From Paramecium tetraurelia (Eukaryota; Ciliophora; Oligohymenophorea; Peniculida; Parameciidae), in the NCBI RefSeq assembly GCF_000165425.1, contig NW_001799639.1, positions 266,136 through 330,135 of the forward strand: 64,000 nt of DNA, in the 5' to 3' direction. Positions 1-64,000 of the stretch are shown here, piece by piece. Both the position numbers and the translations under genes were made by a program. The notes beneath the pieces are model-generated. The model made no database searches, was not told the DNA's origin, and worked only from the letters and a program-made list of their open reading frames with translations. Position 1 is the first letter of the stretch. Every line of letters starts with the position of its first letter.

Positions 1-145
1 TAAGATTAAAAAAGCGATATATTGTTTTTTTCTTGATTTAGTCAGATGCATTTATATAAATATCTAAATATTTCAGATGAATTAATAATGTCAAATAACA
101 AATTTTGTTTTAAATATTAACTATTAGTGATATAAAAATTAATAA

Positions 146-2694
146 TCAATTCTTTTGCCTTTTTATCAGATTTCTTCTGACAGAATAAAATGAAGGAGGA
201 ATAGAAGGTCTGGTAGTATGATAGGAATCAGATAATTTGGTTGGTTCCTATTAGAGTCTCATTTTTAATTTCAACTTCATAGCTTCAAAATTGGTTTGAG
301 TATTATTCATGATAGTATTTCTTACATTCGTAGTGATTTGAGGAGGTGATTTAGTTTGAAATCTTTTGATATCTCTTAGTTGCTTTTGTTTCTGTGCTGT
401 TAGATTACTACGCAATCTAGTGTGACGTTTAAAACCAGAATAGATGCTTTGATTGAATCCTAGAATAGGGGTGAATTTTTCATCATCCATTACTTCCAAT
501 TAGGTTGTAGATGGTCTGGGAAAGAGTGAATGAGGGTTCTATTGCATATTTTGATTTATGTTCTGGGAGCTATCAAGGAATTCGATAGTGGCAAATTATT
601 GTTGATTCGCACAATTGTTTATATAATTATTAACTTAAGTTGACCTCTTGGGTTAAGAACGCGATGCAATCTTCTTAAGAATCATTCTTTAAGCAGCTGA
701 TTGATAGGGTTGATAGACTTTATTTTGGCAATGTTCAATAGATAGCATAATAGTTTACTGTAATAGTGGTTTTTAATGACCAGGACTATATTTTGATTCT
801 AATTTAGATTTTTAAGTTTAATACAATATTGATAACAAAGGTTTTGATTGGATAGATTTAGATTTGCTTACTTCTTCTGACTTATTTTCAATAGACTCCT
901 CTTCTATCTCATCATCATCTAATGAATCAGAGTTTCCTTCAGAACAAGATTGGTTCATCTTATCAGCATCCGACTTTAATTCTTCAATCAACTTTTAGAA
1001 TTTTGTGTTTTGAAATGATATTTAACAAGAATCAGAGATACTTTTCTTGGTGGAACTATTTTTAGTAAATCTATTTGATCTTCTAAGGTCTTCATTTTTT
1101 AAATTAAAAATCTGATCCATTTCGCTTTGAGTGTCTATCATCTCTATCAGGGTTTCCCCAATGATCCAACCCATTTTTAACCAATGTTTAGTATTGAATT
1201 CATAGGTTTAATTTTATGTGTAGTAATTACCATTGGATGTTTCAATTGTAAAACAATTCACAATATCATATAATTCAGCAAAAACTCCACGAGCTGTAGA
1301 TTTCTTAGATTAACTAATTCTGAAAATTGAAGAATAAAATCTGAACATTTCGGTTTTCTAACTAAGTAATTTGGGAAGAATACGACACTCATAATAATTA
1401 TAATTCCAGAGAGCGTATTCTGGACCATACAAAAAGACATTCTTTTTGACTAGTTTATATGTTATTCATACTGGAATGTCCGTGTAAATCGATAAATGCT
1501 ATTAAATTATTTCCAAATTTCTTGTATTAATCTTTAACTAATTTCTTCATAGCCTAAACAGTAGGGAACAGAATTCTTTCGTCACTCTACCTAAATTTCC
1601 TATTTAAATCCTTCCCTGCCAATCCAGTCCTATAATTGCCTAGAATAACTCCATCAGGATTCATCATCGGCACTACTTTTATTACACATCTTAAATAGAT
1701 TATTCAATTGTTAATACTTCTCAAATATCTTAATGGCTTATTGACTAGACAAGTAATCCAATACGCCTTGCATCACCCAAGAACCATTTGATTCTCCAGG
1801 ATGAATGCGTGCCTATATGATTATGCATTTCTTGTTCTTGCTTTTAACCTTGCTGAACGTAAACATAGGCAATTGAACACCTCCCAATGATTCACACAAT
1901 ATAGAACGCTTAACGTGATTGCATCTCTTCTCCAATTCATCACAATACTCTAATAATTAAGAATATGTATATGGAACACAATATGCAATCCTTAATAATT
2001 CATTCTCTTGATTGCAAACGATGCCAAAACTTAAGCAATTATTATTATTTTGAGAAGTTCTATAACATACATTCTCTCCTCCTTATAACCACTCTTAAGT
2101 GGTTGATCTCCATATATATGGTTTCATACCACGCTCGTAAAGACTGTGAGACTTAGTGAAATTACAAATATTTAATTAGATTTTCTCGCCTTTTTTCATT
2201 CCACTCAATTCAAAATTGTACCAAGATGTATGTCCTTAAGTATTTCCATCGACTCTCATATACAAATCATACTCAAATTCTGATACTTGTTTCACCACAT
2301 CCAAGTTGCCACTCTCAAAAATCGAATTGAATTAAATTCTACAATTACAAGTAGGATTCATCCCCAAAAATGGGAATTAGGGTTTGTTTTAAATTGCTTT
2401 GGATCGTTTACATGGATATGAGGATGTGGTTGAGTATTGCTTGTGCATTTAACCGCTATCTTGAGGTCTGAATCCAACATAAATAAGTTAATTGTTGTGT
2501 AAAGCTTCTGAGATTATTTAATCATTTAACTAATTATTGAAGTTCAGCGTAAGCAATTTGCTGTAATCCAACTTGGGTGCCCAGCCAAGCAACATGTCAT
2601 TCTCAAGACTTATGGTTTCATCAGTGAGAGCTATGGGTTTAGGAATTTGATTGTGAAATGGTTACATGTTCAAATCTGCATCCTAATTTAACAT
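146..2694 (-). CDS. Cytosolic carboxypeptidase (M14, CCP/AGBL type)
   Basis: Zinc carboxypeptidase of the CCP family, which in known members removes glutamate side chains or C-terminal residues from tubulin. The N-terminal CCP domain shows FESGNLDVV and SWYNFELSG (about residues 110-160). The catalytic domain follows with the zinc motif HPGES near residue 298, then MMNPDG, then DLHGHS near residue 395. The last third is Ser/Glu/Lys-rich and looks disordered. Two introns (1690-1717, 28 nt; 1450-1471, 22 nt) restore the frame and give exactly 832 codons plus TGA. The second intron interrupts the DLHGHS region. The start is the first ATG of the continuous frame. The family call is firm; substrate specificity (glutamate versus other residues) is inference. 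Confidence 0.9.
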
Positions 2695-4894
2695 AAATTA
2701 TATATATATTAAAATATGGAGAAAATCTCAATTCTCTTCAAAATGGAATGAACTGTATATTTAATTTCAAAGCAACAACTAGAATTAAATAGAAGTGTAA
2801 GAACTCTGTGAACAGCTCATTCTTATTAAACCTAAAACTAAGGAGAAACAATCCTATATTTTTATGACATTATGATGATACAACATTTACGTACTCTCAG
2901 GAAATCTCTATCACTAATGCTGGCTAACTTATTTAAAAGATAAAAGCTTATATATTATGAAGGTACTTATTAAGAAAGCAACCAAACCTTGAACTTAAAT
3001 TTAGTAATTAATACCAAAGAAAATTCATTCTTAAAATTGAGTATAAATATGAAATATTCTTTTAACTTAAAATTATGATTTGTTAGCATTCTTATTGTCA
3101 TTATTTTAAGGAATTTAACAAACTTTTATGGTTTAAGCTCATAATAATAGGATTTTCAAATATACACTTCGCAACTGAGAATCAAAACATTTATACTTAT
3201 ATCCAAATCAGTTTTCAACTAAAAGACTAAGATTTCAAAGGTCTCAGGTTATAAGATCTGACAAATTCACATCATTAGGTGTTGAAGATGGGAACAAATT
3301 AGGAAGATCAAAATTAGTTACTAAGCTAATATTAAAAATTGTATCCTCCATTACCCTAGGTAAGGTCTTATTTAATTACATCATTTTATTGAAGATTTTC
3401 ATGTAGATAATTTCTTAGAGCGTGATGAAAGATTTATCTTAGAGTTTGATTAAATTAGGTTAATTCATTTTTTCCATCAAATTACAAATTCCGATGTTAA
3501 AAAGAATTATTATACTCACATTTTTATGAATTAAGTATAAAATGCATTACTTTAAAAATGAGAACTAGAATTCGAATTGAGATAGTTTATGATTGAAACT
3601 TTATGTGAGGAAAAAATAATATATCCATTTAATGTCATCTAGACATTTATATATATCAAAAAATAAATTGAGATTTTTCTTCAAGTTGTTGGATATTTGC
3701 AAAGCCGTTCTCATTTTAAGCTAACGAAAAGAATGCTTCTTGCAATCAATCATGGTAATCTTGATATTCATTGGTTATATCAGAAAATATGCTAATATCA
3801 TAATAAAAATTATAGTTTCTTATTTGAAATATTAGTTTTGTAACAAAAGAAATATCACTCTCCATCTATTACCACAAGGAAGAGAATTAAAATGAAAAAT
3901 TAGATATTTCATTTTTATTATAATTAAATATCTAAACATAAATAATAATTATCAAATATATTTAAGAAGATATGAATCAGAGGTCTATAAAGATTGCTAA
4001 ATTATTTTTAATTTTTTATCCATCTCTCAATACCTTCATAATTTTAATATATAATTTCAAGCCTAATTATAATTCTTCATACCAATTTATTAATTCATTA
4101 AAAATGTTTAATGAATTTATTTTCATTCAAATTATTTGTTAATTCAACTCAAGCACAATCAAGGCTACCATAATATAAATATGGAAAAATAAATGAGGAT
4201 TGGCGTATTAACGTTGACATTTTGTGTCATATTGACTAATATTGCTTAAATTAATTCTAGCATTTAAGTATTAAAAATATTGTTTTATTAGTTAAATTAC
4301 TTGCTACATCAATAATACATAGTTTTAAGATTTTCTATGATTGTTAACATAGAATTTAAAGGATTTAAATCAATATTTATTAAATATATAAAATAAGTAA
4401 TATCTTTATAAAGTCTTTTGTTAGAGATATGTGAAATGTTTAAAAATACTTATGTATTTCTAATTTCTCTTAAATCTTCAAAAAATGGTTGAATTATGCT
4501 GTTCATATAAATATTTATCGAAAGTGATAAAGAATATTTATTTATATCAGTGATATAGATAACAAATAACATTTTTAATAAAATATGAAAAGGATTGAAA
4601 TATTTTATTCAGGAAACAGAAATGGAATTGTTCTTCATTAATTTAATTTATTCCAATAGGACAGATTTCACTAAGTGTAATTATATTGTTTCTTGATTTC
4701 GAAGTTCTTCTTGGAAGATTTTTATTTAAAAGTTAATGTCAATTTAAATCTCGGTTGCTTCATTCTCTTAAAGTGGTTATATTTTTTTTATTCTCTAACT
4801 AAGTGCTTGAAATTCCCTTTCTCGCTTTTACATCTAATCCTATTTGATCTCAGATTTTATGAAAGCAATTTATCTGAGCATGTCTATTTACTTC
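2695..4894. other. AT-rich stretch with no convincing gene
   Basis: About 2.2 kb without a recognisable gene. Overlapping TGA-free frames of about 105 codons (+) and 170 codons (-) occur around 3075-3750. With a single stop codon at this base composition such lengths are expected by chance, and the frames contradict each other. No tRNA, repeat array or conserved motif was seen. Confidence 0.5.
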
Positions 4895-5140
4895 TCATAA
4901 TCTAATATAAAAGATGACATTTATACCTTTATCAGAATTTTTTATGAACCCTAAATTACGAAATTTCTTGAGCACTACCTTTGCTGTGGCAAACTTAATT
5001 TAACATTGAGCGGCTGCATTTTTAATTGTCTAATTTTAACAAAGTACTAGCTAAAGAAATTAAATTTTTCTTCTGAACTTGTCGTGGAGAGTTTTCTTTT
5101 TGATTCCTTTATCAAGATTAAAGTTTTCTAGTTCTGGCAT
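4895..5140 (-). CDS. Small helix-turn-helix protein, ciliate family (tentative)
   Basis: A single-exon ORF of 81 codons plus TGA. The central part reads TIKNAAAQCQIKFATAKVVL followed by KKFR. This has the shape of a helix-turn-helix: an Ala-rich first helix, a turn and a Thr-Ala-Lys recognition helix. I recall similar 'ik-AA-lgIkyaTAKtI' segments in small ciliate proteins, some resembling transposase DNA-binding heads. Length alone is not evidence at this base composition; the call rests on the motif and on unusually GC-rich codons (GCA GCC GCT; GTA GTG CTC). It sits alone in a gene-poor stretch. It could be a gene, a domesticated transposase fragment or a relic. Confidence 0.45.
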
Positions 5141-5947
5141 TAATTTAAAAAACAATGATAATTATTATAAAAAAAATGTCTAGTAATTTAACTCTTAAAA
5201 TTACAAAAGTTCATTTAAAGAAACTATAGCATATGAGTTGCCATGTTAAGCTGAGTAGACTGCAAACTTGTTTGAATTTCCAACCAAATTGATGGAGTTG
5301 TCTCCCTTTTAATTTGTTTAAAGGAGACAATATGCAGCTCAAAGTAAATTTAAATTGTGGTACCTCTGGCTTTAGAAATTATACTAAAATGAATAAATAA
5401 AAAATAAAAGTTTGCATAGTGAAAGAATGCTTCAGAAAATTCATTCCACCTTACCATGAATGTATTCTTAATTGTAATTATAATTAAAAAAAGTAAATCT
5501 TTTAATGATATATTATTTTCTCTTGAAATTTATAATATTTGAAAATCTCTGAGAATTTATTATGATCAGAATAATAAGTACTATGTTATAGTGATTTTTA
5601 GGTATTTATCAAAAACTAGTTTTTCTGAATAATGTATCTAATAGTATTAAATTCATGAATGTGAATTTATTTTTTTTAGCATGGATAAATTGATTTTATT
5701 ATTGGCTAAGCTAAGCTGTGAATAAAGTTTAATATATTCCTGCAAATCCAAAGTATACATATATTTTCTATTTTTAAGAAATTTGTGAGAATATAAAGTT
5801 GAAAAATTGGAACTCTCAATTAATCTGTATAATTTTTGAATTAATACTTATGATAATCAATAATATAAACCTCTCATGTTAGAATATTAGGTTCCTACAT
5901 AATTTATCATTATTAACATAAAATTAATTATAACAATAAATTAAAGA
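5141..5947. other. Intergenic stretch upstream of the K+ channel gene
   Basis: Mostly AT-rich. It contains the hairpin listed separately and a short Cys-containing frame of about 55 codons starting near 5331, too short to call. No other structure was recognised. Confidence 0.45.
5298..5330. repeat. Inverted repeat / hairpin
   Basis: TTGTCTCC and GGAGACAA form a perfect 8-bp stem around a loop of 17 nt; the loop itself contains TTTTAA/TTTAAA, which can extend the stem imperfectly. It is a small GC-richer island in AT-rich DNA. It may belong to an unrecognised non-coding RNA; no snRNA or snoRNA boxes were found around it. Confidence 0.4.
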
Positions 5948-8108
5948 ATGAAGGAATAAAAGCATGACCCCAAAGTTGCTATAAAAGTTCTAAACTTTTT
6001 TTTAAAAGGAAGAGCATAAGGAACTATATTCCCAGAACATCAAGCTATGACTCCAGAAGAGATTAAGTCAATTTTCCACAGAGCCTTCATTCGATTAAGA
6101 GCAATCTATTTACTCAATAAATTATCCTAGGAAATAATTATGTATGGAACATCATCTAATTTATTTGATATATCCACAAGAGACAGGTAAATATTAGATG
6201 ATTTTGAGACCTGCATTATAAAAATACCTCTTTCCTCTTAATAAGTCTACAGAGCATAAAGATCAAAGTCCATAATTTCCCATTATTCATCCAGATTCCT
6301 ATGTTAAATTTGTTTGGAATTTAATTTTCACTGCAATTATATTATACACATCGATTATATTGCCATTTAGAAGTATGTGTTTGATTCATAGTAGTTTCAT
6401 TCTATGTTAACAAAGAAGAATCATATTGGTAATAAATTGATATTGTTACTGATGTATTATTTTGGATAGATTTATGGATCAATATGTTTAGTGGATATTA
6501 TGATGAAGAGGGGAAGTTGGTAGTATAAAAAAGAACTGTGATTCTGAAATATTTGAAAGGGTGGTTTTTACTCGATTTCATTTCTTGTTTGCCTTTGACT
6601 TACATGATTGATTCATCAAATTCGAACGACGGTTAGGAAATTAAACTGGTGAAATTAGCAAAATTGCCAAGACTGTATAAATTGACAGGATTGGTGAAAT
6701 TATCAAAATAATTCAGAATAACAAGCAACGACTTTTTCTAATTCAATTATGGTATGACTAGATTGACCTCCCTATTTCTATCGGTGATATTAGTTATTCA
6801 TTTATCAAGTTGTGTTTGGCATTATGTTGCAGCATTCAATAACTATGAAGTCAACAGTTGGGTATATTAAAATGATCTATCGAATTCATCTATTCAAACT
6901 AAATATATCGCAGGAATGTACTATGCCTTCACTACCTTAACTACAGTAGGATACGGAGATATCCATGCCTACTCCCCTCAAGAAAAGATCGTCACTATTA
7001 TCTTGATGATTTTAGGAGTTTTATTCTATTCAAGCATTATTGGTTTGTTGTCCTCAGTCTTATCCCAAATAGATTACAAAGCACATATACTAAATCAGAA
7101 AAAAGCTATAATGAGTGAATTTTGTTTAGAAAAGAAAATTTCCAGGTAATTAAGAGATTGTCTAAAAGAGACTTTGGAGTACAATTTTAGTAAGAATGGA
7201 TTTGTTTGGGCAAGTGATACTAAAATATTTTAAGATATTCCTATGAATTTAAGATATGAAATAATGATGTCTATGCATGGGGGTGTATTTGGACATTAAG
7301 CATTGTTTTAATTGGTAGAGGATAAAGCTTTTGTTGTGAATATAGTACCATTGTTAAAACCATTATTTATGTTAGAAAGCGAGTAAATTAAGATTTATTC
7401 ATTTTAGAGTGATTTGGGAAGAAAAATCAAATCCAGATGCTATATATTTGATTGATATTGGAAGAGTCAATTTTAAAACCAATTTCATAGTCTAAGCAAC
7501 TACTAGTCAATTAAAATTATTCTCATTCAAATCTATGATAAGTGGTTCATATTTTGGAGAAATCGAAATCTTTTTCCACACTACTAGAGAGTATGTTGTT
7601 CAATGTGAATCAAACTGTGAATTTTATTACTTAACTCTTTAAGCTTTTGAAAATGAGATCTATGATGATTTTCCTCATATGATGGACAAGATGAGAAAGA
7701 TTGCAGAGGATCGAAGGAAGAAAAACCTGGAAACCATAGAATAATTGCAAAAGTTCATATTAGATGAAACTGCAAAGCCAGAAGCAAGAAGTATGGAATT
7801 ATTGATTATTGTTAGTATCAAAAAAAAAAAAGACTATTCTCTTAAAAGAATATCAGAGTGATAGTTAGAGTAATATTAATGATATAACCTAAAGATAGAA
7901 TGCCAGTAAATAGAGTAGAAGCAAACATGAGGCAGCTTTACTTGAATTAAGGAAGAGAGATTTGAAATAAAATAATGATCACTCAAAGACTGTGTTTTAG
8001 TAACGTAATCCTTTTAGCTAAAAACAAATTTAAATCAACCAAAACAAATAGAAACTTTAAGAATTAGTTTTAATTGCAGAGGAAATCTCTGATCTTTTAG
8101 AAGAATGA
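5948..8108 (+). CDS. Voltage-type K+ channel with cyclic-nucleotide-binding domain
   Basis: Six-transmembrane channel of the EAG/HCN/CNG class in the cell or ciliary membrane. A cytosolic N-terminus is followed by S1 near residue 125, the PFRISF segment and further hydrophobic helices. The selectivity filter is TTVGYGD near residue 318, typical of K+ channels, and S6 follows. A C-linker and a cNMP fold come next, with SYFGEIE and IDIGRV visible, then a Ser/Asn-rich tail. Four introns (6187-6208, 6373-6394, 7383-7407, 7811-7832; 22, 22, 25, 22 nt) each restore the frame and give 689 aa. The last intron is GTTAGTATC, twelve A and G. Whether it binds cAMP or cGMP cannot be read. Confidence 0.9.
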
Positions 8109-8139
8109 TTGTTCATATATGTACTATAATTAAAAGCAT

Positions 8140-10219
8140 TCAAAAATTATAGTATTTTTCATAATTGTTTTTTAAATTCTATCTAAAATGAATGTCCCTA
8201 TGAATGATATTGGCTATTGGTTCATCAAAATTTAATGTGTAATTCTCCTCCTTCATTAACGTCTTTGATAAATGAGCTTATTTTAACAATTCCCTTAATT
8301 ATTCATTAATCAAATTACCATTTTCTCTCTTCAAAATCCAACACCAACGACCTTCCTGATATTCTTAGTGAATTTTCATTCATATGAAATAATCTATTTA
8401 AGAAACATTTTCTTTTTTCAGAACCTCCTTGAATACAATCTCCAGAAGATTGTTTAAACTTCTCGAAAATAATGCCTTGAGTATTTTATGAGTAATTTTT
8501 TGGTACAACTACTTTAGCCTATTTTAGGGATTATTGTTTTAGCTTAATCTCTTCTTCAGATTCCTCGTCTTCACTCATTGAATCTTCAAAAGAATATCCT
8601 AAATATGTATATTATATATTACTAAAAAGATCCTTGTCCTTAACTGTAGGTAATTCATTGTCTTGATTGCTGGCATATCTGAGTTTCTAATAAAAAAATT
8701 GGTTTTGTTCTTCCAACAGTCGTCTGGCTCTCACTTTTCTTAATTCTTCTTCGTTGTTTTCTTGTTAATTAAGACTAGCAAATGTTTGTTTTCTATTAAT
8801 ATCAGGTGATTCGTTTTCTTCGAATTTCTTATTAATTTTAATCCTATATCTTTTCCTTTTGTAATTATCTTCAAGAGTAATATCTTCATCTCTTATCGCA
8901 ACAATTTAACTATCGGCTTTTGAGATGAATTCTACTAAATCATCATTTAATTTGATAGACTCATCCATTTGAATTCTTTTGGGCAAGGTATTACTTTTGA
9001 ATTCCTATTGATGTTCTTTTTCAAGATGAATAAGATCACTAGCCAAGAATCCTAGAACTGAATTCTGAACATTAGTTGGATTATTAGTTGAAAATTGAAT
9101 GAACGTAGATTTATCAGCTATTGAATTAGTCTAGATTGAGTTTAATTTAAATTTAGGTGGTTCATCAGCATAAGTCTTGGACCTATTTTCAGTTGATGAC
9201 TTCATGGATTCAGAAACAACACTATAATTCTAAACAAGGAATGAAGACTTGGCATCATGATTTCTTCTCTTGCATTTACTGTCCATTTAATTCAGATATT
9301 GAATCTTCTTTGACTTTTCTAACAACGATTTGTCTTGAGCATCCACTTTATACAGATTTTCTGATTTATTTGAACTCACAAGTTATTTTAAGATTTCTGA
9401 ATCTTCGAATAAGAATTGATCCTTATTAGACAATGGCTATTTGTCTTCATTTAAATAAGCATCGATGTATTTGATTGCCAATTCATTTTCAGCGAGAATT
9501 TTCTTGACCCATAGATACTCCAATTATCCAAATTGTAAATCAAGATCTTTGCGCAATTGTGTTGTGGGTTTATCGTACATGTGATAGATGAAATAGTAAA
9601 TCTTGCCTAGGAGAGTAGGGTTTTGACTGACAAGCGGTTTTAATACTTTCAACATTTGTCTTTACAACTTGACCAATTCCTCAAAAGAGACATACAGGGC
9701 GTCTTAATACTTCTCAGCGAGAGTCTTGATGGTGATTTTGTTTGACAACCTGATTTATTCAGTGGTTAGAGATTTGGTCTGAATCACATTTTAGTTTAAA
9801 CTGATTAGGAATTTGTAGAGTCTAACGAAGCTTGCATACAATCGATATTCAAGGAAGTTGGGAATGAAACTCAGATTCCAAAACATGATGGAATACATCT
9901 TCTCACAATCTATAAATGCAATCACGCTTCTCACCCATCTCAGGAAAGACTCCCTTGAGTTATCGAGGAGGGGCAAGAAGAATGTTGAAATAATCTAATG
10001 ATTTGTTTGCAATGTTTACTACAGGGTCTTATGACCATTATCTAATGAAAATTGAGGTTCATTTGGAAGAAGACTGAAGTCAGGATTGACAATCTAAACA
10101 AAGTTGATTCATGATACCAACTGATTCAGGAATTCATTGTATGGAACCTTGACGAAATCTTTTTCGAAAGACTCTGAATCGTATTTTGAAAACCAATAGT
10201 CGTAACTATTATCCATCAT
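8140..10219 (-). CDS. Unrecognised 669-aa protein
   Basis: I do not recognise a family. The N-terminal half (starting MMDNSYDYW) is probably helical and has a normal amino-acid mix with Trp, Cys and Tyr. The middle and C-terminal parts are rich in Asp, Glu, Ser, Lys and Asn and look disordered, including SMSEDEESEEE. The extreme C-terminus (DEPIANIIHRDIHF) looks ordered. Three introns of 24, 24 and 22 nt restore the frame and give exactly 669 codons plus TGA. The start is the first of two adjacent ATGs. It ends 32 bp from the end of the K+ channel gene, tail to tail, and is divergent from the coiled-coil gene with about 130 bp of shared upstream DNA. Confidence 0.75.
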
Positions 10220-10348
10220 TTATTAAATTGCATTTATAAAATTCAATTTCCAAAGTCATTTAATACACCAGCAGTTCTCAGACGCAAACCCAATTGCAAT
10301 CAATCCATTTTCCGTTCTTTCATTATTATTATATAATATTATTTACAC

Positions 10349-11772
10349 ATGAAAATGAAAAAAGCAACTGATGGTGCTCAATGTATTTAGTGAATCCATA
10401 TCAATAGTTGAAAATGAATACCTTGCCTTTTAGGAAGACAAACTATTAGCCAAAATGAGGAAAAAACAAGTATGACTCTATTTATAATGGAGGAACGAGA
10501 ATTGGAGTAGTTGAAATAGTATGAACAGTAAAAGGAAGAATAAGAGAAACGTAAATATTCAATTCTAGAACAAACCAAATCGAAACAATAGTAAGTGGAA
10601 TAGGCTTTGAAGGAGAAGAAATTATTGGTAAATAGCATCAATATTGTATCAGATAGAACTGAGGAAGAAGGAAAAAGACAAGGAGAAATTACTACAAATT
10701 CAAAAGATTGAGCAAGGGAAATTGAAAGAATTAGCACAAAATGATGTATCCAAGGACAAAGTCATGGAGTAACTTGATGCCAATAAAAGTAATTTAGAAA
10801 CAATTTAGACTGATAGAAATAAGAAATCAACTGTCAAAAAGTAATCACTACAATTAATCTTAGAATAGCAGAAGGGATTGTCAAAACACAACAGGAGGAG
10901 ATTCTGATTAAGAAAATACAATTGGACAAGTATTAGAAAGAACAAGAGGAATAGTGGAAAGATTTAAATGAAAAGAAAGAAATCCTATTGAATGAATTGA
11001 AGATGGCCAAGAAGAAACAAATTAAGAAGATCAAATAGAGAAATGAAGATGAGAAAAATGCGTATTATCAAGAGAAGTTATAGAAAATTGAACAATACCA
11101 AAAGAAATTAGATGAAATAGGAGTCAATCAATAAGTCAAGCAATAGATGTTGGAGTAGAAGAAAAAGGAGAAATTGGAAAAGTTGAAAAAAGTTATGGTA
11201 TGCATATTTCATTTATTGAAATTAGTAAAACTATAAGAAAATTATGTCTGAAAAAAGCGAGAAGGCCTAATTGAAAGTACAGAATGTTGAAGAAAAAATA
11301 AATTCAATATAGGAGAGAATGAAATAAGCAGAAGACAAGATAGAATAAATTGAAAAGGAGAAAAATAATCATAGAAAAAATGTATTATCAAATTCTTATT
11401 TAGATTAAATCAAGGAATGGCAATATTCTAAATAATAAGAATGAGACATTCCAAGATAAGATCAGGCAGAAGGATGAAGAGCATTTAAAATCTATTACTG
11501 AAACTCAATCCTTATCGAAGTTGAAGTAAGAGCAGGAAAAGCAGAAAAAGGAAGAGCAAATTAAGGAGCATAAAAAAAAGGCTGCGATTATGCTGAAAGA
11601 GATTGTTGAAACAAAAAATAAAAAATTATAAGAGAAACTAGATAAGGCACAATAATTTAAGGATGACAAAGAGAAATTGTTTTAGTAACAGTAAAAGTTA
11701 GCCAAAGATATCGAGCGTTAGAAAAAATAATTGTTACTCAAGAGTCCTAAAAACAATGCCGTAGATTAATGA
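10349..11772 (+). CDS. Coiled-coil protein, 425 aa
   Basis: Nearly the whole protein is Lys/Glu/Gln-rich heptad-like sequence (for example EQLKQYEQQKEEQEKR and EQEKQKKEEQIKEHKK), predicting a long coiled coil. No enzymatic motif is seen. Six introns of 25, 23, 25, 23, 28 and 22 nt are needed, and the spliced length is exactly 426 codons. Several introns carry in-frame TGA if retained. A structural role (cytoskeleton, basal body or axoneme) is possible but is inference from composition only. The start ATG lies in the short divergent region facing the 669-aa gene. Confidence 0.75.
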
Positions 11773-11818
11773 ATTATAATATTAGTTATATATAAAATTT
11801 GTATAAATATAAAAATTA

Positions 11819-12246
11819 ATGTAGTAATAATAATAGCAATAATAGCCAAGGGCCAGAACAAAGGAAAGATATGTCTGTGAAGCAATGAATTTAGTTAAAT
11901 TGTGGAGGTTTAAAATTCAACTTACTCTAATTAGATAGGTTTATCAAACAGAAACTAGAGTAGTTGATGGAAGAACAGTAAGGATTACATTAGATTAAGC
12001 AGCCGAATTAGTTGGATGCCCAAGAAAGACTTTGGAAGATTATTATTATTTATTGAAAAAGGCCTAAAATTTAGGTATTTTCTATTCAAATTATTAATAG
12101 TAAATTTGGAAGAAAAAAAAAATGAAAAAATGGGTTTTATAAGAAAAATATGTAGAGAAAATAAAAAACAATAATAATTATTAAAGTAGGAAGAAGAATT
12201 TTATCAAATAAACTAGTTTTAGTTGGATGAGATTCATGATGATTGA
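11819..12246 (+). CDS. Small helix-turn-helix protein, ciliate type
   Basis: 124 aa from three exons (introns of 27 and 26 nt; the spliced length is divisible by three). After a poly-Gln start it reads CEAMNLVKLWR, then RITLDQAAELVGCPRKTLED and YYYLLKKA. This fits a helix-turn-helix: an Ala-Ala first helix, Val-Gly turn and a Lys-Thr-Leu recognition helix. I recall comparable 'L-AA-vg-skKtLdDY' segments in ciliate proteins. The tail is acidic and Gln-rich. It starts 46 bp after the coiled-coil gene on the same strand. DNA binding is inference. Confidence 0.6.
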
Positions 12247-12582
12247 TAATGCATATTTTATTTTTTTTAAAGCAAATTATAAATATTTATAAACTCCTTT
12301 CTTCAATTCGGATGATTATAATAAATGAACCTCAGTTAATAAAGTTGATGATGTAATCATTTTAATAAAAACCTTGAAGTTATTAGAGAATTGGGGGGTA
12401 TTAAAGTGGAGAAATTAAAAGGTATAGAATAGGACATATGCATTTAGTATATTAGTGTCTATAATATAGAAATTTGAATATTATTTTGTAAAGTCTGTAT
12501 TGAATATTACATATTACACAATTATCAAACTCTATTATATTATAAGCTAATTTAGTTTGAGTCAATGTAGATATTTTAATTT
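12247..12582. other. Intergenic, AT-rich
   Basis: Nothing recognisable. It presumably holds the 3' end of the HTH gene and the promoter of the large surface-protein gene. Confidence 0.4.
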
Positions 12583-15500
12583 ATGAATTTGATTTCATCA
12601 TTTATTTTTGTTGCTTTACTAACAACTCCTTGTTTTTAGAAATGCAGCTAGAAGATAGATGCATTGACTATCTATGCCACAAAAGATGAGCGATTGAATT
12701 GGAATTTGGTCGATGAATTTTTTAGTGGGGCAGGGTTGACATTCTCTTTAAGTGATACCCAACAGAACTAGTTCAAGATAATAGATCCGGTAGAAAACAC
12801 AGGAGGTTCTGCTCCATATATCGAACGTATTTAAAAGTTATGAAGTGTTAGCTGCCTAAAAGATTGTATCATCAAGAGCACTAAAGTCAAACAAATATTG
12901 GGTGAATTCATTCGTGTTTTTAAACAAGGGAACGACCTCAATAACATTGGGAATAGCCGAAGGGTATTATAGATTTATATATGTAATAGTGAGGCAGGTC
13001 AGAATGTGGAGGCTCCAAAATTTGATGAGGTCATAACTTTGAACTAAATAACAGACGGATTAGATTGTTATGATTTGGAATACATCGCTGAGAAGACCTT
13101 TATTGTGGATTGTTCAAAGGTGGTTAAGAATGAAGTCAAGAATGTGTTATATTATGTGAATAATGGAGATTCTTTTGAATACTTGGTGGAGGATGCATTA
13201 ATAGAAGCCCACCATGGCCGTTTATTGGGCTAATACAAAGTAAAAGGATAGGGTGGAAAGGAATTCAGGTATTTGGTAAGAGCAACTCCATCATATTCGA
13301 TTTCACAAGATGGAACTTTGAGTGGAGACTCATTATTGGAGGTTTACCTGTTGAATGATATGGGCTAACCCTCCTATACAGGATATGTATTGGATGGAGT
13401 AACAATGGGTTTTTTGTTGGATAAATTCTATGATTTTGAGTTTAACATCGTGGATATGAAGGTGTTGGAAAATGGAGATATTTATTTGTTGGATGCTTAA
13501 TATGGAGTACTTATAGTAAACTTCGTTCCAAATGGTACATTCTCATTGAAGAAATAAATTGATATTGGAATGGGTTTTGCTTATGCATTCGATAGAAACA
13601 TATTCTTGAGAAGAGACGGCACTTACACAGAGAACATAGCTGTATTAGGATATGGATTTGTTGAATTGATCGTCAATGGTGTATTGACATCAGAATACAA
13701 ATTGCCAGAGGGAATTCATTACACATTCCCGGCTAATGTTGATTTGTCATAAGAGTTCGTGATTGTTAGACAAGATGATGCCACTTATCTTTTTGATATT
13801 GATGCAAAATCAAACGACTTGTTACAATTACAAGTGATTCAATAGACTAATTATGTTATGATTAATCCATTCTTGCCAGATATGATAGTGTTGACTTTGG
13901 ATCATGCTTACAGATACACCTTATCTTAGGGATATCTTCAATACAAAGGATCCGACGCTGTGTAAGAAAAGAAGATGATTGAAATCATAGCAACAAGTGC
14001 TGACTAAACTTGTAAGGTTCAATTAACATATCAGATTATTGAGAGTGATGATAAACAACTATATAAATACACTGATAGTCTCACTCCATTCCCAACTCAA
14101 ATAACAGAAGACACTGAGCCATTCTAATTGAATGTGCTAACCAGTGGACCAAATGAGTAATACAAGCAAGTTGTGGAATTGAAAGATGATACAACTGCAG
14201 TAACAGTTACCTTAAGAACCTATTGGGAATTGAAATTCCCCATGGAATTACCCAAGGATTTATAATTCCACGATGTTTTAGTCGGAACACAATCATCATA
14301 TTTCTTCTTGGCTCAATAGAATAAGGATGGCAAATTAACCATTCTCAAGGCTACACATGATTCCATCTTCAATGGCGATGCCACTTACGAGAAAGTATTT
14401 GACAGTGTGACTGTTGGTACTAAATTGACTAAATCAACATTCTAAATGTGGGAATGTGAATGTCCCAAATTCCACTTCGCTTATGTTGAGAACAATAATG
14501 TATACATGAAGGTCTACACCAATAATCAAGTGAAAGATATAAAGACAATCCCATTTGAGAACGGTGTTAGCATATTGTTCTTAAAGAATTATCTGTTCCT
14601 CTTGTAACACGGAACTGTCAGTGCATACACAGAACATGGAGACTTTGTTAAGTCTGTTGATTTGGATTTATTGGTAGAATAAGGATACAAGGGAACATGG
14701 GCACCCAAGAAGATCTTTGGTAATAGAAAGTTAAGAGAAAATCTTATATTTGTGATTCATCAAGATCACATCACTCTCATTGGATTTCCACACATCATAC
14801 ACCTTCATAAAACAAATTGACATTGATGAATCTGATAACATTGAATTGGCCATCGGTGCCGAAACATTCTTTGTCATTACTAATAAAATTGTAGAATACG
14901 ATTTCGATAGATTGAATAACATCTATTAGACCAAAGTAGTCTAATTGTATAACTTTGAATTAGTCTGGCCACTTTTGGGTGATTTCTGTTCAGACACAGG
15001 TTATCTCTTTGTAGTTGCTAAAACTAAGACTTAATAACTTAATGAAGACACTGCTAAGAATCACATCTTGGTCATTCAACCTAATACACTTCAACATGAA
15101 GCAGTTTTCTAAGCTCTCCCTGTTGAAGATGCACAATTGATCTCCACTTAAGGAACCTCAACCTAAATGTATGTCTATCTCCAAACCAAGACTCAAGCTC
15201 AGGTCTACTCTATGTTGACTAATCCTGTCTTAATTGTTGAACCATCCATCAATGATCCATAATTTGCTGCTTCAATCGATGTATCTCTAGAGATCTTCAA
15301 TTTCGAGGATTCACCTTCTATCACTATCAAATAGCCTATCAAAGTCATCAATACTCAAACCAAAGTTTATGTAGACAAAACCAAATTCAAAGCAAACTCA
15401 ATTGAAATAGACTCTAAGGATTATGCTAAAAAGGAAAAGAAATTAGGAACTGATTGGTTTAGTGGCCAAATCTCAGGATTCCAAATTACCTGTGATCAAT

Positions 15501-16944
15501 GCAATAAGGCTACTAATGGAGTATAACTTACATAAACAGTCGAAAAAGCTAATGTTTAATTTTACAAACCATACAAAATTAAATCCATCAATCACAATAT
15601 TGCCTAAGCCAACGATGCTTTGATATTCTTAAATGATGATGACACCCAAAAGGATATTATTCCCTTGGATCTACCCAGTGAAGACTATCAATGTTTCGCA
15701 TCTACCTACTCAGAGAACTATATCCTAAGTTTATGTCACGATGGAACTCAATACACCGTGTATGCCACCAGTGGTATTAGTTTGACAGGTTGGTTCCCTG
15801 TGGGTGAAGTATTGAAGTTAGGCAAACTAACCAAAAAAATATAGATACTTCAAAATGACTTCTTAATTGTTTTGGACAACCAATCATTTGCTATTTCCAA
15901 GATCAACATGGAGAATGATAATTGGGAATTAGATGAAGAATACGTAATCAATTTAAGTCAAATTCAAACTCAATATGAAGACCTTTTAACATTCACCCCC
16001 AATGATTTCCTTGTCACTGCAGTCAATAAAGTTGATGATATCTAACATTACAAAGTACTTATTACAAGTGGTGAAGGTGTCTTCTTCTAAGATTTCTACT
16101 TCTAGGATTAAACTTTAGTAACAGTCAACTTAGAGTATGTTAATTTGTCAGCTGAATTACTTAAAATTAAACAATACGCTATATCTAGTACACAATACTT
16201 GTTGGTCAAAGAATTAGCAGCATTTGAGGCTAACACCTTGAATGTTTTCATTTAAACTAGCAACGTCGTTCAATATGGTCTGAAGATTAAATTTGCTACT
16301 AAGGAAGGATAAACCTATTTGACCTACTCAGGATTAGAGACCTAGTTCTTGTTGAATAGATATGGTAATTGGAATATTGTTAGAAATGTGGCTGTGTCCA
16401 AGAGTTATGCTGCAATTCCATATTCAAGCTTCGACAAGTACATTGTAGCCATTTATCCTATTGGAGAATCCACAAAGCCAACTACAGCAATTGGAAGTTT
16501 CAGTTTCACCGCTGATGCTTTAACATTTAACCCATTAAATTTCGGTTTATTCTTTAGAAATGAAAAATTATATGCTAATTCACCAACCAGCGACACAGAA
16601 TAATATTCCATAAATGCAGAACCTGAATTGACATTCATCCAAACAGCTGAGTTCCCATTAAAATCTGAAAAGATAGTCATCAAGGTTGGAAATGATTTCA
16701 GTACTTCTCAAGTCGATTTCGATTTGAAGATAACAGTCAAGCCAGATCCTCCTGGTCCTGGTCCTGATCCTGACCCTAAACCCGAACCTGAAGAAAGGTA
16801 TAATCTTATAATTATCATAGCTCCAAATTATGGTGGATCATTTTGAGTATTGTTGGTGGAGTTCTATTGATTGGAGCTATAGGATTTGTTATTTATCGTA
16901 TGAAAAAGAAGAGAGATGGTGATGATTATGATTCAATGAATTGA
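12583..16944 (+). CDS. Giant single-pass surface protein, about 1,429 aa, with one frame break
   Basis: Starts with a clear signal peptide (MNLISSFIFVALLTTPCFQ). A very long extracellular region without recognisable repeats follows, rich in Asp, Thr and hydrophobic beta-type stretches. A Pro-rich stalk (GPGPDPDPKPEPEE) leads to a transmembrane segment (WWIILSIVGGVLLIGAIGF) and a short basic/acidic tail. Introns of 25 and 26 nt near the start and 23 nt in the stalk are evident. The remaining length is one base over a multiple of three: near 14780 the frame must drop one base, at a GG pair, to join two good coding stretches, and no GT...AG interval fits. This may be a sequencing error, a pseudogene lesion or +1 frameshifting. 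Function unknown. Confidence 0.8.
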
Positions 16945-17181
16945 AAAATTGTATTCATATTAAGAATTATAAACAATTAATAATAAAAATCATATTAATA
17001 TTAATATGCAAATGACGAATTCTTATTCTAATCAAAAGATTAAGAAAAAATTGTAAAAGATTTAAGTAATAAGATAATTTTTGGATTAAAAATATCTCAA
17101 TAATTATTTTACATCAGTATTGAAACTTATTTTAAATGATGACTTATTACTATTTAAATGAAAATATATTAGATATATATA

Positions 17182-17868
17182 TCATTGTTATGCACACTCT
17201 AAATCACCTTCTTTAGGTTTCTTCTTGTTTAATTTATCAAATTCCTGTCTAATCTAATATTCTCTCTCTAGTATCTGATCTGGTTTTGGGTACTAAAATA
17301 TAAATAAATAAGGATTCATTACAGACACAATAAGAGTATTATTCTTGTAAACATGAGTAACCTTCCCCTATTCGAGCTTGAGATTTGCTCTCCTCATATC
17401 AGGTATTGCAAATCTTTTGTAATATTTTTTATTTGTTGTTTTGATCACAATTTCTTGAGTTTTTTCATCAATTTCCATTTGATAAACATCTTCTGGATAA
17501 CTCAGATTACGAACTCTAAATTAGAAGTGCTGAGGAGTATCTTTCCTTAAAAATATAGGCTTTATTTAGGATAATGCTTACATTTGTATTGGATAATTTC
17601 AATTCGCTTTATTGATCGATTGGAGCTTCGCCAACTTCATAAACCCATTATGATTCTTTAATATTAGATACCTTTTTCCATTTTCTAGCTGTTATTTACT
17701 TATTATTCAAAATTTACTAATTAATTCATGATTGTTGATATCATATTCCTCAACAAGTTCACTTTTATCTTCGAATGTGTAATTTACTCTTCTCCTTCCT
17801 CCTGCAATGACTGAAGTGATATGTGGTTTCCCAACAAATTAGAGATATTGATTATTTTGGGATTGCAT
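17182..17868 (-). CDS. DPCD: DPCD homologue (primary ciliary dyskinesia-deleted protein)
   Basis: 201 aa, compared with about 203 aa for the human protein as I recall it. Diagnostic segments in order: GGRRRVNYTFEDK, EEYD, ITRKWKKV, PIFLRKDTPQHFQFRVRN, SYPEDVY, TTNKKYYKRFAIPD and NNTLIVSYPKP. These line up with the human protein through the conserved RKDT, YPxDVY and TTNKKYYKxFxIPD motifs. Three introns (29, 22 and 30 nt) give exactly 202 codons including TGA. DPCD is linked to assembly or maintenance of motile cilia and associates with RUVBL chaperones in other organisms (established knowledge). Start: first ATG, MQSQNNQYLQFVG. Confidence 0.93.
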
Positions 17869-17978
17869 CTCTATTTAAATATTTATAATATCAATGATAA
17901 TAATAAGAATAAGAAGTAAATGTAAAACAATTATACTTTTTTTTGTATATTAAGTATAGAATAATATAAAACCAAGTA

Positions 17979-19864
17979 TCAAATATCAAGTTATTTTATC
18001 TTATTTCTGATTTCGATGTAGTGTCCAAAGGTGAGACGTACAGGTTTGCCATCAGCAATTTATTCGATTTTAGAATCAACAGCGAATCCATAGTGATCTT
18101 CGAAACACTCTTGAATGAGTGATGCTAATTAAAAGTATGTTATCAAGTAATCCAATAGTATTACACCTCCTTCGATATCCAATGGCAATAATTATTGGGT
18201 ATCTTGAAAGTTAATCTTTTATTCGAGTTAATATTAAATCTCTTTGATTGCACTTCTGAGAATGGAGTTGAGAATAATATAAAAAGATTCATACTCAGTA
18301 AAATTGTCATCAAAGACAGCATCAAACTTTTTGTCAACAACCAAGAGTTATTTTTATTCTGGATTCTGTAGACATAACCAGACTGTATTAAATTGCAAGG
18401 TATACTTTTGGTAATATTAGTTGATTGCTCCACTCAACTTACCAAACTAAGGATTCTAGATATACTCTTAGAATTTATCTAAATTCAGAGTATTATGACC
18501 CTCAATGAATTCTTAGAGATTATTCGTCTTTATCATTATGTTCTTGTTAACTAGAAACAACAATTTCTCTCTCAAATATGGAGTAAAAGCGAATTCGATA
18601 CTTATCAATTAAAGCCGCTACTCTATATAAGTATCTGCAAAAGTTCATTTAAGCTACGATAATGTAATCATTCTTTTTGTTTACATTCCATTCCTCCTCT
18701 CTCTAACTACAGTATTCTTGATTCATAGATTAATTCATCTTGGGACTCCTTCCTTGATTCTTGGACTCTTTTAATCGATTTAAGTGGCTGTTACTAAATA
18801 CAGCCTTGCTATTATCTAGGTATTGAAGATGTATTTTCTTTTCCATAATTGCTCTCCCTTGGTTACATTAAGATCTACTATTTATTATGAGCATCCCCTA
18901 GAGGAGAAGTAGTAGTGACACAACCATTACTTTAGATATTGTGAAATTGAATGTGATTTTACTAACCGCCATGACTTGCCTCTAAAAATACCCTAAAATC
19001 CATTCCCTTTAATCACTTGCAATTCTTATCTTTGTAACCAGACATGTCTTTCTAATTCTTCAATTGTAGCCCTTCTGTTCTCATCAACTACCAGACATCT
19101 CTGAATGAAATCTCTGCATTCATCTGAAATTTATCCTGGGAAATTCACAGGAACAGTAGCCATCCTTTAAGCCAATTCTCTTTCAGTCCCTGCTTGCCAT
19201 GGAACTTACCCAAATAGTAATTCAAATAAACTAACACCCAAAGCCCAAATATCAGATTTTTCAGAATATCTATTCTTAAAAGCCTGAGGACTCATGTACA
19301 ATGGTGATCCTACATTAACATTGGGCATGGTGGTAACAGTCTAAGGAGTAGTTGCAAATCCAAAATCTGCTATCTTAGGAACTTGTCCTTTCAGTAGAAT
19401 ATTGGCTGGTTTGAGATCTCTATGCACAATACCTAGAATTGGAGACTATAATTACCCTTTTGCTTCATCTATTTATATCCCTATATTATGCCATAGAACA
19501 ACCTTTGTAACTATGGTTCTTTTTATGTCCCCTATTTAGTTATTAAGGATCCCAAATCACCAGAATCACAATACTCTGTTATTAGATAGGTGTTGTTCTC
19601 AGTTTAATACACCTTATACAATCTCATGATATTATTGGAGTTTAGTTGCGATAATGCTTCCACTTCTGATTTCAATAGTTGATGATGCAAAGGTGTTTTA
19701 AGTCCCTTTTTATCAATAACCTTTATTGCAACAATTTCATTGGTTTCATCGTTCCTACCTTTGTACACTACAGAACTGAAGCCCTTTCCGATTGCATCTG
19801 TAAGTGCATAGCTGAAGTTTTCAATAACTTTTCTAGCATTATGCGGAATGGGTGTCATTGGCAT
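17979..19864 (-). CDS. ULK/ATG1-like Ser/Thr protein kinase
   Basis: N-terminal kinase domain: [11 protein letters not shown] (Gly loop), VAIKVID (Lys), [29 protein letters not shown] and [19 protein letters not shown]. The GSPLYMSP and DFGFA motifs point to the ULK/Unc-51 branch. A Ser/Gln-rich linker and a helical C-terminal region of about 240 aa follow, resembling the C-terminal regulatory part of ULK kinases. Introns of 23, 22, 28 and 31 nt make one continuous frame of exactly 594 codons; the downstream ORF starting near 18846 is therefore the C-terminus and not a separate gene. An autophagy or Hedgehog-type role is family knowledge, not shown here. Confidence 0.8.
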
Positions 19865-20009
19865 CTACCTTTATTGCTGTTAAACCAACATTGTAGTTTA
19901 TTTTTTAATTTTTAATTTCAACTGTAAAAGAACAAAATAATATATTAAAAAACACACTTATTATACAACTCGACTAATGAACATAAAAATGTATAAACGA
20001 ACTCCAAAA

Positions 20010-21852
20010 TCATTTCAGACATTTTTCTTATAATAGGTCTTTGTATTTAGATGTTCCTTCTAGACCATCATCCAGAATCAACCTAAAGAGATTTGTTGAA
20101 CTAATCTTGATGTTTGGTTCCAGTCTGCTATAATACGCTTAATGAATCTCCTAGCCCATTTTCGGATTTACTAAATCCTGTAATCTTGATTTCCCTTTCG
20201 ATAATTTCTCTACGACCTTATCAATGATCTTTCTAAATCTTATATATCTACTTCTCAAATAGGCATTGGATATTTCAACCATGTCTTAGACCATTTTTGT
20301 ATGTTGTTTCAGTCTTGCCTCGGTAGTCTTGAGAGTCTATGGATTGTAATTGATCTCCATTATGTAGAGTTTAAGATCATCTGTCAAAATGAAGTCAGCA
20401 GCAAAGAACTCCCCTAATTTGCTATCTTTGGCAAATGTCTATTGTGTGCTTCTGATAGCATGAATAATCATTCTATCAATTTAAGGTAACAATTCCTTTT
20501 TTAACCATTTTCTATTTTTGATTTTACTCTGATTCAGCAATAGTTCTTGTAGGTAATCAAGTTTCCAATCAATATAAAGATCTTCAGAATTGGAATTGTT
20601 AACTGTACCATTCGCATTGATATTCTCAGATTTGTTGTTGTTCATAGTAGTAGCTTCATCATTGTCATCATCATCATTCTCATCCTATTCTTGAGATTCG
20701 TTTATCATAGATTACAAAGTCTTCTTAACTATTGCTGTGTTACAAACGTGAGCTCCTTTGAGCGTTGAGAATTTATCATATGGATAAATACATCTTCTTA
20801 TAAGTGTTTTATCATATGCATATGCAATCAAGGGATTCGTGGATGCTATAATCCAATAAACTCTAAATTCTATTTTATGTCCCTTAAATAATTAAGGATT
20901 TCCTATATATTGTTAGGCGACTCTATAAGTTTTAATTTATCCACAAACCTAACCATTCTGAAATTTGTCCTTCAACTCCTCAGTTTCTTAAGGAAACATC
21001 ATTGTAATGCCTCTTCCTCTATGAACCTCTAATCCCATCTTTACAATAAATTAAGGACCTTCTATTTTCACTTTATCTTGATACTCTGTTGAATTCAAAT
21101 AATTGAAAAATTGCTTGCATTCAGACTCTTCAAAAAGTCTGTAAGTTTTAGGAAGAAAAGTGGCATTGTTCTAAATTAAATTAAATCTATTACTAAACAA
21201 TCTTCATCCAAGCCTTTATTTTTAATATCATTTAAATAATTGAGTTGATTGGTCATTAATTGATTTTTGTGGGATAAGGAGGATCTTTGAGGGAGATGGT
21301 TATAATTTTGGAACAGACATAATGAACCTATTCTGAATCGGGAAATAATATACTCTGTCCCACTTTAAAGGAGAATAGCAATTAATCATAATAAGTCTAT
21401 GGCAAAGTTAGTTATAAAGGAAATTTATATTTATGAGGTACTAAATATGGAAATCTGGATACTCTCTTTGTTTCTTTTGTAAAGTGTCACATTTGGCAAT
21501 ATGTCGAAATAGTGTTGCTGAAGTGCCTACTTTATAAGACCCGATGACTCGCGAAATGTGTAAGTGTCCTTCATAATGGCATCTGGATGATAATATTTAT
21601 ATGAGTCTGATTGAATGCAATAATCATGTTGAGGTTACACAAGAAGTGAATTGAACTACTTAGGAAATAATTAGTTACTTATCTATCAAATGATTGGGAA
21701 TTATAATAATTTTATGCTATAAACTTATTCAAGAAGCCAATAAATATTTCAACATCCTTTTGTTATTTATAACTGACTATTTCTGTGTACAATAAACCTA
21801 TGAATGTTAATGATAGCGAAGAAACTAACAATGTGATTATATTTACAATCAT
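20010..21852 (-). CDS. Tubulin-tyrosine-ligase-like (TTLL) enzyme with N-terminal membrane anchor
   Basis: An ATP-grasp ligase of the TTL family, which adds Glu, Gly or Tyr to tubulin. An N-terminal hydrophobic segment (IITLLVSSLSLTFIGLLYTE) is followed by NYNHLPQ, corresponding to the NHFP motif of TTLLs. Then come IVKMGLEVHRGRGI (ATP site), HKIEFRVYWIIAS, and DFILTDDLKLYIMEINYNP with the metal-binding Glu-Ile-Asn. An Asn/Asp-rich insert lies in the middle. Introns of 23, 25, 26 and 23 nt give 582 codons. The 26-nt intron matters: if retained, translation ends at TGA 21253, overlapping an ATG as ATGA. I read it as one gene of 581 aa; two genes is the alternative. The modification type cannot be read. 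Confidence 0.78.
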
Positions 21853-22073
21853 AAAATAATTCACTAATAATATTTAATATAAATAAAAATGTCTATATCA
21901 GCTATCAACATAACATGGTTAATATCTTCTTAGAAGAAATAGATTCAATTGTAAAATTGATAGGTTGATTAATTGAAAATGGGAATGTTAAGTAAAAATA
22001 TAACAGCAATGATTAATGTTACCCTCATTTTAAATGATGTTTCTATTATACATTTAATAATTAAAATTAACAT

Positions 22074-22364
22074 ATGAACCCCTTAACAAACTGTCCAACC
22101 CACCACAATGAGCCTACAAGCTCTCAATAATAGCCTAATTCTAATGAACCAACGAATCCAGATAATAAGAATTAGTCTGAACATCTCTAACAACCAAATG
22201 CACCAAAAGCACAAACTCAAAATTAACTTTTGGATCCAAAGAAGTAAGCTTTCATACTAACTTTAATTAGAAGCCTTAATTATCCAACCATTTTGACACC
22301 ACAAAAGCGTCTTTTGAATGATTCTGATTATTACGACGAATAGAAATTTAGAGATTGGTGGTGA
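22074..22364 (+). CDS. Small hydrophilic protein, 96 aa
   Basis: Single exon. The first two thirds are Asn/Gln/Pro/Ser-rich and probably disordered. The last third (FILTLIRSLNYPTIL, then DYYDEQKFRDWW at the C-terminus) looks ordered. No family recognised. It lies divergently from the TTLL gene with about 220 bp between the two starts. Confidence 0.5.
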
Positions 22365-22774
22365 TAGATGAGTTGAATCAAAATCAATTCAACATTAAAT
22401 CCTAGCCCTTAAGGAATGATAAACAAAAAAAATATTAAAATAAAACAATACCATTAAATAATATATTACAGGGAGAAGGTCCTCTAAATTCTTTGCTGCA
22501 CTCTTTGTAATGGAAATTCTCTCACAATATTTATCAACTTTAAGTTATAAATTGTGGAAATTTATTTTGTCTAATTTTCAATTTAAAAATCAAGTGCAAC
22601 TGTAGAGTATCAAATAATTAAATTAAACAAGCTAAATTATTAGAGAAACTCTTGAGCAAGTTAATTTTTTCAAAAGGAATGAGAAATAATATTAAGTACT
22701 ATTTGATCAAACCTCGAATCAATTGTTTTTTGTTTTATATTAATTGTTAAATATTATCTATTTTTACTGATAAG
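22365..22774. other. Intergenic, AT-rich
   Basis: Nothing recognisable beyond A/T runs. Promoter DNA for the Aurora-like kinase presumably lies here. Confidence 0.4.
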
Positions 22775-23952
22775 ATGCTTATTATCGGACCTTGTTAATC
22801 ATACTAATCAATCAAATTACTTGGTTCAGGTTCCTTTGGTCATGTTTTTTTGGTCAAAGAACTAAATACTAAATAAGAATATGCTTGCAAAATTGTAATG
22901 CTATGCTCTTACTCTTAGATTTCTAAGGTCCATATTGAAAAATACGATGCCAGTTCCATGATATACAACGAAATCAAGATTCACACCTCTTGCAATCACA
23001 AAAACATCGTCAGACTGTATTCCTACTGGGAGGATAATAAGAATATTTATATACTTCTTGAATACCTGAGCAAAGGTCATCTAATTGATCCAAAAACACC
23101 CTTCAATGATGACGATGTTTTTCAAGTATTCCACCAGATTCTCGAGGGAGTCAATTATTTACATTAAAACAACATCATTCACAGAGATTTGAAAGTAAGT
23201 TTAAGATCTAAACAAGTTTGAAAATATTTTAATTCATGAAGATGGTACTTTGAAATTGTGTGATTTTGGTTGGGCTATTAAGGTTGATCAGCTACCAGTT
23301 CCAAATGTAATGTGTGGAACTACTGAATACATGCCGCCAGAAGTTGTATCGAAATCTTGTCTTGATTTCAAGTTAGATAGTTGGTCATTAGGAGTTATTT
23401 TATTTGTACTTATTTATTTTATAGTAGGTTTTATTATATGGTAAATTCCCATTCTTAGGAGAAAATCAAGATTAGTTGATAAGAAACATTTTATTTGACT
23501 AATTGATAATACCAAGAAGGAATGACATCAACGAAGATCTAACTAATTTAATTTAAGCATTATTAATTAAGAATTCACAACTAAGACCAAGTATCGAATA
23601 GGTTTATTTATGTAAATGGATGAAATTCAACATGAAATTACATAACATTTTTAATCATTACGAAAATGAGTAGCTCAAACAAAAGGTGAAGTAAAAGAAT
23701 ATCTCTTTAAAGGTAGTAAATAACTCACTCTTGTACTATTTATTTATTATAATTAGCTCCACTCCAAATAAAAAGATGGTTAGCTCTCATTATGTTGAAT
23801 CTAAAAATGATGAAGATAATAATCCAACAGCATTTGGAAAAACTCACAATAGTTGTAGGACTATCAAATCTGTATCGACAAACCCTTCTCCGTAAATTCC
23901 TCAAATGGAAAAATTTTTTAATTTCATAGAAAATATGAAAAAATAATGGTGA
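22775..23952 (+). CDS. Aurora-like Ser/Thr protein kinase, 369 aa
   Basis: Kinase motifs in order: LLGSGSFGHVFLVKE (Gly loop), YACKII (catalytic Lys), IHRDLKFENILI, LCDFGWA, CGTTEYMPPEVV and LDSWSLGVILF. The Trp after DFG and the GTxEYxPPE activation segment are typical of Aurora kinases. Introns of 24, 22 and 22 nt (the second splits HRDLK from the following codons) give exactly 370 codons including TGA. The HRDLK loop is followed by Phe where Pro is usual. The C-terminal extension is Lys/Asn/Ser-rich. Members of this family act in mitosis and ciliary disassembly elsewhere; the role here is inference. Confidence 0.85.
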
Positions 23953-24009
23953 TTATTTCAATTTACTAAAGAGTAATATGTTATTAAGTTAATTTAAATT
24001 ACACATATA

Positions 24010-24457
24010 TCATTTAACTCTCTTTTAGAACTATTGATCATCTTCCCAATCAATCTCATCACATTTTGGTTGTGTATCAATTTTTTTAAAGGAACAAGCA
24101 GGGTGCTTTTGAACTTGAACTGGGGGGTGGTTGATCTGTTTGCTTTATTTTAATAATAGAGACACTGATTATAAATCAGCATCCTCATTTTATTAATCCA
24201 ATTTCATTTAAATATCCATAAGATGAACAGATCCATTTTCCTTTACTTCAAGCTTTATCTATTGTAATTCTGGAATGATTTTAATTCTTAGGGGCATTTA
24301 AGAGATTTTCTATGTAAAAAATATATTGACACTTGATTCAACGAGGCTAAGACTTTTCCATTCATTACTCCAGTAAAGTTGGTTCCCTTAACCAAAACTG
24401 CTTAGGGGAATATAAATTAATCATGATCAGCTACCTACTTAATAGTTTATTTCCCAT
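24010..24457 (-). CDS. Unrecognised small protein, 128 aa
   Basis: Two introns (38 and 23 nt) give 129 codons including stop. The N-terminal part reads VLVKGTNFTGVMNGKVLASL, the middle is Lys/Gln-rich and helical, and the C-terminus ends in an acidic IDWEDDQ. It resembles no family I can name. It lies 35 bp downstream of the isovaleryl-CoA dehydrogenase gene on the same strand. The first intron boundary is less certain than others in the window because several GTs are available. Confidence 0.5.
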
Positions 24458-24492
24458 AAAAAATATTTATTTATTAATATTTTCATTGAAGG

Positions 24493-25736
24493 TCATTGTG
24501 TTAGCTGTCTGCCTATTAACCACTTTCTAATTTCATTTGTGCCTGCAGCAATCTCATAGAGTTTGGAATCAAGCATGATTCTGCCTACTGGATACTCCTT
24601 TGTGTATCCATTCCCGCCTAAACATTGGATGGCTTCTAATCCTACTTGAGTGGCATTAGCAGAAGTATAATAAATCAAAGCAGCGCAATCCTAGGATGAG
24701 TTGAATATATTTACAGTATTTGTAATATTGCCCTAATCAACAGCTCTAGCAACACTATATAGCATAGCTCTACTTGCTTGTAGAGTAGTGTACATTTCAG
24801 CTAGCTTTTATTACATCATTTGAAATTAACCAATCTTTTTACCAAATTATTCTCTAGTGTTACAATAATCTCTTGAAATATCAAAGGCAGCTTGCATCAA
24901 TCCAACTGGGCCTGCTGCCAAGACTAATCTTTCATAATCTAATCCACTCATTAAAACATAGACTCCTTAGTTAACCTCTCCTAAAACATTCTCGGCTGGT
25001 ATTTCAACGTTATCAAAATAAATCGGTCCTGTATCGGAGCATTTCATTCCAATTTTATCAAGTTTTTTTCCTTTTGAGAACCCTTTCATATTAGCTTCAA
25101 CAATAAAAGCAGTGATTCCATGTTGTTTCTTTTCTGGTTCGGTCTTTGCATAAACAATGAGGATATCAGATATGGGACCATTGGTAATCCACATCTTACT
25201 TCCATTTAGGATGTATTTGTCTCCTACTTTTTTTGCCGTTGATTTCATTGATACGACATCTGATCCAGCATTAGGCTCACTCATTGCAAGAGATCCCACC
25301 CATTCTCCTGAACACAATTTAGGAAGATATTTCTTCTTCTAAAACTCATTTCCATGTCTTTCAAGTTGAGCTACTATCAAAGCACTATGAGCTGAATAAC
25401 TCAACCCAATTCCTCCTGAGGCTCTACTGATTTCTTCTAGGATCATACAGTGAGCAGAATAGGATAATCCAGACCCTCCATAAGCAGCTAAGTTAATCAT
25501 GATAAATGCTTACGATTAACAGTGGCACCCAATAGTCCCAAGTCTCCCATCTTCCTCCATAGATGAGGAGGGAATTTACCTTCTTCATCGGCTTTATCTG
25601 CCAATGGAGCTACCTCCTCATTTGCAAATTTTGCTACATGTGACCGTAACTCCTCAACTTCTGGTGGAAGATTGGCAATGAAGTTAAAATTAAGGAGTGA
25701 AAATGAAGCTCTTAGTTTGCCGAGTTTTTATAGCAT
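24493..25736 (-). CDS. IVD: Isovaleryl-CoA dehydrogenase (acyl-CoA dehydrogenase family)
   Basis: Mitochondrial flavoenzyme of leucine breakdown, oxidising isovaleryl-CoA to 3-methylcrotonyl-CoA with electrons passed to ETF. A basic N-terminal presequence is followed by [35 protein letters not shown], the acyl-CoA dehydrogenase signature [13 protein letters not shown], and [23 protein letters not shown] contains the Glu that is the catalytic base in IVD (elsewhere in the family the base is near the C-terminus). [26 protein letters not shown] and GRQLTQ end it. One 26-nt intron gives 405 aa, close to the usual length of about 420. The assignment within the family rests on the ERLVLA Glu and [11 protein letters not shown]. 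Confidence 0.9.
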
Positions 25737-25883
25737 ATTTTAATAATTTGATAATGTTGCATATCATTTAATTTACATATCATTTGAATGTATCAATTTA
25801 TAATATTAATTTTATAATATTAATTCCAAATAATATTATAAAATTTTTTGCATATTTTATCATCAATGAGGATAAAAAGAATA

Positions 25884-26684
25884 TCACACTTTCAGTCTAA
25901 CATTTAGCCCAACAATGGCTCGCTAATAATTCACTTTATCCCTTATAACTAGGTCTCCTTGCTCGTTCAATCCCTCCAAAATACCAGAATAAACTTTCTG
26001 CAAAGTTTTTGAATCTACAAATTCACATAATTAACCTCTTTTGTATAAAATCTTATTCATTCTAACCCTTAAATATTCAAAACCAAAGTCATTCAAATCA
26101 TACAAAGCCTTAATGACTCTTTCCTTCAATAATAAATATAGCTAATTTTGATCAACTTCCTTTCCTAAGTTTTCTTTAAGTGATGTAGCTCCTTGAGTAC
26201 ACCAATTCACATTAATTCCAATTCCAACAAACAATACATATTTATTGTCGATTTGTTCTGACTCTACGAGTATACCAACAGACTTTTAGCAATTAATAAG
26301 TATATCATTCATCCACTTCAATTGTGCATTCAAATTGTATAGTTCCTTATAAAGTTTCACAATTGTGTATCCAACAACTGAAGTTACATTCTTTAATTGC
26401 TCTATTCGGGTGAAAAATGGGAAGATTATAGTAGTCAAAATATTCTTTTTAGATTGACATTCCCATTTTCTATCAAATTATCCTCTACCTTCAGTTTGAT
26501 GAAGAGCTCTTATAAAGGTGATTTAATTATAATATTGTCTTTTGTATTCCCTCCTGGCATAAGTTTAAGTAGAATCCACTGTTTCTAATAAAACATCTTC
26601 CGAAAAGGGCCTGTCTATTTCTTATAATTAGCCATAATTGTGACTATTAGTTGAAAAACTCATATCAACTTTTGATTTCTGCAT
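25884..26684 (-). CDS. Biotin-protein ligase (BirA/holocarboxylase synthetase type)
   Basis: Single exon, 266 aa. It attaches biotin to carboxylases, for example 3-methylcrotonyl-CoA carboxylase, which acts one step after the neighbouring IVD. Motifs: LLETVDSTQTYA, HQTEGRGQFDRKWECQS (the GRGR biotinyl-AMP loop has GRGQ here), KWMNDILI (KWPNDI), GILVES and FVGIGINVNW. A C-terminal beta domain with LEGLNEQGDLVIRD follows. It lies 148 bp upstream of the IVD gene on the same strand. The pathway link between the two neighbours is suggestive only. The GRGR-to-GRGQ change leaves the first Arg. Confidence 0.9.
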
Positions 26685-27367
26685 AGGATTATGTGAATAT
26701 GAAATATATAAATGTTTAAATACAAAAAACACTTTGAATTGAGGCACGCTTATATTGATTTCAAAAGGGTAGATTTGAATGTGGTTAAAAATATGAGAGA
26801 AAAAAAGTAGGTCAGAGAAATTCTATTCATTATTTATAAATATGAATAATTAACTTTCTTTAACTTTTGATGTGAAGATGATTGAATATATGAAGTTTTA
26901 GAAACAATAAAAGGTGAAATTTAAAAAATTAATTAATTTATTTAAAGTAAGAACAAAATAGTAATCATTAAAACTAATCATTTTTAGAGAACTTTTTAAG
27001 GATAAATAAATTTCTTTATTAGAATTATTAATCTAATCATATTCCTCCTCTATATATCATATTTTTCTCTTGTTTCTAAATCATAATTTTGATGTAGTAA
27101 CATTTGATTGCAATAGTTTATACCCCGGTTTTTCTTTGAGTCAAATACTCTTTTATCGATATTTGTTTAGATTCCATCTCTTGATTACCTCAAAACAACT
27201 TTCAGATAGGTCCTCCTAAGATCTTTGAAAAAAATATAGTTTTTGCTAATCTAGCTAGTCGCAACTTCTGTTGGGTGACAGTCTTAACGTAAAGAACACA
27301 ACTCAAGTAAACATGTATTTACAGTATATTTACATCTTTGTAATTTATTTATTAATCATTAATTTAA
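26685..27367. other. Intergenic between biotin ligase and kinesin 3' end
   Basis: AT-rich with a slightly more mixed island near 27180-27310. No tRNA fold, snoRNA boxes or coding motif recognised. Confidence 0.4.
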
Positions 27368-29257
27368 TCATTGTTTTAGATTTCTTTCTGCAATCTTTAA
27401 TTTTGGCAAACTAGTTCTTTCTTCCTCAACTGTCCTATTTAATAAATTGATAGAATTTTTCTTGGAGGGTTTTGGAATTTTTGAGTCTATTGGCAAGGAT
27501 GAATTTAGACTATTTCTGAATTATAACTATTCTAACAATTCCAATCTCTCAATCACTCTCTTCCTCTCACTCATTAGTCTCTTTTCCCTTGATAACATCT
27601 AGTCACTGGCTTCCACATATCCCAACTTGGTTTACATTTTATTTCCTCTATCCTTATAACGAACAGTCACTTCAGTCTTCTGCATACTTGGATTGCTCAC
27701 TATCAACAGACCATTATTCGAGAGCTTCGTCTATTAATAGGTATTATTTTGTTTATCATTTTCTGATCCTGAAAATCCTTCTTCAGATCCGTATTTCATC
27801 ATATGAGAACTTTCTGAGTTTTCATGAGATTAAGATTACAACTTTTATAACTCCTCCCTCATCTTCCTATTTTCTTACATCAATTTCTCAACATCATTCA
27901 CTGATAAATTTGCTTATCTCAATCTCTCATTCTCCTCTTGGATTTTCATTAATTTGAAATGCATATCATTACTATTCAATCCTTTTCTCTTCATATTAAG
28001 TAACTGTTTCAAATAGTCAATCTATATATTCAATTATATTATCTACCTCTTTCAACAATTTATTAACCAATTCTTGATCTGTTGCATTAATCGAATTTGC
28101 TTATACTATTTGAGTAATATTTCGAGCTCGTTAAGCAAACTTTAATGAATTTGCAGTCTCATCTATATTGTAGATATTTGGAGCAACATTAACAAATATA
28201 TTAGTTAATGTATTCCCACCAAGACTATCTTACAATAATCTTGTGATCTTTGATTCTCTGTATGGGATTGGCAATTTGTTAATGTTTTTATTGTTTTGAG
28301 ATAAATTTTGAATTACTTTTCCTAAAGTAGTGAGAGATTAATTGATGCTCTTTAATTCATTTAAGTGAGCACTGGTCATTGAATCTTATTTATTGATCTT
28401 CTCTGACCCAGCTAAATCACATAAATTGATTTTGGATCTCAATAACTACCCTCCTGAATCAGCCTTGCTAGTCTCAATCAATAATTGAAATATAGTGTGA
28501 CTTCTACTTGACTTTAAATTCATTGTTGTTTGTCTGATCATCCTGTTCTTCTCTCCTCTTTTCATTAATGCTAAGCAATCATATAAGTTATTCACTGCAT
28601 ATTCAGTCAATTATTCTAAAATCTTGGATGATATTTACCAACATAAATTCCCTCTGTTTTTGATTCATGAATCTATAAAGCTTGAGGTACCTTGTGATCT
28701 TGCAATAAATCATAAATCTTTTCGTTGTATATTTACAAAAATGAGCAATAAACATAATACCCGTATTATAAATTATTAAAAAGAGTATAAATAGTTCTGG
28801 GTATCATACCTGCATGATTCTAATCTGTTTATAAATCATCAATGAATGTCGATTAATGGCCCAAACTAATATTAAGTGAATACTCCCAGTCACTCCCAAA
28901 CATTGTATGTGTTTTACCTGCTTAAGAACTACAAAAATACCACTGCCTGTTTGACCATATGCCATAATAGTTGTATTGTATCCTTACAATGCTTTATGAA
29001 TGGTTGGAGATATGAATTTGAATATATCTGCCTATGACACTCTCTCATCAAACACTTAATCATATTCCTACTTTAATATATGTGTAGATTGTTCAATCAC
29101 TACATATTTTTGCTAATTTTTAGGAACAAATTACTACTTGGTCAGTCTTTATTATACATTCTTATCCTAACTCTTTTTTCAATAAAGGTCTAACTCTTAC
29201 ATAAACCTTTATTGATTGTTGTTACAGGGATGATTTATTTAATTTTGATTGTTACAT
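27368..29257 (-). CDS. Kinesin motor protein (N-terminal motor)
   Basis: The motor domain starts within 20 residues of the N-terminus: IKVYVRVRPLL, TTIMAYGQTGSGKTHTMFG (P-loop), NLKSSRSHTIFQL (switch I), INLCDLAGSEK (switch II), LNELKSINQSLTTLGKVI and IPYRESKITRLLQDSLGGN. The neck and short tail carry coiled-coil sequence ending near RNLKQ and TGA. Introns interrupt the motor, including a 23-nt one inside the P-loop glycine codon (around 28930). The subfamily cannot be assigned by eye; the short tail of roughly 200 residues shows no cargo domain. ATP-driven microtubule transport or axonemal function is family knowledge. I did not verify every intron. Confidence 0.88.
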
Positions 29258-29286
29258 TTTAATAAAGTAAAATAATATAAAAATTA

Positions 29287-29565
29287 TCATCTCATTCTTT
29301 AAGGAGAAGTTACTTAACTAATTATTATTCTAGATTTTCTTTATTAAGGCGATTGAACCTGAGACAACAGACTGTCTATGAACTCTTCATGTTACTCACT
29401 TTAGCCTTAAATTTCTGTATTTTGGTAAAGCATATGATAAACCAGATTTTAGATATCATTAACTTTATTTGACTTTTTTTGGAAGAATACTGTTATTTGT
29501 TTGCAATCATAAGTCTAGTTTTAAAATGGATATTTTATCAGAATTCTTAGTTCATAAACTGACAT
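29287..29565 (-). CDS. Possible small ORF, 92 aa
   Basis: Single open frame beginning MSVYELRILIKYPF and ending in an acidic/Ser-rich tail (EEFIDSLLSQVQSPQ). It looks protein-like but its length is within the chance range for one-stop-codon AT-rich DNA. It lies 30 bp upstream of the kinesin start on the same strand and next to the decayed gene. No family recognised. Confidence 0.3.
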
Positions 29566-29699
29566 TCCTCATTTTTATTTGGAGGATACTGATGAGATTA
29601 TTTTTGAATTGTAAGAATTTAGTTTCTTTCAAATTGTACTTCTGTGAATAACTTTGAATTGTAATTTAAATAAAAACCTTAGGAGTAATGACAATAATC

Positions 29700-30830
29700 A
29701 TCTTAACCTTAAAAGAACTCATTTTTCAATAAGCCATCATCAATATCTCCTCTCTTAAATATGATTTTTCATCTCGCATTAGGGGATCATTTTTGAGACC
29801 ATCCCATTTCTACTCCGCCATTTTTATAATTATTCACTCCAAAACCAGTTAGAGATCAATTTACAAACCATAAACAATTCTATCATTATATTTATGTCAA
29901 TTAAGTTTTCAAAGTGATTTAAATATTTTCTATCAATTAAGGTTCTTCATTCAAACACATTCTTATCCCATCCTTATACTATCAACTATTTTAATATTCT
30001 TTTCAATAAACTTTATATTCTATGTTAACAATCAAGGCTAAAATTAATCACATTAGGTGAAATTAGATCACCTCTTTTCCTCGTCTACAAATCTTTATAC
30101 CAATCCTATATTGTTTACCTTCTTTAAAATGGCCTTGATAGAGTTACCCGTTTTAATATGAAAGATATAAGTACTCTCCATATATTCTAATAATAAAAGT
30201 TTGCACAGGGCGATTTCAATACTTAAGTTTGACATACTTTATTTATATTTAGTGTATTGAAAACCTATGGAGAACCATTTGAATTTTATCTTACTATTCT
30301 CCTTAATAAATGACTCAATCAGGTTTCTAACAAATCCGCTTCCTAACAATTTTTCTATCGCGTAATTTTTTCAATCTATTAAAATCCCTACCTTCAATAC
30401 TTATGTAAATTGATTCATTTTCTAATCCACCAAAGCAACTTTCTGTTGATTTGATTACTTAATTATTAGCAACTTTTTAACTCTTTATTATAGGTCAAAG
30501 ATCTTTTCGAACTTGATATCTATTCCAATAAGATAATATTTTGCCTATGCTTTATGTTCTTCTGTTCATGTTAAACCATTATAAATACACTTTTTATGAT
30601 CATAATTGATTATAAATTTCTGATGCTTTCAATCAACACAATATTCTTTTAATCATTTTAGTTGAGCTACTCTTACTCGAAGATTCGATTGGTTTATTTA
30701 ATTAAATTTATATCTGATTAGTTTTCTAAATATGAGACCTATCATTTAATCTCTTTTCAAAACACTACATTAACCTTCATAATTATTTCCCATATTTATT
30801 TAATTATTAAAACTATATATATTGTTTTTC
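29700..30830 (-). pseudogene. Decayed protein-coding gene
   Basis: The minus strand holds several coherent stretches in shifting frames and with in-frame TGA. In 30370-30690 one frame reads VAQLK-stop-LKEYCVD-stop-KHQKFIINYDHKKCIYNGLT-stop-TEEHKAQ, then a helical Leu/Gln/Lys stretch. The Cys/His spacing resembles a small zinc-binding module at the start of a coiled-coil protein. At 29740-29860 another frame reads GFGVNNYKNGGVEMGWSQK-stop-SPNAR-stop-K. Several TGA codons sit where Trp would be natural, as if TGG had mutated to TGA. Between these parts at least two frame changes are needed that canonical short introns do not explain. I infer an old gene inactivated by stops and frameshifts; the parent family is not identified. 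Confidence 0.4.
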
Positions 30831-30932
30831 GCAATGTTGAGATCAAAACTAAATATAACTAAATGAATATTGAAAGAACCCATAATTAAAAATATTTATT
30901 TTTTCTTACCAATATACAAAACTCATTCACTC

Positions 30933-31045
30933 TTTTGTATGATGAAAACATTCGTTATCGGCCTTAGAGCATGCTGTTGTTACTCACATACGAACCCGTG
31001 AGTAAGCCTGTATGTTCGGTGATTACAATAACCAATCTGATATTT
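30933..31045 (+). ncRNA. U14-type C/D box snoRNA
   Basis: Box C ATGATGA at 30939-30945 and box D CTGA at 31037-31040 bound a compact island that is clearly more GC-rich than its surroundings. Directly after box C comes AAAACATTCG, the U14 domain A that pairs with 18S rRNA. Downstream is TACGAACCCGTGAGTA, matching the U14 domain B core TACGAACCC. An internal stem ACTCAC/GTGAGT flanks domain B, and GTGATTA before box D resembles a C' box. In yeast, U14 is needed for early 18S rRNA processing and guides a 2'-O-methylation. The gene stands alone in intergenic DNA, so it probably has its own promoter. The exact ends are estimates. Confidence 0.85.
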
Positions 31046-31046
31046 A

Positions 31047-32418
31047 TATTTAAAAGTCCACAAGGATTGTTTTTTATAAAGTTCTTATGCAATAGTAACT
31101 TATGTAGTTATTAATATTATATAAATTTTCAATAATTAATTCACTTTGTCAGAAAATCAAATAATCTTTCTTTCAGAAAATGTTAAAAAGGTAGAATTTT
31201 CTCAATTACATGAATCCTATTCGTTTTATTAGAATCTATTATAAATATTATAAAACTTTCTAATTTCTACATTCTTTCTTTCAATATTTATATAGGAAAA
31301 TAATTTAAAATATATATGAATCCACAATATATTTTTTATAATTGAAATCATAATATAATTCAGAAAAATTATTCTCCTTATTTTTTTATTCTTTTGCAAG
31401 AAAAAAATAAAACTCTAAAATTTGATATTCATTGTGGATCTCAACTGTTTTTACAAATTTATTTGATGATTCTAATATATAAACAGAACTGTATTGAATA
31501 ATTATAGATTGCAGATAGGATTGCATTTAATTAAGAATTCTTTTTCATTAACGAATGCATGAAGGGCATTTTAATAGAGGGGTCAAAGATCTTTAAGAGA
31601 ATTTGTTTTCTATAAAGCAATCACAGATTTCAATAGAGATATTAATTTGAATTTATCTAAAAATAAGAAATTATTGCTATAACTTATAATTGATTATAAA
31701 GAATAACCTCATCTTTATAAAATATATATGAATCATGAATGAAAATTTTGAATTATTAGTCTGCTTCTTTAATTTAAAATTAGTGGTTTATTCCATTCAA
31801 AAATTCACATTATTTATCAAATTTAATATTTTTAATTAGCTTATATAATTTATAATATAATTTTAAATTAAAAATAAATTCAGATTTAATTAGAGACTAA
31901 AACTTCTTTAATGCTGGTACTCTATTGCAATTTAACACAAAATGCTTAATAATAAAAGAATAGAGATTTTAAATAGAAAAAAAAATGTATTAATTAACTT
32001 TAGCAAAACAACAATGAATTCAGATTAGATATTGCTATTTTACTTTTTGAAACTTATCCTTATAATAAGTTAATTATAATCCATTAAATTACGAAAATGG
32101 TATTCTTTGAATTCATAGATAAGAAAATACTTTGGCAAGAGATTTATAAGAATCTGTTTAATCATAGTATGATTTATTTTTAGAGCTTAGTCAATAAATA
32201 ATGGGAAACATATTATTATTGACTATTCATGGATGCTTGTGCTCAATTGAATCAGTAATTTCATAATTTATTTGAAAATTATAAGATAATAAGTAAATCA
32301 ATATCGAATTCTGCTGTTGTGATAAATTTTATTGATGTAAAAGGAGGTTAGATTTGATGCGATAAGATCATCAATTAAAAAAAGAAAACAAAAGACATTA
32401 ATGAATTGAGTCCTTACA
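31047..32418. other. Gene-poor AT-rich stretch downstream of U14
   Basis: Very AT-rich. Apart from A/T runs nothing was recognised; short frames here fall within chance length. Confidence 0.45.
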
Positions 32419-32791
32419 ATGTCTGAAAATATTCAAGTATCATAAATAAATTAAGAAGCATAACTAAAGAATTCATCATATTATGACTATAATGAGGATG
32501 TATACGGAAATAATAAGAAGTTTTGATTTTTATTTGTTGTCTTTATAAATAAAATTATTATTATATTTATCTAATAGGTGTTATACAAAAAAAGATTAGT
32601 ATTGTATGATAGAATACTTTATGGCTGGAATCTTAGTTTGTTTTAGTACAATCTTTATAATATTGAGATGTTTTTAGAGAGCTCCTCTCTAAAGAATCCA
32701 ATACATAAATTATACTCCTAGTGGTATTAGAGAAATAATTAAAGAGAAAAAAACTAGAAGTAGAGAAAAAGTATATGCAATTGATAACTGA
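32419..32791 (+). CDS. Small membrane protein, 104 aa (tentative)
   Basis: Exon 1 encodes a hydrophilic start (MSENIQVSQINQEAQ, then YYDYNEDVYGNN). Exon 2 encodes a transmembrane helix (FMAGILVCFSTIFIILRCF) and a basic tail (PSGIREIIKEKKTRSREK). Joining them needs a 58-nt GT...AG intron, about twice the usual size here, and then gives exactly 105 codons including TGA. It ends 23 bp before the RING gene on the same strand. No family recognised. Confidence 0.5.
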
Positions 32792-32814
32792 ACTATAATA
32801 TATAAATTATTGAT

Positions 32815-33783
32815 ATGAAAAAGTTTAAACAATAAAAGAGTAATTAGGATAAACAATAGGATAAGTTCTGTATTAATGCTGCAGCACTGTAAGATCATTT
32901 AAGCAGATAACTATTCAAACTGCCTAAGATAAATTCAAAATAGTTATCACTAGCCTAAAAACTAGGATTAGTACCATCACCTCCAAAACCTCTAAATTAA
33001 GAAGAATGGGCTTAGGTTGAGGAACAGTCATTAAAAAGGGAAGATATATAAAATTGTGTATGTCCTATTTGCTTAGAGAAATTCAGAATGCAATAACATG
33101 TGATTTTGAGTTGTAGTCACATATATCATAAAACCTGTTTAGAAAGTTTTGAGAGGGTCTCGTAAACAAAACAATGTCCTATTTGTAGAAGATAGGACTA
33201 TGAGAAGAAGCAATTTATGGTGGCTAACAAATAATATAAGATCAAATCAATAATTAAAATATAGGCATTATTTCGATAATTTAGATGTAGAAAGCAGTTT
33301 TATGAGAGGATGATAAGAATGTAATACAGACCAGAAAACAACTTATTGAGGAGGAAATTGCTTTTTTACAAATTATCAAGGATTTCTTCAAGAATGTCAA
33401 AGACTATTTAATAATAGGGTAATTAAGCACAATAAGCAATAAATCAATTGGGTGAAAATATTCAAATAAAGTAAGAACAGATGGAGAACAATTTAAATCA
33501 GATATAGCAAATGAAACATAATAACGAGTAGATGGCTAAATTGTAACCAATTATAAAAGTGGATTGGATTAGCATAAAGAAAGTGGCTCTAGAAAGGAAG
33601 GAAGTTGATTGCACAATATGTTTACAGAGTATGGTAAATACGAAGGTGTTTTTACTGAGTTGTTCGCACATGTTTCATGCTAATTGTTTGAATTCTTTTG
33701 AAAGATATTCAATGGCTTAGATTAACAATTGTCCAATATGTAGATAGACTTACCAAAAATCTCACTTTTAGTTATAATAATGA
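32815..33783 (+). CDS. RNF32: RNF32-type RING-IQ-RING protein
   Basis: Single exon, 322 aa. The N-terminal region contains AALQDHLSRQLFKLP and LSLAQKLGLVPSPPKPL, which match conserved stretches of RNF32. A first RING follows (CPICLEKF, SCSHIYHKTCLESF, CPICRR), then an IQ-like helix (KIQALFRQFRCRKQF), a Gln-rich linker and a second RING (CTICLQSM, SCSHMFHANCLNSF, CPICRQ). The order RING-IQ-RING and the LAQKLGL motif are specific to RNF32. In mammals RNF32 is expressed in testis and ciliated tissue; its E3 activity and targets are not established to my knowledge. The start is the first ATG of the conserved frame. Confidence 0.88.
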
Positions 33784-33891
33784 TTGGTTAAAATTTAAAA
33801 ATGATAGTTCTCTGCATTTATTAATATAGGATTGCAAATTTTAAATTTAGTATTGATTATTAATATAATTTTAATTATAAGTAATAATTAT

Positions 33892-35234
<1,343 letters not shown>

Positions 35235-36111
35235 TAAACATTGTTAATCTTTCATGAAACCTCTTTTAAATTGAAGCTACCTTCTCTACCCTCTTCTTCC
35301 TTTTTCTTCCAATTAATACGATATTAAGAATTACCTATTCATTATAAAATTCTTTTTTTATTCATAAGAGTACTATTTGATTAAATATAATATTGTTTCC
35401 CACTTAAACTACCATTATTTATACTCTAATTAGGTTTGTCATTTATAAATGCACCTGTCTTTTCAAAATTCATTCAAAGAATCCCCATTATTACTTTTTA
35501 TTTGTAGTACTTGTTAAATTGATATTGGAATTGTTGATATATGTACCAATTTATTCTTCCACTCAGGCAAAGTTTTTAGGCTTTTGGAGTTTCAGAATTT
35601 GTGAGCAATAAAATTATTGATCAATGGATGTGATATATGGAAACTTTTCCTCTTTGCATATTTTCAAACAGATTTTTAGAGCAATCAAGAAATTTTATTG
35701 AGTTTAAGTGAAACTGTATTGTGTTACTAAGTATTCTTTTTCTGTAGTTGTAAAAATAAGTAGCTGGGTGCTGCCATTAAATAATAAATATCATCTATCA
35801 TATATTTTTAAGATAATCATGAGGAGAAATTCTTAAAATTATTTAAAAGATCACAAGATCTTAATTGGGCAAATATAGATTTATTTTTCATGCTTCTCCA
35901 AACAAGAGGGTTTCTAATATTACATTTAAAACATTAAAAAATTTGATATTGTTTCGGCTTTAAATTCAAATATAAGTTAGCATAAACAAGGAATATTATA
36001 TAATTGAAACATCTAAGTGCTTCCATAAGAATAAATTCATTTATGGTGTAATTAAATATGTATTCAGTTAATATACTACACAAAATAAGACAAATCATAA
36101 GAAAAGATTGT
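35235..36111. other. Intergenic, AT-rich
   Basis: T/C-rich at its left end (3' side of the MAPK gene), then mixed AT-rich DNA. No gene, tRNA or repeat recognised. Confidence 0.4.
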
Positions 36112-36312
36112 TCATTCTAGTTGATCAAAGAAGCTTTCGAGATCATCTTCTTGATTGTCTATGAAATTCTTGATCATTGGATTTTAAGGTCTTTCGATAT
36201 CTGTGAAATGAGATTCGTAAGATTGATTTGATGAAACACTCGAGGTATCTGCTCTTGAATGTTGCAATATGCGAACTAAAGGTTTAGGATAAGTAATTGT
36301 ATGAGTATTCAT
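36112..36312 (-). CDS. Small acidic protein, 66 aa
   Basis: Single exon: MNTHTITYPKPLVRILQHSR at the start, a Ser-rich middle and a C-terminal acidic stretch (FIDNQEDDLESFFDQLE). Balanced composition and the acidic end make it look real, but it is short and no family was recognised. It is isolated, with about 880 bp and 850 bp of empty DNA on its two sides. Confidence 0.5.
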
Positions 36313-37165
36313 TTGTATACTAAAATCTTAAAAAAAATATTAAAAATACTTTTTTCAACACCAGGTATTTATAATCAAATTTTAATGAAAAAACTTATAA
36401 TGAGGAAATCTGACTGATGAATTTAACAGAAACCTCAAAGAACCTTTTAAGCATATTATTTCTTAACCCATAAGCCTTATGAATATGAATTAATTCAATT
36501 CATTCATGAATTACTTTAAATAAAACTCAAATCTTGTTTTTATTTTAAATTTCCATTTTTAACTCCATAGATCCATTCAAATTTATAAACTCTATTGGCA
36601 ATACGCTATTTTGTATAAAGTAAGCTAAAACCTAAAGTTTAAGAACTTAATTGAATCGAAAAAGATGAAAATGTTTAAAATGTTTATAAAGTTATAAAAT
36701 TCTTAATTGATAATTTATATTAATAATAATACTGGTCCTACTAGTCATTAGATTGATTAAAAATAAATGGAGTGATTAGTTAAAGAATTAATGAGATCGC
36801 TATAGAACCATTTTAATAAAAATAATTAATTTGAGAAATTCATATTAATTATTACTATGTAGAATTTTTGAATTATATAAAATATCTAAAGTTTTTAAAA
36901 TCTTCAGGGTAAGCATTAGGTAATTTGTAATAATATTATTCATATGTGCTATGATTATGATATTAATTTTGAGTATAACTTTAAGTAGATGTTGTTTCTA
37001 TTTTTCCATTTTCTCTAAGATCTAGTTATTTATTGTGAGTAGATGAAAATTGATGTGGAAATGAATATTTATGATGACAGTTTATTGCTTGCATTGTGAA
37101 GTAATCGTAATGATGAGAATAATGTTATATTAAGAAATTTAGAAAAACGTAATTATTTAATACTT
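36313..37165. other. Intergenic, AT-rich
   Basis: Nothing recognised; the TGA-free frames are short and of A/T-driven composition. Confidence 0.4.
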
Positions 37166-38644
37166 ATGAGTTCTAAAATCAAGAACCTCTATTTAACATT
37201 GCGTCTGCGTTTAGAAGAACTCAGAGTAGTGACGATAAAGACTTGCTAGATTGGAATCAATATTTTACTGTTTGCATCTCTGCGAGGTGATCAAAAAGCA
37301 AAAAATCAAAATTCACTCCAACAATATGGTCTTACTTCTCAAAAATAATTACAATAAGCTTAACAAATCTCATCTTCGCTTTATAATCACAACTTTGGCA
37401 GTTTTTACCCTGAAGTAAGTAAGTTTGAACTAATTTTAGTTTATAAGAGCCTCAATTACTTTATATTTGGTTGGCTTGGTGATTAATTTACTTCATACTG
37501 AAATCTTGAATGTAATTAACAAAAAGTTCGTGTTGCAAAAATGTGTTGGAACTATAGTCATAGTGTTCCTCCATATCTTGGACTTAATGATCATTAATGA
37601 TTACCTAATATTAAATTCGGAATACAGTAATCTAACTTAAGCTGTATCAGATATCTATGTAGATTCAGTCAGAAAACAGAAGGATATGATTTAATTGTTT
37701 GAAGCAGTGATCAGATAATTGGTTAACATTAATAGGTAATTCAGTTTTTATAATCATTCAGATTTCTTTCAGTATTTTTCTAGGCATCAGCCCTTTGGGG
37801 AGAAGGAATAAGAAAATTGATAAAGAATAAGAAAAAGACTTGGGGAACAACTGATTCTCAACTATCATCTCCTTAGCCCCAAGAGAAGACTTAATTAAAT
37901 CAAGTGCCACCAGTTAACGGGATGAATAATAAAATGAAAGGTTAAAAAAAGGAAGTAGTTTAGCATTCTGGAAAGAAAAAGAAATCCCAACCACAATAAT
38001 AAATAGAAAAATCTACTGAAGAAAGAGGATAATCAATTGAAAAGAAGAAGAAGAAACTTCTGGATAAAAAGCCATAAAAAATGTCACCAAAAGAATATGA
38101 ATAACAAATTGAAACTAAAATAGATGAATCATAATAATTAATACTGTCTAAGCAGGTTTCATTAATGCAGAAAGATGAATAGAACACTTCAACTTAGGCA
38201 GGTTCAAATGGAACCAAATCCTTGTTTGATCATAAAATCAAATCCAATAGAAGTGAATCATTTCCAACCAAATTGAACTAATATATTGAAATACCATAGA
38301 AATATTAGAGATATTCCTCTTAAAGTTAAAAGAAACAAATAGACCAAAAAAAGTAAATAAGACCATTATATGATAAACTTTATAAATTCAATTTACAAAC
38401 TAATGTCGACAAATATGAAATCAAGGTACATAGTATAATTGAAATGAATAATTCAATCAATAGAATTGCATAAGAAAATTCTTGGAATTCATTCTTAACA
38501 ATTAATGTAAAGTTAAATTATTGGAAAGAAGCTTATCAATAAATGTAAACTTAAGAAATTAAGGAGGAATTATAAAAAGTAATAGCGTAATATGCATTAT
38601 ATTTAATGAATTAGCATGCTTAAAATTAAGAAATAGTGGAATGA
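37166..38644 (+). CDS. Membrane protein with long Lys/Gln-rich tail, 475 aa
   Basis: The N-terminal third has hydrophobic segments (ITLYLVGLVINLL; VGTIVIVFLHILDLMII) plus an amphipathic LSVFFQASALWGEGIRKLI. The remaining two thirds are Lys/Gln/Ser-rich and disordered until a final helical stretch near INVKLNYWKEAYQQM. Introns of 25 and 26 nt are clear and give exactly 476 codons including TGA. No family recognised. An ER- or organelle-anchored protein with a cytosolic basic tail is one possibility, by topology only. Confidence 0.7.
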
Positions 38645-38926
38645 GAATTATTATTTATATGTGATAATGTCATTAAGTTTATTTCAATTAATCATCATTT
38701 GAATCATTTATTATCTATTCCTTAATTGCCTAAGTAAGAATTTTATAATCATTGTTACATAATTAAATCTATTTAAAATGTTCTATATTTTATCAGTCTA
38801 ATAGGAAATTATTATGAGTTTTTAATGTATTTACAATCCAGTACAGCTTATTGATAAAGTCCTATTTAAGAATATACAGCTGATGATATTTATATAAATA
38901 TTTATAAATTTATTAAATATCTAATT

Positions 38927-40394
38927 ATGACTAGCTTGTTTGATGAAAAGGAATGCGAAAATTGTAAGAAGGTATCTAATTAATATTAAAAATCAGATTG
39001 AATCTGATTATAACATTGTGAGGATAGATCATATAAAACTATAAGCTGAATATGAGAAATTATAAAAGGATATAGAAATAATGAAAAGGGACACCTCATT
39101 AGTAATCTACTTTATTATTCACTTAGAATGATGGAGAATTAAAAAAAAATAGGTCGAAATTTGATTAATTGTAAAATGAATTAAATAAGATGAACGAAAA
39201 ATATTAGAAATTATAGGGAGAAAAAGAAAGAAGTGATGGAATGATAAAGCAATTACAAGCTATAAATTAGAAAATTTAATAAGAAAAAGAGGAAATGTTA
39301 TTTGCAAAGCCAGCAGAGAATCCAGAGTAAAATCAAGCTCTTCAACAAATAAGTCTATTGCACGAGTAATTAAGAAAAGCCTAAAATTAAAAAGAATAAG
39401 CCCTTTCCATTAACACTCAATTAACTTTAGAATTATAATAATTAAAAAGTTAATAAAAACCACAATAAAATATTGTTTAAACAGTTCAATTTTAAAGGGA
39501 TTCAACATCAAACGAAAAAGTGTTTTAAATGGAAATATAAAATCTTAGATAAAGAATTAATGAGATGAACGTTGCCCTTCAGAAACAACAACAAGAATAT
39601 TAAAATTTACAATAAGAATCTAAATAATAGATTGAAAATTTATAATAGTAATTGGAACAATAAGATAAAAATATTGACTAATAATAATCATCAACTATAT
39701 AATTGAAATAGTTGCAAGCATAATTAAAGAAAATGGAAGCCCAAAATAAAGTGTTACAAAAATAATTGGATTATAAAACTTAAAGATATAATGAATAGGT
39801 AATTTACATCACTAATTAAGCTTGATGATATTAATAAATTATAGGAAGAACTAAATGCTTGTAAAACAAACTAAATTGTTAAAGTCCTTGGAGATGAAGA
39901 AAAAGATTACAAGGAAAAATATAAATAGGTGTTACATTAGAAGAAAGAACTTGAGTAAAGTTTTAAAGAGAAGGAATCTTATTTGATGTAAAAAGTTTAA
40001 CAGTATGAATAACACATCAAATAAAGTAAATTTTATTGGTAATAATCTTAGAATAAGGAAATGCTGGCTTAGAAAATGTAAAATTAAAAGAGAAATTGGA
40101 TGAATTAAAAGAACTATAAGGAAAGCTAAATTAAATTTAAGAAGAAGAACTTACTTAAAAAGTAAAAATTATGCATAACCTTAGATGATTAATTCGAATT
40201 AAAAGAAATAATTAGATGACCTAATCAATAGTTAATATCAGTATAAATAAAAGGTCAAACAATTAGAATCCCAATTATAACAATGTGAAGATAAACTGAT
40301 TAAATCCAAGTACTAAATAGCTGACATGATGAATCTTGCAATGGAGCTTGGATTGACTTAATTACTTGATAAATTTGCTTCATTATAATAGTGA
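38927..40394 (+). CDS. Coiled-coil protein, 448 aa
   Basis: Begins MTSLFDEKECENCKK, where the Cys pair could bind metal. It continues as almost uninterrupted Gln/Glu/Lys/Leu coiled coil and ends in a more conserved-looking IADMMNLAMELGLTQLLDKF. Five introns (25, 25, 22, 26 and 23 nt) are required; the spliced length is exactly 449 codons with stop. The many TAA/TAG glutamine codons make it invisible under the standard code. A structural or tethering role is likely from composition. Family not assigned. Confidence 0.75.
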
Positions 40395-40514
40395 TATTAA
40401 TATATTAAATTAATCTTATAATTTATCATAAAATTCTAGCATTTTATTTATATAAACCTAAAGAATTTGATATAATTATTATTTATGAGATTAATATTTT
40501 AATTAATAAATAGA

Positions 40515-40972
40515 ATGGGTAAATAAAAATTGAATGAAAAATAAAGTTCAAGTTAGCCTAAATTAAAAATTGAAAAAAGCATAAGCAAAGAGTAGGTTTA
40601 GGAGTAGGATGGTGCTATTAATATTTCAGAAGTTACAGAAATAACCTGTAGTATTTGTTACTCCTCTATAGCAGATCAAGTAATATCTTCTTTACATATG
40701 ATAAGGGAATTATTAAAAACTGTAAACATACATATTGTTTCTAATGTATTTAAAAATGGTCAGAGTAGAATCTTACATGTCCTTAATGCAGAGCTGATTT
40801 TACAAAAGTGATAAGAATTAGGAAAGTAGGTTAGAAAGCTAAAAAGAAAACTTACAAATTTAAATAACCAAAATAAAGTAATGACACATCGCTCAACATC
40901 AATTTGATACAATACTATACTTAATTACTATTTTTAATGTTTGAAATATATTAAGATAGTGACAGGGAATGA
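40515..40972 (+). CDS. RING-finger protein, 143 aa
   Basis: A basic/Gln-rich N-terminus precedes a C3HC4 RING: CSIC, then after a 26-nt intron CKHTYCFQCIQKW and CPQC. The tail is basic (KKKTYKFKQPKQ). The intron falls inside the RING, between the first and second metal-ligand pairs, and its removal gives 144 codons including TGA. Predicted ubiquitin E3 ligase; partner and substrate unknown. It lies about 175 bp from the left border of the RSP4/6 duplicated block, tail to tail with copy 1. Confidence 0.8.
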
Positions 40973-41148
40973 TATTACTTATGTATTAATATACGTATTT
41001 ATATGATTTACATAAAAATTGATAGAATCTATATGAAAAATGCCTATTATATAATATTAATATTTTAAAAAGTCTACTCAATTTTTACTTGAATTTATTG
41101 AGTCAATCTTAGATGAATTAATTTATGAAATAATGATATAAAATAAAG

Positions 41149-42642
41149 TGTATCCTCTTATTCCATAATTTAATAATAATAATGATCAATCTTATTGTTA
41201 TTAAGGGACTTCAGCTGGGAAATTTGGTTCTGGCTATTCAGGAAGATCTGGTTGTTCTGTTTATACTTATTATGGTTATTTTGGATAGAAATGATTGGTT
41301 GTTGCCTTGAAACCATAACCATAATATAATTATGACAATACTTTGTTCTATGATATAGATTAAATAAATTAATACAGAATAGACAGTGACTAATCCTGGC
41401 CAAACTAAAGATTTAATGATAATAACACCATTATTAACTTTATTATTGGTGTCTTTAGCTAAAGGATTATAATCAGTTGTATCTCCAACAATTCTAATTT
41501 TCCAAGCAGGTTTATTATTTGGTAATTTATCATTTGATAATTATTTCAATCTATTTTCAAATGGATCAGCTGCTTCTATTTATTTTTAATAAATATCTGG
41601 TTCTACACCATCTGGTAATTCAGATGGTATTAAATGAACTAATCTACCACACTAATATATAAATATTATATATATATACATTTAATATATTTGTATTGAA
41701 ATGCATCCAATCATTTAATGTTTTTAATTCATGAAATCCTGGTAATTTATATTCAGGTGTTTAATCTATTTCTCTTGGTTCACCTTCTCTTAAAATATAT
41801 TAACCTTTAGGAATAATAACAGTTGATTAAGTAATTCTAACAATTTATGCTTTTAATAAATGTTTTTCTTTTCCAAAGAAATAAGGATTAGTAATAACAT
41901 CAGCTTCTAAATTACCTGTAAACATATATTTAATTTATCTAGACACATTGATTTATTAAGGTGTAATCAAAGGTAATTCAACCCAATCCTTATCATTTAA
42001 GATATCAGTGCATGCCCAATAAGATTTAGTATTAACTCCAGATCCTCTAGGTTCAACTTCAGGTGGTAATTCCCCATCTTCAACTTGACTATTAGCAACT
42101 CCTTCAGCAATATAATAATCCTTTTCTCTTGCCATGATTTTACCCCAAAATCTTAATTTAGATGCTTATTTAGTAACAGATAATAACTAAATATTAATAT
42201 ATAAATTACTGATAATGCCTTGAATATTTTATAATTTTCATCAATTCCAATACCAGCCCATTCATATAAATAAGCTTCTTCTGTTAAATTAGGTAAATAT
42301 CCAGTTTAAGTTGCTTCCTAAGGTTCTTCATCAGTTCCAAGATTAATTTTATTGACTAGCTTTAATGTCTTCTATTAAATAGCTTAATCCATTGAAATCT
42401 TTGTTCTCTCTGCATTATCAAATTCATTATATTTATCAAATGAAAATCCACTTGATTTTACCTAAAATGAATAATCTTCAAATAATTCAAAAGCATTCTA
42501 CAATTATACTTAAACATATATTCTTACTTTTGGATTATCCAATAATATCTTAGTCAATACATTATTCAAATGTTAATATAAATTTGTATTTGAATCCTTT
42601 ATCTCTTGCAGTTTCTCTTTTAACATTAATCTAAATTTTTAA
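41149..42642. repeat. Duplicated block, copy 1 (1,494 bp; derived copy)
   Basis: Near-identical to 53746-55239 with a constant offset of 12,597 bp, no indels, and substitutions only at 41779, 41816 and 41817. It contains a complete RSP4/6 gene with 16 bp upstream of its ATG, 37 bp downstream of its TGA, and the first 18 bp of the sorting nexin gene that follows copy 2. Neither border shows obvious terminal inverted repeats, target-site duplication or poly(A). Introns are retained, so it is not a retrocopy. Confidence 0.95.
41186..42626 (-). CDS. Radial spoke head protein RSP4/6, copy 1
   Basis: Radial spokehead component of motile axonemes, needed for control of dynein-driven bending. 453 aa. 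Conserved segments: YLYEWAGIGIDENY, KLRFWGKIMAREKDYYIAEG, SYWACTDILNDKDWVELP, FTGNLEADVITNPYFFGKEK, KPAWKIRIVGD and SLVWPGLVTVYS. Introns of 23, 28 and 28 nt give exactly 454 codons with TGA. Differs from copy 2 by Ile263 (Arg in copy 2) and Glu275 (Asp). Only 16 bp of its original upstream DNA came with it, so expression would need a promoter at the new site. The tail is Pro/Gln/Glu-rich. Confidence 0.92.
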
Positions 42643-43474
42643 ATAAATATATATTAAAAATTAATCTTTTTATATAAATCAAATTTGCCGAATATTAAAT
42701 ATATCAATATCTCAAAATAAAACCTTTTTTCTTAAATTCTTCTATAACAAAATCTAATCTCACTATATTTTTTAATATAGGGCTAAGACTCCACGAAAAG
42801 ATAATTTCTTAGACAGATAAGAATTATTAGATTATATTATCAAAAAGCTTAGCTTAGTAAATTCTGAAGCAAGTTGTAAATGTAATAAATACTCAATAGA
42901 TATTTTAGATCCTATAGATTATAGAGAATTTTGTTAAACCCTTCTCTTTATTCTTCAGCAGGTTGAGTTTAGATTTTGGTACCATTAATCAAATCACTTT
43001 AGACAAAAACAAAACCTATGTCAAGATAGTACTACACCGCATTTTTCGTTTCTTTATTACACAACAATTCAGAGTTCATTTTTGAATTGGAAATTAGATA
43101 TTTCAATTAAAGTATTAGAAGAGTTCAATACATCTAGACAGCCATATTTAAGTTGTACAATATATTATGTTATGATATTAAATTATAGTCTATATCTTTT
43201 TTATTTATTAGTTTGGTTTATTTTTAAATCTTTAATAAGATTGATCATGAAAATTATATATCTCTCAAATTATAGAAATGAGAATTGGTTTCATAAATCA
43301 TCAACTCTGTATTAATAATTAATTCTCTAGAGATTTATAATTATAATATAGAAAATAAAAATTAGATTAAATGATTTCAATTTGTTCTCAAATTAGTTTG
43401 GTACTCAGTAACTTAATTTAATTCTATAATCATTAAAATCTAGTTTGATTATGTTAAATAATAATTAATTTTGA
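42643..43474 (+). pseudogene. Long open frame without a start, possible gene remnant
   Basis: One plus-strand frame has no TGA for about 275 codons, beginning at or before the border of duplicated copy 1. The stretch 42780-43160 has gene-like composition (DNFLDRQELLDYIIKKLS, then SCKCNKYSIDILDPIDYREF). No ATG lies in frame in its first 170 codons and no upstream exon is available because the RSP block begins there. I infer a gene whose 5' end was lost, perhaps when copy 1 inserted. Chance openness cannot be excluded. Confidence 0.3.
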
Positions 43475-43929
43475 TACTATACCAATTATTGATATAATCA
43501 TAAAACGGCAGTTCAAATCATTTTAAAGTATAGCCTTATTTACTTAGCTTTTTCAAAGATTAAGTTTGTTAGTCAAACAGGATATATAGAATTTTTATTG
43601 CATTTTTTCTGTAAGCTATAGTTTCATGATGATAAAACAATAATAAAATAATTAAATATACTTCTTATATTCAACTTAAACAATTCTAATACCCTTTTTT
43701 ATAAATTCATCATTTTTACTAAAACTAGTTTTACTTTATTTTAATGTATCAATAAAAATTAAATTGACTAATATAATCCAAGATGATTTAAGAATTTGTC
43801 TAGAGATTTTATGGTAAGAATTTCATAATATTTTGAATTTTATGTATTGATGAGAATTTGAGTGAGATTTGAAAATAGATTTTGAAAACATTCATACAAA
43901 TTATTAAATTTAATTATTTAGTCATTAAT
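43475..43929. other. Intergenic, AT-rich
   Basis: Nothing recognised between the open frame and the 3' end of the PH-kinase gene. Confidence 0.4.
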
Positions 43930-45816
43930 TCATAATTGCTCAAGATTTTTCAAATTGTTCTTTATTTTGCTGGCTATCTTTGGCTAGGTTTATTATTCAT
44001 ATATTTTTTCTTTGATTGTCATAACTCTAGGATTAATATCCTTTGAAAGATTCTCTGGAGTTTTCTATTAAATTAGTTACAAATAGATATGTTACTTTAA
44101 TGATAGGTGATGCATAATAAGAAGAATTATTTGAATCAACAGCTTATTTAAGCTTACCTACCAATTGATATTAAGGTAGTCTATGAGATTGTGGCGATTC
44201 ATCATCGAATATCATATCCGTAAAGTCATCATCTAAATTTTTAATAGACATTTGTTCTTCACTATCGTTAAATTATTCTTAAATTTATTGCATAACAGAA
44301 ATTTGGGGAGTGAAAAGAAGATTTTCTTTTTTTTTATTTCCAATGCAATTTTATTATGGAGTCATAAATTCAGGTTTGTCGAAATTGGAAGGACCGATAA
44401 AATTTTTCATGAATCCACAACTACCTGCATCAGTATTACTTGATTTAATAGTATCTTTAGTATCTTAAATATATTCTTCTGATGATTTGTTTAACTCTGA
44501 ATATCTTGTTTTATCTAGGTTGATCATAAACCACTCGTGTCTTAAGGCATCTCTAGGTTAGGGTCTTTATGATGGTCGAGGATGTAACAATAATTTCAAT
44601 AGTGATAATCCTAAGAATAATTTATGATATTGTACCTGCACTACTAATAATAGTGTCAATGGAAGGATAATCAATCTTACAATGATAATTTCTCATAACA
44701 ACTTCATCATAAGTGGAACCCTTAAACGGTGATTTACCGGCAATCAGAAGAAACATCAGACAACCAACACTAAAAATATCAACTTTCGAGTCATAGATCT
44801 TATCTTAAAGTACTTCTGGAGCCACGAATCCAGGAGTTCCGCATCTCTGAAACATATAATTACCTAATGGATCATAAAAGTCAGCCAATCCAAAATCTGC
44901 TATTACTACGTCTTCCAAGACTCCTTTTTTACGCAATATCATATTTTCTGGTTTGAGATCTCTATGAAGTATGTTCTTTTTGTGTAAATAATCTAAAGAA
45001 TCCAATAAAGTAGCCAGAACAGTAGCAACTGTGGGTTCAGACTACTTTTAATTCTTCTTTATCTATTAATACAATTCACCTCCTTATAAATAGTCTTGAA
45101 CTAGAAAGATATGGGTATCATCTTCAAAGACTTCATGCATTTTTATTAAGCCTTTGTAATTCAACTTCCTCATGATTGACATTTCTTTAATTAAAGCTTA
45201 TTTATCAGTTTCTGAGTTGAGCATCTTACTTTTTTCAAATGCCTTAACTGCATATTACAGTTTATCAGACTTTTTAGTACAAAGATACACCTGTCATAGT
45301 AAATGGAATTACTTTTGCAAAATTTCCTTTACCTATCATCCTCTCAATAACATACTCTTCTTTGAATGTAAGTTGGAGACACTGCTTTTTGAGAAAATCC
45401 CAAATTTATTAATTTAGTTCTTTAGATCTTGAATACAGTTCTTTGAATTTCTAATTACGAATTATTCGAAAACCATACTTCTTCTAAATTTATATATATT
45501 ATTGAATACTTTATTACAAGCATCGGACTCCTATTCATTTTTATACTTGATCCTCTCTATTCTTGATACACCCAGATCAACATGGTGAATATTTTTCTTA
45601 TTTGGCTTTGGTTTGTTATTAATTAAATACCCTCAACTTTACTAATTTGCCATCTTAAATGATATAGTTTTTGCTTGTCCAAAAACCAGTTTTATTACTT
45701 TTTTCGAACAGGACAGATTGAAAGTCAATTTTTTACTCCTCAATCTAAATGTTTGTTTTCTCCCAAAAAGAATTTGAGAATTTGGCATCGTCGAAAAAGG
45801 ATAACTTTACTTGCAT
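43930..45816 (-). CDS. PH-domain Ser/Thr protein kinase (CAMK type), 585 aa
   Basis: N-terminal PH-like domain: KTGFWTSKNYIIQDGKLVKL, then HVDLGVSRIERI, then YGFRIIRNQKFKELYS. This leads directly into a kinase domain: RMIGKGNFAKVYLCTKK, YAVKAFEKS, LHRDLKPENMILR, IADFGLADF, CGTPGFVAPEVL and DIFSVGCLMFLL. The HRDLKPEN loop and GTPGFVAPE segment place it in the CAMK group. The C-terminus is Ser/Asn-rich and disordered. Five introns (25, 26, 22, 25 and 31 nt) give exactly 586 codons with stop. PH plus CAMK-type kinase is an arrangement I associate with ciliate-expanded kinases; lipid binding is inference. Confidence 0.87.
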
Positions 45817-45894
45817 CAATAATATTAATTAAATAATAATAATTAAGTTATAATCTCTCTATCTATCTCCTTTTTATTATTTAATAAGATTTTA

Positions 45895-46695
45895 TCATTT
45901 TAATATAATTTAATTATATTTCTTGGGGAATTACAAATTCTTTTCCTTCTGTTATACTTTATTCCATAATTGATGATTCAATGCTATTTTCACTTAATTT
46001 CGAAATTATCTCTCCATTTCTTGTTTCCCCTATTTTCAATTTTTAAATGTATTACTATTCATACCTTAACTCTCCCTATTTAATTCTTTTCACTCAATTT
46101 AATATTATAATATACTGAATTTAATCAACCTCAATTAAATTAATAAAATCCATTGGAGTTGATTTTAAATTGGTGTGTCTAAGAACGCCTGCTTTCTTCA
46201 ACATTTTTAATTTTACCTCTCCTCCTTTAACAAACCCACGTAAATTATTGACATAATCAAGCAAAGCAATTTTAATTAACAATTAAAAATAATTTGACTT
46301 ATTTTTATTTCTGTAATAATTTCTCTTTTCTTAAGTGAGTATTTTTATTCACTCAATAATTTTAATACATTAAAGTTCAATTTGTAAAATCCAAATATAT
46401 TCTGCTTTTTATAATACATACCTAAATTAATATGGCTTTCAATTTGACCTTAATTATCCCACACTCTAAATTAAAGTCTACTATACTTTCCTATCTAAAA
46501 TAGTATGATACAGTCATTTTTATCCTCACAAGTTTCAAATTTTGAGTACACCTTTTGATTAAGTCAAATTTAAAATTATACTGTGTTATGGAACATCCTT
46601 ATTTTTTTATGTACACTATCTGAATTATCTTAATCTTTCTGAGCTTTTTAGTATGATGCCAATAAGAGTTCTCTTAGAAATTGATATACAATCAT
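45895..46695 (-). CDS. Unrecognised protein, 229 aa
   Basis: Assembled from five exons (introns 30, 23, 23 and 35 nt) with total length 230 codons including TGA. Ordered-looking parts: MIVYQFLRELLLASYQKAQ, LFQIGKYSRLQFRVWDNQ, LLIKIALLDYVNNLRGFVKG and KAGVLRHTNLKSTPMDFI. No family recognised. The last exon is doubtful: an alternative frame (EIISKLSENSIESSIMEQ) is also attractive but does not end before the next gene. It lies 79 bp upstream of the PH-kinase start on the same strand. Confidence 0.5.
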
Positions 46696-46850
46696 TGAGT
46701 AGAATATGTATAAAAATAATTGAATTTTATTGAGGAAATAAATAAATAAATATGTAAATCAATTAAAGTAAATCAAAAAAAAGAAGGGTAACTCCCAGTG
46801 ATAAACAATAATTGTCCACATCACAGGAGAGATGCTTGATACCTAAATAC

Positions 46851-47711
46851 ATGACTTTGAATAATCAGAACATTAACAAATCAAATAAATATTAAATCTT
46901 AGAACAGATAGGATAGGGTAGTTATAGTACCATATTTATTGTGGAGGACAAGTTGCATGGTGGTTATTATGCAATGAAAAAGGTACTCCAAGACCCAAAA
47001 TAAATAAATAGAGAGTTGGAAATACATACAAACATGCGTCATCCACATATTGCACCTTTACGTGATCATTACCATACTTATGAAAATAAGACCAAATATT
47101 TGCATTTGGTCATGGATTTGTATCAAGGGAATTTGAAAAATGCAATCAGAGTTCCAATAAAAAGAGTGGCGAAATAATTGTTTTAAGCATTAGAATATTT
47201 GGAGTCATAAAATATAATGCATAGAGATCTTAAGCCAGCAAACATTTTGTATTAAAGTGGAAACATATATCTCGCTGATTTTGGAAGTGCTAAAAAAATG
47301 GATGGATCTAAGAGTTTGAGTTATGTATGTTCAAGAGCTTATAGGGCACCAGAATTACTATTCGGTTAAATATTTTATAATACTAAAATTGATATATGGG
47401 CAGCTGGTTGTATATTGGCTGAATTGGAATTGGGAAAACAGTTGTTTTTTGGTCAGAATACCGTTGATTAGATTGTTGAAATATGTAAATTTCTGGGTAC
47501 TCCTAATGAATTAGAAAAAGCTGAGTTGGGATGTTAATTCTACATTCCCAATTTATAGGCTAAGAAACTAAGTATGATATTTATTTATATTGTTTTGAAT
47601 TAGAAAACTGATCCCTTATTAATTGATCTATTGTCTAAGATCTTTGTTTTCAGTCCATCAAAAAGAATCAATTGCAGTGAAGCCTTAAGACATCCTTATT
47701 TTTTGTCATGA
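46851..47711 (+). CDS. GSK3-like (shaggy-type) protein kinase, 286 aa
   Basis: Kinase motifs: [57 protein letters not shown], and [14 protein letters not shown], in which the SRxYRAPE segment with the regulatory Tyr is the GSK3 hallmark. [17 protein letters not shown] and [14 protein letters not shown] follow. It is shorter than usual GSK3 (about 350-480 aa), with almost no extensions. I read it as a single exon; a hydrophobic stretch (MIFIYIVLN) near residue 240 is unusual and could hide an intron, but removing the only GT...AG interval breaks the frame. Confidence 0.83.
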
Positions 47712-48073
47712 TTGTACTAAACCAACATTCATTATAATATATCTAATTAAGACTATTTGATAAATAACAATAAGTTATTAAATTTTATTAAAGTTTTCTA
47801 CATTTCTCGAAATAAGATTAATATAACTCTCCTTAATAGATTGAATCTAATCTGAATTCATAGGATATTATGTGTTTTTCTTATATGGGTTGGATTGTTA
47901 TTGAAATAATCAAAGAATTTTGAAAGAAATTAAAATATGAAAATTTGAGATTCCCTTTAGAGAAGTAATGAGACTTGAATAATGTGGATGATTTAAAAAA
48001 TAAATTTAGAATATGGATATTAAATGGAAAAACTTTAATAAGATTAAATGAATTTTACAATAATACATTGTTA
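47712..48073. other. Intergenic, AT-rich
   Basis: 3' flanks of two convergent genes; nothing recognised. Confidence 0.4.
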
Positions 48074-48390
48074 TCATTCAGTAATTGAAATCATTTAGGA
48101 CATCTCCAGTTTTATTTTCTTTCTGTTACCCTAATCTAATAATGAAGCCTCCTCTGTGTCTGTTGATTAAGAATTGTAATTTGATAGTTGCTAACTCAAA
48201 TCAGTTTAGATCTTCTCAATCTTCTTGATATAAGGTGATGCTAAGAACAACTTTTTATGCGAATTTGATTAAGTATGCTAATTAATTTAATTTCTTATTA
48301 AATACAGTTAAGTAATCTGTATACTTAGTCTTACAAACTGAGCAAATCTAAACTCGATGTTTTGGCTTGGGAATCAGCTAAAATACTCAT
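48074..48390 (-). CDS. Small protein, 87 aa
   Basis: Starts MSILADSQAKTSSLDLL, has a Leu/Lys helical middle (FNKKLNQLAYLIKFAQK) and a Ser/Thr/Glu tail (STDTEEASLLDQ). Introns of 22 and 31 nt give exactly 88 codons with stop. Family unknown. Confidence 0.5.
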
Positions 48391-48882
48391 ATAAAATGGT
48401 ACCAATTATTTATTTTTTATTTTTATTTATTCAATTTTTTGATTAAATAATTGTTAATGATAGTTTAAATTGCTTTCATATGCAGGCTAAATTTATATAT
48501 GAATCATTCATACTTTCTCATATTCAATGATAAATCCAGGAGTTGTGGCCTAATGATCATCATTGAAAATTGGAAAAATATTCAATTTTTATTACAACTA
48601 TCTATATCAATGAGGATTGGTTTTACATATTAAAAACAGGAGTATAATCTATATTAACGTTGCGATCCTTTGAAAACTAACTCTTATTGCTCAAAATGAA
48701 TTTGTAAGACATTATATATATTATATATAATTTATTATTTTATTTCATTTAATTTTATTTGAACTACGACTCCGCAACAAATGCATATTAATATTATAAA
48801 TATCATTTCTTATTTCATCATCAATTCATTATTTAATTCCAATTCCAAGTTATTAATTATTTCCTATTTTATTCATCTTATA
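48391..48882. other. Intergenic, AT-rich
   Basis: Upstream DNA of two divergent genes (48074-48390 minus and 48883-49465 plus). No distinct motif recognised; a TATATA repeat lies near 48715-48730. Confidence 0.4.
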
Positions 48883-49465
48883 ATGTAAGATAAACCTTAC
48901 CAAGATAACAAATAGATAAGAAACCTCTCTCAATAATCTAATTACCTTTAGAATGAGCATCCAATGTCTATCTCAGCTTACCAATCTAAATTAGTTGTTA
49001 AACAATGCTAGGTAATTAACAATCAAAACATAGTTACTATAATTTATTTAACGTCAAGAACACCTTAAATGCTAATTAAATTAACTTCGAAAAACCAGAT
49101 AATTTAGTTAACAACAAGAAAGAAAAACTTTTGCAACAAAACCTAGAGCCTTTAGTATTCATCACAAAGATCAACTATGCAATAATAGCCAACCGAATTT
49201 GATTAATGACGACAGTAATAATGAAACTGATCACTGTTAGTTTTAAAAACGAGAATTTTAATCAAATAACTTCTCTACTTTTTGTGACAATTCTTTAAAA
49301 AAACAAAAATTCTTGCCTCCTATGAATCCACCTAACTAAGATCCATTCCTTTAGACATTTGGAAAATAAATGGATTTAGTATCCAAAAATAGATTTCCTA
49401 AGGAAGTTTTCTTGGGAAATGTAAGCAAAATGAAAAAACAGTTTTAGTAAAACTTTTATCTATGA
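48883..49465 (+). CDS. Low-complexity hydrophilic protein, 186 aa
   Basis: Gln/Asn/Lys-rich throughout with scattered Phe and Pro (FLPPMNPPNQDPF near the C-terminus, and a final KNRFPKEVFLGN stretch). One 22-nt intron gives 187 codons including TGA. No family recognised. The composition suggests a disordered protein. Confidence 0.55.
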
Positions 49466-49673
49466 CTATCATTAAAGTCTTAAATACTATTGATTTTTAA
49501 TAAAATAACAATTCTCTAACATATAATAATTGACCTTTAAAAAATATCTAAATTCTATTTTCACACTTGATAAATATAGTAAAATAGAAATTAAATTATA
49601 ATATTAGATCTCATTAAAATCTATTATAAACTACAATATTATTTAGTTGTTGATATATAATGTATCAAACTTA

Positions 49674-51574
49674 TCAATTATCAAAATTTCTTCTAATTTA
49701 CTAGTTATTAAGAAAAATTTTAACAGCTTAAATCTCTTAACAATTGGAATTCGAAGGAGAAAGACTCATTTTTGATTCAAAATCTTGGTAGTTTCCATCA
49801 ACAATTATTTTAGATTTTCTCTCTTCAAATTAAAATTAAAAAACCTATCTTTATTCAGAGTCTGATTGATGCTCATAAAATAGTTTAATCATATCTTAAT
49901 CTAAACACTTAACTATTTTTTATCCAATATTTTCATTCATTTCTGGCATTTCTTGAATCTAAAAAAATGATTTATAAGCTTCAATAAACCTTCCCAAATT
50001 CTCTATTATTTATAATTAAATCATACTTATTTTTTGATCCGGATGCTATTCTTAATTCAATTTATTTTGTTATTAACCATTTATCATTGGAGTGGGAATA
50101 AGATCAAACAAAATTTTCTAATTAGCAGTCAATAAAACCTATTTTAGATTGTCCAATTGTTAGAATTTTCTCATTATTTCCACTATATCTAAATTTTCTT
50201 AGATTCTCAAATTTGCTTAATTCAATGAATTTAGTCTTTTCTTATTGCATCCAAAACAGAATTACAGAATATTTATTAATGAATCAGGTAATTTTTATCC
50301 TGGTTTTTATACATATTTCTCTAAATTTTATTTTGTACTGGTGTCTTTTTTTACACTTTAAGTAAGATCATTTACCTCCTCCTAAAACCTAAACAATTTA
50401 TTTGCTAAATTGATCTTCATTTCAGTCTAAATGAATGGTTTTGTAATAAACCCAAAGATTATAAATATTAATTACCATAGACCTCCAATCTTACTTAAGA
50501 TAGTTGGTAATTTGATGTAGGATCTTTAATAACTAGTATATTTGTTATCTAAAATTATAAAATGATTGACTAAATAATCGGAATTGTAACTTGAAGTTGA
50601 TTCCTAAAGGTATTATTAAACCAAAAATTAATTTTCCACAATATTATTAGTCAATACACCATTATCAGTAATAGATTCTATTATCCGAAATCCAGAATAG
50701 ATGGTTTTCGAAGTTGAGATTGAAAATTATGTGAACTACAATTTTATAAAGTTTTATTGGATATCCTGAGGATTACTCATTTAAACCAAAGAATCACTTA
50801 TATGAACAACGTAAAAACCATTGATTAACTCTTCATTTATCTACTCCTAAGTTGCACAATCCTGTTTCTCTGTACTATTTTTGCAAGCCGAAAATTTGAT
50901 GGCAATATATTAATAAGTATTACCGGAAATTATTCCTTAGAGTATCTCAAAATTAAAAATATCATTACCGGAGGGTTGCTTTCTAAGACTTCTTTCTTTA
51001 TGCATTAGACTGCTCCTAATCGAATTTTATTAAAATATTCCTTTTGCATATCTGTAACAAAGTTTTCAACGGTGCATGCCTCTGTGGGATAGTTAATGCA
51101 TCTATTTCAATACTTTTCAAGCATACGTATTAATGACATCTATTTTATTGGTAGTTGTGTTTAATTATCTTATTCTTTTGCAATTTTCAATTGAAATTGT
51201 AAAGTATTTGTCAATTGTTGTTAAAGGATTTGAATCCATGTCACCAACTGATACTGCTAGAGTGAAATTCTTAGATGATAATGGAAATGGCTAAAGCAAT
51301 ATTTTTTAATCATACCGATGTTTCTAAGACTAGATGCTCACTTAAAATAGTTTAAGGGAGTTGTTTCAAGACTAATTCCTAAACTTCTTAAACTAAGTAA
51401 GCAAATGTCAATGAGGATGCTAAAATCGTAAAAAGTACTCCTAGAATACTTGAATATTTTTGATATCCAAATATCAACAAACTTGGATAAGCACCATATA
51501 AATCAATAGCTTGAAAAAAATTCTTACATTTATAAGCCTAAGTATAAAATAAATATTACTAATGAATGATTCAT
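49674..51574 (-). CDS. Ciliate multi-pass membrane protein family member, 601 aa
   Basis: After a short start exon comes FFQAIDLYGAYPSLLIF, a transmembrane helix (SILGVLFTILASSLTFAYL) and a Cys-containing luminal or extracellular region (CINYPTEAC, AVQCIKKEV, SACKNSTEKQDC, DSDYLVNHFI). Then SYQRSYIKLPTILSKIGGLW leads into a second hydrophobic segment (LIFIIFGFITKPF). The cytosolic tail has EIMRKFQQLDNLKQVLLT and QKILFDLIPTPMI. This architecture and the YQRxYxKL-GGL motif recur in proteins annotated only as putative transmembrane proteins in Paramecium and Tetrahymena, from memory. Introns of 22, 25, 25 and 23 nt give exactly 602 codons with TGA. Function unknown. Confidence 0.75.
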
Positions 51575-51900
51575 TCTGAATTTCAATAATAATTAATTAT
51601 AATATATAAGATAACCTTAATCTTAGATTAAATGCTAGGGCTATTTTATTTAAATTCAATTTTTAATGAAAAAATTTAATAACGAAAATTATTCGAGAAT
51701 GATAGCAACGTATAGCATACTCAAAATCAGTTACTCTTAAAGTAATAAATATTTAATATTAAAGAGATGAATCAAGGAAGAAATACTAAACAAATTAAAA
51801 TATATAAATTGTTTATTATTTATAATAACTGATAAATAAAATGAGTAAAGCTATTTGAAAGTGCGGTAAAAACAATTTATAATATATTTAAAAATATGTT
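51575..51900. other. Intergenic, AT-rich
   Basis: Nothing recognised; promoter side of the membrane-protein gene and 3' side of the RING gene. Confidence 0.4.
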
Positions 51901-52286
51901 TCATAAAAAATCTTTGGGTCCATATCTTCCAGCAAGCGTATCAATTGGAATATAATCTGAATCGCTGCTCTCACTTTCAGAATTTGATAAATAGATGAGT
52001 TGTTCTTGGAATATAAATACTATTTACTAGATATTGATTGTTTTTTAGAACGAGGATACTTTCTTATCGAAAGTTTTATTATGGTTGAAACTTTACATCT
52101 ACATTTGGGACAGGATTTCTTATGCAAAGTCCAATTCAAAACACAATTTATACAGAAGTAATGATTGCATTTTTTGAAAATACCTTTGTTTTGGATTTCT
52201 TGGAGACATATTTCGCATTCATCTTTTTCTGTTTGTTGTTCTAATTTTTGTTGTTCTTCATTATTTGAAATTTGTGATTACTGCAT
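51901..52286 (-). CDS. RING-finger protein, 120 aa
   Basis: A Gln/Glu-rich N-terminus precedes a C3HC4 RING: CEICLQEI, KKCNHYFCINCVLNW, CPKCRCK. The C-terminus is acidic/Ser-rich (NSESESSDSDYIPID) and ends GRYGPKDFL. One 23-nt intron gives 121 codons including stop. A predicted small E3 ubiquitin ligase; the target is unknown. It lies about 165 bp from the end of the sorting nexin gene on the same strand. Confidence 0.8.
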
Positions 52287-52451
52287 TTTTATTTTTATTA
52301 TTTAATATTTTTAAATATTCTAAGGGTTTAAATATATCAAAAATTAAAATATATATTAAGGATTTAATCAAAATTGATATAATTATAAAAAGTTGAAAAT
52401 TTATATTTTATAATATAATTTAATTTATTGTTTATTTATATTTTTATGTTT

Positions 52452-53763
52452 TCAAACAACTACTTCCGCTTCTGTTCCTTTTGATACTTCAGACCAGAAT
52501 TTGATGTACTAAAATTATTTATATAATAATTACTAATTAATTGAGTTATTATTCCAATTAGCTAACCTTAATTAAAATTTCATAATATTTATTTTATTTG
52601 TTCTTTTTGAATCTATCAATTTCATCAAAGCATAATATGGATGTAATCATAATGCAAAGATCTTCCAATAATTTAATTTCATTTTGTGTCTGTTAAATTT
52701 TATATATTATTTACTTCTTAGATCTTCTTCTCTAAAGTCTATGCTTAATCTGTGTTTGATCCTTTTGAAAACATGGACTTAAGAGTGGTTTTACCAGCCT
52801 ATAATTTCACTAGTTCACTATTTTAATCTCTTAACTTTTGTTATGCCGAAGCTTTCAAATTGTCTACAAATTCTTTCTACTTCAAGGTTTCTTAAAATGC
52901 CTCTACTTCCCTGCATTCAATTCTAAGCAAATCAACAAGGTAATCATAATTGTATGTCTAAGCATTTTAGTCTTTCTGAAATATTATATCAATTATACAA
53001 TTTCTCTTGCGGTAACATTTACGTCATTGTGATTTGTGAAAATTAAATTTTCTGTTTTATGATTCACATACTCGATTAGAATATTTTTCTCATATTCTAG
53101 TCCAATGGTTTAAGTCATTATGTCTAATATAAATGACTTGTCATACTAAATTAATCTGTATATTATTTCTTTGCTGCAGCCAATAATTTCACTTATTCTT
53201 TAAGACTTTCTAATTATTTAGTTGTTTTGTTTAAGTAAGTGGAGAAGCTGGATACTTTCAAAATTAAATCTGAATTCACCTCTCTTCCATTCAAATGGGG
53301 GAAATTTTTCTTAAATTTTTCATACACTTCTTATATAGATTATTTTGGTAATCCTTGTAATGCCTATTAATATCAAAAATATCTTATTACTTTCTCCATG
53401 TCAGTATTCTTTGTTCTCAAAAAGGTCTAAAATTCATCAGAGAAGTAAATATGTCTTAACTTAGCCACTTATTCTAGGAAATATTATAGGAATCTTTTAC
53501 GATCCTCAACTACTTTTTGTTCATTATTTCCCTACACTATTAAATAATAATCTTACCAAAGCTTATTTTGCTGGAATTGGAGGAACATAGCATCCTGGCC
53601 ATCTTTGTAATAAAGTCAATCTCAGAACATGAAAGTCATTGTAACGACGCAATGCTTCAAATTGACCTATTTTATCTTCTCCTTTAATGTTATAGGAGAC
53701 ATGCTTTGATGCAATAGATTCGGTGATATTGATATTGATTGGTGTTGTATCCTCTTATTCCAT
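52452..53763 (-). CDS. Sorting nexin (PX-BAR), 385 aa
   Basis: PX domain: HVSYNIKGEDKIGQFEALRR, YNDFHVLRLTLLQRW, PGCYVPPIPAK and DRKRFLQYFLEQ. A C-terminal helical BAR-like region follows (VDLLRIECREVEAFQETLKQ, LQAGKTTLKSMFSKG, IDRFKKNKQ) and the protein ends EVVV. It would bind phosphoinositides on endosomes and shape tubules, as SNX1/2-type proteins do. Introns of 25, 23, 23, 25 and 58 nt give 386 codons with stop. The start ATG lies only 19 bp after the TGA of RSP4/6 copy 2, and the first six codons fall inside the duplicated block. An upstream non-AUG or alternative start was not found. Confidence 0.83.
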
Positions 53764-55239
53764 AATTTAATAATAATAATGATCAATCTTATTGTTATTA
53801 AGGGACTTCAGCTGGGAAATTTGGTTCTGGCTATTCAGGAAGATCTGGTTGTTCTGTTTATACTTATTATGGTTATTTTGGATAGAAATGATTGGTTGTT
53901 GCCTTGAAACCATAACCATAATATAATTATGACAATACTTTGTTCTATGATATAGATTAAATAAATTAATACAGAATAGACAGTGACTAATCCTGGCCAA
54001 ACTAAAGATTTAATGATAATAACACCATTATTAACTTTATTATTGGTGTCTTTAGCTAAAGGATTATAATCAGTTGTATCTCCAACAATTCTAATTTTCC
54101 AAGCAGGTTTATTATTTGGTAATTTATCATTTGATAATTATTTCAATCTATTTTCAAATGGATCAGCTGCTTCTATTTATTTTTAATAAATATCTGGTTC
54201 TACACCATCTGGTAATTCAGATGGTATTAAATGAACTAATCTACCACACTAATATATAAATATTATATATATATACATTTAATATATTTGTATTGAAATG
54301 CATCCAATCATTTAATGTTTTTAATTCATGAAATCCTGGTAATTTATATTCAGGTGTTTAATCTATTTCTCTTGGGTCACCTTCTCTTAAAATATATTAA
54401 CCTTTAGGAATACGAACAGTTGATTAAGTAATTCTAACAATTTATGCTTTTAATAAATGTTTTTCTTTTCCAAAGAAATAAGGATTAGTAATAACATCAG
54501 CTTCTAAATTACCTGTAAACATATATTTAATTTATCTAGACACATTGATTTATTAAGGTGTAATCAAAGGTAATTCAACCCAATCCTTATCATTTAAGAT
54601 ATCAGTGCATGCCCAATAAGATTTAGTATTAACTCCAGATCCTCTAGGTTCAACTTCAGGTGGTAATTCCCCATCTTCAACTTGACTATTAGCAACTCCT
54701 TCAGCAATATAATAATCCTTTTCTCTTGCCATGATTTTACCCCAAAATCTTAATTTAGATGCTTATTTAGTAACAGATAATAACTAAATATTAATATATA
54801 AATTACTGATAATGCCTTGAATATTTTATAATTTTCATCAATTCCAATACCAGCCCATTCATATAAATAAGCTTCTTCTGTTAAATTAGGTAAATATCCA
54901 GTTTAAGTTGCTTCCTAAGGTTCTTCATCAGTTCCAAGATTAATTTTATTGACTAGCTTTAATGTCTTCTATTAAATAGCTTAATCCATTGAAATCTTTG
55001 TTCTCTCTGCATTATCAAATTCATTATATTTATCAAATGAAAATCCACTTGATTTTACCTAAAATGAATAATCTTCAAATAATTCAAAAGCATTCTACAA
55101 TTATACTTAAACATATATTCTTACTTTTGGATTATCCAATAATATCTTAGTCAATACATTATTCAAATGTTAATATAAATTTGTATTTGAATCCTTTATC
55201 TCTTGCAGTTTCTCTTTTAACATTAATCTAAATTTTTAA
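53746..55239. repeat. Duplicated block, copy 2 (1,494 bp; parental copy)
   Basis: Partner of 41149-42642. Differences from copy 1 are at 54376, 54413 and 54414 only. Its left end runs 18 bp into the coding sequence of the intact sorting nexin gene. That sequence is functional here and orphaned in copy 1, so this is the parental location. Confidence 0.95.
53783..55223 (-). CDS. Radial spoke head protein RSP4/6, copy 2
   Basis: Same gene structure as copy 1 (three introns of 23, 28 and 28 nt; 453 aa). Here residue 263 is Arg (codon CGT; ATT Ile in copy 1) and residue 275 is Asp (GAC; GAA Glu in copy 1), in the segment following the FFGKEKHLLKAQIVRITQ stretch. Everything else, including introns, is identical. 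It keeps its original upstream DNA (about 1.1 kb of AT-rich sequence up to the J-domain gene), so it is the copy most likely to be expressed as before. A spokehead role in motile cilia is family knowledge. Confidence 0.93.
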
Positions 55240-56400
55240 TAAATAATAAAGATTATAACAATTATATTAATTTAAGAAAATAAAAATTGAATTCAGAGAA
55301 ATTTAATGATCTCTAATTAGATTATTTCATTGATTAATGAATCACATTTAAATCAATTTGTTTAGCCTCATTAATCCTCCATAACAAATAGAGTATAAAT
55401 TATAATTACAACCTAAAAGTATTTCATTATTTCAGGTGCTCTTTTTCTTATATACAAAACTTTTCTTCGATTATAGATATTTTCTACCATTTCATGGAGA
55501 TTAAAAATATTTATAATTGCTTAAAAAGACAAACAAAATTAATTAATTGTGAAATCAGTTTCTAAGATATATGGAATACATATGAAATTCTACTTTTCCA
55601 ATGTGTTTAGTGAATTACATCAAATCATACATATTAATATTTAATAAAACAAGAAATCTATTAGCAAAGATTAATAATAATATATTTTACAATCTTCTTT
55701 ATTTAGATAAAAGATTCCATCAAAATCCAAATCTATATCAGAAATAAAATGGAAAATAATAATTAAAAAATTCTCGAATTTTTCATAATGAACCAAAAAG
55801 TAAAAATATTATATCTATCTTTTTAAAAATTTTTCCCTTTTTTTCTGTTCATTCACAAAGAAATTATTTTAAATAATTTAAGTATAATTGAGTCATTGTG
55901 AATTACGATTTCTTCATACTTTTCTAAAAAGTTAGAAAAAAGCCAAAATATAATAATCTAATTAAACTTAAATTAAATTAATATGAAAAATGTAATGGAA
56001 TCAAATAATAATTGTAATAGTTATCTATTGATGGGTTTACAATTTCTTTCCAAAACATAATAGAATTTCTCACTTATCTTAATTAAAGGATATTTGTTAT
56101 AAAAATTATCCCTAAAATTAGGATATTTTAAAAAAAATTTCAAAGTAATTATATAAATGGAACTCTAACAAGAATGGATTTTCCAAAATTACTAAAGTTT
56201 TTTGTACATTTTATGAAATTTATCATTTTTTATGTGTCTGTAAGCTCAAGATGCTAAATTTATTGAGTTTTTAAGAGAATTTACATTAATCCTGTATTAG
56301 AATGTGAAAATATTGAATGGCAATAAAAACATTTAGAAAGTTCGAAACAATTCTAATTATGTTTTAATTGGCAGGTAATAAACATTTACTCAATTAATAA
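55240..56400. other. Gene-poor AT-rich stretch upstream of RSP4/6 copy 2
   Basis: About 1.2 kb of very AT-rich DNA between two divergent genes. Should contain the RSP4/6 copy 2 promoter. No snoRNA, tRNA or coding motif recognised. Confidence 0.45.
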
Positions 56401-56795
56401 ATGAATTATTACAATATTCTTGGTGTTTCAAATAACTCGACACACGAACAAATAAAAAAAGCATATCGCGTTCTTGCTAAGCAGCATCATCCAGTAATTT
56501 ATCAAAATATGGCCAGGATAAGAATGCTGAATCAGCATAATTTAGAATAATTTCTGAAGCTTATCGAATACTTTCTAATTCTGAACTTCGTGCTCGATAT
56601 GACATATTCTAAGCTTAAGTGGATAGACAAATCAGCTTATTTAATATGATACGAAATTTTATCAATGGAAATTAAGAGAGAACAGAAGTTAATAGTGATA
56701 ACAATACAAAAGACACAGAAATAATTGACAATGATTCTAAGAATAAGGATATTACTTAAATACAAAAGAAAAAAATTAGAAAAAATCCTCATTGA
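56401..56795 (+). CDS. J-domain (DnaJ/Hsp40) protein, 123 aa
   Basis: J domain at the N-terminus: MNYYNILGVSNNSTHEQIKK, AYRVLAKQHHP, then after a 23-nt intron (56494-56516) DKNAES, then FRIISEAYRILSNSELRARY. The intron separates the His-Pro codons from the Asp codon of the essential HPD motif, so unspliced RNA cannot make a working Hsp70 partner. The tail is Asn/Asp/Lys-rich with no Cys-rich or CTD domains, making it a class C Hsp40. 124 codons including stop. Confidence 0.88.
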
Positions 56796-56900
56796 TAATA
56801 TTATATCTTTTTCTTTGACTCATATTTCATGATTTTTCATTTTTGAAATCTTTAATCACTATCAAATTCTTGAAATTTTATATTAATTTTTTATTATATA

Positions 56901-58801
56901 ATGTCTAAGTAAAATAAAACTCTCATCTTTGATTAGGCAGCAAGACACGCGAGAATTAAAAAAGAAAATGAGGAGTAATTATCATAGGCATTGAGACTTT
57001 ATTAAGAATATGGAAAAATAGAAAATAACGAATTGATAGCCACAGTAATTGATTCACTCTCTACAATTGAATTCTTTAAACAAAATTGTCCAGAAGGAAT
57101 GAAATTAAGCGAATTTGTTGCAAATGCAATTAAATATTTTTAATTTGAACAGTATGATTATGGATAGCCAATATTTCATTATGGTGAATATGGTGACAAA
57201 ATGTACATAATATTAAAAGGAGAAGTTGGTGTATTTGGGCCTAGGCCATTAGATGATATTAATAGAGATATGGAGTAATTAAAGAAATCAGAAGAGGTAG
57301 AATTAGTGAAGGTATAAAAAAAGTAGTTAGCAGTAAATTTTGATAACCTACTTAAAATGTAAGGAGAAAAATACTTTAAAGATGGAGTACTCTTATATCA
57401 GAAGGTAATAATATATCGATCTGTAGATTTTTTAATATTATTCAGGATAAAGTTTTGGCGATGTTGCATTAACATCAGATAAGCCCAGATCTGCTAGTAT
57501 CATTGTCTATTCAGAGAGGGCATTCTGTATAACTATGAGGAGAAATGATTTTAAATAGATCTTTCAGAAATCCATTTAATAAGCCAGAAATACTATTGAT
57601 TATTTTATGAAGATATTTCCAGGAACTCTGAAATTTAATATTTCTAAATTCATTTAATATCTAAGACCAATTGTTTTTCATAGCAAAACCATATTATGGT
57701 AAATTGGAGATGAACCATAATTCTTTTTTATAATAGTGACTGGTAGAGTCTAACTTTATAAACATTTTGATTAAGATACTTTAATGGGGAAAAAAAAGAA
57801 TTCAAACTTATCACATGACAAGTTATATTTAGCGAAATAATCTCATAAATCAAAGATAATTGTATTAATTTATTATAATAAATAAGTTAAGCCAATTATC
57901 AGATGGTAGTATAATTGGCTAGGAAGAATTAATCGAAGATTTACCTTATAGGAAATACTGTTGTGAGGTTGTAGATAATACAAGTGCTTATTATATGGAA
58001 TAATCTGATTTTAGAGCCATTCAAGGAAATCACCCTGATATTATGGAATGTTTAAAAGAAAGAGTTTAAATTAATAGAGATTACATTGATAAAAGGTAAA
58101 GATTGATTTTAGAAAACTTTAAAAACTATGATGATTATTTGAGTTCTCTCAATAATAATCTAAGTTCTTAATCCTAATTGAAAGATCTCTTTCTCAATAT
58201 TAATAATAAACAAATCTGTATCAGATCTTAAAAAAATTTGAAGGTATCTTAGAATGAAATTCTTTTGCAACATATTGACTATGACTAAAAAAGAAAATCT
58301 CTTGAACCAGAGGAGGAGTCCGAATTAAGATTTATAATAAATAACAACAATTTATAACAGATCAGAGATAGATTTGTCAGACAATAATAAAATGAAAGGG
58401 ATTGTCTATCCTAATAAAAATAAGCACATAATAGAAAGCTAATAACACAAATATTAAAAAAATATTAGTATAAAAAAATTTAACACGAAAAAAAAGAAAG
58501 AAAAAGAAACTCAATTTTTATTACTTCTTCGTAAACTTCGATTGGCTAGACAATTGAAACTGAAAACTCAATTGATATTTTGAGATAATAACAATTACAA
58601 CGTTCTTCGGTGATAATTCCTACTCACGTAAAACTAAGGGCAAGAAAATAATCGAGTTAAAAGAGCTATAATAATAATCAGACACTAAATCATTTAACAG
58701 AAATAGAAAGTAGAACTCATCAATAAACAAACATTACACATATTACCCCTAGTACTTGTAAATTCTTTAAGACAATACGATCCATTTCAGGAAAATGCTG
58801 A
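56901..58801 (+). CDS. Cyclic-nucleotide-binding protein with two cNMP domains, 617 aa
   Basis: The first cNMP fold reads YDYGQPIFHYGEYGDKMYII, LKGEVGVFGP and, after a charged insert and a 22-nt intron (57405-57426), SGQSFGDVALTSDKPRSASI, which contains the phosphate-binding cassette core GDVAL-RSA. A second, more diverged fold follows (PIVFHSKTILWQIGDEPQ, FIIVTGRVQLYK, IIGQEELIED). The C-terminal third is Gln/Lys-rich coiled coil and disordered. No kinase or channel domain is present. It resembles stand-alone cNMP-binding proteins with an R-subunit-like double fold but lacks the docking domain. Introns of 22 and 25 nt give 618 codons with TGA. Confidence 0.87.
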
Positions 58802-58943
58802 TTATAAGAATTTTTGATAAAATTATGAATGATATACTTTTCCCTTTAAATATGATAACTTTCACAAATCATCTAATTATTTTTATAATCTGATTTGGAA
58901 AGTCTTATCTTCTATCTTGAATTTGTTTAAATGTTTGAACAAT

Positions 58944-60534
58944 TCATCTATTTTGATCTAATATGTCTTCTATCTTATAAGCATTAAAATATCCTAAATT
59001 AAAAATTAAAAATACTTCATATTCACATTTCAATAATTCTGGTTCCAGATTTGACAATACTGCTAATGTTAACCTAATTAAGAACAAATCTCCTTCACAT
59101 AAAAAATAATCCCAAACTTTGCTCGAAGTTATTAAATTGAATGCCCTTGAAAAAACTGTGTAAAACCATTCCACTAAAAATGATTGTTTTGGCAAATTGA
59201 TCTAATTAAATTTGTTTGCTAAAACTGGTAACTTTTCTTGGAAAAAAGAATCAAATAATAAGAAGTAAGCTTCTAAATAATGGCTTTTAAATTAATAGAA
59301 TGTCCTTAACAATTGGCTTTTGAATAAAATATTGGCTAAACATTTCAAGGCCTTTTGCTTAGGCATACGAATTAGAAACATGAATGCTAAGTACGTCATT
59401 CCTTAGATATATCCCATATCTGGTCTATAAATCTTAAAAGATAGCTTGATTTAATACATGAAATATGGTAAGTATCTCTCTTAAGTCGTCTTTCAACTTA
59501 TCTGAATTTTCAAAATCATTGATAATAGTAAATGTTCTCTAAAGATCACTTAATAACAATGAAAATACTTATTAATCAAATTCTTTAGTTCATTTGTGAT
59601 CAATGGGTGATTTGGAATAGATAACAACAATTTTTCATAAAGTTATTTATTAATTTATAATTGATTACCAATTAACTAACTTAAATAACATTCTTACAAA
59701 AGACCAGATCTTGCCTCTATGTTGTTCTGGATAAGAATTTCTCAATAAATCTCTTAACTTTCCATTTATAGCTTTTTCATTTTTATATTTTTCTTTAAAT
59801 AGTACCATAACTTGATCTTACCAGATTTTCATTTCAAATTGTTTATTTGATATATCCTACATGTTAAGATTACTTTACTTTAATTTTCTTCATTTCCTCC
59901 TCATATAGTATAGTGTATTATGATTTGGGAATACTATCAATTATAGATTAGATCTCAGGTTTGTTATTTTTTTAGGGTGTGTGAAATTATTCTAATTTTG
60001 AATTGAATTAACATACTTTTTAAATAAATGACTTATTCTTGTTTGACTTCAACACTCTTCCTTTGATTTTATTCATCTTAACTTATTTAACTTAAATTAT
60101 CAGGGGAATCCTGAAATGATGATACAATGTCTACGTGTTTGGTACTTTCTTATTCCTTTATAATTTATTCCTTTTCAAAATTTGCCTTTTTTAATTGTCT
60201 GATTTCTTAATGTAAAGTCTATTTTCAAATAACATTGATACATCTAAAAGTAATTCTCTATCAGCCCTTTCCACACTTAAATTAACTAACTATAATTCGA
60301 GATCTCTAATCTGTGTGGATGTATATTCTTTATATTGAGTAAACATTTCGCTCAAGTTATCATTATTTTCTTTGAGGATGTTATTTTATTTTTCAAGTTG
60401 GTCAACTTTCTAAAAATAATAGGTTTTGATACTTCAGTTAATTTCTGCTTCTATTCCTGCAATGACATGATTGAATCTTTTAAACACACTAATTCATCTT
60501 TATAAAAATTAAGTAATTCTTCTTCATTATTCAT
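58944..60534 (-). CDS. TBC-domain RabGAP with N-terminal coiled coil
   Basis: The N-terminus is a coiled coil (EEELLNFYKDELVCLKDSIM; KENNDNLSEMFTQYKEYTS). The TBC half includes EQHRGKIWSFV and, near the C-terminus, FLVEWFYTVFSRAF, SSKVWDYFLCEGDLFLIRL and LAVLSNLEPELLK, the conserved end of TBC domains. The protein ends shortly after. TBC proteins stimulate GTP hydrolysis by Rab GTPases on membranes. I did not locate every intron, nor the catalytic Arg and Gln fingers (IxxDxxR, YxQ) with certainty, so GAP activity is unproven. Start: first ATG of the coiled-coil frame; TGA at 58944. Confidence 0.75.
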
Positions 60535-60646
60535 TAAAATGAATTGTAATTAAATATTTATTGATTAACTGAGATGTCCTGATCTTTATACAAAGAATTA
60601 ACATGCTTCACTCAATTGCCCTCCAAAATACTCATAAAGTTTCATA

Positions 60647-61687
60647 ATGAACTAAATAATCCATAAACCAAGAATTCTGAGAAATTAATATAGCGTATAG
60701 AAATATTCGTAATCAACTGAAGATTTATGCTAATCATTTGAATAGCCTCAAGTGTTGAACTTAACAATATCATAATTAAGGGATTTGAAATCTATTAATA
60801 AGACAAAAAAGACTAGCTTATGTTCAAAGTCTAAAAGTAAGGAGAAAAATCTACAAGTTTCTGATCAAAATCATGAGAGGAAACGATCAAATACCTACCA
60901 TGTCAATTCTCTAGCCAAAACAGCTCTGTTATTTGTCAACCGTTAAGATAAGAGAATGAAAATAATTGAAAATGCAGATAATCATTTTGATATCAAAAAC
61001 TTAGAATTATTACAAAGTAATTAATAGAGTGTTAAAAATACTCATTTTAATACTACTATAATGATACCAAATTACAATTTTGAATCAACTTTACATTCTT
61101 GTGTGTCTTAAACAAACATCTCTTTAGCAAATTAAATCAATATGGTTAAAGAATATGTATCTGAAATTAATCAATACAATATTAAATGGACAGAATCAGA
61201 AAAAATAACAAAAAATATACCCAAGAAGTTATTAGAAAAGTATGCTACCTCAGATGATACATCATTGTATTTAGAATCTTCAAGATTTAAAATTGAAAGA
61301 AATTTTAATCAAATTTATAAAGCAGGCAAATTTAGATGGTTATACCCTGGTGAAGAAGCAGCTATTATAGAAAGTATAGAATCTTTTTTAAATGATTGCT
61401 AAAAAAAGATATCATTACTAATGATGAGCATTTAGAAAATCTTAAAAACAATTATCATTTAAAAAAGGTTAGAATATTTGTTTAATTATCCTATTTGCAT
61501 GAAATAAATAGAGGCTCATTGGAAAATTATGGCAACAATCTTTAAATTAAAATAGCAGCATCGTCATTATAAAAATTAAGTGACAAACAAGTTATGGAAA
61601 GACATTCAAGCTTCAAAAACATTATTTTTAGATTTAAATCTGGATAATAATAAATTGACTCATTTTGTCAAATAATTATAACTTTGA
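60647..61687 (+). CDS. Unrecognised protein, 346 aa
   Basis: Single open frame from MNQIIHKPRILRNQ to TGA. The first 150 residues are basic, Ser/Asn-rich and probably disordered (TKKTSLCSKSKSKEK). A more ordered middle follows: KWTESEKITKNIPKKLLEKY and FRWLYPGEEAAIIESIESFL. After this (near 61400, at a run of seven A) another frame reads DIITNDEHLENLKNNYHLKK and then ENYGNNLQIKIAAS, and looks more protein-like than the annotated frame, so a frameshift or sequence error in the A-run is possible. No family recognised. It is divergent from the TBC gene, about 110 bp away. Confidence 0.55.
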
Positions 61688-61742
61688 TTTAAATAGTATT
61701 TTTCAATATTTAACATCATCAAAAATGATAAATATTATTTAA

Positions 61743-63862
61743 TCATAAAAATAAATTGGCTAAAAATAATCTTTTTTTTCCTCTCTTCATAACTTTGGTA
61801 GCATCTCTTCTAGAAACCAGTAAGTAATCTTCTGGAATTTAGAATAATTTCTTTATTTCAGGATCCTCAATATCTATTTATTTGTATGCTTAAAATGTCA
61901 CAACAGCATCAATAGTAAAATTGATTGGAATTTCTATTCTGACTGGGAATCCTTTATCGTTAAGTAGTTATTTAACACTCTCATTTTATAGAACTGTTTG
62001 TAAAGATGAAATAAACTCATTCCCATTAGCTAACATTTTTATTATTGGAAGAAACTACTAAAAATTTATTGGAAATTCTTAATTAATATAAAGTAAACAC
62101 GATTCCTATTGTTCTATTTATTAATTACAAAAATACTTTTATCCTCTTCATTTTTAATACTATTTTGCATGTTTTACTTGACTTATTAATTTTAATTGTC
62201 TTATTTAAATGATGGAGAATTAACTAATAATTAATCACCTACTATTTGACTTGTTATTTACTCTAAATTAAATCTTGCACTTGTAGGATTTTAATCCAAA
62301 GATTAATTAAAATATTAATCTTGACTCATAAAATAATTTGATTAATGTTTTTTATTGAAATGTTATGATGTTAAAATGCGAAATTCATATTTCTAACAAA
62401 TCCAATTATTAATTTTCTAATTGACATAATTTCCAAAGAAATTCTTGCTTTTTATTAATTCACATTGAATTATTTTCATGTCCCCACTGACACTTTCGCA
62501 ATTTAATAAGTCCATCAGAATTTGATTCTTCTCTTCAGGATCTATTTCTTGCTAATTTAATTTTAAAATCTTACAATAGGATAATAGTAGATCTTTTTCG
62601 ATCTATTTAAAATAGTAACAAATTTACAATTTGAACTGTTTTCCTTTCTTTGTACTGAACCCATTAATGGATTATATAATACTGTGAGATCCCTTCTTTT
62701 ATTTTTGTAATTCTTTTTTCCTGCAAAAGTGGAGTCCAATCTCAAAGAGGAACCTGAATACTTACATATATTACCTCTCTTATATATTTTGAATGTGTCA
62801 TTTGGAGTGAATTTGGAGATGAAAGGAATTAAGCTAGATTTAAATTCCCATTTCATTTCCAGATAAAAATCATTGATTTTTAATAGTTCCTAATCAATTT
62901 AATTTCGTTCCTATTACATATCAAATAGTTTCTTAGAAACTAAGTAATCAAATAATAATGATGTAGTCAATAAGTCTTTTTAAGCAACCGTTTCTTCGAT
63001 TGGACTCCACCCATCAGTATCTTTGATAGTAGGGTCAGAGCCATTTGATAGTAATAATCGAATAGTAGAGAATTGATTCTATTACTATTACAATTTGATA
63101 GCTAATAGTAAAGGTGTATTTCCATGTATATCTTTTAAATTTAATATGTCAGTTCTATATTCCTTTTACAATAATAATACAATTTTGGTCAATAATTAAA
63201 TGTTTTTACTAAACACAGCTTCAACTATTTGATTTAAAAGGTCTTTTTCATTTAACTTAATGGACGATTATTGAGCAAATGATTCATTACCTGGAACATC
63301 GATAGTATACTGGCTATTGTTCTAAGATTATTGACATGATCTATTGTTTATAATATTAGAACTATTATTATTATTATTGATGCTAGTCTAATTAATATTT
63401 GTTAGGTAGAACATCAATGGAGAGTTGACTTATTTAAATGATTGATCAATAGAGTGATCTGTAACTTCTTTTGTTTTTTTTATAATGGTCAGCGTGTTAT
63501 GATTGCTCTCAGAAATAGGAGATGTTTATCTATTTAAGGATGGAGATTTATTTAAATTAACCGAATAGTCATCCTTATTTATTGTAATTCTGCTAATTTA
63601 GTTGCCAAGCCAAAACTTTTTTGATTTTATTTCATTAAACATCTTAATTTTCTCATTAAAAAAGCTATTCTTATATTGGCATAGTATGTTAGCATTTTTG
63701 TTCTCATCAGAAATATCAAATTCTGATAGTTATATTTCAGAAAAGTCATCGAAAGAGGATTAAGAACTCTGACCTTATCTACTTTTGTTAAATTTAAAAC
63801 AAGTCTAAGATTTGCGAGTACGGGCTCCACTTATCCCTTCAAACAAAGAGATTTTGTTTAAA
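61743..63862 (-). CDS. ANKRD13-like ankyrin/GPCR-chaperone protein (5' end open)
   Basis: A Ser/Asn-rich N-terminal region is followed by ankyrin repeats (DIHGNTPLLLAIKLQ, LLLSNGSDPTIKDTDGWSPI). The ANKRD13 core then reads FYLEMKWEFKSSLIPFISKF, TPNDTFKIYKRG, LRLDSTFAGKKN and, near the end, FPVRIEIPINFTIDAVVTF and FQIPEDYLLVSRRDA. In animals ANKRD13 proteins bind ubiquitylated membrane receptors during endocytosis; ubiquitin-interacting motifs were not seen here. One clear 23-nt intron lies near 62558-62580. The coding frame continues upstream of the first in-frame ATG (63642) to about 63862, and no in-frame ATG is found before the window edge, so the true start is probably outside or behind an unseen intron. 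Confidence 0.8.
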
Positions 63863-64000
63863 TTTTAGTGGAAATTTATGCCAATTTATTTATTTTTTTT
63901 TAAAAGCAACCTTGTTTCCTTTCTTTCTCCCCTTTTTTAAAAGTTTTGATTCAAAATTTCTAAATAAAATTTAAAATTTTTAAAATTTCAACACCAAATC

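Follow-up and report, generated by a model that had tools for sequence, protein, structure and literature searches.

Two nearly identical RSP4/6 genes of Paramecium tetraurelia, probably an old local pair homogenised by gene conversion

The window studied here, a stretch of 64,000 nucleotides of the Paramecium tetraurelia genome, contains two blocks of 1,494 bp that differ from each other by three substitutions and no indels (99.8% identity). They are offset by 12,597 bp, their identity ends abruptly at both edges, and together they form the sole non-trivial self-match of the window (blastn, E<=1e-10). The blocks and the features that adjoin them are:

41149..42642, minus strand: copy 1 block with an intact RSP4/6 gene (CDS from 42626 down to 41186; introns at 42187-42209, 41652-41679 and 41348-41375)
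53746..55239, minus strand: copy 2 block with an intact RSP4/6 gene (CDS from 55223 down to 53783)
41149..41166, minus strand: orphan tag, identical to the six opening codons of the sorting-nexin-like gene and cut off from its remainder
52440..53763, minus strand: sorting-nexin-like gene adjoining copy 2, with a PX domain (E=4.8e-16)

In both blocks the ATG lies 16 bp inside the right edge and the TGA ends 37 bp before the left edge, on the minus strand. Each copy encodes 453 amino acids under genetic code 6 and is interrupted by three introns of 23, 28 and 28 nt. The protein of copy 2 matches the Pfam family Radial_spoke (PF04712) with E=8.6e-78 and 262.9 bits, far above the cut-off of 25.7, which places it in RSP4/6. 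RSP4/6 matches were found in both copies and on five further contigs of the genome. When the block was searched against the assembly used throughout this work (69.07 Mb in 231 contigs, a single assembly, with the best candidates scored), the seven matches among those listed consisted of the two copies and weaker ones of 72-85% identity.

The UTRs of P. tetraurelia are reported to have a median length of 19 nt at the 5' and 44 nt at the 3' end (PMC5485702). The 16 and 37 bp that surround the coding sequence are close to these values, so the block corresponds to about one transcription unit; we read no special mechanism into this agreement. Beyond the block, homology between the right flanks of the two copies was not detected (264 of 1,000 shuffles of 150 bp scored as well), and the left flanks gave only a weak signal (18 of 1,000, also over 150 bp), leaving their homology unclear. 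An origin of copy 1 as a retrocopy can be rejected, since all three introns are kept and no run of A follows its 3' edge. Direct comparison and the gene model thus agree with a preliminary description of this DNA in the size and near-identity of the match, in its extent of almost exactly one gene, and in its origin by a DNA-level event.

The same description noted that the block ends in 18 bp that match the opening codons of the gene adjoining copy 2, and the sequence bears this out: on the minus strand, 41149-41166 reads ATG GAA TAA GAG GAT ACA, and identical codons open the gene at 53763. That gene had been called a PX-BAR sorting nexin. The PX part stands (Pfam E=4.8e-16); the BAR part was not confirmed, the later exons giving no Pfam BAR match. 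The letters of the tag reveal a past transfer of DNA from the sorting-nexin side, that is, from the neighbourhood of copy 2, to the place of copy 1. The tag can give neither the date of that event nor the direction of the last transfer.

Much of the window can be compared with a second region of the genome, on a contig here called C30 (the part from 212001 to the contig end). Between window positions 15149 and 63896 and this region there were 22 blastn matches, with 28.4 kb aligned at a length-weighted identity of 82.1%. Among these matches are six RSP4/6 pieces, every one of them hitting both copies. The remaining anchors are collinear with the window, save for one inverted block and one small inverted piece, and C30 is therefore taken as the partner of the window, from 15 to 64 kb, left by the whole-genome duplication (WGD). 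In 130 bins of 200 bp the two partners had a mean identity of 82.5% and a best value of only 96.5%, against which the 99.8% between the two RSP4/6 copies stands out. A WGD partner region, the genetic code and the very short introns all fit the P. aurelia group. Three further features of the window are defined by this comparison:

46690..56844, no strand: segment in opposite orientation to C30:247412-253420, with copy 2 inside and copy 1 outside
56317..56844, plus strand: DnaJ-like gene upstream of copy 2 (Pfam DnaJ, E=7.8e-11)
42643..43030, no strand: upstream flank of copy 1, homologous by shuffle tests and blastn to the upstream flank of an RSP4/6 remnant on C30

The ancestral orientation of the large segment may be that of either partner. 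Its inversion by recombination between the copies can be rejected, given that copy 2 is inside the segment and copy 1 outside. The second, small inversion concerns window positions 24005-24503 and C30:220019-220529.

At the place on C30 that corresponds to copy 1 we found a broken RSP4/6 gene, R1, at C30:239678-240737. It lies between the counterparts of window positions 38664 and 43864 and has the same orientation as copy 1. R1 lacks block positions 126-506, and over the exon stretch that was compared its reading frame is broken by five indels. Over the longest comparable stretch its identity with the copies is 85.8% (795/927), similar to that of other partner DNA here. The correspondence extends beyond the gene. 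The 200 bp upstream of R1 aligned with the 200 bp upstream of copy 1 with a score of 90, a value reached by none of 2,000 dinucleotide shuffles and by none of 232 other AT-rich segments of the window, whereas the score against the upstream DNA of copy 2 was 49 and was reached by 1,378 of the 2,000 shuffles. With 400 bp the scores were 96 for copy 1 (3 of 2,000 shuffles and 0 of 116 segments as good) and 50 for copy 2 (1,993 of 2,000). A piece further upstream, 42860-43030 against C30:241220-241400, scored 81, the best of 2,000 shuffles reaching 57. Collinear flank pieces were chosen by low-stringency blastn, which gives many chance matches in AT-rich DNA, and were then shuffle-tested. In agreement with these tests, the blastn match to R1 extends past the block to 42773 when it starts from copy 1 and ends at 55227 when it starts from copy 2. 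Conservation with R1 just outside the block suggests that 42643-43030 is probably copy 1's own old promoter side.

On the downstream side, the left flanks of R1 and copy 1 showed no homology (174 of 200 shuffles as good), so that the two sites are matched by their right flanks and by C30 anchors at distances of 1.8-3.2 kb. No second DNA match was found in the genome for window positions 38670-41148, left of copy 1, while the DNA before them has its partner on C30. These positions form a coiled-coil and RING-finger region (zf-RING_2, E=3.4e-8 for the frame 40574-40972). A search for sorting-nexin remains in the left flank of R1 found none (147 of 200 shuffles as good). In an ungapped, in-register comparison R1 shares 10 of the 18 positions of the orphan tag and 44 of the 50 positions next to it within the block. 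Either the tag was never present in R1, in which case it arrived by a transfer after the WGD, or it was present and decayed.

The partner site of copy 2 also holds RSP4/6 remains. R2 is a relic of 403 bp at C30:247808-248210, which covers block positions 169-607; its placement, like that of the whole copy 2 region, comes from BLAST pieces and not from the MAFFT alignment. On one side it is adjoined by the counterpart of the DnaJ-like gene (C30:247412-247801) and on the other by remains of the sorting-nexin-like gene (C30:248310-248399 and 248401-248555). R1 lacks roughly the part that R2 retains (126-506 missing, 169-607 kept), a complementarity that is probably a coincidence of two decays. 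R2 as a mere missing piece of R1 can be rejected: gene positions 507-607 are present in both with different sequences, which indicates two copies and not one split gene, and R2 has the neighbours of copy 2. The copies are 76.9% identical to R2 and 80.6-84.7% identical to pieces of R1, values that refer to different parts of the gene. In the only 72 exon columns common to all, the copies, R1 and R2 have four, one and eight private states, respectively. At one translated site R1 and R2 agree on T, whereas K stands in the copies and in the five other RSP4/6 genes; this hints faintly that C30, too, has seen concerted evolution.

The three differences between the copies fall in two codons and lie close together:

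41779..41817, no strand: stretch of 39 bp with all three differences, at which copy 1 has the R1 state

The mismatches (copy 1/copy 2) are at 41779 (T/G), 41816 (A/C) and 41817 (T/G). They change codon 263 (ATT/CGT, I/R) and codon 275 (GAA/GAC, E/D), leaving no synonymous and no intron difference between the copies. In the alignment copy 1 carries the base of R1 at all three sites, and codon 263 encodes I in copy 1 and R1, R in copy 2, and I or L in the five other RSP4/6 genes of the genome, which indicates that all three differences are derived in copy 2. The chance of such clustering within 39 bp is 0.002 for three independent sites and 0.05 for two events. The cluster fits a patch left unconverted; a pair of mutation events in copy 2, or errors in the consensus, would produce the same picture. 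All three changes run from A/T to G/C in copy 2, counter to the mutation bias towards A/T that is reported to be strong in Paramecium (PMC11334263), and biased conversion, old states or consensus errors are all possible reasons.

Taken together, these observations probably reflect an old local pair of RSP4/6 genes, present before the most recent WGD, which decayed on C30 and was homogenised here recently by ectopic gene conversion. RSP4/6 remains lie at both matching positions on C30, so both sites probably held an RSP4/6 gene before the WGD, and the near-identity of the copies then needs a later homogenisation. Silent and intron sites are as identical as coding ones and the edges are sharp; with sites this old, the lack of any silent or intron difference makes recent gene conversion the simplest account. 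The two loci would thus be older than their 99.8% similarity. After the WGD, both members of the pair would have decayed to pseudogenes on C30 and both would have stayed intact on the chromosome of the window, where one locus would have been copied over the other without crossover during DNA repair, in a tract that took in the entire gene together with 16 bp ahead of its ATG and 37 bp beyond its stop. The sharply bounded identity of 1.49 kb, the lack of silent and intron differences and the remains at both partner positions are observed; from them we infer the descent of both positions from one pair that predates the WGD, conversion as the process, and its recency. Unless the tag dates from the original duplication, it favours copy 2 as the donor and copy 1 as the recipient of the last transfer. 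Against that direction, a transfer onto an old paralog would predict copies closer to R2, and no clear closeness of this kind is seen.

Within this account of an old pair, the last conversion may instead have run from copy 1 to copy 2, the tag dating from an original duplication off the sorting-nexin side before the WGD. We regard this as a possible but less favoured course of events. The in-register agreement of R1 with the tag at 10 of 18 positions is compatible with a decayed tag, all three differences are derived in copy 2, and blastn places the copies nearer to R1 than to R2. This agreement is nevertheless well under the 44 of 50 just inside the tag, and R1 may never have had it; R2, for its part, has decayed further and retains a different portion of the gene.

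A second alternative, which we consider improbable, is an effect of assembly, in which sequence of copy 2 was filled into a real copy 1 that had diverged further, or in which the two were misplaced. A repeat of 1.5 kb exceeds the length of short reads, all three differences fall within 39 bp, and gap closing has been part of published Paramecium assemblies (PMC8354472), of which the present one may or may not be an example. Nevertheless, C30 supports an RSP4/6 gene at both positions independently, and the window contains no N. In addition, a copy diverged by 10% or more normally assembles separately.

About as improbable, in our estimate, is the reading first given to this locus, with copy 2 as the parent and copy 1 as a recent DNA-level insertion into AT-rich DNA, the orphan start codon marking the end of the insert. 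The near-identity of the copies and the tag are in its favour, as are right flanks without detectable homology and left flanks without clear homology. The partner site on C30 is, however, not empty, being occupied by R1 in the same orientation and with a homologous upstream flank, and R2 occupies the site of copy 2. A recent insert would have had to land within tens of base pairs of the counterpart of an occupied site, and the three differences are all derived in the supposed parent. The comparison with C30 thus does not support a recent insertion. Independent jumps of RSP4/6 to the same place on both chromosomes after the WGD are barely credible, as nothing speaks for them except the resemblance of the two arrangements: they need two insertions within tens of base pairs of one ancestral point and in the same orientation, and R1 is not young, its divergence (85.8% identity) being like that of ohnologs.

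With gene conversion as the preferred reading, the feature is of a known kind, and its earlier dating as a recent insertion is replaced. Conversion between WGD paralogs has been described as common, widespread or frequently observed in the P. aurelia group (PMC10195154, PMC11334263, PMC5485702). The reported cases likewise concern old duplicates with sharply bounded near-identity over about one gene. They join WGD partners on two chromosomes. Copies 1 and 2, by contrast, are members of a local pair that is older; they lie on one contig at a distance of 12.6 kb, and the WGD partner of each is broken. A search of the literature on RSP4/6 duplicates in Paramecium returned nothing on this pair in titles or in the starts of abstracts.

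Recent single-gene duplications have also been counted in P. aurelia species, with a median of 28 per genome (PMC10195154). The two copies appear to fit the criteria given there (a pair not due to WGD, inside a paralogon, with synonymous divergence <1), assuming that they are reciprocal best hits, and their WGD partners are lost, as the bias described in the same source predicts. Such criteria would probably count this pair. The C30 counterparts indicate an old duplication, however, and only the identity is recent. As a tentative extension, we suggest that concerted evolution of the pair may have begun before the WGD and continued on both resulting chromosomes, and that a sizeable share of the small number of recent single-gene duplications counted in Paramecium, biased as they are to genes that lost their ohnologs, might be old pairs reset by conversion; a literature search on conversion inflating counts of recent duplicates found nothing relevant. 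The partner chromosome acts as a built-in control, which shows how a pair of long standing can be mistaken for a new duplication, and the same test of the partner site is usable on every reported recent duplication in these genomes. It also bears on the gene itself: a bare insert with 16 bp of upstream DNA would have no promoter side, whereas copy 1 probably has its own.

Two ohnolog pairs of RSP4/6 elsewhere in the genome allow a comparison within the family. The pair on contigs C211 and C2 has no conversion block (82-98% identity in bins of 50 columns across the gene), which counts against homogenisation as a rule for RSP4/6. The pair on C189 and C155 is 98.1% identical (1,576/1,607) over 1,607 bp (C189:691576-693182) and 84.4% and 85.0% identical on the two sides, and thus holds a second conversion-like tract in RSP4/6, which speaks for the conversion account given above. 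It resembles copies 1 and 2 in its gene-sized near-identity with diverged sides, and differs from them in joining two contigs and in a tract that begins not near the gene edge but within the adjacent protein-kinase gene (Pfam Pkinase, E=7.7e-22).
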